The notes beneath the pieces are model-generated. The model was not told the origin of the DNA. It worked only from the letters and a program-made list of their open reading frames with translations, and searched no databases. DNA of 64,000 nucleotides from Henriciella barbarensis (GTDB lineage: Bacteria > Pseudomonadota > Alphaproteobacteria > Caulobacterales > Hyphomonadaceae), in NCBI RefSeq assembly GCF_003576345.1, contig NZ_QWGB01000005.1, forward strand, positions 372,001 to 436,000, in the 5' to 3' direction. The stretch's first letter is position 1, and each line of letters starts with the position of its first letter. The position numbers were made by a program, and so were the translations under genes. Positions 1 to 64,000 of the stretch are shown piece by piece.

Positions 1-1140
1 GCCGATGCAAAGCGACGCGACGCCCTTCTTCACATCGCGGTCTTCCATAGCTGCGAGGAGCGTGACGAGAATACGTGCGCCGGATGCACCGATCGGGTGA
101 CCCATGGCACACGCACCGCCGTTCACATTGACGATGTCGTGAGACAGCCCGAGTTCCTTCATTGCGATCATGGGAACAACGGCGAACGCCTCATTGATCT
201 CCCAGAGGCCGACATCGTCCTTGGACCAGCCAGCCTTCTCAAGCGCCTTCTTCATCGCCGGCACAGGGGCCGTGGTGAAGTATTGCGGCTCGTGGGCGTG
301 ACTCGATGAAGACACAATTTTCGCAATTGGCTTCAGGCCGCGCTTTTCGGCTTCGGATTGCTTCATCAGAACGAGCGCTGCCGCGCCGTCCGAAATGGCC
401 GACGCGTTTGCAGCAGTGACAGTGCCGTCCTTGTTAAAGGCCGGGCGCAGCGACGGGATCTTGTCCGGACGGGCTGTGCGGGGAAGCTCATCGGTGTCCA
501 CGGTTACGTCACCCTTGCGGGTTTTCATCGTGACCGGCGCAATCTCGCGTGTGAACTTGCCGCCCTCGGTCGCCTTCTGGGCGCGGGCGAGCGTTTCGAG
601 CGCATAGGCGTCCTGCTGCTCTCGCGTGAACTGGTATTCGCGCGCGATCATGTCGGCGAAGTTGCCCATTGGGCCACCCTCATAGGCGTCTTCGAGACCG
701 TCAGTCGCCATGTGGTCCTTCATGCCTGCTGCGCCGTATTTGTGGCCCTTGCGGAAGTCGACCAAGTGCGGGGCGTTGGTCATCGACTCCATGCCGCCGG
801 CGACGACGATATTCGCATTGCCTGCCGCGATTGCATTTGCGCCCATGACAGTCGCCTGGAGGCCGGAACCACACATCTTGTTAATCGTGGTGGCTTCGGT
901 GCCCTTGTCGAGGCCCGCCTTGATGGCTGCCTGACGCGCGGGGGCCTGCCCCTGACCGGCAGGCAGGCAGTTGCCCATGATGATTTCATTGACGTCGGTC
1001 TCGGAAAGCTTCGCTTCCTCAGACGCAGCCTTCACGACAATCGCGCCGAGCTCATTAGCGGACATGCCGGCAAGGTCGCCAAGCAGGCCGCCCATGGGCG
1101 TGCGAGACATACCTACGATTACTACGGGATCATCAGCCAT
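1..1140 (-). CDS. Acetyl-CoA acetyltransferase (thiolase), 3' end cut by window edge
   Basis: Thiolase-family enzyme that condenses two acetyl-CoA to acetoacetyl-CoA, or cleaves 3-ketoacyl-CoA, in the cytoplasm. Reading the minus strand from the ATG at 1140 gives 380 residues without a stop. The N-terminal SRTPMGG motif, the nucleophilic cysteine in NKMCGSGLQA (about residue 90), the NEAFA motif and the histidine in GGACAMGHPIGASGAR are all visible. The last codons in the window encode CIG, the beginning of the thiolase CxGGG box, so only about ten C-terminal residues lie outside. It is divergent from the MDR oxidoreductase at 1398, with 257 bp between them. The family is certain. Biosynthetic versus degradative role cannot be decided here. 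Confidence 0.95.
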   Translation of the reverse strand, partial: MADDPVVIVGMSRTPMGGLLGDLAGMSANELGAIVVKAASEEAKLSETDVNEIIMGNCLPAGQGQAPARQAAIKAGLDKGTEATTINKMCGSGLQATVMGANAIAAGNANIVVAGGMESMTNAPHLVDFRKGHKYGAAGMKDHMATDGLEDAYEGGPMGNFADMIAREYQFTREQQDAYALETLARAQKATEGGKFTREIAPVTMKTRKGDVTVDTDELPRTARPDKIPSLRPAFNKDGTVTAANASAISDGAAALVLMKQSEAEKRGLKPIAKIVSSSSHAHEPQYFTTAPVPAMKKALEKAGWSKDDVGLWEINEAFAVVPMIAMKELGLSHDIVNVNGGACAMGHPIGASGARILVTLLAAMEDRDVKKGVASLCIG

Positions 1141-1397
1141 GTTTTCCTCCGGGCTATTCTATCGTCTTTTGCGTGTGCGAAGAGATGCGCCTCACTCGAC
1201 GCAGCGTCAAGCCCCAATCCAGTTACAGCGGAGCCGCTTTGCGTGCAGTGCAGCATCACGCATTGGCCCGGAGACACCGGGTCTCGTTCGTGTTGCCGCG
1301 CTGGAATCTCCATTAGTTTTCGTCTTTTCCTTGCGTCCGGGTTCAGCTGCCTCCATGTCGGTGCGAACCAAAACAGGCCCGCAAGGAGGAACGCGAA

Positions 1398-2534
1398 ATG
1401 GCTTCAGAACTTCCAGACACATTCAAACAGCTCCGCACGCTCGTCACGGAGAGCGGAAAGCTGGAGCTTTCGCTCGCCGACGTGAATATGCCAACGCCGG
1501 GCGACACCGATATCGTCATCCGCGTCGAGGCGACACCGATCAACCCGTCAGATCTCGGCCTGCTGGTTGGGGCGGGCGATCTCTCAACGCTTCGCAATGA
1601 AGGCAGCAAGGACAATCCAAAGCTGGTTGCGGACATTTCGGGCGCTGGCATGCGTGCCATGCAGGCCCGCCTTGGCCAGTCCCTTGCTGTTGGCAATGAA
1701 GGCGCAGGTACAGTTGTGGCCGCTGGTTCGTCCGACGCAGCTCAGGCGCTGATGGGCAAGACAGTGACCGGCCTTGGCGGCGAGTTCTACGGTGAATACC
1801 GTATGCTGAACGTCGCGCAGGTGATGGAATTGCCGGAAGACGCATCGGCTCGTGACGGCGCGTCCTGCTTCGTCAATCCGCTGACGGCCCTCTCTTTCCC
1901 GGAAACCATGCGCATGGAAGGCCACAAGGCCCTTATCCATACCGCTGCCGCGTCGAACCTCGGCCAGATGCTGAACAAGATCTGTATCGCTGACAGCGTG
2001 CCGCTGGTGAACATTGTTCGCAAGCCTGAGCAGGAGCAGATCCTGCGCGAACTTGGCGCCAAGCATGTGGTAAACTCATCCAGCGAAACCTTCATGGACG
2101 ACCTGATCAAGGCAATTGCGGAAACGAAGGCGACGCTGGCCTTTGATGCCGTTGGTGGCGGCCCGCTTGCCGGCCAGCTCCTCACCGCGATGGAAGCGGC
2201 CGCCAATATCGGTGCCGAGTATAGCCGCTATGGTTCGGCTGATCCCAAGCACGTCTATATCTATGGGCGTCTCGACCTGTCGCCGACCATGATCCCGCCA
2301 GGTGTCGGCATGGCATGGAGCGCAGGCGGCTACCTGCTGACATACTTCCTGCAGAAAATCGGCGCCGAGGGCCGCGAGAAACTTCGCAAGCGCGTCATGG
2401 CGGAGCTGAAGACCACGTTCGCAAGCCACTATACGGATGAGATATCGCTGACAGAGGCGCTCGATCCGGAAACACTCCAGAACTATAATGCAAAGCGCAC
2501 AGGCGAAAAATTCCTGATCAATCCGACGCTTTAG
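1398..2534 (+). CDS. Zinc-independent MDR-family oxidoreductase
   Basis: A 378-residue medium-chain dehydrogenase/reductase of the quinone-oxidoreductase type, expected to use NAD(P)H. The N-terminal GroES-like domain contains PINPSDLG. The usual GHE zinc-ligand motif reads GNEGAGTV, so a catalytic zinc is unlikely. The Rossmann part carries HTAAASNLGQ (cofactor loop) followed by a NIVRKPEQ strand and the GAKHVVNSS segment typical of the family. An AAGGAGG-like ribosome site lies just before the ATG. The substrate is unknown; enoyl or quinone reduction are the usual family activities. It stands alone, divergent from the thiolase, and ends 5 bp from a convergent small gene. Confidence 0.88.
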   Translation: MASELPDTFKQLRTLVTESGKLELSLADVNMPTPGDTDIVIRVEATPINPSDLGLLVGAGDLSTLRNEGSKDNPKLVADISGAGMRAMQARLGQSLAVGNEGAGTVVAAGSSDAAQALMGKTVTGLGGEFYGEYRMLNVAQVMELPEDASARDGASCFVNPLTALSFPETMRMEGHKALIHTAAASNLGQMLNKICIADSVPLVNIVRKPEQEQILRELGAKHVVNSSSETFMDDLIKAIAETKATLAFDAVGGGPLAGQLLTAMEAAANIGAEYSRYGSADPKHVYIYGRLDLSPTMIPPGVGMAWSAGGYLLTYFLQKIGAEGREKLRKRVMAELKTTFASHYTDEISLTEALDPETLQNYNAKRTGEKFLINPTL

Positions 2535-2538
2535 GCGG

Positions 2539-2952
2539 TCAGTTTTCCGCCTGCGCCGCAGCAGCTGCGGCGCGGTTCTCTTCGGGCGTGCGTATGTGAA
2601 TGCGCACGCCCCCCAGAGCGGGACTCACTGCATCAAACGTGTCGCCTGACGTCATACCTTCCGGATAGGCGATGCAGGTTTCCGATGTTGCGAGGCTCGA
2701 CATGGCACAAAGTCGTGCGCCATCCAGCCGGTAGGTGCCTTCGAAAGCTGAACCACGCAACTCGCCAATAAAGGTACCATCCTCATTGTAATCGATGACC
2801 ATGGTATGGCCCTGCGTCGTCATCACGATGCCGTCCCGGACGACGAAATAAAGCGTGTCGATAGGTGGCGCAGCCTCGACTGGTGCCGTCTGTGCGTTTG
2901 CGGTTTGTGCTGCGAAAAGCGAGATAGCTGCGAAAGAAAAATATCGGCGCAA
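2539..2952 (-). CDS. Exported hypothetical protein, 137 aa
   Basis: No family recognised. I prefer the TTG at 2952 because AAGGGAA lies a few bases upstream and the protein then begins with a clean signal peptide (MRRYFSFAAISLF, cleavage after ANA). In-frame ATGs at 2991 and 3009 would add a non-signal-like leader. The mature part contains a VIDYNEDGTFIGELRGS-type beta segment, two cysteines (CAMSS, ETCIAY) and an Ala-rich acidic tail (RAAAAAAQAEN). It is probably a small periplasmic protein, perhaps a lipocalin-like or beta-sandwich fold, but that is only a guess. Confidence 0.7.
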   Translation of the reverse strand: MRRYFSFAAISLFAAQTANAQTAPVEAAPPIDTLYFVVRDGIVMTTQGHTMVIDYNEDGTFIGELRGSAFEGTYRLDGARLCAMSSLATSETCIAYPEGMTSGDTFDAVSPALGGVRIHIRTPEENRAAAAAAQAEN

Positions 2953-3033
2953 TTGAGCGTTCCCTTGGGAGTGATGCTTGAAGGCTAGCATGCAAACGTG
3001 CAAAACCAACCGCGATATGCGGGCGAGAAACCG

Positions 3034-3384
3034 TCAGGCAGCATCCAGTGCAATTGCCCTGTCGATGATGTCCAGCAACTCATCGTCAATGTCGTCCAGC
3101 TTTCGAACCTTCACATGCCGCAGCGCCTTACCGCTGCCTTCGATCCGGCCATAAAAGCCAGACTCGAGCTGGGCGCCTTGCCAGAATTGAAGGTTGCAGT
3201 GTTTTGAGTGTGCGACGATAGAAACGACCCGGTCGTGTCCCGTCCAGCATGGCGATCCGTATGCCATCGTCGCGATCAGTGTCGACCCGCGTTGCGGAAT
3301 GACATGTGAAAGCTCCAGCGCGATTGCCTGCACCGGCCCCGAAAGTTTATCGAAATAAGCGCTGACCGCCATTGGCAAAGGCAT
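3034..3384 (-). CDS. DUF1801 (YdhG-like) domain protein
   Basis: A 116-residue cytoplasmic protein resembling the DUF1801/YdhG fold. It has a first helix (SAYFDKL, PVQAIALELSHVI) and the typical core IATMAYGSPCW, SIVAHSKHCNLQFWQGAQL and YGRIEGSGKALRHVKVRKLDDID. The biochemical role of the family is unsettled. The open frame extends upstream to 3633, but that part overlaps the M13 peptidase gene and its terminator, so it is not coding. The ATG at 3384 has GGAGG five bases upstream. An in-frame ATG at 3396 is a weaker alternative. Confidence 0.8.
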   Translation of the reverse strand: MPLPMAVSAYFDKLSGPVQAIALELSHVIPQRGSTLIATMAYGSPCWTGHDRVVSIVAHSKHCNLQFWQGAQLESGFYGRIEGSGKALRHVKVRKLDDIDDELLDIIDRAIALDAA

Positions 3385-3507
3385 TCTACCCTCCATGCTC
3401 ACCCGGCCTGCCCCTAAGGCAAGAAGGCAACCTAGAAGCCAGACCTGAAGCGGATTGGAAAGAGAAACATTGCACACAGGATCAATTCGATCACAGTGAG
3501 AATGAAA

Positions 3508-3535
3508 GAAGGGCAGACCTTTCGGCCTGCCCTTC
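3508..3535 (-). terminator. Rho-independent terminator of the M13 peptidase gene
   Basis: A 12-bp stem with one mismatch (GAAGGGCAGACC / GGCCTGCCCTTC) around a TTTC loop. On the minus strand it is followed by TTTCATTCTC. It lies 28 bp beyond the stop codon of the peptidase gene. Confidence 0.8.
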
Positions 3536-3562
3536 GCGATTCGTAAGTTGGTCGCGCAGACG

Positions 3563-5746
3563 CTACCAGATGCGGATGCGCTCTTCTGGTGGCAGGTAGA
3601 GTTCATCGGTTTCTGCCACGTCGAACGCGTCATACCATTCGTCGAAATTACGGACGATACCGTTGACGCGATACTCTGGCGGGGAGTGCGGATCGGTCAG
3701 AAGCTGGTTGCGCTTTGCTTCGTCGCGATATTTCGCACGCCAGACCTGGGCCCACGCCATGAAGAAGCGCTGGTCGCCCGTATAACCGTCGATGACCGGA
3801 GCCTGCTCGTCTTCGCTGACAACACCATCGCCATTGGTATCGAGGCTGATCTGATAGGCGCGGTAAGCCAGTGACAGACCGCCGAGATCGCCGATATTTT
3901 CGCCAAGGGTCAGGCGGCCATTGACGCATGGGTCACCTTCACCGAGCGGGCAATACTGGTTGTACTGGGCAACCAGGGCCGATGTGAGTTCATCAAAGGC
4001 GCTACGGTCGCTCTCCGTCCACCAGTTCGCGAGAACGCCATCACCATTATACTTAGAGCCCTGGTCATCGAAGCCGTGGCCCATTTCGTGGCCGATCACA
4101 CCGCCGATTGCGCCGTAATTGACGGCAGGGTCCGCGCTGATGTTGAAGAATGGCGGCTGCAGGATCGCAGCCGGGAAGACGATCTCGTTATAGCCCGGAT
4201 TATAGTAGGCATTGACCGTCTGGGGCGTCATGAACCACTCATTGCGATCCGGCTCTTCGTTCAGACGTGAGAGGTTGTCTTCCATCTGCCAGACAGCCGC
4301 GTTCACAGCATTCTGGAAAGCATTGTCCGTGATCGCAAGCGTCTCATAGGTTTCGAACTCAACCGGATAGCCGATCTTCGGGTTGAACTTGTCGAGCTTC
4401 TCACGCGCACGCTCACGCGTCTCCTCGCCCATCCATTCAAGCTCTTCGAGGTTGGCGTGCATGGCTGTGCGCAGGTTGGCGACCAGCTCATCCATCCGCT
4501 CCTTGTTTTCAGCCGGGAAATGGCGGTCGACATAGACTTCGCCGATCGCTTCACCGAGTGTGCCTGAGACGGCAGATACGGCACGCTTCCAGCGCGGGCG
4601 CTGCTCTGGCTGACCGCTGAGAGTGGTGCCGTAAAAACCGAAGTTCGCGTCATCGATGTCCGATGGGAGGACAGACGAGAAGTTTGAGAGCATGTGGGCG
4701 GCGAGGTAGGCCTTCCATGTCTCGAGATCGGCGCTGTTGGCGAGCTCGAATGCCACCGGCATGCCGCCGCCGAGCTTGTCTACATCTTCCTGCGAGAGGC
4801 CCGCGGACGCGATTTCGTCTGCGGTCGGCGGGATTTCTGTCACGAGGAACTCTCCCTCACCGCTCACGCCCAGCGTCTGGAGCGCAGTCGCAAGCGGGAA
4901 ATCACCTGCAATCGCGATCAACTCGTCGCGGGTCACCTTGTTGTAGGTGATTTCCGGGTTACGGCTGACGGCACGGTCCCAGTCGGCCTGCGCCAGCTGG
5001 GTTTCCAGAGCCAGAACATCAGCTGCCTTCGCTGCGGCGTCCTCATAACCAGCTTTGCTAAGCAAGAAGGTCAGAAGCTCTTCGTACTTTGTGCGGATCT
5101 CAACCGTTTTCTCGTCATCCTTGAGATAGTATTCGCGGTCAGGAAGACCGAGGCCGCCCATGGACATCTGGAAGATGTAGTCATCCGGATTCTTGTCATC
5201 GACCCAGACGAAGCCATTGATCGGCGAAGAAAAACCCGGCGACATAAAGACGTTCGCCAGCGACTCGCGGCTGTCGATGGCTGCGATCTTGTCGAGGTAA
5301 GGCTGAGCTGGTGTCATGCCTGCCGCTTCGATGGCGTCCGTGGCCATATAGGCATTGTAGAATGCCGCGACCTTGCCTTCAGCCTGGTCAATTGGCGGCT
5401 CTTCAGCGGCGAGGTCTTCGATAATGAAGCGGGTCTGCTGCTCTGACTTCTCGCGCAGCAGGTCGAACGCGCCGTAACGGGTCTTGTCGGCTGGCAGCTC
5501 GAACTCATCGAACCAGTCGCCGCTGACATGCATGAAGAAATTGTCGCCGGGGCGAACCTCGGCATCCATCAGACCGGTATCGATGCCCCAGCGTCCCCAA
5601 TAGTCCGGCGAAGTCGTTTCGACGACGCGCTGCGAAGAAGCGGCAGTTTCGTTTGCTGGCGGGGTCGGTGCATCAGCAGTTTGTTCAGTTGTCGCACAAG
5701 CACCGAGAAGCGCCGCAGCTGCAACGCCAGACATCAGATATCTCAT
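3563..5746 (-). CDS. M13-family zinc metallopeptidase lipoprotein (PepO/neprilysin type)
   Basis: Gluzincin endopeptidase of 727 residues, the usual length for bacterial PepO-like M13 enzymes, acting on oligopeptides in the cell envelope. The N terminus is a lipoprotein signal (LLGACATT, lipid-modified Cys about residue 17). The zinc site HEMGH is at about residues 553-557 and continues GFDDQG. The third ligand is the Glu in GENIGD. The NAYYNPGYNEIVFPAAILQPPFF substrate-binding segment and the C-terminal YRVNGIVRNFDEWYDAFDV region are intact. It follows the RND efflux operon on the same strand but a hairpin separates them, so it probably has its own promoter. Confidence 0.96.
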   Translation of the reverse strand: MRYLMSGVAAAALLGACATTEQTADAPTPPANETAASSQRVVETTSPDYWGRWGIDTGLMDAEVRPGDNFFMHVSGDWFDEFELPADKTRYGAFDLLREKSEQQTRFIIEDLAAEEPPIDQAEGKVAAFYNAYMATDAIEAAGMTPAQPYLDKIAAIDSRESLANVFMSPGFSSPINGFVWVDDKNPDDYIFQMSMGGLGLPDREYYLKDDEKTVEIRTKYEELLTFLLSKAGYEDAAAKAADVLALETQLAQADWDRAVSRNPEITYNKVTRDELIAIAGDFPLATALQTLGVSGEGEFLVTEIPPTADEIASAGLSQEDVDKLGGGMPVAFELANSADLETWKAYLAAHMLSNFSSVLPSDIDDANFGFYGTTLSGQPEQRPRWKRAVSAVSGTLGEAIGEVYVDRHFPAENKERMDELVANLRTAMHANLEELEWMGEETRERAREKLDKFNPKIGYPVEFETYETLAITDNAFQNAVNAAVWQMEDNLSRLNEEPDRNEWFMTPQTVNAYYNPGYNEIVFPAAILQPPFFNISADPAVNYGAIGGVIGHEMGHGFDDQGSKYNGDGVLANWWTESDRSAFDELTSALVAQYNQYCPLGEGDPCVNGRLTLGENIGDLGGLSLAYRAYQISLDTNGDGVVSEDEQAPVIDGYTGDQRFFMAWAQVWRAKYRDEAKRNQLLTDPHSPPEYRVNGIVRNFDEWYDAFDVAETDELYLPPEERIRIW

Positions 5747-5780
5747 TTGAGGGATTCTCCATTCAATTTTGTTCTAGATA

Positions 5781-5822
5781 GCCCGGCAGATGGAGGTAAA
5801 TCTACCCCTCACCCTGCCGGGC
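5781..5822 (-). terminator. Hairpin between the RND operon and the peptidase gene
   Basis: Perfect 9-bp outer stem GCCCGGCAG / CTGCCGGGC with an inner GGTA-AATC-TACC hairpin. It begins 10 bp after the pump stop codon. There is no strong T-run on the minus strand, so it may be a weak terminator or an mRNA-stabilising structure. Confidence 0.5.
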
Positions 5823-5831
5823 CATGGAAAC

Positions 5832-8800
5832 TTATTCTGCAGGCTGGGGACGGGCACCGCGGCTCGTTCCGATCAGCTCTTCTTCGTCGATATTGGCTTC
5901 GCCTTCATAGGATTCCCCGATCTTGCGGTATGGGCGCCCGCCCCAGGTCCAGCGGAAAATCCGGCCCACTTCGCAACCAACCGCATAGAATGCAGGGACG
6001 AGCAGAAGCGAGACGAAAAGCGCGAACGCGACAGCCGATCCAAGCGAGACGACCATCGGTTTCAGGAACTGCGCCTGGACCGATTTCTGGGCGATCATCG
6101 GCAGGATACCGACGAAAGTGGTCACCGAGGTGAGAAGCACAGGACGGAAGCGCGAGACGCCAGCATCAACGATGGCCTGCAAGGCGCCTGCCCCTTCTTC
6201 TCGTCGCCGATTGATGTAGTCGACGAGTACGAGGTTATCATTGATGACCACGCCTGCTGCTGCCCCGATGCCGAACATGGAGAAAAGTGCCATCGGCGTG
6301 TTGAACCCCCAGTGCCCGAAGACGGCGCCGGCATAGCCGAAAGGAATGGCCAGCATCAGAAGTAACGGCTGGGAGTAGGACTGGAAGGCGATCGCCAGCA
6401 GGATGTACATCGACACAAAGGCGATGATGTAGAGCCTTGTAATATCCTGAACGAACTCCTGCTCGCTTTCGATATCGCCGACGGCGCCCCGTGTGACCGT
6501 CGGATACTTCTTCGCAAAGTCCGGCCAGAAATTCTGCTCCATATCGGCAAAGATCGTCGCCCGAGTGCTGTCGCCAACCAGGTCAGCGAAAACAGTCACT
6601 GAGCGCATGCGTTCACGGCGCTGGATGCGGTCGATACCTGGCGCGAAGGAAATCTCTGCAACCTGCTCCAGCGGGATCTCACGCCCGTCGCTAGTCCGGA
6701 TACGAAGATCGCGGAGGCTGTCGACAGATTCGCGGGTTTCCTTCGGATAGCGGACCATGACGCGAACATCGTCCCCGTCACGTGGAAGGCGCTGGGCTTC
6801 GATACCATAATAAGCCGCGCGAACCTGCGACGTCACATCACCCAGAGTGATCCCAAGTGAGGTCGCCCCAGGCTTCAGGTCGATCCTGATCTCCTGCGCA
6901 GCTGATGACAGGTTATCGCCAATATCAAAGGCCTGCTCATAGGTGGCGATTTGCGCTTTCACATCGTCAGCCGCCTGCCTCAGGACGTCGAGATCATCAT
7001 TGTTCAGCGCATAGCGGATGGAATTGTCCGCATTGTTGATCGTGAACTGGAAGTTCACTTCTTCAGCATCGGGCACTTCGCCGAAATTGGCGCGGATCTC
7101 GTCTGCGATCTCCTTTGTGGAGACGCCTTCCGGGCGGTCCTGTGGCGGGATCAGGCCGATCCATGACTGCACATTACCTTCAGTCGCCACGATAGAGATG
7201 TCGCGGATCATGTGATCGTCGCCAAGCTCGGGATAGCGCTCATCGAAAGTCAGGCGTGATTGCTCCACCGCCAGGCGCAACTGGTCACGGACCTGAAGCG
7301 AACGCGACTGCGGAGAGCCATCCGGCAAGTCGATACGCACCTGCACCAGGTCGTCTTCAATCTGCGGCATGAAGCGAAATGGCACGATGTTCGACTGGAC
7401 CAGCATGATCGCGATGACGAAAAGCGACGTAAAGATCGCAACAGTTACATACCGGAACTTCACGGCATATTCGAGCAGCGGCTTGTACACCCTGTTCGCG
7501 AAGGTGATCAGGCTGTCCGCGATGCTTTGCTGGACCGACATCAGACGCCCTACGGGGCCGCCGAACTTTTGCGGCTTCATATGGCTGAGGTGCGAGGGCA
7601 GAATGAACATCGACTCGATCAGCGAGAAAGCCAGCGCAGCCACGACAACATAGGTAATCTGGGCGGTGAACTGGCGTTCCGGGCCGGGGATGAAAGCCCA
7701 CGGCGCAAACATGATCATTGTCGTGAGAACCCCGAAAATAACCGGCTTCATAACAAGCTGCGTACCGACAGTTGCAGCCCCAAGCCCCTCTCGCCGACCA
7801 CTCTCGACCTCCTTGTGGATGTTCTCCCCCACAACGATGGCGTCGTCGACGACCACACCGATCACGAGGAGGACCGCAAAGAGCGAGAGGAAGTTAAGCG
7901 ATACGCCGAAGAGTGGCAGGATCATGATACCGCCAGCGAACGCCGTTCCGATACCAATCGTGACCCAGAACGCCACGATCGGGCGCAGGAACAGGATGAG
8001 GATGATAAGGACCAGCGCCATACCCTGAAGGGCCGCAGAGCTGATCGTGTCCATACGGCCTCTATAGACCTCGGACATATCGAACAGGAGATCGAGACGA
8101 AGTCCTTCAGGGAGGCCATCCTGACCGCGACCACTATTGGCGCGCTCGATAAAATCCTTGATGTTGTCGGAGTAGAGGACGATGTCCATTTTCTCTGGCT
8201 GGTTCACCATAATGAACGCAGTCGGTTCGCCATTATAGGTCGCGTCGAGTTCACCATCGACAAATCCATCGACCACATTTGCGACGTCGCGGATGCGGAT
8301 CGTGCCGAACTCCGCGCTCTGGCGAATGACGATATTCTCGAAATCCTCACGCGTGTCAGCAAGCTGGCGTGCCTGGATCGCAACCGTGCCAGTGTCCGTG
8401 CGCACAGTGCCGCCAGAGGAGTTGATGGACGAGCCACGAACTGCGTTCGCGACCTCTGAGAAAGTCATATTGTAGCGGCGAAGTGCGGCTTCAGAGACTT
8501 CGATGGACACTTCTTCGCCCAGCGTGCCTTGAACCTGCGCGAGCTCACCACCTTCGAGCAGCGCGATCCTGTCGCGCATCTCATCTGCATAATAGTCGAG
8601 CGTGCCGGGATCGACATTGCCGTGCAGCGCAAGACCCATGAACTGATTGTTCGCACTCCAGCGACTGACCTGCGGCGGGAAAGACGATTGCGGCAGGTTC
8701 GAAATCGTATCGACGCGGCGCTTCACTTCATCGACGAACTCATCGACATCGACGTCTAGCTCGGTCTGGAGGTTCACATAACCGACGCCTTCCCGGGCAA

Positions 8801-9050
8801 CACCCGTCAGGCGTTTGAGGCCGTCAATGTCAGCGACAACCTCTTCGAGGCGGACCACGATCTGGTCTTCGACGTCCTGAGGGGAGGCGCCAGGCCAGGC
8901 GATGGATACGCTCGCGCCGTTCCAGTCACCGGCCGGGAAGGCTTCCTTTTCGAGGCTGAGGAAGCCAAACGTCCCGCCGATAAAGGCGATGACCATGAGG
9001 AGGTTGGCAGCAATGCCATTTCTGGCCCACCAGGCGACGAGTCCACTCAT
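5832..9050 (-). CDS. RND efflux pump permease (AcrB/HAE1 superfamily)
   Basis: Inner-membrane proton-drug antiporter of 1072 residues, the transport subunit of a tripartite efflux complex. It has the N-terminal membrane helix (WWARNGIAANLLMVIAFIGG), the first porter domain, the GVVVDDAIVVGENI motif of TM4 carrying the paired aspartates for proton relay, and the second half with GAAAGVVINDNLVLVDYI. The short N-terminal tail and HKEVESG loop match divergent Gram-negative pumps better than E. coli AcrB. Its ATG overlaps the adaptor stop by 4 bp, indicating translational coupling. Substrate cannot be told from sequence: drugs, solvents or lipids are all possible. Confidence 0.95.
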   Translation of the reverse strand: MSGLVAWWARNGIAANLLMVIAFIGGTFGFLSLEKEAFPAGDWNGASVSIAWPGASPQDVEDQIVVRLEEVVADIDGLKRLTGVAREGVGYVNLQTELDVDVDEFVDEVKRRVDTISNLPQSSFPPQVSRWSANNQFMGLALHGNVDPGTLDYYADEMRDRIALLEGGELAQVQGTLGEEVSIEVSEAALRRYNMTFSEVANAVRGSSINSSGGTVRTDTGTVAIQARQLADTREDFENIVIRQSAEFGTIRIRDVANVVDGFVDGELDATYNGEPTAFIMVNQPEKMDIVLYSDNIKDFIERANSGRGQDGLPEGLRLDLLFDMSEVYRGRMDTISSAALQGMALVLIILILFLRPIVAFWVTIGIGTAFAGGIMILPLFGVSLNFLSLFAVLLVIGVVVDDAIVVGENIHKEVESGRREGLGAATVGTQLVMKPVIFGVLTTMIMFAPWAFIPGPERQFTAQITYVVVAALAFSLIESMFILPSHLSHMKPQKFGGPVGRLMSVQQSIADSLITFANRVYKPLLEYAVKFRYVTVAIFTSLFVIAIMLVQSNIVPFRFMPQIEDDLVQVRIDLPDGSPQSRSLQVRDQLRLAVEQSRLTFDERYPELGDDHMIRDISIVATEGNVQSWIGLIPPQDRPEGVSTKEIADEIRANFGEVPDAEEVNFQFTINNADNSIRYALNNDDLDVLRQAADDVKAQIATYEQAFDIGDNLSSAAQEIRIDLKPGATSLGITLGDVTSQVRAAYYGIEAQRLPRDGDDVRVMVRYPKETRESVDSLRDLRIRTSDGREIPLEQVAEISFAPGIDRIQRRERMRSVTVFADLVGDSTRATIFADMEQNFWPDFAKKYPTVTRGAVGDIESEQEFVQDITRLYIIAFVSMYILLAIAFQSYSQPLLLMLAIPFGYAGAVFGHWGFNTPMALFSMFGIGAAAGVVINDNLVLVDYINRRREEGAGALQAIVDAGVSRFRPVLLTSVTTFVGILPMIAQKSVQAQFLKPMVVSLGSAVAFALFVSLLLVPAFYAVGCEVGRIFRWTWGGRPYRKIGESYEGEANIDEEELIGTSRGARPQPAE

Positions 9051-10318
9051 TGGATTGCTCCTTCGGTTTCACCAGCAACCTGCGCCGCAGCCTCTTCTTC
9101 GGGGCCGTCAGAATTGGTTTTGCGAGGTGTACGGGGGACGAGTGAGCCGTCAGGCATGCGCTCGACGACCTGGATGCTCATACCATCGAAAGCAGCCTGG
9201 ATCGGAGAGACCACTGCCAGTTCACCATCCTCAACACCCGTGGAGACAAATGCTCCATCATCGGTGCTGTAAACGACGTTCACGGTGCGAATTTCGAGTC
9301 TGCCTTCTGGCCCATCGCCAATGAACACCTGATCGACACCCCGCAGGGCGGAGCGAGGGATGCGCACGACATTCTCGATGCGCCGGCCATCAATCTCAGC
9401 ATTGACGAAGAGGCCCGGCGCCATCGGCACACCATCGTCAGAACCGGTGCCGTATGGATCATCCAGCTCAGCGATAACATTGATAAGCCGGGTCTGCGGG
9501 TTGAGCGCAGCCGCCGTCCGCCTGACGCGGCCGACCCATTCACGCGGCTCACCAGCTACATTCGTCGAAAAGACAACTTGCGGCCCTGGCTTGTCCGCCG
9601 TCTCAGCGAACGCCAGCGGAAGGCCTGTGCGGCCCAGTTCTTCATCAGACAGCGGCAGGGAAACTTCGACCACATCGGTAGCGAAGATCGTGCCCAGAGC
9701 CTGACCGGGGCTTACGAATTGACCGAGATCGGCACTGCGTTCACGGACACGGCCCGAGAAGGGCGCAGTTACAGCGGTCCGGTTCAGTGCAAGCTGGGCA
9801 TCGGCTAGCAGGGCTTTGGCCGAGTCGAGGTTTGCCTGTGCTTCAGCTAGCTGAGGTTCGCGGCGGGCGAGCGGGCTCGCATCCTCGATGCCGAGGTCTG
9901 CAAGATCCTGCTCAGCGAGGTCTGCCTCTGCTTGCTCGCGCGCGAGAGCTTGCTGCGCCGAGGCAACGCCGGACCGGGCCCGCGTCACCGCCAGTTCGTA
10001 ATCCGCTGCCTCCAGGCGCACCAGCACCTGCCCCTGGCGGATGAAACCACCATCAAGAAAATCGGGGGACACGTAGGAAATCCGCCCGGCGATCTGGGGC
10101 GCAACGACGATCTGGCGCTTGGGGCGTACTTCGCCCTGTGCGCGGACCTTGAGGTCGAGGTCTGTCTCTTCGGCGGCTTCTGCAAAGACAGACAGACCAC
10201 GGGGCTGTTCTTCGGCGCGCTCGACAGGCGGCGCGAAGATTTGTGTGAGCGCAAATCCGGTCCCGACGATGACGACGAGGACAATAACTGGAAGCAGAAT
10301 TGTGATGATACGTTTCAT
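9047..10318 (-). CDS. RND efflux periplasmic adaptor (membrane fusion protein)
   Basis: A 423-residue MFP/HlyD-family adaptor bridging the inner-membrane pump and the outer-membrane channel. It has one N-terminal membrane anchor (IITILLPVIVLVVIVGTGFAL), no lipobox, and the biotinyl-lipoyl half-motif VAPQIAGRISYVS. A long alpha-hairpin rich in Ala/Gln/Glu follows (residues about 120-185), then the returning lipoyl strand TAVTAPFSGRVRERSADLGQFVSPG and beta-barrel/membrane-proximal domains. The order in the operon is outer-membrane protein, adaptor, pump. The gap to the upstream stop is 26 bp. Confidence 0.94.
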   Translation of the reverse strand: MKRIITILLPVIVLVVIVGTGFALTQIFAPPVERAEEQPRGLSVFAEAAEETDLDLKVRAQGEVRPKRQIVVAPQIAGRISYVSPDFLDGGFIRQGQVLVRLEAADYELAVTRARSGVASAQQALAREQAEADLAEQDLADLGIEDASPLARREPQLAEAQANLDSAKALLADAQLALNRTAVTAPFSGRVRERSADLGQFVSPGQALGTIFATDVVEVSLPLSDEELGRTGLPLAFAETADKPGPQVVFSTNVAGEPREWVGRVRRTAAALNPQTRLINVIAELDDPYGTGSDDGVPMAPGLFVNAEIDGRRIENVVRIPRSALRGVDQVFIGDGPEGRLEIRTVNVVYSTDDGAFVSTGVEDGELAVVSPIQAAFDGMSIQVVERMPDGSLVPRTPRKTNSDGPEEEAAAQVAGETEGAIQ

Positions 10319-10344
10319 GGGAGGTCTCTGTTCTCGACTTCTTC

Positions 10345-11769
10345 TTATATACCAGAATCCGGGGCCATCGCCCCCTCAGTGACCGCACCACCTATGGCGA
10401 GATGAAAGGAAATGCGGTTGGAAACGCGGGATGACCGGGCTGCGATCAGGTTACTCTCTGCGTTCAGTTTACGTGTCTGCGCATCGATCAGATTGAAAAT
10501 CGAAACGAGGCCATTGGAATACTGGCGAGTCGCCAGGTCTTCGGCCTCAATGGCCTCCTCCAGTGCGCGGCGCTGCGCATCAACCTGAGCGGCGAGAAAA
10601 TCATCGGCGGCCAGCGCATCTTCAACTTCGCGCCAGGCGACAAGCACGTCGCCCGCATAATTGGCCAAAGCGCTTTCAGCGAAGGCGATTGCCGCGTCGC
10701 GGTCTGCACGTAGCGCCCCGCCATTGAACACGGGCTGCGAGAGGCTCGCGATCGCATTTGCGGCGATACGGACCGGGTCGAACAGGTCCGCCAGATCGGT
10801 CTGGTTCGCACCCAGCGACCCGCTGAGATTGAGCGTCGGAAGCAGGGCAAGGCGGGCTTGCTCTGCGCGAAGTCCCGCCGCTGTCAGGCGCGCTTCAGAT
10901 GCCGCAATGTCAGGGCGCCGCGCCAGAAGAAGCATCGGCGTACCAGCAGCCTCGATCGGCGCGAGCTCCGGGAGGAGGCCGGGCGCCTCGATTTCGTCAG
11001 CAGGGTAGCGGCCAAGCAGGATCTCAAGCCGGCGCGTGGCATTGCCCAGTGCCTGCTGGCGCGCTGCGATCGCGGCTTCAGCAGTTGCGCGCGCACTTCG
11101 CGCAAGGCGAACATCAAGTGCCGAGGAAAGGCCCCGCGAAAAGCGACGCTCCGTCAAAGTCACGATCCGGTCGCGAGCATCAAAGGTTGCGATGGCCAAG
11201 CGCTCCTGCGCAAGCGCTTCATTGAGATCGGTCCAGGCAATTGCGGTTTGAGCGGCCAGCGTAAGGCGAAGCGATGCAAGATCGGCTTCGCTCGCAACAA
11301 GGTCGGCTTCAGCCGCATCAACGGCCGCTTGCACCCGCCCCCATAGATCGGCGGTCCAGCTCGCATCGACGCCAAGGCCATAAGTCGGGTCCGTGAAGCG
11401 CTCGTCAAAAGCTGCGCTGTAAGTGGAAGTGACCCCAGCTGAACCAGATACCGAAACATTTGGAAGCGATCGGCCGTAAACTGATCGCGCCTGCGCCCGG
11501 CTTGCCCGAACGATGGCGAGCTGTGACTGAAGGTCGGGATTGGCGGCCAGTGCTTCGGAAACAAGAGCCCCCATGACGGGATCGCCAAACTGCGAGATCC
11601 AGTCACCCGTAGGAAGTTCCCCGGTAACACCGCTTTTCGCCCAGGTTTTCGGAGCATCTGGAGCCGCAGGAAAGATCGCAACCGACTCTCCAGCCAGACT
11701 TTGCGTATCCGGCAAAGTGCTGCAACCAGCTAGCACGGCGACAGCGATAATAAGGCCTTCGAACTTCAT
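10345..11769 (-). CDS. RND outer-membrane lipoprotein channel (NodT/OprM family)
   Basis: First gene of the efflux operon, 474 residues, a trimeric TolC-like exit duct. The lipoprotein signal has lipobox VLAGC (Cys about residue 16). The GDWISQFGDPVMGALVSEALAANPDL segment and the two long helical repeats (QARSVYGRSLPNVSVSGSAG and RAEQARLALLPTLNLSGSLG) are characteristic of the family. No TetR, MarR or two-component gene adjoins the operon. Regulation may run through the AT-rich element at 11825-11846 directly upstream, which recurs at the GIN-domain gene. Confidence 0.95.
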   Translation of the reverse strand: MKFEGLIIAVAVLAGCSTLPDTQSLAGESVAIFPAAPDAPKTWAKSGVTGELPTGDWISQFGDPVMGALVSEALAANPDLQSQLAIVRASRAQARSVYGRSLPNVSVSGSAGVTSTYSAAFDERFTDPTYGLGVDASWTADLWGRVQAAVDAAEADLVASEADLASLRLTLAAQTAIAWTDLNEALAQERLAIATFDARDRIVTLTERRFSRGLSSALDVRLARSARATAEAAIAARQQALGNATRRLEILLGRYPADEIEAPGLLPELAPIEAAGTPMLLLARRPDIAASEARLTAAGLRAEQARLALLPTLNLSGSLGANQTDLADLFDPVRIAANAIASLSQPVFNGGALRADRDAAIAFAESALANYAGDVLVAWREVEDALAADDFLAAQVDAQRRALEEAIEAEDLATRQYSNGLVSIFNLIDAQTRKLNAESNLIAARSSRVSNRISFHLAIGGAVTEGAMAPDSGI

Positions 11770-11824
11770 TCCACCCTCTCTTGATGTGATCGCAGCTCTA
11801 AGCAGCGATTACTCGACTGTCAAC

Positions 11825-11846
11825 AAATAATTATCGAAAATCAATA
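11825..11846. promoter_or_regulatory. Candidate operator upstream of the RND operon
   Basis: Contains the 16-mer TTATCGAAAATCAATA (11831-11846), present exactly but reversed at 39920-39935 between two envelope-protein genes. The half-sites TATCGA and TCAATA form an imperfect 6-bp inverted repeat spaced by three bases. The preceding AAATAATTATCG (11825-11836) recurs, reversed, at 50444-50455. It sits 56 bp upstream of the outer-membrane lipoprotein start and about 100 bp upstream of phoR. The binding protein is unknown. Confidence 0.5.
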
Positions 11847-11949
11847 ATCACCAGCTGTCAGAGGGCAGACAGTTGTAATCAGCTGCCTTTTCAGCCGCTT
11901 TCGCGGTTTAACGGCTTGCAGCACACTCGTTTTCTTGGTTTGGAATAAT

Positions 11950-13323
11950 ATGGCAAGCGCTCGCAAGCACCCTCAACAGTCGGCTTTACGCCGCGCGGAG
12001 AGAATCCGCGACTTTGTCGTTCTCGGCACCGCCGCCAGCGGCCTGCTTGCTTTCATGATGATCTCTGGCGCCCTCGGCATATTCGAAGGCGTAACAGCAA
12101 TCATCGTCCTGTCGCTCGGCGCCCTGGCGTACTTTGTCGGCTCCGCACCACCCGCCATCGACTTTGCTCCCGTGGACGACGCGCAGGCGAACGACAAGGC
12201 GATGAAATCCTCTGTGCGCTCACTTATCCATGCCTTGCCATTTCCCGCTTGCTACATTTCCGGCGAAGGGCGCATCGAATCGGCCAACAAGAAGATATCG
12301 GACCTCTTCCGTATCAAACATATCGAAGGGGCGCTGAAGTCTGTCATCATTCGCCAGCCCGATGTGCTTGCTGCCACTGACAGGGTTTCACGCAGCAGTG
12401 CCGGCGAGCGGGTCGAGTTCATGGCCATTGACGGTGATGAACTCTGGCTAGCCCACCTCACTCCGGGCCCTGAGCCGTCGAGCGTCTTCGTCGTTTTTGA
12501 GGACCGCACTGCGGTGCACCGCGCTGAACGGGCGCGCGCCGACTTTCTGGCCAATGCAAGCCATGAGCTACGCACACCCCTGACCGCCCTCGCCGGCTTC
12601 ATCGAAACGATGCGCGGGCCTGCCCGCGATGACCGGGAGTCATGGGACGGCTTTCTCGAGATCATGCATAAGCAAACGGACCGGATGCGCCACCTCGTCT
12701 CCGATCTGCTCTCGCTGTCCCGGATCGAGTTCAGCGAACATCGTGCACCCGATACCGTTATCGACCTCAGCGATGTGCTCAGCCAGACCGTCCTGGCGCT
12801 GCAACCCCTTGCGGCAGAGCGGGCTATCGAGCTGTCCCTTGAGGGCCTCGGACGCGAAATCCAGGTCACGGCGAAGTGGGATGAACTTGCGCAGGTCGTG
12901 CAGAACCTGATCAGCAACGCCTTGAAATATTCGCCGAAAGGCGGGCGGGTCACTGTGCATATCGGAACTGCACGAAGCATGGCCGACGCCGCAATGCTCG
13001 CAACCGGGCCCACTGAGGACACAACGCGCGCAGTTCTTCTGCAGCCACGCGCGTCGTCCGAAGCCGCAGCAGCCTGGATCAGCGTCAGCGACAAGGGCGT
13101 CGGGATCGCACGTCAACATCTCTCCCGGCTGGGTGAACGTTTCTACCGCGCGGATGAAAGCCGCGGCGGCGACATTGAAGGCACTGGCCTGGGCCTCGCC
13201 ATCGTGAAGCACATCATGGCCCGCCATAGAGGCGGGCTCGCTGTCGCGAGCGAGGAGGACAAAGGCACGTGCTTCGGTGTCTGGCTGCCTTGTCTTGAGG
13301 GCAGCGCGCCATCCAATCGCTAG
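11950..13323 (+). CDS. phoR: Phosphate-regulon sensor histidine kinase PhoR
   Basis: Membrane histidine kinase of 457 residues that phosphorylates PhoB when phosphate is scarce. Two N-terminal membrane helices (residues about 22-65) are followed by a PAS-like region and the HisKA box NASHELRTPLTALAGF with the phospho-acceptor His at about residue 205. The ATP-binding domain shows N box VQNLISNALKYSP, G1 DKGVGI and G2 GTGLGLAIVKHI. The ATG at 11950 has GGA six bases upstream; a TTG at 11935 would add five residues. It is followed after 3 bp by an rluA-like gene and then the pst genes. No Pho box is visible upstream of phoR itself. Confidence 0.93.
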   Translation: MASARKHPQQSALRRAERIRDFVVLGTAASGLLAFMMISGALGIFEGVTAIIVLSLGALAYFVGSAPPAIDFAPVDDAQANDKAMKSSVRSLIHALPFPACYISGEGRIESANKKISDLFRIKHIEGALKSVIIRQPDVLAATDRVSRSSAGERVEFMAIDGDELWLAHLTPGPEPSSVFVVFEDRTAVHRAERARADFLANASHELRTPLTALAGFIETMRGPARDDRESWDGFLEIMHKQTDRMRHLVSDLLSLSRIEFSEHRAPDTVIDLSDVLSQTVLALQPLAAERAIELSLEGLGREIQVTAKWDELAQVVQNLISNALKYSPKGGRVTVHIGTARSMADAAMLATGPTEDTTRAVLLQPRASSEAAAAWISVSDKGVGIARQHLSRLGERFYRADESRGGDIEGTGLGLAIVKHIMARHRGGLAVASEEDKGTCFGVWLPCLEGSAPSNR

Positions 13324-13326
13324 AAG

Positions 13327-14016
13327 ATGAGCGTCCCGCCAGAGCCAGAGTATTGCCCGCCTGCGCCAGAGGCTCTCGCGCTCGTTCACGCCGATGACGA
13401 CTTGCTCGTTGCGAACAAACCCGCGGGGCTTCTTTCAGTCCCCGGCCGTGGCAACCATAAATCCGCAAGCGTGCTTAGCTACCTATCCGAGCGCTACGGC
13501 CCTGTTTTTGACGTCCATCGGCTCGATCTCGATACGTCAGGCCTGATTATCGTGGCCCGTAATCGATTTGTTCAGTCGAACCTGGCGCAGCAGTTCGCAG
13601 ACCGAAAAGTTTCGAAAACCTATGAAGCCTTGGTGAGAGGCCAGATGGCAGGGGTGTCAGGCGCAATTGACCTCCCAATCGGACGCGATTGGAATGAACG
13701 CCCACTGCGACGCATCGATCACGATGCTGGCAAGTCATCGAAGACTCTCTGGTGGCTTGAGAAGCAGGGAGAATTAAACGCCCACCTCAGACTACGACCG
13801 GTCACTGGGCGCACCCATCAATTGAGGCTTCACCTCGCCTCCATCGGTCATCCGATTCTCGGGGATCGCCTGTATGACAACGTATACAGGTCGGGACGAC
13901 TTCACCTGCATGCGGGCCGCCTCGATTTCACACACCCAGCAACCGGAAAACCCGTACAATTTCTGAGCGCTAAACCTTTCGATCTGCGGGGCGTCAAAGA
14001 CAACACACGCTTGTGA
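13327..14016 (+). CDS. RluA-family RNA pseudouridine synthase
   Basis: A 229-residue pseudouridine synthase without the N-terminal S4 domain, so like RluA or TruC rather than RluC/RluD. The catalytic motif HRLDLDTSGLIIVAR contains the nucleophilic Asp. The PITGRTHQLRLH-type motif appears as PVTGRTHQLRLH, and the VNKPAGLLSVPG-like strand as ANKPAGLLSVPG. It modifies uridines in rRNA or tRNA; the target is not predictable here. It lies between phoR (3-bp gap) and pstC, with the Pho box starting 5 bp after its stop, so it is probably co-transcribed with phoR. Confidence 0.93.
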   Translation: MSVPPEPEYCPPAPEALALVHADDDLLVANKPAGLLSVPGRGNHKSASVLSYLSERYGPVFDVHRLDLDTSGLIIVARNRFVQSNLAQQFADRKVSKTYEALVRGQMAGVSGAIDLPIGRDWNERPLRRIDHDAGKSSKTLWWLEKQGELNAHLRLRPVTGRTHQLRLHLASIGHPILGDRLYDNVYRSGRLHLHAGRLDFTHPATGKPVQFLSAKPFDLRGVKDNTRL

Positions 14017-14020
14017 TCAG

Positions 14021-14042
14021 TATGTGTCACATATGTGTCAAT
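14021..14042 (+). promoter_or_regulatory. Pho box (PhoB-binding direct repeat) upstream of pstC
   Basis: TATGTGTCA occurs at 14021-14029 and again at 14032-14040, exactly 11 bp apart. PhoB binds 11-bp direct repeats of the CTGTCAT-N4 type. The TGTCA cores match, and the site lies about 48 bp before the pstC start. It indicates PhoB control of pstC-pstA-pstB-phoU-phoB, including autoregulation of phoB. Confidence 0.82.
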
Positions 14043-14089
14043 CAGCGACGTTATGAGGCCCCAACGGCTTATATTGGGTGCGCAGCGGA

Positions 14090-15496
14090 ATGCTGGAAAC
14101 TTTCGGACATCTGCCCGTCGCTTGGCTGCTATTCGCAGTGCTCGCCGCGGCTGCTTTCATGGCCTTCTATGTTGGGCGCACGCAGGCCGTGGGTATCGCT
14201 CGTGGATATACGTCACAGCTGAACTCACAGCCAAATTATCACGGCTACTTCGTTGCGATGGCGACGATTGCACCGGCTGCCATCATTCTGTTTCTGTACA
14301 TCCTGTTCGGCGAATCCCTCGTTCGCGCACAGATCGCTGGCGAACTGCCAGAGCGTATCCGAGCCCTTGGCGATCTTGAACTTGCCCAGTATATCGACCG
14401 GATCTCAGAGCATGCCACACGCCGGGACGCGCTGGCGACCGGCAACGCATTGTTCGACGCAGCTTCAGACCGCTACACGGACCTTGTGGGCCTGTCTCGC
14501 ATCGCAGCCATCCTGCTCGCTGTACTGGCGGCCGCAGGCGGTTTCTTCTTCGGACGCAGCCGCCTCAGCGGGGACTTCCGTGCAAGGGCGCGTGTTGAGG
14601 ACGGCATCAAATTTCTTCTGTTTCTCTGCGCCGCAATCGCCGTCCTGACTACGATCGGCATCGTCGCCAGCCTTCTCTTCGAAGCGCTTCGCTTCTTCTC
14701 GCGCGTCAATGTTTTCAGCTTTCTCTTCGGCACCGAGTGGAACGCGCAAACGGGTGCTGACTTCGGCGCCATTCCGCTCTTCTTCGGCACATTCCTGATC
14801 GCGTTTCTCGCGATGCTGGTCGCTGCGCCGATTGGCCTGTTCTCTGCGATCTACCTGTCTGAGTATGCCAGTCCGCGCGTGCGCAGCATCGTAAAACCGA
14901 TTCTGGAACTGCTCGCTGGTATCCCGACCGTTGTTTATGGCTTCTTCGCACTTCAGTTCGTGGCGCCCATCGTGCGAGCAAGCGCAACCTGGATAAATGG
15001 CCTTCCCTTCATTCCGGATGGCTTCCTGGCCGCGCAGCCAACCAGCGCGCTCGCCGCTGGCCTCGTCATGGGCATCATGATCATTCCGTTTGTCTCGTCG
15101 CTGTCGGATGACGTTATTAACGCCGTCCCACAAACCCTACGCGATGGCGCCTACGCGATGGGCGCGACCAAGTCAGAGACGGTCAAGCAGGTCGTCATGC
15201 CCGCCGCCTTGCCAGGTGTCATTGCAGCCCTGCTGCTGGCCGTGTCGCGCGCGATTGGCGAGACAATGATCGTTGTGATGGCCGCGGGCCAACGCGCCCA
15301 GATCACGCCGGACCCGACCGCCGACCTGACAACGATCACGGTGCAGATCGTCGCCCTGCTGACGGGTGATACTGAATTCGATAGCGCCAAGACCCTGTCG
15401 GCCTTTGCGCTCGGTTTCGTACTTTTCATCGTTACGCTGATCTTCAATCTAATCGCGCTTCGCGTGGTCAAGAAGTACAGGGAAAAATATGAATAG
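14090..15496 (+). CDS. pstC: Phosphate ABC transporter permease PstC
   Basis: Inner-membrane subunit of the high-affinity phosphate importer, 468 residues. It is longer than E. coli PstC because of an extra N-terminal region with three hydrophobic segments before the core permease. The core shows GTEWNAQTGADFGAIPLFFGTFLIA, the ABC-2 loop DGAYAMGATKSETVKQVVMPAALPG and SRAIGETMIVVMAAG. The ATG at 14090 follows AGCGGA; a GTG at 14078 would add four residues. It starts downstream of the Pho box and overlaps pstA by 8 bp. Confidence 0.95.
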   Translation: MLETFGHLPVAWLLFAVLAAAAFMAFYVGRTQAVGIARGYTSQLNSQPNYHGYFVAMATIAPAAIILFLYILFGESLVRAQIAGELPERIRALGDLELAQYIDRISEHATRRDALATGNALFDAASDRYTDLVGLSRIAAILLAVLAAAGGFFFGRSRLSGDFRARARVEDGIKFLLFLCAAIAVLTTIGIVASLLFEALRFFSRVNVFSFLFGTEWNAQTGADFGAIPLFFGTFLIAFLAMLVAAPIGLFSAIYLSEYASPRVRSIVKPILELLAGIPTVVYGFFALQFVAPIVRASATWINGLPFIPDGFLAAQPTSALAAGLVMGIMIIPFVSSLSDDVINAVPQTLRDGAYAMGATKSETVKQVVMPAALPGVIAALLLAVSRAIGETMIVVMAAGQRAQITPDPTADLTTITVQIVALLTGDTEFDSAKTLSAFALGFVLFIVTLIFNLIALRVVKKYREKYE

Positions 15497-17090
15497 CCCG
15501 TCTGAAGGCGCAGCGAACACCGGTTCGTTCGTTACCGAAGAAGCCCTGCGGCGACTGAAAAAGCGCCACGGCGCAGAAGCGCGCTTCAAGCTGTACGGAC
15601 AGCTTGCGATCGGCATCGCCATTGTCGCGCTTGTGACCCTTCTCATATCGATCTTTGGACAGGCCAGCAGCGCGTTTTCGCGCCATGTGCTAAGCTATGA
15701 CCTGAACATTGAGGCAAGCTATGTGGATCCGGAACGCACGCGCGACCCGGACACGATCGCCCGCAATGTCAGCGGGTTTAACCTTATGCTGCAGGACCAG
15801 CTCGCCGACGAATTCCTGTCAGAAGACGCCGACCGGAACATTCAGCGCGAACTCTATGGCATGTTCACTCGCCTGGCCGTTCTTCCCATCGCACGCGCCA
15901 CCGCCGATTCACCCCAGACAATTGGGTCGGAGCAGACCTTCAACGTCGCGCTTGCTGACGATATAGACCTTTTCCTGAAGGGCGGCGTCAGCGCCCGTAA
16001 ATCAGTAGCGGTTGGCGTTGTTGCAGCCGGAGAAGGCTCCGTCGAGGATGGCATCACGTTGACTCTTGCCTCGCTAGACGCGGTTGAAAAGCTGCGCGCC
16101 ACGCTTACCGAACTTACACGTACGGATGTCGATAATGCGCCAGCGGTCGCGCTGATGAAGGCTGGCAATACCTGGTACAGACTGGAAGAATCAGAAGGCC
16201 GCAGCCTCTCGCTCACCTACCTGGCCGGGCCTCGCATGCTGCCGAGCAATGGAGCTGCAATTGAGGCCCTCGTGCTTGCGCAGAGCCAGGAAAATCGAAC
16301 GGTCACCGACCGGCAAATCGCCTGGACGGAAATTCTCCGGGCGCAAGGCCGCATCAAGTCGAAACTGAATACCACCCTCTTCACCAATTCGGACAGCACC
16401 TATCCAGAACTTGCAGGGACCGCCGCCGCGATTGTCGGCTCGCTCCTCACCATGCTCGTGACAGCAATGCTGGCTATTCCGGTTGGTATCTTCGCAGCTG
16501 TTTATCTCGAAGAGTTCGCGCCGAAGAATAAGCTGACATCGCTGATCGAGGTTAACATCAACAATCTCGCTGCCGTACCGTCGATCGTTTTCGGCCTGCT
16601 TGGCGCGGCTGTGTTCATCAACTTCATGGGGCTGCCGCGCTCTGTACCGCTTGTTGGTGGACTTGTGCTCGGCCTGCTGGTTCTGCCGACCGTAATCATC
16701 GCGTCGCGAGCGGCGCTTACCGCTGTGCCTCCATCTATTCGCACGGCGGCGCTCGGTGTAGGCGCGTCGAAGACGCAGTCGGTCTTCCATCACGTTCTGC
16801 CGCTTGCCGCACCCGGTATCATGACCGGCGCGATCATTGGCATGGCCCGCGCACTTGGCGAGACAGCCCCACTTCTGTTGATCGGCATGGTTGCCTTTGT
16901 TGCAGAAGTCCCCGACGGTCCGATGGATGAGTCGACGGTATTGCCCGTTCTGATCTATAAGTGGTCAACGGGTGCAGAACGCGCATGGGAGCCGCAGACC
17001 GCAGCCGCGATTATCGTGCTACTCGTCTTCCTCGTTCTCATGAATTTGATCGCGATCATTCTCAGACGCCGCTTTGAAAGGAGATGGTAG
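15489..17090 (+). CDS. pstA: Phosphate ABC transporter permease PstA (long alphaproteobacterial form)
   Basis: Second permease subunit, 533 residues against about 296 in E. coli. The extra length is an N-terminal region (one membrane helix plus a largely periplasmic domain to about residue 300) that matches the DUF3333-type extension of alphaproteobacterial PstA. The transport core begins with [21 protein letters not shown]. It includes the coupling loop [24 protein letters not shown] and [16 protein letters not shown]. The start ATG lies inside the end of pstC (8-bp overlap), and the end overlaps or abuts pstB. Confidence 0.95.
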
Positions 17091-17095
17091 TCACC

Positions 17096-17917
17096 ATGGA
17101 CGGAAATATGGAACACTTCACCCAGACCAAATCCTCCGCTCGTGCAGACACCGCCTCTGCGCCGATCAAGGTCGATTGCCAGAACATTGACGTCTACTAC
17201 GGCGACAAGCAGGCTATTGAAGACATCTCGCTCCAGATCGAAGACCGGTCTGTGACGGCTTTCATCGGGCCGTCAGGCTGTGGCAAGTCCACCTTTCTGC
17301 GTTGCATCAACCGCATGAACGACACGATCGAGTCTGCCAAGGTGACCGGCAAGATCTTCATGGACGGCGCGAACATCAATGATCCGGCCATCGATCCGGT
17401 CCTTCTTCGCTCGCGTGTCGGCATGGTGTTCCAGAAACCGAACCCGTTCCCGAAATCGATCTATGACAACATCGCCTATGGACCGCGCATCCACGGTCTG
17501 GCCTCAGGCAAGGCAGAGATGGACGAAGTCGTCGAAAACTCACTTCGCAAGGCGGGTCTCTGGGAAGAGGTGAAGGACCGCCTTCTGGCGCCCGGCACTG
17601 GCCTTTCGGGCGGCCAGCAGCAACGTCTCTGTATCGCGCGCGCTATCGCTGTGAGCCCCGAAGTCATCCTGATGGACGAGCCGTGCTCAGCGCTCGATCC
17701 AATTGCGACCGCCAAGATTGAGGAGCTCATTGACGAGCTTCGCGAGCGCTACTGCATCGTGATCGTTACCCACTCCATGCAGCAGGCCGCGCGCGTGTCG
17801 CAGAAGACAGCCTTCTTCCACCTCGGCAAGCTTATTGAATACGGTGACACCGAACGGATCTTCACCAATCCAGAGCATGGCCGTACCCAAGACTATATTA
17901 CTGGCCGCTTCGGTTAA
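17096..17917 (+). CDS. pstB: Phosphate ABC transporter ATPase PstB
   Basis: Cytoplasmic ATPase powering PstCA, 273 residues from this start. Walker A is GPSGCGKST, the signature LSGGQQQRL, Walker [14 protein letters not shown] and the H-loop [12 protein letters not shown]. All are intact, as are the PstB-typical [23 protein letters not shown] segment and C-terminal [10 protein letters not shown]. An in-frame ATG at 17084 overlaps pstA but sits directly against the AAAGGAG site. The ATGs at 17096 and 17108 are better spaced, so the exact start is open. Confidence 0.96.
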
Positions 17918-17937
17918 GCGGCAGAGAGAACCTCCAA

Positions 17938-18642
17938 ATGCCTGATCATATCGTTACAGCCTTTACCGATGAGCTTGAGCATCTGTCGGCAAACCTACTG
18001 CGCATGGGCGGACTCGCCGAGAGCATGATCATGGATGCCAGCCGCGCCGTCGCGACATTCGATCTCGAACTCGCACGCGACGTCATCAAGCGCGACCGTT
18101 CGATTGATGAGCTTGAAGTCGAAGCCGAGCGGGCAATCATCCGCCTGATCGCGCTACGCCATCCGATGGCCGGTGACCTTCGCGCCGTACTTGGCGCGAT
18201 GAAACTTGCCGGGGACATCGAGCGTATTGGCGATCTCTGCAAGAATATCGCGAAGCGCTGCCTCGAGCTTAATGGCGATGAGAACCGTGCTGCCGTCAAA
18301 GGCATTGAACGGATGTCACGCGCCGTCTCCCATCAGCTCCAGATGGCATTGGACTGCTACCTGCGGCAGGATATCGAAGCGGCGAAGACTGTCCTCGATA
18401 TGGATGACGATATCGACGACCATTACACCTCGCTCTTCCGCGAAACGCTGACTTATATGATGGAAGACCCACGCCAGATCGGTTCGAACACGCACCTGAT
18501 CTTCATGGCCAAGAACCTAGAGCGCATTGGCGATCATGCGACAAACATCGCCAAGGCGGTCTATTATATGGTCACCGGCGAAGCGACGACAGGCGCCAAG
18601 GTGGAGTCCCGGCTCTCCGGTGATGAAGGAGAGCAGCGTTGA
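17938..18642 (+). CDS. phoU: Phosphate signalling protein PhoU
   Basis: A 234-residue helical protein with two homologous three-helix PhoU repeats. The metal-binding E/DxxxD-type motifs are seen in MKLAGDIERIGDLCKNIAKR and MAKNLERIGDHATNIAKAVYY. It links the Pst transporter to PhoR, repressing the Pho response at high phosphate. It lies 20 bp after pstB, and its TGA overlaps the TTG start of phoB. Confidence 0.97.
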   Translation: MPDHIVTAFTDELEHLSANLLRMGGLAESMIMDASRAVATFDLELARDVIKRDRSIDELEVEAERAIIRLIALRHPMAGDLRAVLGAMKLAGDIERIGDLCKNIAKRCLELNGDENRAAVKGIERMSRAVSHQLQMALDCYLRQDIEAAKTVLDMDDDIDDHYTSLFRETLTYMMEDPRQIGSNTHLIFMAKNLERIGDHATNIAKAVYYMVTGEATTGAKVESRLSGDEGEQR

Positions 18643-19325
18643 AGCCATTCGTTCTGATTGCTGAAGACGAGAAAGCAGTCGCCGAACTGCTCCGCTACAA
18701 TCTGGAACGCGAAGGTTACGACACCGCCGTCGCCCCTGATGGGGACGAGGCAATGCTCCTGCTCGAAGAGCGCCTGCCCGATCTCGTCCTGCTGGACTGG
18801 ATGCTGCCGAAAGTCCCCGGGATCGAAGTATGCCGACGCATCCGCTCTAAGTCAGATACTGCCAATCTGCCCGTGATCATGCTCACGGCCCGCTCCGAGG
18901 AAAGCGACCGTATTCGCGGCCTCGACACTGGTGCGGACGACTATGTCACGAAGCCGTTCTCGACGACCGAGCTCATGGCGCGCGTGCGCGCCGTTCTGCG
19001 CCGTATCCGGCCCGCGCTTGTCGATGACCAGGTTACCGTCGGCGACATATCTATAGACCGGACAACCCATACGGTCAGCCGCAATGGCGAGGAAATTCAC
19101 CTTGGCCCGACCGAATTCCGCCTGCTCGATTATTTTATCCAGCATCCAGGCCGCGTTTTCTCTCGTGAGCAGTTGCTCGACGGTGTCTGGGGCTCGGATG
19201 TGTATGTCGAGGTCCGCACGGTGGATGTACATGTCGGGCGGCTTCGCAAGGCGCTGATGAGCAAGGGCGGCGAAGATCCTATCCGGACGGTTCGCGCTGC
19301 TGGTTATTCCCTGCGGTCGAACTAG
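18639..19325 (+). CDS. phoB: Phosphate-regulon response regulator PhoB
   Basis: OmpR-family transcription factor, 228 residues. The receiver domain has the acidic pair (AEDEK), the phospho-acceptor Asp in LLDWMLP, and TKPF lysine. The C-terminal winged helix includes IHLGPTEFRLLDYFIQHPGRVFSREQLLDGVWG and VDVHVGRLRKAL. It starts with TTG overlapping the phoU stop by 4 bp. AAGGAGA lies about seven bases upstream of that TTG, and no better start exists. It should bind the Pho box at 14021. Confidence 0.96.
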   Translation: MKPFVLIAEDEKAVAELLRYNLEREGYDTAVAPDGDEAMLLLEERLPDLVLLDWMLPKVPGIEVCRRIRSKSDTANLPVIMLTARSEESDRIRGLDTGADDYVTKPFSTTELMARVRAVLRRIRPALVDDQVTVGDISIDRTTHTVSRNGEEIHLGPTEFRLLDYFIQHPGRVFSREQLLDGVWGSDVYVEVRTVDVHVGRLRKALMSKGGEDPIRTVRAAGYSLRSN

Positions 19326-19451
19326 GGTTCTTCCTGACCGGCCATGCCGGGAAAATTCTTTTCGCGAGGCGTTCCTGCGCCGATGTGAATTGGCAAGACT
19401 TACCACCGGCCAGCGCATACCGTCCGCGAAATCTTATGCAGGAGACTGAAG

Positions 19452-20573
19452 ATGCGCATTGGTGTGCCGACTGAAATCAAGAAGCAGGAATCCCGTGTCG
19501 GCCTGACGCCGGAGAGCGTCGGCGACCTCGTTAACTCGGGCCACGAAGTCTTTGTTCAAGAGGGTGCAGGCCTCGGATCTGGCTTTGCCGATGAGGATTA
19601 TACCGATGTCGGCGCGCAGATCGTTGCCGACGCTGATGCTGTTTTCAAATCTGCCGAACTGATCGTGAAGGTGAAGGAACCGCAGCCGGAAGAAACCGCG
19701 CGCCTTACCCCAGAGCACACGCTCTTCACCTATCTGCACCTCGCACCCGATCCGGTTCAGGCCAAGGGCCTGATCGAGTCTGGCTGCACGGCCATTGCCT
19801 ATGAGACCGTCACCGAACCTGCAGGCGGCCTGCCGCTTCTACGTCCGATGAGCCAGGTTGCCGGACGTATGTCGATGCAGGTTGCGGCCTGGGCCCTGAT
19901 GCGCACCAAGCGCGGCCGCGGCCTCCTGCTCGGCGGTGTTCCGGGCACCCAGCCTGCAAAGGTTATCATTGTCGGTGGCGGCGTATCGGGCACAAATGCC
20001 GCCGAAATCGCCGTAGGCATGCGCGCGGATGTGACTGTCTTTGATCGCAACAATAACCGCCTCGCCGAGCTCGACGCCCAGTTCAACGGCCTGGTCAAGA
20101 CGATGTTCTCGACCAAGGCGGCCCTTGATGCGGCTGTAAAGGAAGCAGACCTTGTGATCGGCGCGGTTCTGATCCCGGGCGCGTCGGCACCAAAACTCAT
20201 CTCCCGCGAGCAGCTGAAGACCATGAAGCCGGGCGCAGTCCTCGTCGACATCGCCATCGACCAGGGCGGCTGTTTCGAAACATCGAAGCCAACAACCCAC
20301 GAAGACCCGATCTACGACGTTGACGGCATCCTGCATTACTGCGTCGCTAACATGCCAGGCGCTGTACCGCGCACCTCCACCTATGCGCTCAACAACGCCA
20401 CCCTACCCTTCGTGCTGCAGATCGCGAACAAGGGCACCCGTGAGGCGCTGAACTCAAACCCGCATCTTGCGAATGGTCTCACGGTTGCCGAAGGCCACAT
20501 CACGCATGAGCCGGTCGCCAAAGATCTGGGCATGACCTACAAGCTGCCGAACTGGTTCAAGCCGCAGGCCTAG
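19452..20573 (+). CDS. ald: Alanine dehydrogenase
   Basis: NAD-dependent L-alanine dehydrogenase (pyruvate + NH4+ + NADH to alanine), 373 residues, full length. MRIGVPTEIKKQESRVGLTP and the second conserved lysine/histidine region VKVKEPQPEE...LFTYLHLA form the catalytic half. The NAD-binding domain has GGGVSGTNAAEIAVGM with the following acidic residue (FDRNN). The end of the chain, PVAKDLGMTYKLPNWFKP, is typical. AGGAG lies just upstream of the ATG. It is probably monocistronic, since it is separated from phoB by 126 bp. Confidence 0.97.
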   Translation: MRIGVPTEIKKQESRVGLTPESVGDLVNSGHEVFVQEGAGLGSGFADEDYTDVGAQIVADADAVFKSAELIVKVKEPQPEETARLTPEHTLFTYLHLAPDPVQAKGLIESGCTAIAYETVTEPAGGLPLLRPMSQVAGRMSMQVAAWALMRTKRGRGLLLGGVPGTQPAKVIIVGGGVSGTNAAEIAVGMRADVTVFDRNNNRLAELDAQFNGLVKTMFSTKAALDAAVKEADLVIGAVLIPGASAPKLISREQLKTMKPGAVLVDIAIDQGGCFETSKPTTHEDPIYDVDGILHYCVANMPGAVPRTSTYALNNATLPFVLQIANKGTREALNSNPHLANGLTVAEGHITHEPVAKDLGMTYKLPNWFKPQA

Positions 20574-20579
20574 TCCGCG

Positions 20580-21587
20580 TCAGATCTTCCGAAGCGCCGA
20601 CAGCAATCCGTCCATATCAGGCGGTAGAGGCGCTTCGGCAAAGACCTCGTCTCCGGTCACAGGGTGAACGAAGCCGAGGCTCGCAGCATGCAGGGCCTGC
20701 CTGTCGAACTGGCGCGCCCGCGTCGTCGCATCAATGAACGCTTCCCCGGAACCATACGCCTTTATTCCACGCTGCCGACCGTAAGTCGGGTCGCCGATTA
20801 GCGGCGCGCCGATATGAGCCATGTGCACGCGTATCTGGTGCGTGCGGCCGGTTTCAAGCCGACATTCGATCAGCGCGGCCGCCGGCAGGCCTGCCCCCTT
20901 GTCGAGCTCGCCATAGCTCTCTTTTGCCTTGTAGTGCGTCACTGCGTGACGCCCATGCTCGCTTTCCTCGTCGCGGATAACCGCCATCTTCTTACGATCG
21001 CTCGTTGAACGGGCAATACGCATATCAACGCTCCCGACCAGCGGGCGCGGCGCACCGCGCGTGATGGCGAGATAGGTGCGGTCGATATCGTGCGTCTTGA
21101 AAAGCTTTGACAGGCCTGCATGGGCAGGCTCGGTCTTGGCAACGACGAGGACGCCTGTGGTGCCTTTGTCGATACGGTGCACGATACCCGGACGCTCCAC
21201 GCCGCCAATGCCAGAAAGCTCGCCTGCGCAATGATGCAGCAAGGCGTTCACCAGCGTGCCCTGCCAGCTGCCAGGCGCGGGATGGACCGCCATGCCCGAA
21301 GGCTTGTTCACAAGGATAAGATGCTCATCCTCGAACAGGATATCGAGTGGTATGTCTTCAGGTTCGGGCGTAGCGGGTACTGGATCCGGCATCTCCAGCG
21401 TATAGGTCTCTCCTGGAGACACGCCGGCTTTCGGGTCGTCAGCCGGCCTGCCGCCAAGACTGACGGCGCCCTCCTTGATCAGCGCCTTGGCGCGCGACCG
21501 CGAAAGCTCTGGCAGGGCCTCTGACAGGAAACGGTCGAGCCGTGTTCCTTTATCCGTATCCGTCGCAGTAGCAGTCAGTCTGTTCAT
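20580..21587 (-). CDS. rluD: Large-subunit rRNA pseudouridine synthase RluD
   Basis: A 335-residue enzyme that isomerises uridines of 23S rRNA helix 69 (positions 1911, 1915 and 1917 in E. coli). It has an N-terminal S4 RNA-binding domain (RLDRFLSEALPELSRSRAKALI) and the catalytic motif HRIDKGTTGVLVVAKT with the active Asp. It also has the ECRLETGRTHQIRVHMAHIG motif. Length and domain order fit RluD best; RluC is the alternative. It is convergent with ald, 6 bp between stops. Confidence 0.92.
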   Translation of the reverse strand: MNRLTATATDTDKGTRLDRFLSEALPELSRSRAKALIKEGAVSLGGRPADDPKAGVSPGETYTLEMPDPVPATPEPEDIPLDILFEDEHLILVNKPSGMAVHPAPGSWQGTLVNALLHHCAGELSGIGGVERPGIVHRIDKGTTGVLVVAKTEPAHAGLSKLFKTHDIDRTYLAITRGAPRPLVGSVDMRIARSTSDRKKMAVIRDEESEHGRHAVTHYKAKESYGELDKGAGLPAAALIECRLETGRTHQIRVHMAHIGAPLIGDPTYGRQRGIKAYGSGEAFIDATTRARQFDRQALHAASLGFVHPVTGDEVFAEAPLPPDMDGLLSALRKI

Positions 21588-21674
21588 TGGCGCAGCTTAT
21601 AGACCTTGTTTCGCGGAGTCGTCATGATCGCGCTGTAGACAGGCAAAAATCGATTCCTGAGGAGCGGGGCTACC

Positions 21675-23384
21675 ATGAGCAAGATTTCCAGACGTAACTT
21701 TCTAGGGTTCAGCGCAGGCGCGGCGGGCCTCACCGCCTGCGTAACCGAAACCACCGGCAATAAACCACTCGTCGACGACCGTGCTGCATTCGCCGGCGAA
21801 GTGAGCTTCGACCATGGTGTGGCATCCGGCGACCCGCTCAGCGACAGTATCATCGTCTGGTCGCGAGTGACGCCGACCGATGAGAATTCGGAATTGTCCA
21901 TTCCCGTTACGGTCCGCCTCTTTCGCGATGAAGCGATGAGCCTGCTTGCTGCCGAAGCCCAGCTGAATGCAAGCGCCGCGCGCGACTTCACACTCAAGGC
22001 GGACATTCAGGGCCTGCAACCGGACACCGAATATTTTTACCAGTTCACTGCGCGAACGTCGTCTGGTGACGTGGTCTCTCCCGTCGGCCGGACGAAGACC
22101 ACCCCAGCCTCCGGCAAACCGCCGGTGACACTCGCCGTCGTGTCGTGCTCGAACTTCCCGTTCGGCTATTTTAACGTCTACGATGCCATCGCCAAGCGCA
22201 CGGATCTCGATGCCGTCATCCATCTCGGCGACTATCTTTATGAGTACGGTGTCGATGGCTATGGCGGTCAGGCAGGTCAGGAGATTGACCGCAATCACGA
22301 ACCTCCGATGGAGATCGTTTCACTCGGTGACTACCGGATGCGCCATGCCCAGTACAAACGCGACCCGATGCTGCAGGCTGCGCACGCCGTGGCACCCTGG
22401 ATCTGCACCTGGGACGACCATGAAAGCACCAACAACTCCTACCGGACCGGCGCTGAAAACCATCAGGCGGAAACCGAAGGCAACTGGACCGATCGCAAAC
22501 AGGTCGCCGTACAAGCCTATCTGGAGTGGATGCCCGTTCGTGACCCCGAAGCGGGCCGCGCCACGGGTGGCATCTACCGCGCCTTTGACTTTGGCGACAC
22601 AGCCAGCGTCTTCTGCCTTGAATCCCGTCTCACTGGACGCTCCAACGAAATCTCGTGGGGCGCAGAGCTTGCGGGGGTCGCACCAGACGCCATTCCTGCG
22701 AAGGCACAGGAAGTCATGGGCCGCGTCAGCGATGAGAGCCGAACAATGCTCGGCCGGGTCCAGGAAGAATGGCTCGATAGCGAGTTGCAGTCCTCTGTTT
22801 CAAGCGGCAAGGCCTGGCAGGTCCTCGCCAACCAGGTCATCATGGCTCGCGTGCGCCCGCCAAACCTCATGGAAACGCTTACTGACGCGCAAAAAGCCGC
22901 TCAGAGTGGATATGTGGCGCAGATGATACCGTTCAGCCAGCTTGGCCTGCCCTTCAATCTGGATGCATGGGATGGTTTCCCGGCCGCACGTGAGCGGCTT
23001 TACGCATCAGCCACCACCTCAAATGCTCGGCTCGTAACGCTGACTGGCGACACACACACCGCATGGGCGAATACGCTGCATGACAGCGCCGGCGCGCTCC
23101 GCGGCGTCGAGTTCGGCTGCACGTCGGTCACCTCGCCCGGCCTCGGCACCTATATCAAGGATGTGCCGGACCTTGGCGACCAGTTTGCGGCCGCAAACGC
23201 GGATGTGAACTGGTACAAGGTGGACGGGCATGGCTACACGCTGGTGACCCTGACAGCCGATGACGTGACGTCGGAATATGTCGAAGTCTCGAGCATCAGG
23301 GATCAGTCCTACACGACCGAGCCGATCGCCCGTTTCCGCGCTGTACGTACCGAAGACGGGCTGAAGGCGCTGGAACGCGTCTAG
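21675..23384 (+). CDS. PhoD-type alkaline phosphatase/phosphodiesterase, Tat-exported
   Basis: Secreted metallophosphoesterase of the PhoD family (Fe3+/Ca2+-dependent in Bacillus), 569 residues, releasing phosphate from organic esters. The Tat signal is [14 protein letters not shown], followed by LTACV that may be a lipobox. Metal-site motifs are visible: [27 protein letters not shown] and [15 protein letters not shown] precedes the ATG. It is 2.3 kb downstream of phoB, but I see no convincing Pho box upstream. The 3' end overlaps convergent queF by 4 bp. Confidence 0.93.
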
Positions 23385-23845
23385 CCGCGTCCGCGATAGG
23401 TCGGCACACCAGTATCTGGAACGATGAGATCTTCTGGCGGGCGTCCCGTCTGCCAGAAGACGTCGATTGGAATGCCGCCGCGCGGGTACCAGTAGCCACA
23501 GATCCGCATCCAGGTTGGCGCCAGCAAGTCCCTTAAACGCTTGCCGATCGCCACGGTGCAGTCCTCATGGAAGGCGCCGTGGTTGCGGAATGACGTCATG
23601 TAGAGCTTAAGGCTCTTGCTCTCGACCAGCCACTCACCCGGGGCATAGTCGATGAGAATATGTGCGAAGTCAGGCTGGCCTGTGACCGGGCAAAGCGAGG
23701 TAAATTCCGGCACGGTGAAGCGCGCCAGATAGAGCGTCCCGGCGTGCGGGTTTGGCACCCGCTCCAGATCTGCCTCTTCAGGCGATGCGGGGATGGCGCT
23801 TGTGCCGCCAAGCTGTTCCAGCCCGGTATAGATACTATCACTCAT
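23381..23845 (-). CDS. queF: NADPH-dependent 7-cyano-7-deazaguanine reductase QueF
   Basis: Reduces preQ0 to preQ1 in queuosine biosynthesis, a four-electron nitrile reduction. At 154 residues it is the short, unimodular (Bacillus-type) form. The thioimide-forming cysteine is in [13 protein letters not shown], the NADPH motif is ESKSLKLY, and the acid/base region is HGAFHEDC. It starts 3 bp after the stop of the cation exchanger gene, so they share a transcript. The other que genes are 36 kb away at 59.4-61.1 kb. Confidence 0.96.
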
Positions 23846-23848
23846 GGA

Positions 23849-24889
23849 TCAGAAACCTCCGATGCGCGGCAGAATGCCGAAGCTGAGCGACATGTAGACC
23901 GCATAGGCGAGAAGCAAGACCGCGCCTTCCCAGCGCGCCAGCTTACGCCCGGTATAAGCGAAGAGAACAAGCAGGAAGACAGACAGGGCCAGCGCCCCCA
24001 TGTCCTGCATCGTAACGAGGCTCGTCATCTCGCCATATTCCATCGCACCGACATCTACCGGCGTTCCGGCGGCGAGCTCGGGCGAGGCCATGAGGCTGAA
24101 TGGAAAGACGGCCGCCGAAACGCCCATGATGCCCAGAATGTTGAAGATGTTGGAGCCGATGACATTGCCAAGGGCGACATCAGCCTTGCCTTTCAGGGCA
24201 GAGACAACCGAGGTCACAAGTTCTGGCAGACTCGTCCCGATAGCCACGATGGAAAGACCGATAACTGTTTCGGAGATGCCGAACATGCGGGCGAGGTCAG
24301 AACCACCCTGCACGAGAAAGCGGGCACCGAAGATAACGCCCGCAATCCCGCCAAGAGCAAGCAGCAAAGAGGTCAGCAGTGGCTCATTGGTCTCGACAAC
24401 TTCCGCTTCGCCGGAATGGACCTCTCTAGCGGCAGATCCTTTGCGCCGGTCCAGAAGCACGGAAAGTACCAGATAAACCAACAAGACGCCGATGAATGCA
24501 AAACCCATTGGCCGGGTGAAGCCATCAATCCAGATAATCGCGGCGAATAGCGCCGTAACTGCGATCATGAACAGGCCATCGCGCGCCAGTGCGCGTGGAT
24601 TGGTCACGATCGGAGAAATCACGCAGGCCGCGCCGATGACTAGCAGCACATTGGCGACGTTCGACCCAACGACATTGCCAATCGAAAGCCCCGTCGCCCC
24701 ATCAGATAGCGCCTGAAGGCTCGTTACAAGCTCTGGCATCGACGTACCAAAACCAACAAGGGTGAGGCCGATGAGGAGCTCTGACATGCCCAGCCTGCGC
24801 GCGACGCCAACCGAGCCGCGCACGAGAAACTCACCGCCAGCGAAGAGCAGGACCAGCCCGGCGACGATAAGCGCAATCATCATTGTCAT
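23849..24889 (-). CDS. Calcium/sodium antiporter (CaCA family, YrbG type)
   Basis: Inner-membrane cation exchanger of 346 residues with two inverted alpha repeats: GFGTSMPELVTSLQALSDG with SIGNVVGSNVANVLLVIGA, and AIGTSLPELVTSVVSALKG with ALGNVIGSNIFNILGIMGV. The paired Glu residues in the PELVTS motifs are the ion ligands. About ten membrane segments are evident. The loop between halves is short and acidic (EVHSGEAEVVETNE). Transported ions are inferred from the family. It is the upstream gene of queF. Confidence 0.94.
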   Translation of the reverse strand: MTMMIALIVAGLVLLFAGGEFLVRGSVGVARRLGMSELLIGLTLVGFGTSMPELVTSLQALSDGATGLSIGNVVGSNVANVLLVIGAACVISPIVTNPRALARDGLFMIAVTALFAAIIWIDGFTRPMGFAFIGVLLVYLVLSVLLDRRKGSAAREVHSGEAEVVETNEPLLTSLLLALGGIAGVIFGARFLVQGGSDLARMFGISETVIGLSIVAIGTSLPELVTSVVSALKGKADVALGNVIGSNIFNILGIMGVSAAVFPFSLMASPELAAGTPVDVGAMEYGEMTSLVTMQDMGALALSVFLLVLFAYTGRKLARWEGAVLLLAYAVYMSLSFGILPRIGGF

Positions 24890-25007
24890 GTCGGTTTAAC
24901 TCCCAGCCACACCGGCGTTTTGCTGATCCACCACGGACAATTTCCGCAGCGAATTCCCTTGCAGGATGAAACGGCTACACTGGTCGCGTGAATGGAAAGG
25001 AAAATCA

Positions 25008-25478
25008 ATGCGTCTTGCATACCGCGTCCCACTTCTCGCAGCAGCCCTACTGCTATCGGCCTGCGCATCGCAGGGACCAGAGCCCATCCCCGCCCAATCG
25101 GCTGAACTGGAAATCGAGAGCATCGAAACGGTGATCCGTAATCAGGCTGAGGCCTGGAATCGCGGCGACATAGACGCGTTCATGGAAGGTTACCTTCGCT
25201 CCCCCGAACTCCGCTTCGCCTCAGGCGGAACCGTTACGCATGGTTTTGAGCCAACCCTTTCGCGCTACAAGGATCGGTACGATACTCGCACAGCGATGGG
25301 CACGCTGTCATTCACAGAGCTCGAGACAGTGCTTCTGTCCGAAGATGCCGCTGTTGTGCATGGTCGCTGGCAGCTTGCGCGGGACCTTGATGCGCCATCG
25401 GGACTGTTCACGCTCGTCTTCCGCAAGATATCTGGCGACTGGCAGATCATCAGCGACACAACGACGTCCGCGAACTGA
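25008..25478 (+). CDS. SnoaL/DUF4440-like lipoprotein
   Basis: A 156-residue lipoprotein with signal LLAAALLLSACAS (Cys about residue 17) and an NTF2-like domain: ETVIRNQAEAWNRGDIDAFMEGY at the start, YKDRYDTRTAMGTLSF in the middle and a closing FRKISGDWQIISDTT. Such domains bind small ligands or act as isomerases; no specific activity is predictable. The ATG at 25008 has GGAAAGGA upstream; the open frame to 24966 lacks a signal and a ribosome site. Confidence 0.85.
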   Translation: MRLAYRVPLLAAALLLSACASQGPEPIPAQSAELEIESIETVIRNQAEAWNRGDIDAFMEGYLRSPELRFASGGTVTHGFEPTLSRYKDRYDTRTAMGTLSFTELETVLLSEDAAVVHGRWQLARDLDAPSGLFTLVFRKISGDWQIISDTTTSAN

Positions 25479-25550
25479 TTGCACATGGCGGACGCTTCGA
25501 CATAGAGAAACAAGGACCGCAGCAGCGATCATGCATGGGGGACGCACAGG

Positions 25551-26438
25551 ATGGCGCGCGCAACGCTTGATCTTGAGACACATACATCGCGGCTGGAAGC
25601 CGCCATCGAAAGTATCTGGTTTCGCAACCTGATCACGGCGCTGATCATCCTGAACGCCATTGTTCTAGGTGTGCTCACCTATCAGGAAGACTTGCCGCCT
25701 GCGCTGGTCGTTTCACTCAACGGCATCGACCGGGCGATCACCTATATCTTCGCCGTCGAGATTTTCCTGAAGCTGGTCGTCTACCGCCTTCTCTTCTTCC
25801 GATCTGGCTGGAACTGGTTCGACTTCATTGTCGTCGGCATATCTCTTGCTCCGGGCAGCGAGGCATTCTCGGTCCTGCGCGCGCTACGCGTGCTGCGGGT
25901 TCTGCGACTTCTTCATGTCGTGCCGATGATGAAACGTATCACTGAAGCGCTGCTCAAAGCCTTGCCCGGCATGGGTGCCATCGTCGCTGTGCTGGCCCTG
26001 CTGATCTACGTATACGCCGTGATGGCGACGAACATGTACGGCAACACCGACAATGAGGAGGTGCTGGAGCTGTTCGGTGACCTTCCAAGTTCTGCCTTTT
26101 CCCTGTTCCAGGTCATGACAATGGACGGGTGGCGTTTCGAAGTCGTGCAGAAGGTGATTGATGATGGTCACCCCTGGGCATGGCTGTTCTTCATCACCTT
26201 CATCTTCATCGCCAGCTTTGCTGTCCTGAACCTCTTTATCGCCCTGGTGGTAGAAGCGCTCGCTGCTGAACAGCGAGCCGCGACCGATGAACTTCTTGAA
26301 GATATCGAAGAAGACGTTGAGCACGCCGAAGAAGAGAGAGACGAGATGCTGAAGCTGCTCACGTCACTTCGAGAGGAAGTAGCAGGCCTGCGCGCCGACA
26401 TCCATCAGACGGGTGGCAGCGGGAAGTCCCGGGAATAG
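25551..26438 (+). CDS. Voltage-gated cation channel, NaChBac-like
   Basis: A 295-residue single-domain six-helix channel that should assemble as a tetramer. S1-S3 run from about residue 20 to 95. S4 carries arginines every third residue (SVLRALRVLRVLRLL). The pore loop is SLFQVMTMDGWRF and S6 is FFITFIFIASFAVLNLFIALVV. A C-terminal acidic coiled coil (residues about 240-285) resembles the tetramerisation helix of bacterial Nav channels. The filter reads T190-M-D-G-W-R instead of the usual TLESW. Ion selectivity is therefore uncertain. Confidence 0.93.
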   Translation: MARATLDLETHTSRLEAAIESIWFRNLITALIILNAIVLGVLTYQEDLPPALVVSLNGIDRAITYIFAVEIFLKLVVYRLLFFRSGWNWFDFIVVGISLAPGSEAFSVLRALRVLRVLRLLHVVPMMKRITEALLKALPGMGAIVAVLALLIYVYAVMATNMYGNTDNEEVLELFGDLPSSAFSLFQVMTMDGWRFEVVQKVIDDGHPWAWLFFITFIFIASFAVLNLFIALVVEALAAEQRAATDELLEDIEEDVEHAEEERDEMLKLLTSLREEVAGLRADIHQTGGSGKSRE

Positions 26439-26532
26439 CAGTGAATTCTCACGAACTCGTAATGGTTATTATCGCCATTTGTGAGTATAGGTCACTGTCC
26501 CCACGCCCCAATCCGATTATACTGACAGTCTC

Positions 26533-27234
26533 ATGAGCCTTTGGCAGTTGCTCATCGATGGCGGAAAACGCCTCTTCGATCCCGATACACCGGAAGAACC
26601 GGTTGGGAGCGAACAGGCCTGCGCGCCTGATCCGAACGATGTCGGTTTCACCGCAGCCGTTATAGGCCTCAGCGCCAAGATGGCCGCCGCCGATGGCCGG
26701 GTCAGCGATGCCGAAGTGATGATGTTCTCTCGCATCTTCCGCGCATCGCCTGAGGACGCCGCCCAGGTGAGACGCGTGTTCCGCATCGCCCAGCAGACAG
26801 TTCGCGGCTATGAGGCTTATGCCCGCAAGATCGGCAAGAAATACTCTGCCCGTCCATGTCTGCTCGAAGGCGTGCTCGATGGGCTCTTCATGATTGCGGG
26901 CGCCGATGGTGCCGTGACCAGTGACGAAATGGATTACCTGCGCACCGTAGCAGAGGCGTTCGGCTTCGACGAAACGACGTTCCGGCGTATCCGGGCGAGC
27001 CATCTCGGCCCAGACCGCGATGACCCGTACCACATTCTGGGGGTCGCCCATGACGCGGCCTTTGACGATATTCGCCGCGCCTATCGCCGTCTCATGGCGG
27101 ACAACCACCCAGACCGGCTCGTCGGAAATGGCGCCCCGCGTGAGTTTGAACTGGCTGCTCACGATAAGGCTGCCGCGATCACGGGAGCCTATGCGCGCAT
27201 TCGGGCAGAAAGAGGCCTGATTGCGGCAAACTGA
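26533..27234 (+). CDS. DjlA-like co-chaperone (TerB + J domain)
   Basis: A 233-residue protein with a TerB-like helical domain (residues about 38-150, with the two acidic metal-type motifs KMAAADGRVSDAEVMMFSRI and MIAGADGAVTSDEMDYLRTV). It has a C-terminal J domain whose DPYHILGV start and HPDRL tripeptide are intact, so it can stimulate DnaK-type ATPases. Unlike E. coli DjlA it has no clear N-terminal membrane helix. It lies 95 bp after the channel gene and before a small membrane protein. Confidence 0.9.
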   Translation: MSLWQLLIDGGKRLFDPDTPEEPVGSEQACAPDPNDVGFTAAVIGLSAKMAAADGRVSDAEVMMFSRIFRASPEDAAQVRRVFRIAQQTVRGYEAYARKIGKKYSARPCLLEGVLDGLFMIAGADGAVTSDEMDYLRTVAEAFGFDETTFRRIRASHLGPDRDDPYHILGVAHDAAFDDIRRAYRRLMADNHPDRLVGNGAPREFELAAHDKAAAITGAYARIRAERGLIAAN

Positions 27235-27303
27235 GGGATTCCGCCGCACAGAGATTGATTCCGGCGCTTTCAGCCTTCACATTCGTCTGCAGGAGACACG
27301 CAC

Positions 27304-27609
27304 ATGACCGCAGCCCGCACCCCGATTTCAGCAGACCTCGTCCTCAACCGGATCGGTTACGCCTTCAAGGAAGCCGCTCGCTGGACGCTGAAGGGCCTGC
27401 TTGCGATTGCAATCGTGTTCATGGCTGGCGTCATTGCAGTGATCACAGCCGCTGCCGGCCTGTTCATCGCAGCCGTTGCGGTCCTTCTCAAGCTCACGAC
27501 AGGCAAGGCAGCGCCGCGCCGCGCGCAATATGCCGGCGGTGAGACAGACGAAAGCGGCATCACGCTGGAAGCCCACCGCACCGCACGCGGCTGGACTGTC
27601 GAACGCTAG
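27304..27609 (+). CDS. Small membrane protein, hypothetical
   Basis: A 101-residue protein with one long hydrophobic stretch, probably a helical hairpin (LLAIAIVFMAGVIAVITAAAGLF and continuation, residues about 38-65). A positively charged KLTTGKAAPRRAQ segment and a polar tail follow. CAGGAGACACGCAC precedes the ATG. The protein is not recognised. It is on the same strand as the DjlA-like gene, with a 69-bp gap. Confidence 0.72.
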   Translation: MTAARTPISADLVLNRIGYAFKEAARWTLKGLLAIAIVFMAGVIAVITAAAGLFIAAVAVLLKLTTGKAAPRRAQYAGGETDESGITLEAHRTARGWTVER

Positions 27610-27645
27610 GACGGCGCCAGAAGCAGGCCTTTGCGATTTTTAGGA

Positions 27646-28650
27646 TCAGGTTCCGTAAACGCTCGACTGCGCCTTGAAAGCTTCAGCGTCGACTTCATGC
27701 CGTAGCGGCTTTCCCGCCAGAAAACTCGAGAGATTTTCAAGAAACTGCTCGTCATTGCGACGGTCGGTGCCCGCTGTCGTTGGCGCCGTATGGGCCGTCA
27801 GCGTGATGGCTGGATGACCCCATAGCGGGCTACCAGGCGGCAGCGGCTCCTGCCGGGTCACGTCCAGCGCGGCATGAGCGGGCCGCCCCCCATCCAGCGC
27901 CACCACCAGCGCGTCTTCATCCACGAGTGGCCCCCGCCCGACATTGAGGAACAGGCTACTGGGTGACATCGCCGAAAAGAAATTGGCATCCGCCAGATTT
28001 TCCGTTGCCGTAGTCAGGGGACAGCAGAGGAGCACTGCATCAGCGAGGCCGATCTCCTCTTCCGTCAGCTGATCGGGATGCAGCATGTGGTCGGCAAAGG
28101 GAGAGACCGCGCTGGATCTGCGCACTCCGGTGACGTGGGCACCGAGCGCTTTCAGGCGTCGGCCCACATTCTCACCGATATGACCAAACCCGTAGATCAA
28201 CCATCTTGTCTCCCCAACTTCGCGGAAAGGCACCTTCTGCCACTTCCGATCCTGTTGAGACCTCCGGCGCGCGGCCCCTTCGCCAAAGAAATCGAACGCC
28301 GCCCAAAGCACCCATTCAGCAATAGCGTGGGCCTGCACATGACTGACCGTATAGATCTCGGCCTTCTGTCCAACTTTCTGCAGAAACTCGTTGTCGAGCC
28401 CCGCCGCTATGGATTGGAACCAGGCAAGGCGCGGCGTTGCGTAAACGGCTTTCACAAAATCACGCACGGCCGGGCTGAAGAAAGCGTCTGTGTTGCCATA
28501 GGCAATTACACCTTTGGAGCCTTCACTGCCCCAAGGCCGCCTGAATTCGGAGCTATCGTTTAAGGTGTAGGGCGCTATTTGTTCAGCGAGCGGCTTGAGA
28601 CGGGCCTCGAGCCGGGAGAAGGTTCTTTCATGTATAAGAAGATCGTACAA
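27646..28650 (-). CDS. D-2-hydroxyacid dehydrogenase, NAD(P)-binding
   Basis: A 334-residue member of the D-isomer-specific 2-hydroxyacid dehydrogenases (GhrA/hydroxypyruvate reductase-like). The Rossmann motif is YGFGHIGENVGRRLKALG, the substrate-binding region NVGRGPLVDEDALV and the catalytic His is in TAHTAPTT. The substrate-domain arginine segment is LCCPLTTATENL. Start choice is difficult. The TTG at 28650 has GGGAG upstream and a sensible MYDLLIHERTF N terminus; an ATG at 28704 is in frame. Either start overlaps the divergent gene at 28630. Confidence 0.87.
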   Translation of the reverse strand: MYDLLIHERTFSRLEARLKPLAEQIAPYTLNDSSEFRRPWGSEGSKGVIAYGNTDAFFSPAVRDFVKAVYATPRLAWFQSIAAGLDNEFLQKVGQKAEIYTVSHVQAHAIAEWVLWAAFDFFGEGAARRRSQQDRKWQKVPFREVGETRWLIYGFGHIGENVGRRLKALGAHVTGVRRSSAVSPFADHMLHPDQLTEEEIGLADAVLLCCPLTTATENLADANFFSAMSPSSLFLNVGRGPLVDEDALVVALDGGRPAHAALDVTRQEPLPPGSPLWGHPAITLTAHTAPTTAGTDRRNDEQFLENLSSFLAGKPLRHEVDAEAFKAQSSVYGT

Positions 28651-29073
28651 ATTGCGCTCCCGTGCCTGATTGGGCTGGCCTTTCTGCCAGTAGAGACCGC
28701 CCATGGCCAGTATCAGCCCGAGGGAGAGTTCGCAGATGTACGAAGCCAGGACTATCTACGGGATGTCGTGGCGCTCTCCTCCACGCTCGGATCTGCGCAC
28801 GCTTTGCGCGTCCTCTGCAATGGTCGCAACGACCAGTACTGGCGCAGTTATATGCAGGAACTGTTGAGCCTTGAGGCGCCCTATCAGGGCCGTCTGCGCA
28901 CCTCGATGGTCGACGCCTTTAATACTGCCTATTCGGCCGAAGCTGCTCGAAGAGATTCCTGCGACGATGGGGCAGTATCCGCTGAACGGGTCTACGCCTC
29001 GACAGGCGAGCGGCTTGCTAATGCATTGGTGCAGGCGAACCTTCCTGAGAGTGCACGCGGCGGCGACGACTAG
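28630..29073 (+). CDS. TIGR02301-family exported protein
   Basis: A 147-residue secreted protein with signal peptide MYKKIVQIALPCLIGLAF, cleaved after AHG. The mature part matches the alphaproteobacterial TIGR02301 pattern: YLRDVVALSSTLGSAHALRVLC, then WRSYMQELLSLEAP, then a helix with FNTAYSAEAARRDSC. The two cysteines probably pair in the periplasm. The function of the family is unknown. AGAAGG lies seven bases before the ATG. Its 3' end overlaps the convergent methyltransferase gene by 4 bp. Confidence 0.82.
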   Translation: MYKKIVQIALPCLIGLAFLPVETAHGQYQPEGEFADVRSQDYLRDVVALSSTLGSAHALRVLCNGRNDQYWRSYMQELLSLEAPYQGRLRTSMVDAFNTAYSAEAARRDSCDDGAVSAERVYASTGERLANALVQANLPESARGGDD

Positions 29074-29816
29074 TCCTCGCGCTTGATCCTTGCCTTGCCG
29101 CGGCCGATGGCAAGCGCCTTCACCGCGCCCCGGAATGTGCGCACTTCCTGACTGGTCCACTGGCCGCGAATGAACGCGTTACGCAGATTGCGGGTCATCA
29201 GCGGTGTCTTGTCGGGTGGATAGAAATAACCTGCCCGCTCCAGCTCATACTCAAAGTGCTCAAACATCCCGATAAGTTCGGCGCGGCTGGCGACATCGCT
29301 CACACCAGCGTCAGCGCCTTCAAAGCGGCCTTCCTGCCCAATCGCCTCGCCCCAGGCATGCGCAAAGACGATAACTGCCTGTGAGAGATTGAGAGATGCG
29401 AAGCCTTTATTGACCGGGTAAGTCATGATCGCATCACTGAGCGCGACATGGTCGTTGTGAAGCCCCTGGGCCTCATTGCCGAACATTACGCCCGTTTTAA
29501 GGGACTGCCGCTGGATGAGTTCGACAGTGCCACTCGCGTTCGTGACGGGCTTCTCCATGCCGCGTGGCCGGGCTGTGGCGGCAATAAGATAGCCAAGGTC
29601 GGCGCAAGCTTCTTTAACGCTGTCGAAAACCGACACTTCAACGCCCGCCTCAAATGCCCCTGCTGACATCGGCTCAGCGGCAGGATTTGGCCAACCATCG
29701 CGCGGGGCGGCGATGCGAAGCTCAGTCAGCCCGAAGTTCAACATGGCCCGCGCGGTAGAGCCGATGTTTTCGCCCAGCTGCGGCTCTGCAAGAATGATAA
29801 TTGGCCTGTCAGTCAT
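29070..29816 (-). CDS. SPOUT RNA methyltransferase, TrmJ-like
   Basis: A 248-residue TrmH/SpoU-family enzyme, most like TrmJ (2'-O-methylation of tRNA position 32). Motif 1 is the N-terminal EPQLGENIGSTARAMLNFGL, motif 2 GVMFGNEAQGL and motif 3 ASLNLSQAVIVFAHAW, which form the trefoil knot. A C-terminal helical extension (FEHFEYELERAGYFYPPDKTP) is typical of TrmJ. The start at 29816 overlaps the upstream gene's stop by 4 bp (ATGA), so the two are translationally coupled. Confidence 0.9.
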   Translation of the reverse strand: MTDRPIIILAEPQLGENIGSTARAMLNFGLTELRIAAPRDGWPNPAAEPMSAGAFEAGVEVSVFDSVKEACADLGYLIAATARPRGMEKPVTNASGTVELIQRQSLKTGVMFGNEAQGLHNDHVALSDAIMTYPVNKGFASLNLSQAVIVFAHAWGEAIGQEGRFEGADAGVSDVASRAELIGMFEHFEYELERAGYFYPPDKTPLMTRNLRNAFIRGQWTSQEVRTFRGAVKALAIGRGKARIKRED

Positions 29817-31252
29817 TCGCCTGAATAGTCCGGCCATTCCATGGAACGGAACTGGCCATTGGCAGTAAACTGTGGCTCAAGCCCCGCATCCTGCAGCAGT
29901 TCGCTAAGGGCGCGGCGCGGCTGGCTCAATTCGTCTTCGACAATAGCACGTATGCGTTCGCGCTGGCCCGGTGTCGCCCCCATAAGCTGAAGGGCTGTGA
30001 AGTAGACCTGCTTGTCGATCACATGATCCGAGCTTCGAGCCGCCCAGTCGCTGAGCCCATCCCAGAAATCAAAAAGGTTTCGCTGCTTTAGATAGCCGTC
30101 TGCGGCCAGGGCGATAAAATCCCCGCAGGCATAGGGGCCTGTCGTCGCGCCGCGCTCCAGCGCCGTTTCCAGCGGGCCACTCTCCAATGTCTGGATGCAA
30201 TCTTCAAATGCGTTCTGATAAACCGATGACAGAAAGTTTTCAGGGGCATCCATGTTCGCCGCAATGAGCTGGTAGGCAATTGAGTTGGCGATGCCATCAT
30301 GTATCCAGGCTGCCTCCGGCCCACCCAGAACGACACCATTCCGGGTCTGAAATAGACCGGCAAGTTCGCGAATGGTGTACCAGTGCAGGTACGCAAGCGC
30401 ATCACTATTACGGTTGGCAAATCCCTGGCCGCCTAGTTCGAGCATGATCTGGCTGTCGAACCGGCTGCCCTCAAGCGCCAGCCCCGCAGCTTGCGCGCCC
30501 TTGTAGGCCACGATGATAGAGACCTGTTCTCCCAGCCCTTCGCCCCAGCGGCTTTCAAGTGTGCCGAGAAACTCTTCGACCGCATCTGGCACGTTCGAAG
30601 ACAACCATTCGGGAAGATAGGGGTCTGCAAGAAGGGAAAAGCCCTCATGCGCCTCAAAATCGCCCTCACCAATATAGACGTACTGGTCCTGCACACACAC
30701 GCTCAACGAACCTTCAGACATTTGAGCGCTGGTGAGCATGGGTCCGTCTGCTTCGACCGTAAGCCTCATTGGTAGCGTTGCGGACTCGACCGCACTGAGA
30801 TCGCCATCCAAAGCTTCGACGCTGTCGATATCCTGAAATCCGATGAGTTCGAACTGCGCGTCGTGCACCGCAATGCCGCCACCGGCAAAGGTCACGAATG
30901 GCGTCGGGTCGTTCGGCAGCTGCCCGGTAAGCGGGATGATACTGAACTCAATCTCCTCAACTGGCTCATCCATGACGATCACGTCAATGCCGTTCAGCCG
31001 CCCAAGGCGCACACCTTTCGTCTGCGAGGACCAGGTTGCCGATCGATAGCCTGTCCGCGAGTGCGCGAGCGCATAGACTGGCTGCGGCGCATCGAAGCTG
31101 TACCTTACAAACCAGTTGCCATCATCTCTCGGGCCGACCGTGACGATGGCCTCCGTGGCACCGCCTTCAGACGGCCTGGACTGGGCATTTGAAGGCGCGA
31201 GGAGCATGCAGAAGCTCAGCGCGGCGGCAAGACTTGGACGGGTAAGTTTCAT
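29813..31252 (-). CDS. Exported peptidase-like protein lacking HExxH
   Basis: A 479-residue exported protein (signal MKLTRPSLAAALSFCMLLA, cleaved after SNA). The N-terminal beta-rich half and a helical second half with AYLHWYTIRELAGLF (residues about 288-302) and GPEAAWIHDGIANSIAYQ resemble the layout of M61/M1 gluzincins. There HExxH is followed by a W-x-E-G-x-A segment. Here neither the HExxH nor the downstream Glu is present. I infer an inactive or repurposed peptidase fold; homology is not proven. It is the upstream partner of the trmJ-like gene (4-bp overlap). Confidence 0.75.
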   Translation of the reverse strand: MKLTRPSLAAALSFCMLLAPSNAQSRPSEGGATEAIVTVGPRDDGNWFVRYSFDAPQPVYALAHSRTGYRSATWSSQTKGVRLGRLNGIDVIVMDEPVEEIEFSIIPLTGQLPNDPTPFVTFAGGGIAVHDAQFELIGFQDIDSVEALDGDLSAVESATLPMRLTVEADGPMLTSAQMSEGSLSVCVQDQYVYIGEGDFEAHEGFSLLADPYLPEWLSSNVPDAVEEFLGTLESRWGEGLGEQVSIIVAYKGAQAAGLALEGSRFDSQIMLELGGQGFANRNSDALAYLHWYTIRELAGLFQTRNGVVLGGPEAAWIHDGIANSIAYQLIAANMDAPENFLSSVYQNAFEDCIQTLESGPLETALERGATTGPYACGDFIALAADGYLKQRNLFDFWDGLSDWAARSSDHVIDKQVYFTALQLMGATPGQRERIRAIVEDELSQPRRALSELLQDAGLEPQFTANGQFRSMEWPDYSGE

Positions 31253-31358
31253 GGGGCCGCTCAATCAGCTGTTGCAGGCGCGATTACCGCTTTTGACCAT
31301 TCGACCCCTTCTGCTATAGCCGCCCGGGATACAGTGCAACTGAAAGGACTTTCACACG

Positions 31359-32570
31359 ATGGCAAAGATCAAGGTCAAGAATCCGGTCGTCGAGCTCGAC
31401 GGCGATGAGATGACCCGCATCATCTGGCAGATGATCAAGGACCGACTCATCCACCCCTATCTCGATATCGATCTCAAATATTACGACCTCGGCATCGAAG
31501 CCCGCGACGCGACCGACGACCAGATCACGGTCGACGCGGCAAACGCCATCAAGGAATATGGCGTCGGCGTTAAATGTGCGACCATCACCCCGGACGAAGC
31601 CCGCGTTGAGGAATTTGGCCTCAAGAAGATGTGGCGCTCGCCAAACGGCACGATCCGTAACATCCTCGGCGGCGTTGTCTTCCGTGAGCCGATCGTGATT
31701 TCGAACGTGCCACGCCTGGTACCCGGCTGGACCCAGCCAATCGTCATCGGTCGTCACGCTTTCGGTGACCAGTACCGCGCGACCGACTTCCTCTTCCCTG
31801 GCAAGGGCAAGTTGACGATGAAGTTCGAAGGCTCGGACGGCACCGTCATCGAGCACGAAGTCTTCGATGCACCGTCCTCCGGTATCGCCATGGGCATGTA
31901 CAACCTCGACGAGTCGATCCGCGACTTCGCACGCGCCTCGTTCAACTTTGGCCTGTCGCGCAAGTGGCCAGTCTACCTGTCGACCAAGAACACGATCCTG
32001 AAAGCCTATGACGGCCGCTTCAAGGACCTGTTCCAGGAAGTCTTCGACAACGAGTTCAAGGAAGCCTTCGCCGAGTTCGGCGGCACCTATGAGCACCGCC
32101 TCATCGACGATATGGTTGCGGCCGCCATGAAATGGTCCGGCGGCTATGTCTGGGCCTGTAAGAACTATGACGGCGACGTCCAGTCCGACACGGTTGCCCA
32201 GGGCTTCGGTTCGCTTGGCCTCATGACCTCCGTTCTCATGTCGCCAGACGGTAAGACGGTTGAAGCAGAAGCCGCACACGGCACTGTGACGCGTCACTAC
32301 CGCAACCACCAGAAGGGCGAAGCGACCTCGACCAACTCGATCGCGTCGATCTATGCCTGGACCCGAGGCATCGCGCACCGTGGCCGTCTTGATAACACGC
32401 CGGAAGTGACCAAGTTCGCTGAAGACCTCGAGCAGGTCGTCATCGAGACCGTTGAAAGCGGCAAGATGACCAAGGACCTCGCGCTTCTCATTGGTCCGGA
32501 TCAGGACTGGCTGACGACCGAAGGCTTCCTCGAAGCTGTGGCTGAGAACCTCGAAAAGAAGATGGCATAA
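31359..32570 (+). CDS. icd: NADP-dependent isocitrate dehydrogenase
   Basis: TCA-cycle enzyme converting isocitrate to 2-oxoglutarate with NADP+. At 403 residues it is of the eukaryote-like homodimeric subfamily, not the E. coli type. The start is [18 protein letters not shown]. The substrate loop [12 protein letters not shown], metal aspartates in [25 protein letters not shown], and the NADP-specific region [11 protein letters not shown] are present. The gene has its own promoter region and a strong terminator 29 bp downstream. Confidence 0.98.
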
Positions 32571-32598
32571 GGCGCAAGCGCCCTATCACTGAATCGCG

Positions 32599-32630
32599 AA
32601 GCCCCGGTCAATCGGCCGGGGCTTTTCTTT
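32599..32630 (+). terminator. Rho-independent terminator of icd
   Basis: Perfect 9-bp stem AAGCCCCGG / CCGGGGCTT followed by TTTTCTTTT on the plus strand. Confidence 0.92.
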
Positions 32631-32669
32631 TGCAGGAACAATTGTCTAAGTGGTTGCGGGGGGCGTGCA

Positions 32670-33086
32670 TTGAAGAAGCTACTTACGAAAGTTCCAAACT
32701 GGCTGCGCGTCGTCCTGATCGTCGTGCTGGTCACGATTGGCGCCAACATGCTGTCGCGTTTTACCAATCCCTCCGCGTATGCGGTCGCCAATAACTGCCT
32801 TTCGCGTGACGGGAACATCGGGCCTTACACCAATGCCTGCGAGACGCCGATCAATGCGCGTTACTGCTTTCGGTCGGCCGGGCTGGAGAAAACTTGCGGC
32901 GTCGTTGAACTCGTCCCTGGCGAGACGATGAGCGGCCTTCGTGATGAGGCAGACGCTGCGCGTGATATCCACGACTTCAACCGCACGACCGTGCACGCCT
33001 GCGCTCTGCCCTATGTGCCGCAAGATGTGCCAAGCACCAATAATAGCACGCGTATGGTCGATGGCTGCCGGAAACCTGGCAACTGA
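32670..33086 (+). CDS. Membrane-anchored hypothetical protein, 138 aa
   Basis: Not recognised. It begins with TTG preceded by GGGGGG. The N terminus KKLLTKVPNWLRVVLIVVLV continues into a membrane helix and leaves a soluble periplasmic domain with eight cysteines (CLSRDGN, ACETPIN, RYCF, KTCG, HACA, DGCRK among them). The cysteine content suggests disulfide stabilisation. It ends 24 bp before a convergent small cysteine-rich protein gene. Confidence 0.65.
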   Translation: MKKLLTKVPNWLRVVLIVVLVTIGANMLSRFTNPSAYAVANNCLSRDGNIGPYTNACETPINARYCFRSAGLEKTCGVVELVPGETMSGLRDEADAARDIHDFNRTTVHACALPYVPQDVPSTNNSTRMVDGCRKPGN

Positions 33087-33110
33087 TCGCGATGATCAGG
33101 CGTGCCAGAT

Positions 33111-33473
33111 CTAGCCGTTGATGATGATGGGATCGCCCGGCTTCGACATTGGCGCGGCCTCTTCGATCGCGATCGGCCCTTCGCAGATATCGGTCAGCCG
33201 ACCGCGCTGGCGCTCGGACGCAGGCTGCGGAATGCGGTCTTCGTAACCGTCGGCGATGAGGTCGCAATCGCAGTCCACACCTTCGATCTTCTCGCCATCA
33301 ACGAGGTGCTCGACAATCTTGCACCCAGCCTCATCAGCCTTGGTCCACATGCGCGTGTTGAAGCTCTGCCCGCTTTCAGTGTCCCAGCTCGTAGAGATGG
33401 AGCGGCAGATTTCCTCAGCCCCTGCGGGCAGGCACATGGCGATGGCGGCGATAACAACAAAACGCTGTTTCAT
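33111..33473 (-). CDS. Small exported cysteine-rich protein, 120 aa
   Basis: Hypothetical protein with signal peptide MKQRFVVIAAIAMCLPAGA. The mature region has cysteines in EEICRS, AGCKIV, VDCDCDL and DICEG, and the C terminus PGDPIIING is hydrophobic. No family is recognised. The ATG at 33473 begins the signal peptide; an upstream in-frame start at 33521 gives an unlikely leader. Confidence 0.65.
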   Translation of the reverse strand: MKQRFVVIAAIAMCLPAGAEEICRSISTSWDTESGQSFNTRMWTKADEAGCKIVEHLVDGEKIEGVDCDCDLIADGYEDRIPQPASERQRGRLTDICEGPIAIEEAAPMSKPGDPIIING

Positions 33474-33513
33474 ACTGAAATCCAAAGCATGAACCGGGCC
33501 ATGCTGAAGTCCC

Positions 33514-33882
33514 CTACCCAACGATCACATGCTCTTCATTGAACCAGAGAGGCGAGCGCGGCAAGTCGATAAACTTACGCTCATCCTCTAGCAAGGCCGC
33601 GCCCGCTTCGGCATTGCCTTCATTCTCGCCTGCCTCGAACAGGGCATCCCAACTCTCGAAGTAGATTTCCGCGATACCGTCATACATGTCTGGCGCGTCC
33701 CGGCTGTCGCGCATCACGCCGTTGAAGTCGTGCGTCAGCGCATGCACCTGCACATAGCGCGCGATGCCCAGCGTCTTGGCATGCTTTGCGACCAGCGGGG
33801 CGTGGTTCTCACGCCAATAGGTCTGGAACTCATCCCGGCTAAGATGCGGCAGCCTGTGCAGGCAGAATGTTAGCTTGATCAT
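33514..33882 (-). CDS. EthD domain protein
   Basis: A 122-residue dimeric alpha/beta-barrel protein of the EthD family, related to proteins accompanying the EthABC P450 system. The pattern is clear: KLTFCLHRLPHLSRDEFQTYWRENH, then a central RYVQVHAL strand, then YDGIAEIYFESWDALFEA and a C-terminal FIDLPRSPLWF-NEEHVI. No P450 lies in the window. The function is likely binding or degrading a small hydrophobic compound, but unproven. GGAGG precedes the ATG. Confidence 0.88.
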   Translation of the reverse strand: MIKLTFCLHRLPHLSRDEFQTYWRENHAPLVAKHAKTLGIARYVQVHALTHDFNGVMRDSRDAPDMYDGIAEIYFESWDALFEAGENEGNAEAGAALLEDERKFIDLPRSPLWFNEEHVIVG

Positions 33883-33926
33883 TGAAATCCTCCCTTATGT
33901 CTCGGGAAGACTAGCGCGGAAACGGC

Positions 33927-34169
33927 CTAATCGACCAGTTCGTAGCGATAGGATTCGATCACCGTGTTCGCCAGCAGCTTCTCGCACATTTCCTTGACGC
34001 GGGCGTCGGCTTTGTCCTTGGCAACGCCTTCCAGGTCGAGTTCGATCACCTTGCCGATGCGCGCACTGTGCACTTCATCGTAGCCCATACGGCCAAGCGT
34101 GTCGGCAACTGCCTTGCCTTGCGGGTCGAGAACACCGGGTTTCAGGCCGACATGGACAATGGCTTTCAT
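33927..34169 (-). CDS. purS: Phosphoribosylformylglycinamidine synthase subunit PurS
   Basis: The 80-residue small subunit of the three-protein FGAM synthase (PurS-PurQ-PurL) in de novo purine synthesis. It begins MKAIVHVGLKPGVLDPQGKAV and has the conserved RIGKVIELDLEG strand and CEKLLANTVIESYRYELV end. The start is set by comparison with PurS length; an upstream in-frame start at 34190 is less likely. PurQ and PurL are not adjacent, which is unusual, and a sulfotransferase gene separates it from purC. Confidence 0.94.
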   Translation of the reverse strand: MKAIVHVGLKPGVLDPQGKAVADTLGRMGYDEVHSARIGKVIELDLEGVAKDKADARVKEMCEKLLANTVIESYRYELVD

Positions 34170-34222
34170 GACACTCGTCTCCGCTCGCAATCGACGCTGC
34201 TGCGTCCTTGTGATCTGACGTC

Positions 34223-34933
34223 CTATTGAAAGGCGAGCGCCGCCGCAACTGCGCCCACCACAACAAGTGCACCAGCAATCCAGGGCGCGCGATTCAGCCA
34301 GGTGAAGGCAGCGACACGCTTCTTGAAGTCGGCCCGGTCATTCACGTTCGGAAATGGGGTATCGGGCACGGGCACACCCAGGAATGCGCACAGCGGCTCC
34401 CACCCTTCCTTCGGATGAAAAATGAGCAGGCGGTCCGCCGGAATCTCCGTCGTCACGGCCGCTTCATGCTGCTCGAAGATTTTGCGCGCATAGTCGCGAT
34501 CCTCGAATTTCCCGTGAAAGACCCGGTCCCACACAGTGGCGTTGGTCATTTCCTTGATCTTCCGGATTTTCGGGATGACCGTCATCCAGTTCGGAATTTT
34601 CTTGCTGACCGGATAAATCGTTTCCAACGCGCTCTCATACCATGCGTCGAAACTACGCGTCGTAAGAATCACTTTGGCGTCGGGAAAATGCGCTGAGATT
34701 TCTCGCCAGTACGCAGATGATGGAAAGTCGACGCTGGCCTGGAAGCCGTGAAAAACCTCGTCCCAGTCAGGCTTTTCCCCGCGTCCTATGGCGTGCCAGC
34801 TGTTAAGCTGAAAGTCGCTCGGAAAGACTTCCATCATATGATGGCATTTGTCGAAACCGAGCCGCTCGAGCGCCATTTTCATGGAAAGCGTACCGGTGCG
34901 GCCGAACCCTGCACCGACAACCTTGAGTGCCAT
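34223..34933 (-). CDS. Sulfotransferase-family protein with C-terminal membrane anchor
   Basis: A 236-residue P-loop protein of the sulfotransferase type. The N-terminal phosphosulfate-loop-like motif GAGFGRTGTLSMKMALERLG, the second motif AKVILTTRSFDAWYES and FHPKEGWEPLCAFLGVPVPD are all present. The C terminus is a single hydrophobic helix (IAGALVVVGAVAAALA), suggesting tail anchoring to the inner membrane. The substrate is unknown. It interrupts the purC-purS pairing, 24 bp after purC. Confidence 0.9.
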   Translation of the reverse strand: MALKVVGAGFGRTGTLSMKMALERLGFDKCHHMMEVFPSDFQLNSWHAIGRGEKPDWDEVFHGFQASVDFPSSAYWREISAHFPDAKVILTTRSFDAWYESALETIYPVSKKIPNWMTVIPKIRKIKEMTNATVWDRVFHGKFEDRDYARKIFEQHEAAVTTEIPADRLLIFHPKEGWEPLCAFLGVPVPDTPFPNVNDRADFKKRVAAFTWLNRAPWIAGALVVVGAVAAALAFQ

Positions 34934-34957
34934 ATCCTTGTCCCCCTGAAGGGAAGG

Positions 34958-35728
34958 CTACTTCATGCCACTCGTGAAGTCGATCACATCGCCGCCCTGG
35001 GCGCTTTCCTTGATGATGCCAAGACGCCGGGCAACTTCTGCATACGCTTCTGTGACCCCACCAAGATCGCGGCGGAACCGGTCCTTATCGAGCTTTTCAT
35101 TCGTCTCATAATCCCAGAGACGGCAGCTATCAGGGCTGATTTCGTCGGCCAGGATTGTGCGGACCATTTCGCCTTCGAAGTGGCGACCAAACTCAAGCTT
35201 GAAGTCAATTAAACGGATGCCGACAGCCGAGAACAGGCCGCACATGAAGTCGTTGATCCGCAGCGCAAGCGATACGATGTCGTCCATCTCCTGCTGGCTG
35301 GCCCAGCCAAAAGCAGCAATGTGCTCTTCTGACACGAGTGGATCGCCCAGCTCGTCTTTCTTGTAGCAAAACTCGACGATGGCGCGCGGCAGCGTCTCGC
35401 CTTCCGGAATGCCAAGACGCTTTGACATCGTGCCCGCCGCGACGTTGCGCACGATCACTTCCAGCGGAATGATCTCCACCTTCTTGATCAGCTGCTCACG
35501 CATATTGAGGCGTTTGATGAAGTGGTTCGGGATGCCGACGGCTGACAGCCGGGTCATCAGGAACTCACTGATACGGTTGTTGAGAACGCCCTTGCCGTCA
35601 AGCACGGCTTTCTTTTCGGCGTTGAAGGCCGTCGCATCATCCTTGAAGTACTGAATAAGAGTGCCGGGCTCTGGACCTTCGTAAAGGATCTTAGCCTTGC
35701 CTTCATAAATCATGCGTCTGCGCGACAT
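34958..35728 (-). CDS. purC: SAICAR synthetase PurC
   Basis: Phosphoribosylaminoimidazole-succinocarboxamide synthase, 256 residues, step 7 of purine biosynthesis. The N-terminal [30 protein letters not shown] binds ATP. The catalytic and substrate region includes [14 protein letters not shown] and [11 protein letters not shown], followed by [20 protein letters not shown] precedes the ATG by seven bases. It is the first of a minus-strand series purC-sulfotransferase-purS-EthD. Confidence 0.97.
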
Positions 35729-35953
35729 TGCTATCCCTCCGCCAAGGGGAGACGCACTGCAGGTGCAGCCGCTCCGCGCCCCCTAGAACAAGGCGGAGTG
35801 ATAACGCGACTGCGCCTGCTAAACAAACGATGATTCAGCAGGCAAGACAGGGGGTACGGCGCCGGTGTACGGCTCTAGCGTCTTGCGCACACAGGCCATG
35901 GCAATCTATATCCCGGCAAAGCCAGTCATGCCCAATCAAGAGGAGGGCTTACC

Positions 35954-36283
35954 ATGAGCACATTCGACGATCGCGAGCGCGCCGAGGAAGCAAAATACGC
36001 GCACGACAGCGCCCTGCAGTTCAAGATCATGAACCGCCGCAACAAGCTGCTTGGCCTCTGGGCTGCAGACCTGATGAACCTGTCCGGCAACGAGGCAGAG
36101 GCCTATGCCAAGTCCGTCGTCATGTCCGATCTTGAAGAACCGGGCGACGAAGACGTTTTCCGCAAGGTTCGCGGTGACTTCGATGCCAAGGGCGTCGACC
36201 GCTCGGATGCCCGCATCCGTGAGCATATGGCTGAACTGCTGGCCGTCGCGCGCGAGCAGGTCATGAAGGAAGTCAAGGACTAG
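35954..36283 (+). CDS. DUF1476 protein, F1-ATPase inhibitor zeta subunit
   Basis: A 109-residue helical protein. DUF1476 is the alphaproteobacterial zeta subunit that blocks ATP hydrolysis by F1Fo-ATPase (first characterised in Paracoccus). It has the family start TFDDRERAEEAKYAHDSALQFKI, where the inhibitory N-terminal helix lies, then NKLLGLWAADLMNLSG and VVMSDLEEPGDEDVFRKVRGD. GAGGAGG precedes the ATG. No ATP synthase gene is near, as is usual. Confidence 0.93.
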   Translation: MSTFDDRERAEEAKYAHDSALQFKIMNRRNKLLGLWAADLMNLSGNEAEAYAKSVVMSDLEEPGDEDVFRKVRGDFDAKGVDRSDARIREHMAELLAVAREQVMKEVKD

Positions 36284-36419
36284 GCAGGCACCTCGCTTGC
36301 GCCAGGCGGTCCTGCCTGCGCGCCGCCGCATGTGGACCACCGGCCTGTAACCCTTGAAGCGACTGCCTGTTGGCCACACATTCCGGGCAGATACCGGAAA
36401 GTTCCGATTGGAGACGAGA

Positions 36420-36755
36420 ATGAGCGACGACGTCCAGCAAGCCATCGACAAGGCTGTTAAGAGCAATGATGTAGTGCTTTTCATGAAAGGCACGCCGACC
36501 TTCCCGCAATGCGGCTTCTCGTCGGTCGTTGTTCAGGTCCTCGACTATCTCGGCGTCGACTACGCCGCGACCAACGTGCTTGAAGACCAGGCCATCCGGG
36601 AAGGCATCAAGGTCTATTCCGACTGGCCGACCATTCCGCAACTTTACGTCAAAGGCGAATTCGTCGGCGGCTGCGACATCATCAAGGAGATGTTCGAAAG
36701 CGGTGAACTCAAAGAGTTCATGTCCGAAAAAGGCATCGAGATGGAAGCGGCTTAG
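36420..36755 (+). CDS. grxD: Monothiol glutaredoxin, Grx4 type
   Basis: A 111-residue CGFS glutaredoxin that carries and delivers [2Fe-2S] clusters with glutathione. The active site is FPQCGFSS, preceded by VVLFMKGTPTFP. The glutathione-binding WPTIPQLYVKGEFVGGCDI follows. GGAGACGAGA precedes the ATG at 36420; the frame upstream to 36354 has no supporting site. The bolA partner often found immediately upstream is absent from the 136-bp gap. Confidence 0.95.
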   Translation: MSDDVQQAIDKAVKSNDVVLFMKGTPTFPQCGFSSVVVQVLDYLGVDYAATNVLEDQAIREGIKVYSDWPTIPQLYVKGEFVGGCDIIKEMFESGELKEFMSEKGIEMEAA

Positions 36756-36783
36756 GTCTTTTCGCAATCAAACAAACGGGATC

Positions 36784-36814
36784 GAGGCGCCGGAAACGGC
36801 GCCTCTTTTCGTTT
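36784..36814 (+). terminator. Rho-independent terminator of grxD
   Basis: Perfect 9-bp stem GAGGCGCCG / CGGCGCCTC with a GAAA tetraloop, followed by TTTTCGTTT. It lies 28 bp after the grxD stop. Confidence 0.93.
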
Positions 36815-36881
36815 ATGTTGCCACGCCGCGCACGCCCGCTAGTTTCCTGCCAACGACATGCTGGCCAGCCGGGAGCGCCCC

Positions 36882-37973
36882 ATGAAACTATTTTCCGCTA
36901 TAACTCTCGCCGCCGCCTTGGTGGCCATGCCCGCCAACGCCGAAAACTGGACCGCGCAAGCGCAGAAGCACACCGCTCAACTTGAAGCCTTCGAGTTCGG
37001 CACCGGCGAAACCATGCCAATCACCATGACCTATTACACCCTCGGCGCACCGAAGCGCGACACCGACGGGAAGATCACCAATGCGGTCATGTTGCTTCAC
37101 GGAACGGGCGGTAGTGGCACTTCCCTGCTGCGCCCGCTGTTCGGCGACGAGCTGTTCGGTCCGGGCCAGCCACTGGACCTTGCAGATACCTATATCATCT
37201 CGCCCGACAATCTCGGTCATGGCGACAGCTCCAAGCCGAGCGACGGCATGCGCCTCGATTTCCCGCGCTATGATTATGACGACATGGTCCGCGCTCAGTA
37301 CCGCATGCTGACCGAACACGCAGATGTCGGAAGCCTCGACATGATCATCGGCACCTCGATGGGCTGCATGCACAGTTTTGTCTGGGGTCCGGAGTATCCA
37401 GGTTTTGTCGAGCGCTTCGTCCCGCTCGCCTGCAACGCCATCGAGATCGCCGGCCGCAACCGGATGTTCCGCCAGATGATCATCGATGGCTTCGAGGACG
37501 ACCCCGACTATGACGAGGGCAACTATGGAGACGCAGCGGATCTGGAAACGGGCCAGCTCATCTATGCAAACACGCTCATTCTGGCAGGCGGAAACCCCTA
37601 CCGTCTGCAGGCCGAAGCCCCGACGCGTGACGCCGCAATCGAAGCCCTGCACGCCTCGCAGGAAGGCCTGAAAGCTCGCGCGGTCGATCCGAACGACACG
37701 ATCTACCAGTTCGATGCGTCCCGCACCTACAACCCCGCCCCGCGCCTGTCTGAAATCGAAGCACCCGTACTCTGGATCAATTCGGCCGACGACTTCATCA
37801 ACCCGCCGGGCCTCGGCGACCCTGAAGCGCTCGCCGCCCGGATGCCAAACGCCCGCTTCGTCCTCATCCCCGCCAGCGAAGAAACCCGCGGACATGGCAC
37901 GCATACGGCAGCGGCCATCTGGAAAGATGAGCTGATCGCATTTCTGGAGGCGCACCCGGAAGCGGGCGAATAG
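36882..37973 (+). CDS. Exported MetX-like alpha/beta hydrolase
   Basis: A 363-residue alpha/beta-hydrolase related to homoserine O-acetyltransferase (MetX) but with a signal peptide (MKLFSAITLAAALVAMPANA), so it acts outside the cytoplasm. LLHGTGGSG is the oxyanion loop, GTSMGCMHS carries the nucleophilic Ser, NSADDFI the Asp and RGHGTH the His. The secretion and the lack of the full MetX lid argue against a methionine role. Esterase or acyltransferase activity is plausible. GGGAG precedes the ATG. Confidence 0.86.
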   Translation: MKLFSAITLAAALVAMPANAENWTAQAQKHTAQLEAFEFGTGETMPITMTYYTLGAPKRDTDGKITNAVMLLHGTGGSGTSLLRPLFGDELFGPGQPLDLADTYIISPDNLGHGDSSKPSDGMRLDFPRYDYDDMVRAQYRMLTEHADVGSLDMIIGTSMGCMHSFVWGPEYPGFVERFVPLACNAIEIAGRNRMFRQMIIDGFEDDPDYDEGNYGDAADLETGQLIYANTLILAGGNPYRLQAEAPTRDAAIEALHASQEGLKARAVDPNDTIYQFDASRTYNPAPRLSEIEAPVLWINSADDFINPPGLGDPEALAARMPNARFVLIPASEETRGHGTHTAAAIWKDELIAFLEAHPEAGE

Positions 37974-38066
37974 CCGATCATGCGCGCCTGCGTGCTGCGG
38001 GATAAGGCTGCGCTACCGCGCTATCATGCTTTTCATTGAGGCCCGCCGCTGGTACACGCGCGCCCC

Positions 38067-39422
38067 ATGAGCACACTTGTGGAAAATCCGCCGATCGCGC
38101 CTGTGAAGACCCAGCCGAAAGTGGGAATCGTCTCGCTTGGCTGCCCGAAGGCGCTGGTTGATTCAGAGCGCATTATCACGCGCCTGCGCGCCGAAGGCTA
38201 TGCGATCTCGCCAGATTACTCCGGCGCGGATCTTGTCCTCGTCAATACGTGCGGCTTCCTCGACAGTGCTCGCGATGAAAGCCTTGAGGCCATTGGCGAA
38301 GCCATCGAAGCGAATGGCAAGGTGATCGTGACCGGCTGTCTCGGTGCAGAACCGGACGTTATCCAGAAGGCTCATCCCAAGGTTCTCGCCGTCACGGGCC
38401 CCCATCAGTATGAGCAGGTGATGGAGGCGGTTCATACCCACCTCACGCCCCCGCCGGATGCGTTCACAGACCTCGTGCCTGAAACAGGGCTGAAGCTGAC
38501 CCCGCGCCACTATTCCTATCTGAAGATCTCCGAGGGTTGTAACAATCGCTGCAGCTTCTGCATCATTCCGAAGCTGCGTGGTGACCTCGTCTCCCGCCCG
38601 ATCCACCATGTGCTGACGGAGGCTGAACATCTCGTCCGCGCCGGCGTGAACGAACTCCTCGTCATTAGCCAGGACACGTCTGCCTACGGGCTCGACGTGA
38701 AATACGCGCCGCAGATGTGGAAGGGCGAAGAATATGAGACCCGCTTCCTTGATCTTGCGCGGGGCTTGGGCTCACTCGGGGCCTGGGTACGCATGCACTA
38801 TGTTTACCCCTATCCGCATGTCGACAAGGTCATCCCGCTGATGGCGGACGGAACGATCCTCCCCTATCTCGACATCCCCTTCCAGCATGCTTCGGCCAAT
38901 GTGCTGAAGGCGATGAAGCGCCCGGCCAAGCAAGACCGCGTCCTGGAGCGTATCCAGCAATGGCGCCGCGATGTGCCGGGCATGACGATCCGCTCCACCT
39001 TCATTGTCGGCTTTCCCGGAGAGACCGAGGAGGATTTCGAGATCCTGCTCGACTTCATTCGCGAGGCAAAGATCGACCGGGCTGGCTGTTTCAAATACGA
39101 GAACGTCCAGCACGCCGAGAGCCGCGACCTGCCTGGGCACGTGCCTGAAGAGGTCAAGGAAGAACGGTGGCACCGGTTCATGGCCGTGCAGGCGGCGATC
39201 TCCGCCGAGCGCGCTGAAGCGCAGGTTGGCACGGTTCAGGATGTTATCATCGATGGACCGGGCGAAGCAGACGGCGAGATGTTTGCCCGCACCAAGGCAG
39301 ACGCACCAGAAGTCGACGGGATGGTGTATCTCGACAATGCCCGCCAACTTAAACCAGGCGATATCGTCAGCGCCCGTATCACGGACGCCGACGAATACGA
39401 CCTGTACGGCGAGCCAGCCTAG
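38067..39422 (+). CDS. rimO: Ribosomal protein S12 methylthiotransferase RimO
   Basis: Radical-SAM enzyme that adds a methylthio group to the conserved aspartate of ribosomal protein S12, 451 residues. The N-terminal UPF0004 domain holds three cluster cysteines ([31 protein letters not shown]). The SAM-cluster motif is [11 protein letters not shown] and a C-terminal TRAM domain ends the protein. RimO rather than MiaB is supported by [10 protein letters not shown] and by the [12 protein letters not shown] segment. Confidence 0.97.
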
Positions 39423-39429
39423 GCAGGCA

Positions 39430-39474
39430 TTGAAGCAAACGCCCTCGTCCCGAGCGAAGTCGAAGGACAAGGGC
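39430..39474. repeat. Possible dispersed intergenic repeat element
   Basis: The 77-bp gap between rimO and a convergent lipoprotein gene includes CTCGTCCCGAGCGAAGTCGA at about 39452-39471. Its reverse strand reads like the TTCGACTTCGCTCGGGACGAG-type intergenic repeat I associate with genomes of this bacterial group. Only one copy occurs in the window, so this rests on recollection. Confidence 0.35.
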
Positions 39475-39499
39475 GGCTGTCGACTGACACGTTTTCAGA

Positions 39500-39883
39500 C
39501 TAGTTGCTGATATCGTTACGGATCCGTACGGCAGCGCCCTGCGGAATACCAAGCTCTTCAAACGACCAGCTCAACTCAACACCTTCTGGTATGTAAGCTT
39601 CGCAATAGTCCTGGCGTTCACGATAGAAGCCGACGGAAAAACGGTTCTCGCCCGTCTTGTCGATGTCTGCACCGATGAAATCCTTGGTCGTGCAGCCATT
39701 CGACGTCACGCGCGCAGTAACAATCCCGTTAGTCACGTCAGCGCCCATCAGCTCGCCATAGGAGCGGTCGCTGCTCCAGTCAGCGCGGACATGCTCATCC
39801 GCGTCAACGATAACGCAGCCACCCAGAAAGAGGGCTGCAGTGGCGGCGCCGAGCGACAGGCGAATGGAGGTGTTGAGCTTCAT
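39500..39883 (-). CDS. Small lipoprotein, hypothetical
   Basis: A 127-residue lipoprotein with lipobox FLGGCVIV (Cys about residue 23). The mature part is beta-rich: GIVTARVTSNGC, then NRFSVGFYRERQDYCEAYIPEGVELSWSFEEL and a final GAAVRIRNDIS. Two further cysteines probably form a disulfide. No domain is recognised. It is divergent from the GIN-domain gene, and the 108-bp gap contains the operator-like element at 39920. Confidence 0.72.
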   Translation of the reverse strand: MKLNTSIRLSLGAATAALFLGGCVIVDADEHVRADWSSDRSYGELMGADVTNGIVTARVTSNGCTTKDFIGADIDKTGENRFSVGFYRERQDYCEAYIPEGVELSWSFEELGIPQGAAVRIRNDISN

Positions 39884-39910
39884 ATCGAAAATTCCTTATT
39901 GACTTACAAT

Positions 39911-39935
39911 AATTATTCGTATTGATTTTCGATAA
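39911..39935. promoter_or_regulatory. Candidate operator in a divergent promoter region
   Basis: TATTGATTTTCGATAA at 39920-39935 is the exact reverse complement of 11831-11846 upstream of the RND operon. It forms an imperfect inverted repeat, TATTGA-TTT-TCGATA. The adjoining AATAATTATTCG (around 39909-39918) adds AT-rich half-sites. It could control both the lipoprotein gene and the GIN-domain gene. Confidence 0.5.
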
Positions 39936-39991
39936 AGAGAAGTCAAGCAAATAGTTTGCCATTCAACACCGAAGCCAGACAGGAACACCTG

Positions 39992-40687
39992 ATGACACGT
40001 CGCATTGCCCTCACCGCCTTCGCCTTCAGTGCCGCAACGGCCCTGCCTGCCCTCGCCGAAACGCGCACTTATGACGTCGGCAATTTCGAGGGCATCGACG
40101 TGTCTTCAGGCATCGAAGTCCTTTATGAGATCGGCACCACAAAGTCCGTAATCGTAGAGAACAAGGACGGTGATTTCAGCGATATTATCGTCGAGTCGAA
40201 GGGCGGAGACCTCGTCCTGAAGCGGCCACGCAAAATGGGCTGGGGCCGCCGCCGCGCGCCGTATACCGTGACGGTCGGCGCCTCATCGCTCAACTCGATT
40301 GAGGCCTCTTCCGGCTCAAGCGTATCAGGCGATGGCCTCTCCGGCCCCCGTGCCAGCGTCGAAGTATCGTCTGGGGCAGATGTCGAAATCAGCGGCATCG
40401 ACGCGGAAACAGTCATCGCCGAGGCATCCAGCGGCGCGAGCATGGAAATTGCCGGCACGTGCACGACCATCGACGCTGACGCCTCCTCAGGCGCAAACCT
40501 CGATGCAGGCGACCTCATCTGCGAGCGCCTCGTGGCGGATGTCTCCTCCGGCGCATCGATTGACGCTCATGCCAGCCAGAGCGTGCGCGCTGACGCGTCC
40601 AGCGGCGGCAGCGTAAAAGCCTTTGGCGGCGCAGGCGACGTGTCCGTTGAAAAGTCGTCCGGAGGCTCGGTTCGCGTCGTCAGCTAG
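39992..40687 (+). CDS. Exported GIN-domain (DUF2807) protein
   Basis: A 231-residue exported protein (signal MTRRIALTAFAFSAATALP, cleaved after ALA) consisting of a head GIN domain, a right-handed beta-solenoid fold. FEGIDVSSGIEVLYEIG starts the domain. Short Ser/Gly/Ala repeats (SSGADVEIS, ASSGASMEIA, DASSGANLDA, VSSGASIDA, DASSGGSVKA) recur about every 20 residues, as in solenoid rungs. The family is called putative auto-transporter adhesin, but no translocator domain is present. The function is probably a cell-envelope stress or adhesive role. Confidence 0.88.
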   Translation: MTRRIALTAFAFSAATALPALAETRTYDVGNFEGIDVSSGIEVLYEIGTTKSVIVENKDGDFSDIIVESKGGDLVLKRPRKMGWGRRRAPYTVTVGASSLNSIEASSGSSVSGDGLSGPRASVEVSSGADVEISGIDAETVIAEASSGASMEIAGTCTTIDADASSGANLDAGDLICERLVADVSSGASIDAHASQSVRADASSGGSVKAFGGAGDVSVEKSSGGSVRVVS

Positions 40688-40709
40688 CGCGGATCACCCT
40701 TAAAACAGA

Positions 40710-40736
40710 AGAGGTCTTCCATTTTGGAAGGCCTCT
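40710..40736. terminator. Convergent bidirectional terminator hairpin
   Basis: An 11-bp stem AGAGGTCTTCC / GGAAGGCCTCT (one G-U type pair) around ATTTT. On the minus strand it is followed by TCTGTTTTAAGG, so it serves ppk2 better than the GIN-domain gene. Confidence 0.65.
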
Positions 40737-40765
40737 GTCTTCTGGGTGGTACTCACATACCGTTC

Positions 40766-41593
40766 CTAGCTGAAATCATAGTCTTCGGCGCGCAGCTCGA
40801 GCTGCGGCCAGTCGAGGTTCATATCCTCGAGCGTGCCCCGCACAATCCGCGCGATAGCGGCGTTCCGGCGTGTACGGCTGTCGGAGGGAATTACGTACCA
40901 GGGCGCCCAGGGCGTTGAGCACCGGTTCACCATGGTTTCATAGGCGTCCATGAAATCCGGCCAGAGCTTACGGTCTTCAAGATCTCCGGGATTGAACTTC
41001 CAGCGCTTGTGCGGCTCAGTGACCCGTTCTTTCAGACGCTCGCCCTGCTTCTCATGTCCGATATGGAGCATGAACTTCAGAATGGTGACCCCATTCTCGC
41101 TTAGCAATTTTTCGAATTGATTGATCTGGTCATAGCGCTGCTCGACCATCTCAGCGGGTGCGAAGTCACGCACCTTTACCACCAGAACATCCTCATAATG
41201 GGAGCGGTCAAATATGCCGATAATGCCCTTGGGCGGAACGGCTTCGTGCACGCGCCACAGATAGTCGTGGGCAAGCTCTTCCTTGCTGGGGGCCTTGAAC
41301 GCCTTCACCTTCATCCCCAGCGGAGAAGTCTGTGCGAACACGTTCCGGATCACCCCGCTCTTGCCGGATGTGTCCATACCCTGAAGCACGACCAGCAAGG
41401 CGCGCTGCCGACAGGCATAGAGAAGGTCCTGAAGCTCATCGATAGCGCCGGCATCGACCTGCAACTGCTTTCGCGCATGCTTCTTGTCGGGGAACAGTTC
41501 CCGATCTCCACTATCGCGCGAAGAGAGCTCGAATGACTGTCCGGGCGCAGCGATCATACGCTGGCGAACCTCCTCTATTTCAGGTGACGACAT
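40766..41593 (-). CDS. Polyphosphate kinase 2 family protein
   Basis: A 275-residue PPK2 enzyme, which transfers phosphate between polyphosphate and nucleoside mono- or diphosphates. Walker A is LQGMDTSGKSGVIRNVF, Walker B FDRSHYEDVLVV, and the lid region holds the arginines of EKQGERLKERVTEPHKRWKFNPGDLEDR. The length and single domain fit class I or III PPK2, so AMP or ADP may be the acceptor. The HYEDVLVV motif resembles class III. It is convergent with the GIN-domain gene. Confidence 0.92.
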   Translation of the reverse strand: MSSPEIEEVRQRMIAAPGQSFELSSRDSGDRELFPDKKHARKQLQVDAGAIDELQDLLYACRQRALLVVLQGMDTSGKSGVIRNVFAQTSPLGMKVKAFKAPSKEELAHDYLWRVHEAVPPKGIIGIFDRSHYEDVLVVKVRDFAPAEMVEQRYDQINQFEKLLSENGVTILKFMLHIGHEKQGERLKERVTEPHKRWKFNPGDLEDRKLWPDFMDAYETMVNRCSTPWAPWYVIPSDSRTRRNAAIARIVRGTLEDMNLDWPQLELRAEDYDFS

Positions 41594-41611
41594 TGGGGGT
41601 CTCCTACATTC

Positions 41612-41649
41612 ATCGCAAAGAAAAAGCCGCGCCCAGAGGAGCGCGGCTT
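41612..41649 (-). terminator. Rho-independent terminator of rpsD
   Basis: Perfect 9-bp stem AAGCCGCGC / GCGCGGCTT with an 8-base loop. On the minus strand it is followed by TTTCTTTG, after a run of five T. It lies 28 bp beyond the rpsD stop. Confidence 0.9.
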
Positions 41650-41677
41650 GATCGTAACTTCAAGTGCCTGAAACGGC

Positions 41678-42295
41678 TTAGGACGAATAGAATTCGACCA
41701 CCTGTGCAGGCTCCATTTTGACGGCGTAAGGCACGTCAACGAGCTCCGGCACGCGAACCAGCGTGGCTGTCATCGCCTTGGGGTCGACATCAATGTATTC
41801 CGGGATATCGCGTTCTGGCGAACCCAGTGCTTCGAGCACGAGCGCCATGTTGCGCGACTTTTCGCGGATTTCCACCACGTCGCCGGGCTTCAGGCGGTAG
41901 GAGCCGATATTCGTCTTCACACCGTTCACTTTAACGTGGCCGTGATTGACGAACTGACGCGCGGCAAAAATGGTCGGCACGAATTTCGCGCGGTAGACGA
42001 AAGCCTCGAGACGGGACTCGAGCAGGCCAATGAGGTTCTCTGCCGTGTTGCCCTTTTGACGGTTTGCTTCGTCATAGGTGCGGCGGAACTGCTTCTCGGT
42101 GATGTCGCCATAATGGAACTTCAGCTTCTGCTTGGCCATGAGCTGAAGACCATAGTCAGACGTCTTCTGACGGCGGCCCTGGCCGTGCTGGCCTGGCTTG
42201 GTCGGACGCTTGTTGACTGGCGATTTGGGGCGGCCCCAGATATTTTCACCGACGCGGCGGTCGATCTTGTACTTCGTCGAGTGACGACGTGACAT
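41678..42295 (-). CDS. rpsD: 30S ribosomal protein S4
   Basis: Primary 16S rRNA-binding protein, 205 residues, full length. It begins [21 protein letters not shown]. The S4 domain [31 protein letters not shown] is intact, and the end ESRDIPEYI-like [21 protein letters not shown] is typical. It is not in the alpha operon here, as is common in alphaproteobacteria, and has its own terminator. Confidence 0.98.
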
Positions 42296-42416
42296 GGTAG
42301 TCTTCCTTTTAAGACGTGGGCCGGTGAAGCGTCCCTAACGAGCTTCACGATTACAACGGCGGCACCACACCATCCCGTCTTGAAGGCGCGGGTTAAATGC
42401 GAAAAGCCCCGTCAGG

Positions 42417-43706
42417 TCAAGAGGACGCGCTGCTTTGCTTTTGTCTGCTCTGACTGGCATTTCCGCCATTGCCACGATTGCGGTTCTGGTTACGCGAACG
42501 CGGTTTACGATTTGATCGATTGCCGCCACGCGAGGGATCGAACTTTGCGCGCTCGCCGCCGCTGGACTTCTCGGTGAATTCCGGCACAGCGCCGTCAACT
42601 GGAAGCTTTGAACCAATCAGCTTTTCGATATCGCGAAGAAGCTTGCGCTCCTCTCCATCGCAAAGCGTGATCGCCGTGCCGCTCTCGCCAGCGCGGGCCG
42701 TGCGACCAATTCGGTGCACATAGGATTCAGGCACATTCGGCAGCTCATAGTTCACCACATGGCTCACCTGGTCGATATCGATACCGCGGGCCGCAATATC
42801 AGTGGCAACAAGCACAAGAAGCTTACGGCTCTTGAACGCGTCGAGCGCCTTGGTGCGCTGGTTCTGGCTCTTGTTGCCGTGGATGGCCGCTGATGCGAGC
42901 CCGGCCTGCTCCAGATGGCGTGCCACACGGTCTGCGCCGCGCTTGGTACGCGTAAAGACAATGGCGCTCTCGACTTTCTTGCCCCGGAGGATGTCGACGA
43001 GGATGTCGCGCTTCTGGGTGTGTGGCACAAAGCGGACCGTCTGATCGATCCGGTCAACGGGCTTCGACACCTGCGATACGGCAACATTCACCGGGTCTTT
43101 CAGGAACTGGTCTGCTAGCGCGCGGATATCTTTCGGCATGGTTGCAGAGAGGAGTGCGGTCTGGCGCTCCTTCGGCAGCTGCTGCAGGATCTTCTTGATC
43201 TGAGGCAGAAAGCCCATGTCCATCATGTGGTCAGCTTCATCCAGAATTACGGTCTGAAGGTCGTCGAAGCGCACAGCGTTCTGTGATTTCAGGTCCAGCA
43301 GCCGACCCGGCGTGGCAACGAGGATATCGACGCCCCGTTCAAGCGCGCGGATCTGCTTTGAGATCTTGAGCCCGCCAACAACCACCGTCGATGAGAGGTG
43401 ACCGTGCTTGCCATAGATACGCACGCTGTCTGCAATCTGGGCTGCAAGTTCACGGGTCGGCGCCAGGATAAGCGCACGGCAGGTCTTCGGCGCCGGGCGG
43501 GTACCCATGCCAAGCAGGCGGTGCAGGATCGGAAGGGTAAAAGCCGCTGTCTTGCCGGTGCCGGTCTGCGCCGTGCCAAGCACGTCGCGACCCTCAATCA
43601 TGGCCGGAACGACCTGCGCCTGAATCGGCGTTGGCTGGTCATAGCCTTCGGCGGTAAGTGCACGAAGGAGAGGCTCGGCCAGGCCGAGGTCAGTAAAATT
43701 GGTCAA
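42417..43706 (-). CDS. DEAD-box RNA helicase, RhlE type
   Basis: A 429-residue ATP-dependent RNA helicase. The Q motif is FTDLGLAEPLLRALTAEGYDQPTPIQ and motif I is AQTGTGKT. Motif Ia PTRELAAQI, motif II LDEADHMMDMGF, motif III SATMP and motif VI HRIGRTARAG follow. The C-terminal tail is basic and Asn/Arg/Gln-rich (RGGNRSNRKPRSRNQNRNRG), as in RhlE-like enzymes acting in ribosome assembly or RNA decay. It lies upstream of rpsD on the same strand, 122 bp apart. The 265 bp upstream of it hold nothing else I recognise. Confidence 0.94.
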   Translation of the reverse strand: MTNFTDLGLAEPLLRALTAEGYDQPTPIQAQVVPAMIEGRDVLGTAQTGTGKTAAFTLPILHRLLGMGTRPAPKTCRALILAPTRELAAQIADSVRIYGKHGHLSSTVVVGGLKISKQIRALERGVDILVATPGRLLDLKSQNAVRFDDLQTVILDEADHMMDMGFLPQIKKILQQLPKERQTALLSATMPKDIRALADQFLKDPVNVAVSQVSKPVDRIDQTVRFVPHTQKRDILVDILRGKKVESAIVFTRTKRGADRVARHLEQAGLASAAIHGNKSQNQRTKALDAFKSRKLLVLVATDIAARGIDIDQVSHVVNYELPNVPESYVHRIGRTARAGESGTAITLCDGEERKLLRDIEKLIGSKLPVDGAVPEFTEKSSGGERAKFDPSRGGNRSNRKPRSRNQNRNRGNGGNASQSRQKQSSASS

Positions 43707-43971
43707 ACGAATATCTTTCAGTTGTGGCCTGACGCGGTCATTCTCCGCGAAGGCGCAATAGGCTTGCCCGCAGCAGACCAGTCTGCCGCGTTCGGGTTAT
43801 GCGCTGATCAGGACTTGCTTTCGTCAAGGCAACGATCGGTAGGGAAAGTCGCTCGATCCGGGCTGTCTGGCTCTCGGATCACAAGATCGATGCCTGAGGC
43901 GTCTGGGGGTCGAGATAAGGCTTCTAACGCAAAGCGCAAGCCGAATTCGCCGCAGCGCAACAAAGACAGGG

Positions 43972-44667
43972 TCAGTCAGAAGGCTCCGGATCGAGATAGT
44001 CAGCCGTCTTTGACTTGTCCGCTTTCTCCGAAACCCACGCCCAGGCCGTAAGGGTTATGAAGAAGATCAGCAGGCAGGTGCCCAGTATAATGGCGAGCCA
44101 ACCGGGGATCGCGCCAATATGGGCCCGCTCCAGCGCTTGCGCGATGGACGAGGCCTCAATCGGATGAATCCATATCTTTGCCAGATAGGCGGCGTACTGG
44201 ATAATGAATATCCAGAGATAGTTGCGCCGCAGCCTCTGTCCCATCGCGCGAAAGGAAGATATGCGGTGGCGCGGGTGGATGTAATCATCTGATAGCGCAC
44301 TGCCCCGGTCCTGTGGGATCACCGCGCCCTGCCCCCGAAGGATCGGCACCATCACGGCAAGTTCCAGCAAACGCGCGCGAAACTTCCAGACCATGAAGTA
44401 GCGATAACGGCGCGCTTCAAGGAACAGGAACATCACGGTCAACATGCCAACCAGCACGATCGGCAGAGGTGATGCAGTCGCGCTCGCAAAACTGACCGAG
44501 AGGGCAATACCGGTGGAGACAACCGCCCAGTTGGTCGTCATGTCGAGACGCTGGCGCCAGATCGTCGAACGGTAAACTTCCGCGCGATAGAGGTGGGCAA
44601 GTGCACCGATTTCCTTGGATCCGGCTACGGGGGCGCCTGATTTCTGAGTAGCTTCATCGTCTGACAT
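43972..44667 (-). CDS. DUF2270 membrane protein
   Basis: A 231-residue protein matching the DUF2270 pattern: HLYRAEVYRSTIWRQRLDMTTNWAVVSTGIALS, then FLEARRYRYFMVWKFRARLLE and later RLRRNYLWIFIIQYAAYLAKIWIHP. Four membrane segments are visible (two near residues 48-85 and two near the C terminus). The function of the family is unknown. The ATG at 44667 lacks a strong ribosome site; in-frame ATGs at 44694 and 44718 are alternatives. It is divergent from blaI. Confidence 0.86.
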   Translation of the reverse strand: MSDDEATQKSGAPVAGSKEIGALAHLYRAEVYRSTIWRQRLDMTTNWAVVSTGIALSVSFASATASPLPIVLVGMLTVMFLFLEARRYRYFMVWKFRARLLELAVMVPILRGQGAVIPQDRGSALSDDYIHPRHRISSFRAMGQRLRRNYLWIFIIQYAAYLAKIWIHPIEASSIAQALERAHIGAIPGWLAIILGTCLLIFFITLTAWAWVSEKADKSKTADYLDPEPSD

Positions 44668-44793
44668 GGTTGGACCATAGGCCGGTTCGCCCATGCCGTC
44701 ACCATTCAGAAAACCCATTTCCGCCCGATTAGGACCCGACCTGGGCCCGGCAGGCTGCCTTGCAATTGTCACAACTTTCTTATTGACCACATC

Positions 44794-44825
44794 TGTAATC
44801 ACAATTATCGATTACATTCGTAATC
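44794..44825. promoter_or_regulatory. BlaI-type operator upstream of blaI
   Basis: Three GTAATC/GATTAC half-sites form two overlapping inverted repeats: TGTAATC-N9-GATTACA (44794-44816) and GATTAC-ATTC-GTAATC (44810-44825). BlaI/MecI repressors bind TACA/TGTA-type dyads, so autoregulation of the blaI-blaR1 operon is likely. The site ends 14 bp before the blaI start and could also affect the divergent DUF2270 gene. Confidence 0.75.
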
Positions 44826-44839
44826 AAAAGAGGCCTGCC

Positions 44840-45202
44840 ATGCAGATCGCGCCCGCCGAACTCGAAATCATGAATGTCCTGTGGGACCAGCCTGGAATCG
44901 GCGCAGCAGAGATCGCGGAAGTCTTGGCTTCCGACAAGAACTGGAACATCCGCACGATCAAGACAATGCTCGGACGCCTCGTCGAGAAGGGCGCGCTTGA
45001 GACCGAAGCCGAGGGCCGACGCTACCTTTACCGGCCTCTGGTGAAACGCGGTGACTATCGCCGCAAGGAAGCTCGCCAGTTTGTCGACCGCATGTTCGGG
45101 GGCCGCGCTGCCCCGCTCGTAGCTCATCTCGCCGACGGCAAAGGCCTCAGCGCCGACGACATTGCCGAACTAGAAGCGCTTCTCGGGGACCTGAAGAAAT
45201 GA
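44840..45202 (+). CDS. BlaI/MecI/CopY-family transcriptional repressor
   Basis: A 120-residue winged-helix repressor. The recognition domain is PAELEIMNVLWDQPGIGAAEIAEVL, then NWNIRTIKTMLGRLVEKGALETEAEGRRYLY. The C-terminal dimerisation helices hold the RQFVDRMFGGRAAPLVAHLADG motif where BlaR1-triggered cleavage usually occurs. The ATG at 44840 fits the family length and the AAAAGAGG upstream. The longer open frame from 44693 crosses the operator and is not coding. It overlaps blaR1 by 4 bp. Confidence 0.93.
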   Translation: MQIAPAELEIMNVLWDQPGIGAAEIAEVLASDKNWNIRTIKTMLGRLVEKGALETEAEGRRYLYRPLVKRGDYRRKEARQFVDRMFGGRAAPLVAHLADGKGLSADDIAELEALLGDLKK

Positions 45203-47226
45203 CCTTTTTCAATGATCTTCATCCGCTGCTGCTGAATAGCATTCAGACCAGTCTTGCCGTGGGTGTCCTGTTCGGGCTTGTCCTCATTGTCAGACGTCCC
45301 TTCGCCCGCCAGTTCGGAGCGAAGGCCGCCTACGCACTCTGGCTTGTACCGCTCGCACGCCTCGTAATGCCGCCGCTGCCGGCCAATATCTCTCTTTTCG
45401 GATTTCTGGCCCCGACAGAGCCCCAGCCGACTGTCGCCAGTCCACAGGTCACTGAGCGCATCCACGCAATCGTCAACAATACCGCCACCACCTCACACGC
45501 CCCGGCGTTCGAGGCGCCTGCAATACCGGCTGCACCGCTCCCGGCTCCGGCGGAAGCCGCTGAGCCCGGTATGCTTGACGCGCTGATGCAGCTTGTCCCC
45601 CATCTCATCCTTCCGGTCTGGATTGCCGGCAGCGTCCTCGTGCTCGCTACCGCATGGCGCAAGCAAGCTGTTTTCCATGGTCTTATCCGGGACGATTCCG
45701 AACCGGCCACCGACCACGTCGCAGAGCTGACGGCCAGGATCGCGAAAGAACTCGGCGTGAAGCGCGACTATGATGTGCGCGTCAGCCTCCTGAATGGCAG
45801 CCCGCTGGTCACGGGCCTTGTCAAACCTGTCATCCTTCTTCCGGCCTGGTTCGAGGATGACTACTCTCCGCGCGAACAGCGCGATGCGCTGACGCACGAG
45901 CTGACGCACGTGAAGCGCAATGACCTCTTTGCCCTGCAGGCTGCCCAGCTCGTGCTGGCCCTGCAGTGGTTCAACCCACTGGCTCACCTTGCCATGCGGG
46001 CGTTCCGCGTGGACCAGGAGGCAGCCTGTGACGCCGATGTACTTCGGGCGGGAACATCGTCGGCGTTCTCCTATGGCCAGACCCTCGTCAAGGCGGCGCG
46101 CCTTTCAGGTCCGGCTGATGGTGCCTTTCGCGGCGCCAATCTCACCCTGACGCATCCCATAAAAGAAAGACTTATACTGATGCAGAACACCGCCCCGACA
46201 CTTCGCCGCCGCCTGCTCGGTTCGACGCTCGCCCTGACCCTTGGCTCCGCCGCCATTGTCGCAACGGCCTCCTGCGCTGCGAATGCCTCGCCGCAGCAGG
46301 CCACCGACAACGAGCTGGCCGGCGGCACAGAAACCGTTGAGCGCCACGAAAAGGTCTACCGCTTCAGCTCGAACGGCAGCGACGGTGACCGTCAGTTCGT
46401 CCTTCTGAGCGACCCGTTCCAGAAGCTCGGCCCGCGCCTTGAAAAACTTGAAGAACTGGATCTGTCCGACCTCGAAGCGGAAATGGAAGTCCTCGCCCTC
46501 GAACTCGACGACCTTAGCGAACTCCACGAACTCGAAGACCTGGCCTCGATGGGCGATCTGTCGGAACTTAGCGGCCTTGCTGAACTAGGAAACCTGTCGT
46601 TCGACTTCGATCTCACCGTTTCGGACCTGGACGAGTTCGGCGTCGAGACCGTGGAAACCGAAAACGGTGTGAAGATCATCATTCCCGGCCGCGAACTTAT
46701 GCTGTCACGGGACGGCGAAGGCGCCCTCTCGCTCGATGTCGAGGAGCTTGAGACTTTCATTGAGGAACATGCCGAGAGAATTGAACACATGGCTGAGCGT
46801 CATGCAGAGCGTGTAGAGCGCCGCGCCGAACGCCAGGCCGAACGAATTGCCCTTGTCATTGAGGAACGCGTCGAAGCGCGCGCCGACCGCATGGAAGAGC
46901 TTGGCGAACAGATGGAACTTCGTATTGAGCGCGCCTTCGAGAACGGTCTGGAGGATGACCTCGAAGAAGCCGGCGAAATTGTTGAGGAGATGGCCGAGAC
47001 CTGCGAAGAGCGCGAAGAAGGCCTAAACACCCCGACCATTATCAGCTTCACCTCTGATGACGGCGAGACCTATCGCGCACTTTGCGTCAATGGCTCGAGC
47101 GAGCGCCTGCACGACGACGATGTCACCGCCTTCATTGCCAACAACGCAGAGCTGACAGACGCAGAACGCGCCCGCTTCGGTGAGGACCGCTCTTATTCCT
47201 ACAGCTATTCCTGGTCAGAGAACTGA
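45199..47226 (+). CDS. BlaR1/MecR1-type M56 peptidase with a novel acidic sensor domain
   Basis: A 675-residue membrane metallopeptidase that probably cleaves the cognate BlaI repressor. Three membrane segments surround the cytoplasmic zinc domain with HELTHVKRND (H233/H237) and EAACDADVLR. A fourth helix precedes CAANAS near residue 355. The remaining about 310 residues are not the penicillin-binding sensor of BlaR1. They comprise a Leu/Asp/Glu-rich stretch (LEELDLSDLEAEMEV, LDDLSELHELEDL), a beta-type segment, a helix of AER repeats (HAERIEHMAERHAERVERRA from residue 524) and a DDGETYRALCVNG end. The ligand is unknown. Confidence 0.9.
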   Translation: MTFFNDLHPLLLNSIQTSLAVGVLFGLVLIVRRPFARQFGAKAAYALWLVPLARLVMPPLPANISLFGFLAPTEPQPTVASPQVTERIHAIVNNTATTSHAPAFEAPAIPAAPLPAPAEAAEPGMLDALMQLVPHLILPVWIAGSVLVLATAWRKQAVFHGLIRDDSEPATDHVAELTARIAKELGVKRDYDVRVSLLNGSPLVTGLVKPVILLPAWFEDDYSPREQRDALTHELTHVKRNDLFALQAAQLVLALQWFNPLAHLAMRAFRVDQEAACDADVLRAGTSSAFSYGQTLVKAARLSGPADGAFRGANLTLTHPIKERLILMQNTAPTLRRRLLGSTLALTLGSAAIVATASCAANASPQQATDNELAGGTETVERHEKVYRFSSNGSDGDRQFVLLSDPFQKLGPRLEKLEELDLSDLEAEMEVLALELDDLSELHELEDLASMGDLSELSGLAELGNLSFDFDLTVSDLDEFGVETVETENGVKIIIPGRELMLSRDGEGALSLDVEELETFIEEHAERIEHMAERHAERVERRAERQAERIALVIEERVEARADRMEELGEQMELRIERAFENGLEDDLEEAGEIVEEMAETCEEREEGLNTPTIISFTSDDGETYRALCVNGSSERLHDDDVTAFIANNAELTDAERARFGEDRSYSYSYSWSEN

Positions 47227-47243
47227 TCTTTCTTCTCACACGG

Positions 47244-47283
47244 CGAGATGTTCTCGACAGGATCGAGATGTTCTCGACAGGAT
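47244..47283. repeat. Perfect 20-bp tandem duplication containing palindromes
   Basis: Two identical 20-bp units in direct tandem (47244-47263 and 47264-47283), each containing the inverted repeat CGAGA-TGT-TCTCG. It lies between the blaR1 stop and its terminator. Its role is unknown; it may be a protein site or a replication-slippage product. Confidence 0.7.
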
Positions 47284-47284
47284 A

Positions 47285-47315
47285 AAGGCCCCTGCTCCGA
47301 CCCGGCAGGGGCCTT
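47285..47315. terminator. Convergent terminator after blaR1
   Basis: Perfect 11-bp stem AAGGCCCCTGC / GCAGGGGCCTT with a 9-base loop. A CTTCATTTC tail follows on the plus strand and TTTATCC on the minus strand. It separates blaR1 from the convergent Nudix gene. Confidence 0.88.
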
Positions 47316-47317
47316 CT

Positions 47318-47920
47318 TCATTTCAGTAGAAGTCTTGCGGTCTCATCTGGCAGGCCGCCCCGTCTCGCCCGCTCCAGCGCCGCGAAGACCATCAGATGCG
47401 TGAAGGCGTCGCTAATCTCCCCATCAAGGCACATGCTTACGAGATCGGGGAACAATACCCGTTTCAATGTCAGCGCTTCGGACGGCTCAGGTTGCGCCTC
47501 CCCCTCGGTTAGCCCCCAAGCGAGGTAGCCTACCGCCTTCTCGTCGCTCACGGAGTTTGAGACGTCCCAGCGACCAAGTACCTGCCAGTTACCGGCGCGG
47601 AGCCCCGTCTCTTCTGCAAGTTCGCGCCTTGCAGCATCGAGCGGGTCTTCCGCTTTCGGGCCGCCGCCCTCCGGCAGTTCCCAGCTATAGGCGTCGAAAG
47701 GGAATCTGTGCTGGCCAACCAGCCATGTGTGCCCGCTTTCATCGATAGGCAGAACACCTATGGCAAGGTTCACATATCTCACAACGCCATAGATGCCCGG
47801 GCTTCCGTCTGGATGAGCAACCGTGCTGGTCTCCACACGGATCCAGGGGTTTTCGTAGGACAGTTCGGTCGTGTGAACCGTCCAGGGGCCATTCTTGCTC
47901 GGGCGCACATCATCAGACAT
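47318..47920 (-). CDS. Nudix hydrolase, ADP-ribose pyrophosphatase type
   Basis: A 200-residue Nudix enzyme, likely hydrolysing ADP-ribose or another nucleoside diphosphate sugar. The complete Nudix box GGGPKAEDPLDAARRELAEETGL matches GX5EX7REUXEEXGU. An N-terminal segment YENPWIRVETSTVAHPDG matches the ADP-ribose pyrophosphatase subgroup, which dimerises through this region. It begins 98 bp from the divergent TSUP gene. Confidence 0.92.
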   Translation of the reverse strand: MSDDVRPSKNGPWTVHTTELSYENPWIRVETSTVAHPDGSPGIYGVVRYVNLAIGVLPIDESGHTWLVGQHRFPFDAYSWELPEGGGPKAEDPLDAARRELAEETGLRAGNWQVLGRWDVSNSVSDEKAVGYLAWGLTEGEAQPEPSEALTLKRVLFPDLVSMCLDGEISDAFTHLMVFAALERARRGGLPDETARLLLK

Positions 47921-48017
47921 GGCGAAGCGATTAGGGCCTCACCTGGCAAATGCAAAGCGAATGTGCCCCAATTCGGACGCTGGCGCGAGGAAGCCAATCG
48001 GCTTATCCGACAACGCC

Positions 48018-48764
48018 ATGAGCCCTCTCAGCGCTGCCATCATCCTCATCGCGACACTCGTGACAGCCTTCATTTCCGGCATATTCGGCATGGCGGGCGG
48101 GCTGATCCTGATGGGGGTGCTTACGGCGCTCCTGCCAGTCGCAACCGCAATGATCGTTCACGGCGCGATCCAGATGGTGTCCAATGGCTGGCGGGCCTGG
48201 CTCCTTCGCAAACAGATCAACTGGGTGATCTTCGCTCGCTACGCGGCCGGCTCGGTCGGTGCGGTGCTTCTGCTGATCCTGCTCGCCTGGCGCCCGGACA
48301 AGACAATTGTATTTCTGTTGCTTGGATGTACGCCGCTCATGGTGTGGGTGCCGCGCAACATCATTGACCTCGATATTCAGAAGCGCGGACAGGCGGAAGT
48401 CGCTGGTTTCATCGTTCAAGCCCTCAACACGCTGGCAGGCGTCGCAGGGCCACTCCTGGACCTCTTTTTCGTTCGTACAGACATGACGCGGCAGGCCATC
48501 GTTGCAACCAAATCGGCGACGCAGGTTCTGGCGCATCTGGTCAAGATCGCTTTCTGGAGCCTGCCCATCCTCGCCGCAGCTGGTGAGATACACATCCCGC
48601 CGCTCTGGCTCTTTGCTTTTGCCATCCCGCTTTCCATGACAGGCACGTGGCTTGGCGGCCTCGTGCTGGCGAGAATGAGTGATGTCGATTTCAAGAGATG
48701 GATGCGCTGGCTCGTGACGGTGATCGGCGTCGTCTATCTCGCACGGGCGGCGGGATTTCTCTGA
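48018..48764 (+). CDS. TSUP-family transporter (TauE/SafE)
   Basis: A 248-residue inner-membrane exporter, family known for sulfite/sulfonate-linked organic anions, with about eight membrane helices. The N-terminal repeat AFISGIFGMAGGLILMGVL holds the GxxGxGGG-like motif, and the second repeat is LAHLVKIAFWSLPILAA. The ATG at 48018 begins the first helix; the frame upstream overlaps the Nudix promoter region and is not coding. The ribosome site is weak. The substrate cannot be inferred. Confidence 0.9.
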   Translation: MSPLSAAIILIATLVTAFISGIFGMAGGLILMGVLTALLPVATAMIVHGAIQMVSNGWRAWLLRKQINWVIFARYAAGSVGAVLLLILLAWRPDKTIVFLLLGCTPLMVWVPRNIIDLDIQKRGQAEVAGFIVQALNTLAGVAGPLLDLFFVRTDMTRQAIVATKSATQVLAHLVKIAFWSLPILAAAGEIHIPPLWLFAFAIPLSMTGTWLGGLVLARMSDVDFKRWMRWLVTVIGVVYLARAAGFL

Positions 48765-48776
48765 TTGCTTGCAAAA

Positions 48777-48806
48777 AAACGCCGGCACCCACAGGCACCG
48801 GCGTTT
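48777..48806 (-). terminator. Terminator of the beta-barrel protein gene
   Basis: Stem AAACGCCGG / CCGGCGTTT with a 12-base loop. On the minus strand it runs into seven T. The plus strand is followed by CTCTTCG, so it may also stop the TSUP transcript. Confidence 0.88.
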
Positions 48807-48830
48807 CTCTTCGTTCAGAGTCTCGAAAGA

Positions 48831-49463
48831 CTAGAACTTGTAACCCGCTGAAACCATCGCAGCATGGGTGTCGGTGTTGCCGAAGCCATACCACGTATAC
48901 TCACCGCGCAGATTCCAGTCCTCGGTCAGCGCATAGTCCAGGCCACCGCCGAGAGCTGCACCGTCTTCGGAGTCCTCGATCGTGGTGATCGTGGTACCAC
49001 CCGGCGTCTGAATATCAGCATCAAGGTCGACGAATGCGTAACCGGCACGGCCAAAGGCGTCGAGACGCTCTGTGACCGGTACTTCTGCCTTACCATAGAG
49101 GCCGACGAGGTAATTAAGACCGATATCCCCGGAGCCTGCGATCAGATCATTGAAGTCGCCGTCATTATTGTCGTCGAGATCGAACTCGTCCTCGTCGACA
49201 TTATAGTCGAACTCGCCATCGTCGATGCCGGTGGTGATGTCTGATTCAAGGCTGAACCAATCATTGAATTGATAGCCTGCACGGGCCGTAATTGCGTTCG
49301 TGTCGACACCGCTATCGGCACCATCCGGCTGGATGTCGAGATAGCTATAGCCACCTTGCAGATAGAAGCCCTGTTCGTCCGAATAGGATTGCGCCGAAGC
49401 CGAACCGGCAGCGACGATCATTGCACCTGCTGCGGCGGTGCCAATAAGCATGGTCTTCAACAT
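48831..49463 (-). CDS. Outer-membrane beta-barrel protein with an Asp-rich loop
   Basis: A 210-residue OmpA-like/porin-family eight-strand barrel. The signal is MLKTMLIGTAAAGAMIVAAG, with cleavage after ASA. Alternating-residue strands end with the aromatic terminal segment AAMVSAGYKF required for barrel insertion. Loop 2 (residues about 80-105) is very acidic: GEFDYNVDEDEFDLDDNNDG, which may bind Ca2+ or another cation. Strand motifs GYQFNDWFSLE and GLDYALTEDWNLRGEY are typical. It has its own promoter region and strong terminator. Confidence 0.91.
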   Translation of the reverse strand: MLKTMLIGTAAAGAMIVAAGSASAQSYSDEQGFYLQGGYSYLDIQPDGADSGVDTNAITARAGYQFNDWFSLESDITTGIDDGEFDYNVDEDEFDLDDNNDGDFNDLIAGSGDIGLNYLVGLYGKAEVPVTERLDAFGRAGYAFVDLDADIQTPGGTTITTIEDSEDGAALGGGLDYALTEDWNLRGEYTWYGFGNTDTHAAMVSAGYKF

Positions 49464-49628
49464 GGGAGGTATCCTTTTTACGTTCTGTAACTCTACCGCT
49501 CCGGATCACGTCCGGAACGGGAAGGGAAACGACGCGAAAGGCACCCTGTTCCTGCACAGCATGCACCCGAAAACATGTGTGGTAATCAGGCATCACTTTC
49601 TGTAATTTAATTTAATAATTCCAGAGTG

Positions 49629-49886
49629 TTAACCCGCATCGTCCGCCTTATTTGGAACATATTCGAGAAGCTCTCCCGGCGTACAGGTCAGCGCGTCGCA
49701 AAGACGGATTAGCGTGTCAAACCTGACGCCTTTTACCTTGCCGGACTTGAGCAAGGAAAGGTTCGCCTCCGTCATGCCAATTTCGGCGGCTACCGCCTTG
49801 GCACGTCGCTTCCTGAGCGCGAGCATGACGTCCAGCCGGACAATGATTTCACCTGGCAGGCCACTGTCTTCAGACGAACTGGTCAT
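49629..49886 (-). CDS. XRE-family regulator (YozG-like)
   Basis: An 85-residue Cro/C1 helix-turn-helix protein. The pattern VMLALRKRRAKAVAAEIGMTEANLSLLKSGK, then VRFDTLIRLCDALTCTPGELLEYVP, is that of the small YozG-like regulators paired with DUF2975 membrane proteins. The start at 49886 overlaps the DUF2975 gene end by 17 bp, indicating an operon. It probably regulates that operon. Confidence 0.9.
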   Translation of the reverse strand: MTSSSEDSGLPGEIIVRLDVMLALRKRRAKAVAAEIGMTEANLSLLKSGKVKGVRFDTLIRLCDALTCTPGELLEYVPNKADDAG

Positions 49887-50388
49887 TGTCGTCCTTGAGC
49901 GCGATCGCATCCTCAAAGACGCTGGCGAGCCCATGCAGGGCGAACCCCATCAGGCCAACGCCAAGCGCGAGATCCGTAAAGCTGAATATGTTGCGGCTCG
50001 TCTCATCATCCATCCAGCCGAGTACGGCCGGTATGATGATGGCACTCGTCACCGCCGCCCAGATCAGGCTGTCGGCGCCCTGACGTAGGGTCTTGAGATT
50101 GCGGGCGGTGAAGACGTCGCCCTTGCCGCATCGCCCGAAAAAGGACGCGAAGTCAGCCAGCGCAAACGCAATGAAGATTGTGGGCCCGGCTTTCAGAAAC
50201 CCAATCGTGAACGCACTCAGAAGCGGCAGGACATCTGCACCGCTCTCAAAATACTCGCCGCCGACTTCCTCGCCTACGAGGTAGGACACGTTCACTGCCA
50301 GTATGCCGACGGCAACCCATGCCAGAATTGAAAGCGTGTCATAGGACACTGCTTTCCCATTATCATTCGACCGATTATCCGAAACCAT
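49870..50388 (-). CDS. DUF2975 membrane protein
   Basis: A 172-residue protein with four predicted helices (about residues 20-40, 55-80, 115-135 and 145-165). The core segment KAGPTIFIAFALADFASFF, then GDVFTARNLKTLRQGADSLIWAAVT, is the DUF2975 signature. The ATG at 50388 has GGAGG six bases upstream; the frame upstream to 50556 overlaps the next gene. Function unknown. The promoter region carries AATTAT/ATAATT elements. Confidence 0.88.
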   Translation of the reverse strand: MVSDNRSNDNGKAVSYDTLSILAWVAVGILAVNVSYLVGEEVGGEYFESGADVLPLLSAFTIGFLKAGPTIFIAFALADFASFFGRCGKGDVFTARNLKTLRQGADSLIWAAVTSAIIIPAVLGWMDDETSRNIFSFTDLALGVGLMGFALHGLASVFEDAIALKDDNDQFV

Positions 50389-50443
50389 ATTCGCCTCCAC
50401 CCCAAAAGAGTTAAAAAGACTATAGCAAATTATTATTGTCTGG

Positions 50444-50455
50444 CGATAATTATTT
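50444..50455. promoter_or_regulatory. AT-rich CGATAATTATTT element
   Basis: Exact reverse complement of AAATAATTATCG at 11825-11836. It lies 56 bp upstream of the DUF2975 start and overlaps the stop-codon end of the next upstream gene. It also forms an AATTAT-N12-ATAATT inverted repeat with 50429-50434. A 12-bp AT-rich match alone can occur by chance. Confidence 0.3.
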
Positions 50456-50776
50456 TTCGTTTGGGGAGATGTCGTCGATACATTCAGCCTCGCCAACCTG
50501 GAGATCGTACTGCCTCGGCCCGACCCAGCCTTCGGGCATCCGCTCACCAGTGCCAACGATTTCGACGATCACCGTGCACTCTCCGGCCCGCACGATGTAG
50601 GTGTCGGACCCGTCTGTCTCGATGGCATCGATTGGCCGACCATCCATTGCTTCAGAAACGTCACCGCTCTGGATAATGCTGACCAGTTCGCGCTGGCGCT
50701 GGTATTGCGGCGGCAGGGCCGCGCTCGCGATGAGTGGCAGGGCAACAAGCGCCGTCAGGGTCAGTGCTGGTTTCAT
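50450..50776 (-). CDS. Small exported hypothetical protein, 108 aa
   Basis: Signal peptide MKPALTLTALVALPLIASA and a mature domain with two cysteines (AGECTVIVEIV, GEAECIDDI) and the helix QYQRQRELVSIIQSG. No family recognised. GGGGA lies eight bases before the ATG at 50776. It is 61 bp upstream of the DUF2975 gene on the same strand and may belong to the same transcript. Confidence 0.68.
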   Translation of the reverse strand: MKPALTLTALVALPLIASAALPPQYQRQRELVSIIQSGDVSEAMDGRPIDAIETDGSDTYIVRAGECTVIVEIVGTGERMPEGWVGPRQYDLQVGEAECIDDISPNEK

Positions 50777-50836
50777 GGTGTGGTCCCCTTCCATTTGCGA
50801 TGCTGCCCCGAAAGCTGCCAGCCAATCAAGGCAGGA

Positions 50837-51310
50837 TCATGCCCGTCGCGCGCGAAAAAAGTCGCGTAGCAATTTCCCTGCTTCTTCAGCGTGTCCGAGA
50901 TCCTGGTAGGTTTCAGGCCGCCAGTGGCAGGTCGGCTGATCGAAGAAGCGTGGGCCATGCACAACCCCTCCCCCCTTCGGATCCTCGGCGGCATAGATAA
51001 GCTTTCCGATCCGCGCGAAGGAAATCGCCCCGGCACACATGGCGCACGGCTCAAGCGTCACATAAAGCCAGAGGCCCGTGAGGCGGTAATTGCTCCGATT
51101 CAGGCCGGCCTGACGGATCGCGGCGATCTCGGCGTGCGCTGTCGGGTCGTGGATTCCGATCGGGCCGTTGCGCCCTTCGGCGACCACTTCATCGGTACCC
51201 GGATCCACGATCACCGCGCCGACCGGGACCTCGCCAGCGGCTGCGGCCTCGCGTGCAAGCTCAAGGGCACGCGTCATATGTCTGGAGTCCGGCACCATCC
51301 TTTCGCTCAT
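50837..51310 (-). CDS. tadA: tRNA-specific adenosine deaminase TadA
   Basis: Deaminates A34 to inosine in tRNA-Arg(ACG), 157 residues. The zinc site is HAEIAAIRQA (His and catalytic Glu) and PCAMCAGAI (two Cys). TAHAEI is preceded by the GEVPVGAVIV strand, and the C-terminal helix ends KLLRDFFRARR. Starts at 51310, 51298 and 51277 are possible; I use 51310 for family length. It is divergent from rsmD with a 51-bp gap. Confidence 0.95.
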   Translation of the reverse strand: MSERMVPDSRHMTRALELAREAAAAGEVPVGAVIVDPGTDEVVAEGRNGPIGIHDPTAHAEIAAIRQAGLNRSNYRLTGLWLYVTLEPCAMCAGAISFARIGKLIYAAEDPKGGGVVHGPRFFDQPTCHWRPETYQDLGHAEEAGKLLRDFFRARRA

Positions 51311-51361
51311 ACAGCCGCGCGCGCTTTTCGCCACCCCTGCATGATGCTAAGCGCCTCGGCA

Positions 51362-51925
51362 ATGCGGATCATATCTGGAAAATTCAAAGGTCAGGCGATC
51401 AATGCGCCTGCGGGCCGCGATACGCGGCCAACGTCCGACAGGGCGCGCGAGAGCCTGTTCAACGTACTATCGCATGCATCATGGGCGCCGGAACTCGAAG
51501 GCGCGCGCGTCATCGACCTGTTTGCGGGCTCTGGCGCGCTCGGCTTCGAAGCGATCTCGCGTGGCGCCGCCTTCTGTCTTTTCGTTGAAACAGAAAGCGC
51601 GGCCCGCGGCGCGATTCGCAACAATATCGAGAGTTTCCAGCTTTTCGGCAATACGCGCATCCATCGCCGCAGCGCCACTGATCTCGGTCCCAAGCCTGCA
51701 GGCGTCGGTGAGCCATTCACCCTCGCCTTCATGGACCCGCCCTATAATAAGTGCCTTGTCGAGCCGTCTCTTGCGACGCTCAGGACCGGCAATTGGCTTA
51801 CGCCGGACGCGCTGGTCGTCGTGGAAACAGAGGCGCGCGAGACGTTCGACCATCCTGGCTTCACTGAAGTCGATACACGCGAAGCCGGCAAGGCGAAGAT
51901 CACGATGCTGCGCTTTGGCGCCTAG
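51362..51925 (+). CDS. rsmD: 16S rRNA m2G966 methyltransferase RsmD
   Basis: SAM-dependent N2-guanine methyltransferase, 187 residues. It starts MRIISGKFKGQAINAP, with the RNA-binding loop DTRPTSDRARESLFNVL. The SAM-binding motif is VIDLFAGSGALGFEAISRGA and the catalytic motif MDPPYNK. An open frame extends upstream to 50891 through tadA; only the ATG at 51362 matches family starts. Its stop overlaps the convergent patatin gene by 4 bp. Confidence 0.95.
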   Translation: MRIISGKFKGQAINAPAGRDTRPTSDRARESLFNVLSHASWAPELEGARVIDLFAGSGALGFEAISRGAAFCLFVETESAARGAIRNNIESFQLFGNTRIHRRSATDLGPKPAGVGEPFTLAFMDPPYNKCLVEPSLATLRTGNWLTPDALVVVETEARETFDHPGFTEVDTREAGKAKITMLRFGA

Positions 51926-52950
51926 TCCTTGAAGAAGGCGTCTTCGATGTCGACGGTGGAGGCGTAACCCACCTTGTCCCCGCACTTCTTCAACCAGTCA
52001 GCCGCCGCCTTGCGTCCCTTGTCCCGCAGCCCGGTTAGGAACTGCCAGCTCGTATCAAACTTTGTATCGAGGCTCAGGAAGGACAATACATCATCGCCCT
52101 GAATGGCGTGCATCAGCGGACGATCGGAACTGCCCCCACCAAACGGCCATCTTCTTGGAGGCTTCGCCTCTTGGACGTTATGCTTGCGAAGCTGGTTCAG
52201 AAGCGACGTGTTGAAAATGATTTCGTTCAGCCGGTCCTGGATCTCTGCCGCACTTCGCGGCGTCGTCGTCCGCTTGATCGGGTTCAGCGTCACCAGCAGG
52301 ATGTCGCGTGTACCCTTCCTGTCCAGCAGCGGCTTCAGATTGGGATTGCCGACATATCCGCCATCCCAATAGGCCACACCGTCAATTTCAACCGCCTGAA
52401 AGACCTGCGGCAGGCAGGCCGAGGCCAGAACTGCGTCGCAGGTCAGCTCTGTGCCGGTGAAGTCCTTCAACCGCCCCGTCTGCACATTGGTGGCAGCGAC
52501 ATGAAGGTCTACGCCGCTGGACCTGACCGCATCGAAATCGATTGTTTTCAGAATATCGCGCAGTGGATTTATATTCGCCGGATTGAGGTCGTACGGACTG
52601 AAGAAGGTCGTCATCACCTTGGCGACATTTGTCGTCCAGAAGCCGAAGGGACTGCCGATCAGTTCCTGCGCCATCGGATTGGACGGCGCCGCCCGATAAA
52701 GCGCCCCCTTCTTGGAAATGTCGCTCCAGAAGTTTTCCAGCGCGACACGTGCGCCCTTCCGTCCATTATTCCGCAGACCTGAGAGGTAAGCCACCGCGTT
52801 CATGGCACCGGCCGACGTCGCCGAGATCGCACTGATCTCCAGCTTGTCCTCTTCGGCCAACCGGTCCAGTACACCCCAGGTGAAGGCACCATGCGACCCG
52901 CCGCCCTGCAGGGCGAGACTGATCCGCTTTTTGCCCGACGAGCGCGCCAT
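51922..52950 (-). CDS. Patatin-like phospholipase
   Basis: A 342-residue lipid acyl hydrolase with a Ser-Asp dyad. The oxyanion-hole motif is ALQGGGSHGAF, the nucleophile elbow SATSAGAMNA and the Asp motif DGGYVGN. The elbow is A-x-S-x-G rather than G-x-S-x-G. No signal peptide is seen, so it acts in the cytoplasm or at the membrane face. GGGGGA lies seven bases before the ATG at 52950. It is divergent from the Nudix gene at 53001. Confidence 0.9.
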   Translation of the reverse strand: MARSSGKKRISLALQGGGSHGAFTWGVLDRLAEEDKLEISAISATSAGAMNAVAYLSGLRNNGRKGARVALENFWSDISKKGALYRAAPSNPMAQELIGSPFGFWTTNVAKVMTTFFSPYDLNPANINPLRDILKTIDFDAVRSSGVDLHVAATNVQTGRLKDFTGTELTCDAVLASACLPQVFQAVEIDGVAYWDGGYVGNPNLKPLLDRKGTRDILLVTLNPIKRTTTPRSAAEIQDRLNEIIFNTSLLNQLRKHNVQEAKPPRRWPFGGGSSDRPLMHAIQGDDVLSFLSLDTKFDTSWQFLTGLRDKGRKAAADWLKKCGDKVGYASTVDIEDAFFKD

Positions 52951-53000
52951 GCTGTGTCCCCCAAGGCGTTCTGAATTAAATTGCACTTCAGGTTTACTCA

Positions 53001-53474
53001 ATGCCATTCGTAGAAAATTCACCAAAACTTGCCGACGGGGTCCGCCCGCAGCCCGCGGCCGGCGTGGTGTGTCTGCGCGAAGATCAGGTCCTGCTGATCC
53101 GCAGGGGCACCCCGCCAATGACGGGGGAATGGTCATTGCCGGGCGGACGTATCGAGCCGGGTGAAACGGCAAAAGACGCAGCTTTGCGCGAACTGAAGGA
53201 AGAGACCGGTGTCGATGCTTACATCGCAGGCCTTCTCGATGTTGTGGACGCCATCATAAAAAATCGCGAAGGCTCCCTGATTACACGCCACTACGTGCTC
53301 TGCGACTACCTCGCCATCTGGACATCGGGCGAACCCCTTGCAGGCGACGATGCTGCCGAAGCCGGGTTCTTCGATCTCTCGGACGTCCCGGACCTGAAAC
53401 TCTGGGACGAGACGCGCCGGATCATCGATGCCGGCGTGGCCCTTGCCGCATCGCTTCCTGAAAACAGCAAATGA
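53001..53474 (+). CDS. Nudix hydrolase
   Basis: A 157-residue Nudix protein. The box GGRIEPGETAKDAALRELKEETGV is complete. It resembles the MutT/YvcI-type ADP-ribose or house-cleaning pyrophosphatases (AAGVVCLREDQVLLIRRG, then EWSLPGG). The substrate is unknown. It is followed after 57 bp by the aspartic-protease-like gene. Confidence 0.92.
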   Translation: MPFVENSPKLADGVRPQPAAGVVCLREDQVLLIRRGTPPMTGEWSLPGGRIEPGETAKDAALRELKEETGVDAYIAGLLDVVDAIIKNREGSLITRHYVLCDYLAIWTSGEPLAGDDAAEAGFFDLSDVPDLKLWDETRRIIDAGVALAASLPENSK

Positions 53475-53531
53475 TGGCATACTCCCATAATTGAAGCGAT
53501 CCACGAAGAGATCGCGGAAGGGAGACATGAG

Positions 53532-54461
53532 GTGAAACACGCCTCGATCATCGCAGCTATCCTGATAGCTCTATTATTGGCTCCGCTCACCGCACGCGCC
53601 GCCATCAGCGACGACATCCCGTTCGAGATCACCGAGTCCGGTCACATGGTAGTCACCCTGCGTCTTGGCGGGCGTGAAGATGTCAAAGCGATTGTCGATA
53701 CCGGCGCGACCTTCCCGATCATCGACAGCCAGTCTGCGGCATTGATCGGTGTAGCGCCCCCGGCCAGCCCTGCCATGGTCGATATTGTCGGTCTTGGAGA
53801 CGTGCGCACCTTCCCCGTCATTGATGTAGACGACCTGACCGTCGGCCCGGTCCGCTTGGATGCGCCGCGGGCCGCCTATAATGACAAAGTGCGCTTTCCC
53901 TCGACCGGGAACGTCATCCCGGCAAGCAGCTTGCCGCACAGGACACTCGACTTCGATTTTGAGAGGAGCCGCTTGCGGGTTTCTGATCGCCGGCCAGCTC
54001 ACATCAGCCGGTCGATCATGACCCGGCTTGAGATTACGCGCATCGGCGGGCTGCCCTTCGTAGAGGTTAGTGTGAACGGAAAATCCGGCCTGGCCCTCAT
54101 CGATACTGGCGCAAGCATATCGGTAATCAATTCAGCCTTCGCTGAAGGGGCCAGTCGCTCCCGTCATGCAATCCGCGATGTCGAACTGATAGGCGCGACG
54201 GGTAACGTCACTCCGCTGAAAGTGCTGTTCAGTCGTCGCTTTGAGATTGGTGACTTTGAGGTCAACCGCTTCAACGTCATCGTTTCGGACCCTGAGTTCC
54301 TGGAACGCTTTGGGCTGGCCGAGACGCCTGTGATGATCCTTGGCCTCGACGTCCTGAGAGCCTTCCGACTTCAGATCGACCGTGAGGAAGAGCTCGTGCG
54401 CCTTGCTATCCCGGACCGCGGCCGCAGGCCCGGCGCGGGTGTCTCGATGCGGGCGCGATAG
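53532..54461 (+). CDS. Exported tandem retropepsin-like aspartic protease
   Basis: A 309-residue exported protein (signal MKHASIIAAILIALLLAP, cleaved after ARA) with two retropepsin-type lobes. Lobe 1 has VDTGATFPIID (about residues 55-65) and lobe 2 has IDTGASISVINS (about 193-204). In each the hydrophobic-hydrophobic-Gly or equivalent flap follows, for example IPASSL and ILGLDVLRAF. Two D-T-G motifs in one chain mimic a pepsin-like single-chain dimer. A GTG start at 53532 fits the signal peptide and follows GGGAGACATGAG. The nearby ATG is out of frame. Confidence 0.87.
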   Translation: MKHASIIAAILIALLLAPLTARAAISDDIPFEITESGHMVVTLRLGGREDVKAIVDTGATFPIIDSQSAALIGVAPPASPAMVDIVGLGDVRTFPVIDVDDLTVGPVRLDAPRAAYNDKVRFPSTGNVIPASSLPHRTLDFDFERSRLRVSDRRPAHISRSIMTRLEITRIGGLPFVEVSVNGKSGLALIDTGASISVINSAFAEGASRSRHAIRDVELIGATGNVTPLKVLFSRRFEIGDFEVNRFNVIVSDPEFLERFGLAETPVMILGLDVLRAFRLQIDREEELVRLAIPDRGRRPGAGVSMRAR

Positions 54462-54560
54462 CGTGTCGCCTGCCAGACCTGACAACTTTCCCCCTCGTCA
54501 TTATTGCATCCGGCAGGCCCTTGCAGCTTTATGCCGGTCAAACATTCAGGGAGAAAAACG

Positions 54561-55346
54561 ATGGCCTACGCACCTTTTGATCTGACCGGTAAGGTCGCAC
54601 TCGTCACGGGCGGCAATCGCGGTATCGGCTACGGTATGGCAGAGGCGCTGGCCGCCTCTAACGCGCACGTCGCAATCTGGGGCCGCAAGGATGCGGCAAA
54701 CAAGGAAGCGGTCGAGGCCTTGTCAAAACTTGGTGCAGGCGATGTGAAAGCCTGGAGCGTCGACGTCTCGGATGAGACCGCTGTCGTGGATGCAATGAAG
54801 GCGACAATTGACGCGTTTGGCCGCGTCGATACCTGCATTGCAAACGCGGGTGTCGGCTTCGGCGCGTCCAGTTTCGCCGAGATGGATACTGAAACCTGGA
54901 ACAAGAACATGGCCGTCAATCTCGATGGCGCGTTCTGGACCTTGCGCGAAGCGACCAAGCATATCACCGAGCGCGCAAAAGCCGGTGATCCGGGTGGCTC
55001 ACTGGTTGGTGTAGCATCACTTGCGGCCATTGAAGGCGCCGCCCGCAACCAGGCCTATGCGGCCACCAAGGGCGGTCTCATTTCCATGCTGAAAGCGATA
55101 GCTGTCGAAACGGCCCGTTATGGCATTCGCGCCAACGCGATTCTGCCGGGCTGGATTGCAACTGACATGACAGAAAGCGCGCAAAACACCGAAGCTTTCC
55201 AGACCAAGGTGATCTCACGCGTTCCGGCCCGCCGCTGGGGCGAGCCGAAGGATTTTGGCGGTGTTGCTGTGTATCTGGCCTCGGATGCATCGACCTACCA
55301 TTCAGGCGATACATTCCTGATCGATGGTGGTTACGCGATCTTCTAG
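54561..55346 (+). CDS. SDR-family oxidoreductase
   Basis: A 261-residue classical short-chain dehydrogenase. It has the cofactor loop VTGGNRGIGYGM, NAGVGF (NNAG equivalent), the catalytic Ser in GVASLAA, the YAATKGG Tyr-Lys pair, and PGWIATDMTES. The N-terminal FDLTGKVALVTGG and C-terminal YHSGDTFLIDGGYAI are complete. FabG-like or glucose-dehydrogenase-like use is possible; substrate unknown. AGGGAGAA precedes the ATG at 54561. Confidence 0.93.
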   Translation: MAYAPFDLTGKVALVTGGNRGIGYGMAEALAASNAHVAIWGRKDAANKEAVEALSKLGAGDVKAWSVDVSDETAVVDAMKATIDAFGRVDTCIANAGVGFGASSFAEMDTETWNKNMAVNLDGAFWTLREATKHITERAKAGDPGGSLVGVASLAAIEGAARNQAYAATKGGLISMLKAIAVETARYGIRANAILPGWIATDMTESAQNTEAFQTKVISRVPARRWGEPKDFGGVAVYLASDASTYHSGDTFLIDGGYAIF

Positions 55347-55349
55347 GTC

Positions 55350-55685
55350 CTATTGCGGGGTGGTTTCGTCCATCGTTTCGGGCGAACCATCCTGCTCTCG
55401 TACCATCTCACCAGTTTCGATATCGTCTTCTGACATCATTCCGCCCTCGACTTCCATATTGGCGGGGCCGGTATCAACGCGGGTGCCGACGACGGTATTA
55501 TCATTGGCGACTTCCGAGCCGTCGCCTTCTATCAGGTCCGGCGTCTCCGTGGTCGCCTCCTCGCCGTAAACATACTCAGGTGAAGAGGCCTGATCGCCAA
55601 CCTGGTCGTTGACGTCTTGCTCAGTATCGCCGCAAGCACCCATGAGGAGCGCGGACGCTGCGAGAATTACGATCTTGAAGTTCAT
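55350..55685 (-). CDS. Acidic lipoprotein, hypothetical
   Basis: A 111-residue lipoprotein with lipobox LLMGACGD (Cys about residue 18) and a highly acidic, Glu/Asp/Thr-rich, probably disordered tail (GEEATTETPDLIEGDGSEVA, then SEDDIETGEMVREQDG). No domain is recognised. It is convergent with the SDR gene, 3 bp apart. Confidence 0.7.
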   Translation of the reverse strand: MNFKIVILAASALLMGACGDTEQDVNDQVGDQASSPEYVYGEEATTETPDLIEGDGSEVANDNTVVGTRVDTGPANMEVEGGMMSEDDIETGEMVREQDGSPETMDETTPQ

Positions 55686-55837
55686 TCTAAACTCCTGTGG
55701 CGGTAGGCCACGGCTGCTCGGGTTAATCTGTGTGAATAATCGGTGAAGCAGCGATTGGTTCCGCCCGCCTGCGTTAACACTCTCGTCCTGCCGTCGCGGG
55801 ACGACTTCACAAATCAGGCTGACGACGCATTGATGTG

Positions 55838-55854
55838 CCCAAAGACACTTTGGG
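55838..55854 (+). promoter_or_regulatory. Leader hairpin adjoining the ribosome site of the next gene
   Basis: Perfect inverted repeat CCCAAAG-ACA-CTTTGGG, whose 3' arm runs into the GGGAGAAAG ribosome-binding sequence of the gene starting at 55865. In mRNA this stem could partly hide the site, giving translational control. This is inference. Confidence 0.4.
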
Positions 55855-55864
55855 AGAAAGCATC

Positions 55865-56854
55865 ATGAGCCTGCATACACCGCTTTGCGATTTTCTGGGC
55901 GTTAAATACCCGATCATGCTCGCTGGCATGGGCGGCGTTTCCTACGCAGAGCTTGCCGCTGCCATGTCGAATGCTGGCGGTTACGGCGTTCTTGGCATGG
56001 CCGGTACCACACCCGACTTCATCGCCGACCAGATGAAAAAGGTCCGCCAGCTCACAGACCAACCCTTCGGCGTCGACCTTCTGGCCGCGTCCCCGGAAAG
56101 CCTCGAGGAATCCGTCGATGTCATCATCAATGGCGGCGCAGACAGCTTCGTTGCCGGTCTGGGCGTGCCGATGCCCATCATGGAAAAGCTGAAGAAGGCA
56201 GGCCTCAAGGTCATGGTCGTCGGGGGCGCCGTGAAGCACGCGATCAAGGCAGAGCAGGCCGGCTGCGATGCCGTCATCCTGCAGGGCGGTGAAGGCGGTG
56301 GCCATACCGGTCTTGTCGGCACCATGCCGCTGGTCGCGCAGGCCGTCGAGGCTGTCGATATTCCCGTCATTGCCGCTGGCGGCATCTATGACGGGCGCGG
56401 CCTTGCTGCCTCTCTCGCACTTGGCGCCGTTGGTGTCTGGATGGGCACCCGCTTCATCGCTTCCGAAGAAGCGCACGCGGCCAACCTCTACAAGCAGACC
56501 GTCGTCGGTGCAGGCGATACCGACACCACCCGCACCCGCTGCTATTCCGGCAAGCCGATGCGGTGCCGGACGAATGAATATATTCAGGATTGGGAAAGCC
56601 GCCCGGAAGACATCCAGCCTTTCCCGCATCAGGCCATTCACTCCAACAAGACGGGCGTCATTGGCGGCATTGGCGGCATCACCGACGAGGCCAAGCTAAA
56701 TGCCGACACGTCCTGCTTCGCCATGGGCCAGTCTGCTGGCGGTGTGAAAGACGTTCTCCCCGTCAAGGACATCGTAGAGCGCATCATCGCCGAAGCTGAC
56801 GCGAGCATCGCAAAGGTCGCTGGCTACCGCGCCTCGCAGAGTGCGGCCGGATAG
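55865..56854 (+). CDS. Nitronate monooxygenase family (NPD/FabK-like) flavoprotein
   Basis: A 329-residue FMN-dependent TIM-barrel protein. It contains KYPIMLAGMGGVSYAELAAAMSNAGGYGVLG, the phosphate-binding QGGEGGGHTG and the IPVIAAGGIYDGRGLAASLALGAVGVWMGTRF region. These fit nitronate monooxygenase/2-nitropropane dioxygenase-like enzymes, also enoyl-ACP reductase FabK. It oxidises nitronates or an unknown CH-acid. The start at 55865 follows GGGAGAAAG. Confidence 0.92.
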   Translation: MSLHTPLCDFLGVKYPIMLAGMGGVSYAELAAAMSNAGGYGVLGMAGTTPDFIADQMKKVRQLTDQPFGVDLLAASPESLEESVDVIINGGADSFVAGLGVPMPIMEKLKKAGLKVMVVGGAVKHAIKAEQAGCDAVILQGGEGGGHTGLVGTMPLVAQAVEAVDIPVIAAGGIYDGRGLAASLALGAVGVWMGTRFIASEEAHAANLYKQTVVGAGDTDTTRTRCYSGKPMRCRTNEYIQDWESRPEDIQPFPHQAIHSNKTGVIGGIGGITDEAKLNADTSCFAMGQSAGGVKDVLPVKDIVERIIAEADASIAKVAGYRASQSAAG

Positions 56855-57003
56855 GCGGGTCTTCAGTAATAATATTGCCGCTGTAGTGTGACCCTTTCTA
56901 CCCACAGCGGCGATAGGTCTCCCTCTATCGACTTGCCAAGTTTTGCCTGAGGGTGTTGGAACGCAACTAACCCTTTTGAACAAAGCGATTGAGGAGGAAA
57001 TTC

Positions 57004-57921
57004 ATGGGCGTACTCGACGGAAAAGTGATCCTGGTCACAGGTGGCGGCAACGGCATCGGCAAGGAATGCGCGCTGCTCGCCGCCAAGGAAGGCGCCAAAG
57101 TCGTCGTCAACGATCTAGGCGGCACGCTGTCTGGCGATGACGCAGGCGATGCGGGCCCGGCAGAAAAAGTGGCTCAGGAAATCCGTGCCGCCGGCGGCGA
57201 AGCTGTCTCGAACTCGGACAGCGTTACCGACTACAAAGCCGTCGAAGGCATGATCGAACAGGCCAAGGATGAGTTTGGCGGCCTGCACGGCATCATGAAC
57301 CCGGCTGGCATTCTGCGTGACGGCATGTTCCACAAGATGTCCGAGGACGACTGGAAGGCCGTCATCGACGTGCACCTCAACGGCTCTTTCAACGTGACCC
57401 GTGCGTCGGTGAACCATTTTCGGGACCAGGAAGACGGTTCATACGTGCTCTTCACGTCGACAACCGGCCTCATCGGCAATATCGGTCAGGCCAACTATGG
57501 CGCCGCCAAGCTTGGTATCGCCAGCCTCTCGCGCATCATCGCCATGGAAGGCGAGCGCAAGAATGTGCGCTCGAACGTCATCGCGCCATTCGCCTGGACG
57601 CGCATGATTGCGTCCATCCCGGTCAAGGATGAGGCCGGCAAGGAACGTGTCGAGCGGATGAAAAACGGCATGCGCGCCGATCAGGTCGCCCAGCTTGCTG
57701 TGGCGCTCTGCGCCGACAAGTCCAAGGACGTTTCTGGCCAGATCTTCTCGGTCCGCGGCAATGAGGTCGTCCTGTTCGACCAGCCTCGTCCGGTCAAATC
57801 TGTCGCCCGCCTCGAAGGCTGGACACCGGAAACCCTGCTCGAACAGGGCCTGCCGAGCATGAAGGGCAGCTTCATGGATATGGGCGCGACCACCTCGGTC
57901 TTCCCATACGAACCAATCTAG
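57004..57921 (+). CDS. SDR-family 3-hydroxyacyl/steroid dehydrogenase (MFE-2-like)
   Basis: A 305-residue short-chain dehydrogenase similar to the dehydrogenase part of peroxisomal multifunctional enzyme 2. The cofactor loop is VTGGGNGIGKECALLAA, with the Asp-containing VVVNDLGG following. The catalytic Ser is in LFTSTTGL and the pair is YGAAKLG. The C-terminal extension after VVLFDQPRPVKS is longer than usual. The substrate is probably an acyl-CoA or steroid. GAGGAGG precedes the ATG. Confidence 0.92.
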   Translation: MGVLDGKVILVTGGGNGIGKECALLAAKEGAKVVVNDLGGTLSGDDAGDAGPAEKVAQEIRAAGGEAVSNSDSVTDYKAVEGMIEQAKDEFGGLHGIMNPAGILRDGMFHKMSEDDWKAVIDVHLNGSFNVTRASVNHFRDQEDGSYVLFTSTTGLIGNIGQANYGAAKLGIASLSRIIAMEGERKNVRSNVIAPFAWTRMIASIPVKDEAGKERVERMKNGMRADQVAQLAVALCADKSKDVSGQIFSVRGNEVVLFDQPRPVKSVARLEGWTPETLLEQGLPSMKGSFMDMGATTSVFPYEPI

Positions 57922-58047
57922 ATTTGGCAGCTTCCCTGTAACGCCCATTCATTCGGGCGCTGCATAAGTCATCTGTTCAACATCCCATTGGCGCGGCAGC
58001 GATGCCGCGCCATTTCTTTTCCGGAAGTAGAAAACCGGAGAAAACCC

Positions 58048-58746
58048 ATGATCGATATCAGACCGTTCAAAGGGCTCGGTACATTCAGGAATGAGTGGCT
58101 CGACGCCCATTATCATTTCTCGTTCTCTCAGTATTACGACCCGTCCCGCATGGGCCACGGCAAGCTCCGCGTCTGGAATGACGACAAGATCCGGCCACAG
58201 ACCGGCTTTCCACCGCATGGGCACCGCGACATGGAAATCATCACCTATGTCCGCTCTGGCGCGATCACGCACCAGGACTCGATGGGCAACAAGGGCCGGA
58301 CCGAAGCAGGCGACGTCCAGGTCATGAGTGCCGGGCGCGGTGTGCAGCATTCTGAATGGAATGCTGAAGACCAGGAAACCACGCTCTTCCAGATCTGGAT
58401 CGAACCAGCTGTTGCAGGCGGCGAACCGGGCTGGGGCGCACAGAAGTTCCCGAAGTCGGACCGTTCAGGCGCCTGGGCGACCCTCGCAAGCGGCGACGAA
58501 GCTGATGAGGCCCTTCCCATCCGCCAGGATGCCAAGGTCCTCGGCGCGACCGTGAAGGCTGGCGAAACGCTGGAATACAGCGTCGGCGCGGACCGTCATG
58601 GCTATCTCGTCCTTGCAGACGGGTCAGTCGACCTGAACGGCAAGGACCGCCTCAACGCACGTGACGGCGTTGCAATCACCGGCCCGGAAAAGATCACTAT
58701 CAATGGTGTGTCTGATGCAGAGATTGTATTCGTCGACACTGTCTGA
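58048..58746 (+). CDS. Pirin-family protein (YhhW-like)
   Basis: A 232-residue double cupin. The N-terminal cupin keeps the metal ligands of GFPPHGHRDMEIITYV (two His, Glu) and RGVQHSEWN (His). The C-terminal cupin is degenerate. E. coli YhhW has quercetinase activity; the physiological role is unknown. CCGGAG precedes the ATG at 58048; the frame upstream is the leader. Confidence 0.93.
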   Translation: MIDIRPFKGLGTFRNEWLDAHYHFSFSQYYDPSRMGHGKLRVWNDDKIRPQTGFPPHGHRDMEIITYVRSGAITHQDSMGNKGRTEAGDVQVMSAGRGVQHSEWNAEDQETTLFQIWIEPAVAGGEPGWGAQKFPKSDRSGAWATLASGDEADEALPIRQDAKVLGATVKAGETLEYSVGADRHGYLVLADGSVDLNGKDRLNARDGVAITGPEKITINGVSDAEIVFVDTV

Positions 58747-58756
58747 AGATCGCCGC

Positions 58757-58790
58757 GAAGCTGCTGCCTGCGAGAACAGGCGGCAGCTTC
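58757..58790 (+). terminator. Hairpin after the pirin gene
   Basis: A 14-bp stem GAAGCTGCTGCCTG / CAGGCGGCAGCTTC with one wobble and a CGAGAA loop, 11 bp after the stop. There is no T-run, so termination would need help. Confidence 0.55.
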
Positions 58791-58864
58791 CACGGCAACC
58801 CCTTCTTCGCCGGGTGCGTTAATCTGCTATAATTCGCGCACACCCCTCAGGAGGAGGTCAGCCC

Positions 58865-59347
58865 ATGAAATCTGCATTTATAGCCCTTTCAGCGATAGCA
58901 CTCGCCCCGCTCGCTTCGGCGACCGACATAGAGATCACCTATTCGCCAGAGTTTCAGGAGAAGCTCGAAGACGATTATGGCATCAAGGAAGGCGACAAGC
59001 TCAGCGAAGACATCCGCAGCGATCTTGAACGCGAATTTGGCAAGGCGAACCTCGACCCGGCCCGCGTCACCGTGACCATCGTCGACGCCAAACCCAACCG
59101 ACCGACGATGGAGCAGATGAGCCGCCGACCCGGCCTCGACATGCTGCGTTCCAAATCGCTCGGCGGCATGGATCTCCATGGCGTGGCCTATGACGCATCC
59201 GGTACACCTGTTGGCCAGATCGAATATGACTGGTTCGAAAACGACATTACCCAGGTGATGGCCGCAGGCGTGTGGAGCGATGCCAAACGCGCGTCCCGCC
59301 GCTTTGCCCGGGAGTTTGCCGAAGAACTCTCCAGCTCGACGGACTAG
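58865..59347 (+). CDS. Exported hypothetical protein, 160 aa
   Basis: Signal peptide MKSAFIALSAIALAPLASA. The mature part contains DIEITYSPEFQEKLEDDYGIKEG, then IRSDLEREFGKANLDPARVTVTIVDAKPN, and ends DWFENDITQVMAAGVWSDAKRASRRFAREF. The WSDAKRASRRFA end is reminiscent of DUF3016-like proteins, but I cannot name it. AGGAGGAGGT precedes the ATG. It ends 4 bp from the convergent queD. Confidence 0.78.
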   Translation: MKSAFIALSAIALAPLASATDIEITYSPEFQEKLEDDYGIKEGDKLSEDIRSDLEREFGKANLDPARVTVTIVDAKPNRPTMEQMSRRPGLDMLRSKSLGGMDLHGVAYDASGTPVGQIEYDWFENDITQVMAAGVWSDAKRASRRFAREFAEELSSSTD

Positions 59348-59350
59348 GCG

Positions 59351-59776
59351 CTACTGTCCAAGGTCCAGCGTGCAGCTTTCGTTCAGGCTTGGCCGCGACA
59401 GCGTGATACGGCTGAGCCTCGGAAGCTCCGACTTTATCTCACGCGCAGCCCACAGGCAGATGCGTTCCAGCGTCGGCACGGACAGGCCATCGATCTCATT
59501 TAGAAGTGAGTGATCGAGCTTCTCGGCAGTCGCCTTGAGAGCTTCGGTCAGCTTGCTGAAATCCTCGACCCATTCCTCGCCCGGCTTGACACGGCCCTTG
59601 ATGGCCGCCTCGAGGCGGAAGGAATGCCCGTGCAGGTTTCTATAGGGATGGCCTTCGGGCTTGCCGCCCATGAAATGCGCAGCCTCGAAGGTTACCGCCT
59701 TCGAGATTTCGAACACTTCGCCTGAAGGGCTCAGGGCAGCCCGATCAGTTTGTGGGTTTGTAAGCTCAGTCGCCAT
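59351..59776 (-). CDS. queD: 6-carboxy-5,6,7,8-tetrahydropterin synthase QueD
   Basis: Converts 7,8-dihydroneopterin triphosphate to carboxytetrahydropterin, first committed step to preQ0. Zinc histidines lie in FEAAHFM and HGHSF, and the catalytic dyad region is NEIDGLSVPTLE. The ATG at 59776 gives 141 residues and overlaps queE by 46 bp. A GTG at 59716 gives 121 residues, matches E. coli length and avoids the overlap, so the start is open. The GHPYRNLHGHSF loop lacks the Cys of some QueD proteins. Confidence 0.9.
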   Translation of the reverse strand: MATELTNPQTDRAALSPSGEVFEISKAVTFEAAHFMGGKPEGHPYRNLHGHSFRLEAAIKGRVKPGEEWVEDFSKLTEALKATAEKLDHSLLNEIDGLSVPTLERICLWAAREIKSELPRLSRITLSRPSLNESCTLDLGQ

Positions 59777-60384
59777 TTCGGATGCTTCATACAGTAATCG
59801 GCCGCAGCCGCGATGTTTTCGGCCTGCCTGTTATCATCTTTGGGCTGCAGGAAGAAGTGTTCGAACTGCAGCGCAGCATAGCGCTCCGGCTGGGCCTCTT
59901 CTTCGCTCTGCGGGTAGACAAGTTTGAGTTCACTGCCCTTGAGCTGAACGATTTCAGAATTTGCCTTGGGTGAGACGCAGACCCAGTCGAGACTCGATGG
60001 TGCAGGCAACGTCCCGTTCGTTTCGACACCCACCTCAAACCCGCGGTTATGCAGCGCATCGATCGCTGCCTCATCTAGCTGCAGCAGGGGCTCCCCACCC
60101 GTACAGACGACATAGCCTTTCGCGCCGGTTTCGCCGGTTTTCTCGCGCCAGACGGAAACGACATGGTCAGCTAGTGCTTCAGCGCCTTTGAATTTGCCGC
60201 CATTCTCGCCGTCCGTGCCGACGAAGTCCGTATCGCAGAACTTGCAGACAGCGCTGTCGCGGTCGCGTTCCAGCCCACTCCACAGATTGCAGCCTGCAAA
60301 ACGCAGAAACACAGCCGTACGCCCGGTCTGTGCGCCCTCGCCCTGCAAGGTCACATAGGCTTCCTTCACCGAATAGGTTTTCAC
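59731..60384 (-). CDS. queE: 7-carboxy-7-deazaguanine synthase QueE
   Basis: Radical-SAM enzyme making the 7-deazapurine ring, 217 residues. The cluster motif is C-x14-C-x2-C ([14 protein letters not shown]...CKFC) as in the Burkholderia-type QueE, instead of CxxxCxx[21 protein letters not shown] and [12 protein letters not shown] are present. I use the GTG at 60384, which overlaps the queC stop by 4 bp and has GGGAG eight bases upstream; a GTG at 60402 is less likely. Confidence 0.95.
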
Positions 60385-61088
60385 TTCTGGCGCTCCCGCC
60401 ACTGGCGATAGCCCTTTGCGCGCAGGTGGCAGGCCGGGCAGTTACCGCAGCCATAGCCCCAGTCATGACGCGTGCGATGGTCACCCATATAACAGCTATG
60501 GGTCTTTTCGACGATGAGATCGACGAGCGCCTGTCCACCAATATCGAAAGCGAGCTGCCAGGTTTCTGACTTGTCGAGCCACATCAGCGGCGTCTTCAGC
60601 GTGAACTGCCGGTCCATACCCAGTGAGAGCGCCTTCTGCTGGGCGTCGATCGTGTCGCGGCGGCAGTCGGGATAGCCGGAATAGTCTGTCTCACACATTC
60701 CGCCAATGATCACATCAATGCCCCGGCGCCATGCCAGCGCGGCGGATAGGGTCAGGAAGATGAGATTGCGTCCCGGCACGAAGGTCGACGGCAGGCCGTC
60801 CTCATTCTCGGTGATTTCGGTCTCACGGGTCAGAGAGGTTTCGCTGATCTGGCCGAGGACGCCAAGATCGATCAGATGGTCCTCGCCCAGGCGATCCGCC
60901 CATTGCGGGAAGTCCTGGCGAATCGCAGTCAGCACGTGCTCGCGGGCATCCAGCTCCACCCTGTGGCGCTGGCCATAATCGAATCCCACAGTTTCTACGT
61001 GGCGATAGCGCTTTAGCGCCGACGCGAGGCACGTCGTGGAATCCTGGCCACCGGAAAACAGGACAAGTGCTGATGATGACTGGCTCAT
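60381..61088 (-). CDS. queC: 7-cyano-7-deazaguanine synthase QueC
   Basis: ATP-dependent amidation and dehydration giving preQ0, 235 residues. The PP-loop is [14 protein letters not shown]. The zinc-binding cysteines are in SCYMGD, then [16 protein letters not shown] at the C terminus. The [15 protein letters not shown] and [10 protein letters not shown] segments are typical. The ATG at 61088 starts the operon queC-queE-queD; an upstream in-frame start at 61115 lacks conservation. Confidence 0.96.
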
Positions 61089-61205
61089 AGTCCGGGCAGA
61101 TAGCAGAGCCACCATGCTGGTCCAAGCTAAACCTTCCTTAACGTCAGCTGCCAGTTACCTAAAAAACACGGCAAATATTGAAGTTCCCGTACGTCGAGTA
61201 AGTTG

Positions 61206-61219
61206 TTGACAAATTGTCA
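61206..61219. promoter_or_regulatory. Palindromic -35-like element upstream of the TonB receptor
   Basis: TTGACA at 61206-61211 overlaps the perfect inverted repeat TGACAA-A-TTGTCA (61207-61219). No good -10 follows at 17 bp. It may be a promoter with an operator for the receptor gene 116 bp downstream, or for the divergent queC. Confidence 0.4.
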
Positions 61220-61335
61220 CATCTCCCGATGAACTAGCCAGTGGGGCACGGCCAAATACAGAAAAGTCGGCCCATGAGGAAACGCAATTGATGAGACGGT
61301 CAGCCAGGATGGCCGCCCGTCTGGGAGGAGTTGAG

Positions 61336-64000
61336 ATGACTAAAAAGACACCCGAAAAGTATCTGATACTGGCGGGCGCTTCGGCGATCGCATTGAGCTT
61401 GTTTGCGCCCGTCGCAACCGCACAGGAAGGCGGCGAACAGGAAGTCCGACGTACGCTCGGTACGGTTCTTGTGACCACACAGAAAACCGAAGAATCGATT
61501 CAGGACGTTCCAATCGCCGTTTCGGCCTTCGATGAAGAAGCGCTGGAAAAGCTTCAGCTGACTGGCGGCCCTGACCTCGTCCGCTCCATTCCGAACGTTT
61601 CCTTCTCCAAGGCCAACTTCGGCGGCTCATACAACTTCAAGATCCGCGGCATTGGCGCTGATCTTGTCGCTCAGTCAGGTGATGCCGGCGTCGGCGTCCA
61701 CCAGAACGATGTGCCGCTGACCGCGAACCGCCTGTTCGAAGCGGAATTCTTTGACGTGGAACGCGTTGAAACGCTGCGCGGCCCACAAGGCACGCTGTAC
61801 GGCCGGAACGCAACCGGCGGCGTGATCAACGTGATCACCGCCAAGCCGGTGTTCGAGGAATTCCAGGCCGATCTCAACCTGACCTATGGCAACTACAACA
61901 CGTTCAAGGCCAAGGGCATGGTCAACGTGCCGCTTGGCGATCGCGCCGCCCTTCGCGTTGCCGGTTCGCTGCTCCAGCGTGATGGTTACGTGGACAATAT
62001 AATCACCGGAAACGACATCGATGACCGGGACCTCTATGGCATCCGCGCGACGCTGGCGGTTGAGCCGACAGACCGGCTTCGTGGCTGGGTCTCCTATGAC
62101 TATTTCAAAGAAGACGATTCGCGTCTTCGCTCTGGCAAACAGTTTTGTGACAAGGATCCGTTCCTCTCGACCTTCGCCGGCATACCCATCGGCGGCGCCG
62201 ATCAGATCTATACCAGCCTTGGCTGCCAGGAAGCACCGCTTGATCAGTCCGACGACCGCGTGAACTCAGCTGGCACGCTGGGCGGCGGACTCGGTATTGC
62301 AGCGGGCCTTCTCAACGGCGATGCCTTCACCGCCCCGGTGATTCGGGATCTGCGTACAATCGAGTCGGCCTTCGATCCTTCCTACGAAGCCGACCAGGAG
62401 CTCTTTACCTGGAAAGCCGAATTCGACCTCACCGACTCGCTCCTGCTGACCTATCTCGGCAGCTATAACGAGACGTCGACGGCCTCGGTTGAGGATTATA
62501 ACAAGGTCGCGCCGAATATTACGTTCAACGATCTCTCCGGCGTCCCACCAGGCATCAGCCCGGCCGCTGACCTCTACAACGCCATCTTCCCGGGCGGCGT
62601 GGTCAACGATCCACAGCTCGGCGCATCTAATGTGTTCCGGACCTTCGACATCTCCGGCGGGGCCAGTGAGCAGACATCGCACGAACTTCGTCTCCAGTCG
62701 GATTTCGATGGCCGGTTCAACTTCAACCTTGGTGCCATCAGCGTTGATTTTGAAGCGATTGATCCCAACAACCCCTTTGCCGGTTATTATGTGCTGTCCA
62801 ACACGCTCACCGGTTTGACTCAGTTCAACAACGCAACCGGTGGCGCCGTCTTTGGTGGTCCGGTGCCAGTCGATAATGGCAGCGGGAGTGTTGGTCCAAT
62901 TTCCAATTTGAGCGGTTTCGGTGGCAACTATTTCCGCTCGCTTTCCCCTTACAAGCTCGAATCCTTCGCTGTTTTCGGCGAGGGCTATTTCGACATCACC
63001 CAGGACCTCCAGCTTACTGTCGGCCTGCGCTACACGGACGACAAGAAAGAGCAGGAGAATACTCCGACCGCTCTGTTTGTACCGACGACCGCCGCGCAGG
63101 CAGACTTCTCGCCACAGGCAATCCCCGGCAATGCCCCGGATGATGCGGGCGACGGCACCTATAATGTCGCCTTCGAGGAAACCACGGGCCGCATCGGTCT
63201 GGACTGGCAGCCTGATCTCAGCTTCACCGACGAGTCGCTGATCTACGGCTTCTACTCACGTGGCTATAAGGGTGGCGGCATCAACCCGCCACAACCGGCC
63301 GGTGCCAACAACTTCCCGCAGACTTTCGATCCGGAGTTCATCGACTCCTACGAAATCGGGACGAAGAATACGCTCGCCTCAGGTGCCCTGCAGCTGAACG
63401 CGACCGGCTTCTACTACAACTATGAAGGCTACCAGATCACGCAGATCGTGAACCGCTCGTCTGCGAACTTCAACATCGATGCAAAGCTGCAAGGCTTTGA
63501 ACTCGAGACGATCTGGAACCCGGCATCGACCTTCGTCATCAACGCCAATCTCGGCCTTCTCGACACCGAGATCCAGGACACCTACGCGATCGACGTGCTT
63601 GACCGCACCAATGGCCGCGCAGACCTGATCGCACTGAAGAATGCACAGACCTATTCAAACTGTGTGGTCTCTGCGCAGGGCTACGCCACCATCCTTGGCG
63701 CGATCCAGGCCGGTGCTCTCGCACCTGGTTCGACAGCGGGTCTCTGTGTCGGCGCATTTGCAGGAGCCGAAGGCGCGTTCGGTGTGCCAACGGTCACCTA
63801 CACCGACTCCAATGGTGTGACGCGGACCATCGGTGGCCTCACGCCATTCGACGGCGATGCGAAGGACATTGATGGCAATTCCATCCCGGGTGCGCCGGAA
63901 ACGACGCTCAGCCTTGGTGCCGAATACACCTTCGAAGGCGTCTTCGGTGGTGCGTGGGATGCCCGCATCCGCGGTGACTACTACTATCAGGGTGACAGCT
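61336..64000 (+). CDS. TonB-dependent outer-membrane receptor, 3' end outside window
   Basis: At least 888 residues of a TonB-dependent receptor. The signal peptide is LILAGASAIALSLFAPVATA. The TonB-box-like VLVTTQK and plug domain VPIAVSAFDEEALEKL, then RGPQGTLYGRNATGGVINVIT, are present. The barrel follows with YSRGYKGGGINP and SYEIGTKN, the pattern of the FecA/TonB receptors abundant in Sphingomonads and Hyphomonads. Long cysteine-bearing extracellular loops (QFCDKDPF, GCQEAPL, SNCVVSA, AGLCVGA) suggest disulfides. GGGAGG precedes the ATG. The ligand is unknown. The last barrel strands lie beyond the window. Confidence 0.95.
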   Translation, partial: MTKKTPEKYLILAGASAIALSLFAPVATAQEGGEQEVRRTLGTVLVTTQKTEESIQDVPIAVSAFDEEALEKLQLTGGPDLVRSIPNVSFSKANFGGSYNFKIRGIGADLVAQSGDAGVGVHQNDVPLTANRLFEAEFFDVERVETLRGPQGTLYGRNATGGVINVITAKPVFEEFQADLNLTYGNYNTFKAKGMVNVPLGDRAALRVAGSLLQRDGYVDNIITGNDIDDRDLYGIRATLAVEPTDRLRGWVSYDYFKEDDSRLRSGKQFCDKDPFLSTFAGIPIGGADQIYTSLGCQEAPLDQSDDRVNSAGTLGGGLGIAAGLLNGDAFTAPVIRDLRTIESAFDPSYEADQELFTWKAEFDLTDSLLLTYLGSYNETSTASVEDYNKVAPNITFNDLSGVPPGISPAADLYNAIFPGGVVNDPQLGASNVFRTFDISGGASEQTSHELRLQSDFDGRFNFNLGAISVDFEAIDPNNPFAGYYVLSNTLTGLTQFNNATGGAVFGGPVPVDNGSGSVGPISNLSGFGGNYFRSLSPYKLESFAVFGEGYFDITQDLQLTVGLRYTDDKKEQENTPTALFVPTTAAQADFSPQAIPGNAPDDAGDGTYNVAFEETTGRIGLDWQPDLSFTDESLIYGFYSRGYKGGGINPPQPAGANNFPQTFDPEFIDSYEIGTKNTLASGALQLNATGFYYNYEGYQITQIVNRSSANFNIDAKLQGFELETIWNPASTFVINANLGLLDTEIQDTYAIDVLDRTNGRADLIALKNAQTYSNCVVSAQGYATILGAIQAGALAPGSTAGLCVGAFAGAEGAFGVPTVTYTDSNGVTRTIGGLTPFDGDAKDIDGNSIPGAPETTLSLGAEYTFEGVFGGAWDARIRGDYYYQGDS

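Follow-up and report, generated by a model that had tools for sequence, protein, structure and literature searches.

What is the role of a 16-bp sequence that occurs, letter for letter, in two separate intergenic regions of one piece of DNA? The sequence, TTATCGAAAATCAATA, lies at positions 11831-11846 of the forward strand, and its exact reverse complement is at 39920-39935. Positions are those of the window, by which we mean the whole 64,000-nucleotide stretch analysed (G000:C11:372001-436000), part of a 3.33 Mb genome in 14 contigs. The inverted recurrence, noticed in a first-pass annotation, is thus confirmed; the first site had been placed at 11825..11846, which ends correctly and begins 6 bases early. 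A third relative, with 3 mismatches, is found on the reverse strand at 39897-39912. Hence, the window holds three matches at up to 3 mismatches. Dinucleotide-preserving shuffles gave a mean of 0.19 and a largest count of 2, and none of 100 reached 3, which agrees with the earlier view that a chance origin is improbable. The core of the 16-mer is a 15-bp palindrome, TATYG-N5-CRATA, with arms TATYG and CRATA around a 5-bp spacer. The dyad had been read as TATCGA/TCAATA; it is real, but its register at the first site is TATCG-AAAAT-CAATA.

The palindromes, to which no strand is assigned, lie between genes of the kinds originally described. The first operator, TATCGAAAATCAATA (11832..11846), separates an RND efflux operon from a divergent histidine kinase gene (11950..13323, forward strand). 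The efflux operon, on the reverse strand, begins with an outer membrane efflux protein (OEP; 10345..11769, PF02321), followed by a membrane fusion protein of the HlyD type (9047..10318, by Pfam) and an AcrB-type RND pump (5832..9050, PF00873). A likely -35 element of the RND promoter, TTGACA by consensus match, is 8 bp from the operator (11819..11824, reverse strand). The second 16-mer copy contains operator TATTGATTTTCGATA (39920..39934) and has a tandem partner, TATTGACTTACAATA, 23 bp away (39897..39911). To one side of this pair is a gene for a GIN-domain (DUF2807) protein (39992..40687, forward strand). Divergent from it is a small gene (39500..39883, reverse strand), whose 127-aa product is a putative lipoprotein, judging by eye from its N-terminus, and has no Pfam match. 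The fourth palindrome in the window, TATTGTCTGGCGATA (50434..50448), has G/C within its core.

The exact 16-mer occurs just twice in the genome. At up to 3 mismatches there are 24 matches, against 6 for the reversed pattern. The motif TATYG-N5-CRATA occurs 20 times, compared with 6 for its reversed control, and the palindrome with an A/T core 12 times, compared with 1. Across 105 genomes of the family the A/T-core palindrome totals 772 copies (control, 13) and is present in 102; G009, G093 and G100 have none. It exceeds its control in each of 29 genomes of the genus. At the level of the order, 198 of 249 genomes carry the palindrome, and one family, f2, which we take to be Caulobacteraceae, has only 0-2 sites per genome. 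The RND and GIN intergenic regions were each aligned for 5 sequences of the genus (L363 and L365 were dropped, having no histidine kinase match; L364 was kept despite a spurious GIN match, E 0.047). The palindrome in the first, and the operator pair in the second, are conserved blocks amid diverged flanks, so the check on relatives bore out the original suggestion. A flanking base on which the search did not draw shows constraint as well (T in 65%, 1.04 bits).

Genomes that retain just one or two sites point to a candidate regulator. Of the 9 sites fetched from f2 genomes, 8 are at an operon encoding a putative DUF2975 membrane protein and a small XRE protein (HTH_26); several of these operons are, by eye, near rdgB. 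The ninth site (L182, on G133:C32 of a Caulobacteraceae-like genome) is away from such an operon; it is ~1.8 kb from an integrase-looking gene, perhaps in a mobile element. The same operon, with a site, is also found in G193, G033, G084 and G096. A tblastn search with the f2 HTH hits the window itself at 49632-49886. The gene there (49629..49886, reverse strand, start codon assumed) encodes a small Cro/CI-type regulator matching HTH_26 (PF13443) at 70.3 bits, above the cut-off of 22; two relatives score 76.0 and 76.1. It adjoins a gene for a 172-aa DUF2975 protein with four predicted helices (49870..50388, reverse strand), which passes the PF11188 cut-off of 27 with 34.8 bits (at 49873-50388) and has TATTGTCTGGCGATA 45 bp before it. 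The genome has two DUF2975 copies, each next to an HTH_26 gene. The main pair is outside the window (G000:C11:196391-196949, HTH_26 at 196391-196612), and the in-window HTH is a paralog of this main copy. Hence, the expectation that the regulator is encoded outside the window holds for the main operon; the paralogous pair, which has an operator too, is within the window (49632-50448).

The main operon is preceded by TATCGTTTAACGGTA, which agrees with the motif at 9 of 10 specified positions. Such a match within 1.1 kb has an estimated chance of ~0.1 and so is not rare; its position is constant in the genus. Among the 30 family operons returned (L195-L224), 16 have a 10/10 site upstream and 12 a 9/10 site; L206 and L214 have no upstream site. 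In alignments of 13 and of 22 HTHs, the recognition helix keeps T, A, N, L, S, L and K without variation. An AlphaFold2 model of the HTH has a Cro/CI fold (mean pLDDT 83.8); its nearest folds are SaPI2 Stl, VanUg and CylR2, and DdrO is also among the best hits. The DUF2975 model has four long helices (mean pLDDT 87.6). A fold search of the PDB gave no match to it at E <=0.001, and a profile search of PDB sequences gave one weak match only, a designed binder.

Taken from the sequence comparisons, the 16-mer is very probably an operator of a two-gene DUF2975-HTH_26 switch that expanded within the family into a mainly envelope regulon. The HTH_26 protein (about 63-90 aa), made from the same operon as DUF2975, would bind TATYG-N5-CRATA as a dimer, over or beside promoter elements and in some cases at tandem sites spaced by 21-23 bp. 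It would control its own operon, where the operator is found in several phyla. In the family it would also control the RND pump, the GIN-domain protein and lipoprotein, a PspB-like protein, a 141-aa protein, UrcA and others. The DUF2975 protein may sense a membrane or envelope condition and alter HTH binding, as proposed for CylR1/CylR2; both this coupling and the nature of the inducing signal are suppositions on our part. Fis- or NtrC-type control and a sigma-factor promoter, ideas prompted by the shape of the motif, were dropped once the HTH_26 operon emerged.

The placement of sites was examined for 110 of the 113 A/T-core sites in 13 family genomes (3 from G096 were left out). All but one (109/110) lie between called genes, and the many copies within genes that would have told against the original suggestion were not seen. 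A start faces the site within 400 bp in 102 of the 110, at a median distance of 50 bp and at less than 100 bp in 79; genes were called with a simple hexamer gene finder, so some starts will be wrong, which adds scatter to these distances. The proposal of a regulon operator kept at promoters in relatives is therefore strongly supported. Tandem A/T-core pairs less than 80 bp apart have spacings of 21, 22, 22, 22, 23, 23, 32, 32 and 66 bp.

Several targets recur among the 13 genomes. A PspB-like protein, the GIN/DUF2807 protein and the small lipoprotein are each targets in 8, and the RND outer membrane protein, the divergent histidine kinase and the 141-aa protein in 7. Less frequent are a DUF2306-like protein (4 genomes) and, all assigned by eye, YbjQ-like, TonB-receptor-like and RdgB-like proteins and an ABC permease (3 each). 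UrcA-type proteins are targets in several of the genomes; one (L047:3610-3939) scores 60.1 bits against TIGR04433, above the cut-off of 25. In the window's own genome, sites also precede genes for a GPP34 protein, an S9 peptidase and an S49 peptidase (site core TTAAC) and, farther off, an FAD oxidoreductase and an aminotransferase. The link to the envelope, as first proposed, stands in part. Many recurrent targets are envelope genes, but dut, radA, rdgB and argD-like neighbours blur this lean, the first three being non-envelope. The name PspB was rejected for the small envelope target, which falls below both the Pfam (21.2 against 25.6) and the NCBIfam (25.2 against 51.7) cut-offs; we call it PspB-like only. 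One 141-aa protein (L046:4040-4465) is without a Pfam or NCBIfam match, and the operator is at the -10 region of its gene.

The layout of target promoters bears on the sign of control. Promoter elements were assigned by simple consensus matches, with at most 6 genomes printed per target. The RND operator is exactly 8 bp upstream of TTGAC(A/T) in 6/6 genomes printed (TTGACT in G033), and this spacing from TTGACA (window 11819-11846) is fixed in several genera. The HTH operons L250, L252 and L262 have a similar layout. A position upstream of the -35 element suits activation too, and the regulator might activate, not repress, at least at the RND promoter; we regard this as possible and the less likely sign. 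Conversely, the predicted -10 element overlaps or abuts the operator at the 141-aa gene (4/6 printed) and the PspB-like gene (2/6), which fits a repressor, and other GIN and lipoprotein sites are within the promoter region. Furthermore, VanUG is described as repressing from sites spanning -70 to -20 (PMC4405338). We read the HTH as mostly repressing and, by analogy with what is proposed for CylR1/CylR2, favour relief of this repression through DUF2975.

An association of motif and operon could also arise if the palindrome were the operator of another regulator, with the DUF2975-HTH_26 operon merely one of its targets. MarR-type repressors, for instance, often have sites that are palindromes of 15-16 bp. 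As an independent test, loci were picked by similarity of the HTH protein alone, and the exact palindrome was sought in the 1.1 kb upstream. The class set comprised 27 loci outside the family, and the wider set 75 loci with enough upstream DNA among the best 80 of 583 relatives in named genomes. Of the class loci, 17/27 have the palindrome upstream, compared with a shuffle mean of 0.05 (largest 1); of the wider loci, 56/75 have it (shuffle mean 0.40, largest 2). It is missing from 10 and 19, respectively. The wider loci that carry it include Bacteroidota, Bacillota, Actinomycetota, Gemmatimonadota and Saccharibacteria. Most sites fall 500-850 nt ahead of the HTH, at the beginning of the DUF2975 gene (19/22 in the class set, 57/59 in the wider set). 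The same motif sought downstream was found at 2 class and 2 wider loci. Among 13 control palindromes of like composition, the half-site TAYTG, which overlaps the motif (both include TATTG), was found at 8 and 22 loci, and the others never at more than 2. Of 32 selected proteins encoded upstream, that of the window among them, 29 match DUF2975 (PF11188).

The sites and the HTH also occur together. Of the 105 family genomes, 97 gave a match to the HTH, and these have 2-14 sites (median 7). The eight genomes without it have 0 (G009), 1 (G027), 2 (G028), 4 (G029), 7 (G089), 0 (G093), 6 (G095) and 0 (G100) sites; all three site-free family genomes are thus among them. Two sites or fewer are found in 5/8 genomes without the HTH and in 1/97 with it, the latter being G103, which has just 2 (Fisher 3.4e-6; uncorrected for kinship and so overstated, since related genomes are not independent). 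In the class outside the family, 33/61 genomes with the HTH have an A/T-core site, compared with 66/322 without (Fisher 2.6e-7, likewise uncorrected); here the scoring took in only the 15 highest-ranking initial candidates of each genome, and some HTHs may have been missed.

Two observations would suit another regulator. One is a G077 gene, of MarR type by eye, that has a site 180 bp upstream of it. The other is that three genomes lacking the HTH retain sites; these are drafts, in 520 (G029), 220 (G089) and 50 (G095) contigs, with completeness of 97, 97 and 78%. However, the G077 MarR has no close relative in the window's genome (best identity 27%) and, among the 34 unmatched genomes listed, at least 20, many of them site-rich, contain no match. 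The palindrome at loci chosen by HTH_26 similarity across several phyla would hardly be expected from a shared unrelated regulator. We therefore consider control by a different regulator improbable, and the MarR-type candidate was rejected, its gene not being conserved in the genus of the window. In G077 itself, the MarR-type gene (L130:2338-2820) is possibly a target of the switch.

Another possibility is that the 16-mer sites answer chiefly to the paralog inside the window (49629-49886) and not to the main copy. It is within 28 kb of sites, has a 10/10 operator of its own and shares the invariant recognition-helix residues. However, 8-11 sites are present in genomes that have a single HTH match (e.g. 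G002, G003, G006 and G007; best E close to 1e-41), and the main copy therefore probably suffices as their regulator. Paralog operators, unlike the 16-mer, often have a G/C core: this is so in the window, G001 (C2:149190-149204), G004 (C2:1872869-1872883), G008 and G072, though not in G067. A leading part for the paralog is thus about as improbable as an unrelated regulator, and we retain the main copy. Such G/C cores may insulate the two copies from each other. Finally, a chance or mobile repeat, which the occurrence of the exact 16-mer only twice might suggest, is refuted by the counts against controls and contradicted by the intergenic placement, by the island-like conservation in diverged intergenic regions and by sequence outside the palindrome that differs from site to site.

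The proposed switch has partial parallels. CylR1/CylR2 of Enterococcus faecalis likewise combines a membrane protein with a small HTH repressor encoded alongside it, and phosphorelay-free signalling has been proposed for the pair (PMC3709268). The likeness is one of layout and of the HTH, the model of the window HTH having CylR2 structures among its closest folds; CylR1 is described with three predicted transmembrane helices rather than the four of DUF2975 (PMC3709268). CylR1/CylR2 is described there as serving one operon and a peptide signal (PMC3709268), whereas the DUF2975-HTH_26 pair would govern many operons through an operator found across phyla. VanUG of the vanG operon (structure 3tyr) is the best profile match of the window HTH among PDB sequences (6.1e-8). 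This XRE family protein represses its own and another promoter and binds a pair of adjacent, imperfect inverted repeats, given as 14 bp; it works beside a two-component system, not DUF2975 (PMC4405338). As for the Psp system, DUF2807 (GIN) is placed in Toastrack, and PspB and PspC are Psp components (PMC11237479). The likeness here is that GIN and PspB-like proteins have an operator in common; the difference is that control would be by an unlinked DUF2975-HTH_26 pair, and that the PspB-like protein is under curated cut-offs.

YoaS is presumably the Bacillus DUF2975 protein, and B. subtilis has a DUF2975 match, as does Caulobacter vibrioides. A table of Makarova et al. (2009) contains 32 pairs of a 'YoaS-like' membrane protein ('likely permease') with Xre; in the available portion they are set aside as not toxin-antitoxin, with no operator, regulon or function given (PMC2701414). 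The literature searched contained nothing by title or abstract on the function of DUF2975, HTH_26 (PF13443), YozG or YoaS, DUF2975 being named in passing. It held no operator or regulon for DUF2975 and nothing apparently relevant on envelope stress regulons of Hyphomonas. Small XRE regulators beside membrane proteins were already known; as far as the literature searched extends, what is new is the operator, the range of phyla in which it occurs and the family regulon.

The DUF2975 domain is unstudied and was found here beside HTH_26 in members of the Proteobacteria, Bacteroidota, Bacillota and other groups. With an operator readable from sequence, the regulon becomes predictable in many genomes, and a pair of uncharacterised genes becomes a testable signalling module. 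Tentatively, and with somewhat less than even confidence, we suggest a widespread phosphorelay-free module from membrane to DNA that uses one operator code across phyla. In the family, a switch that mainly regulated itself might have developed into the master of an envelope response (GIN/Toastrack, PspB-like protein, RND pump), with the in-window paralog partly insulated by drifted operator cores. If so, an RND pump would share its controller with GIN/Toastrack and PspB-like proteins in the family. Immediately 3' of the in-window DUF2975-HTH_26 pair, and sharing its strand, is a gene for an OmpA-like beta-barrel (48831-49463).
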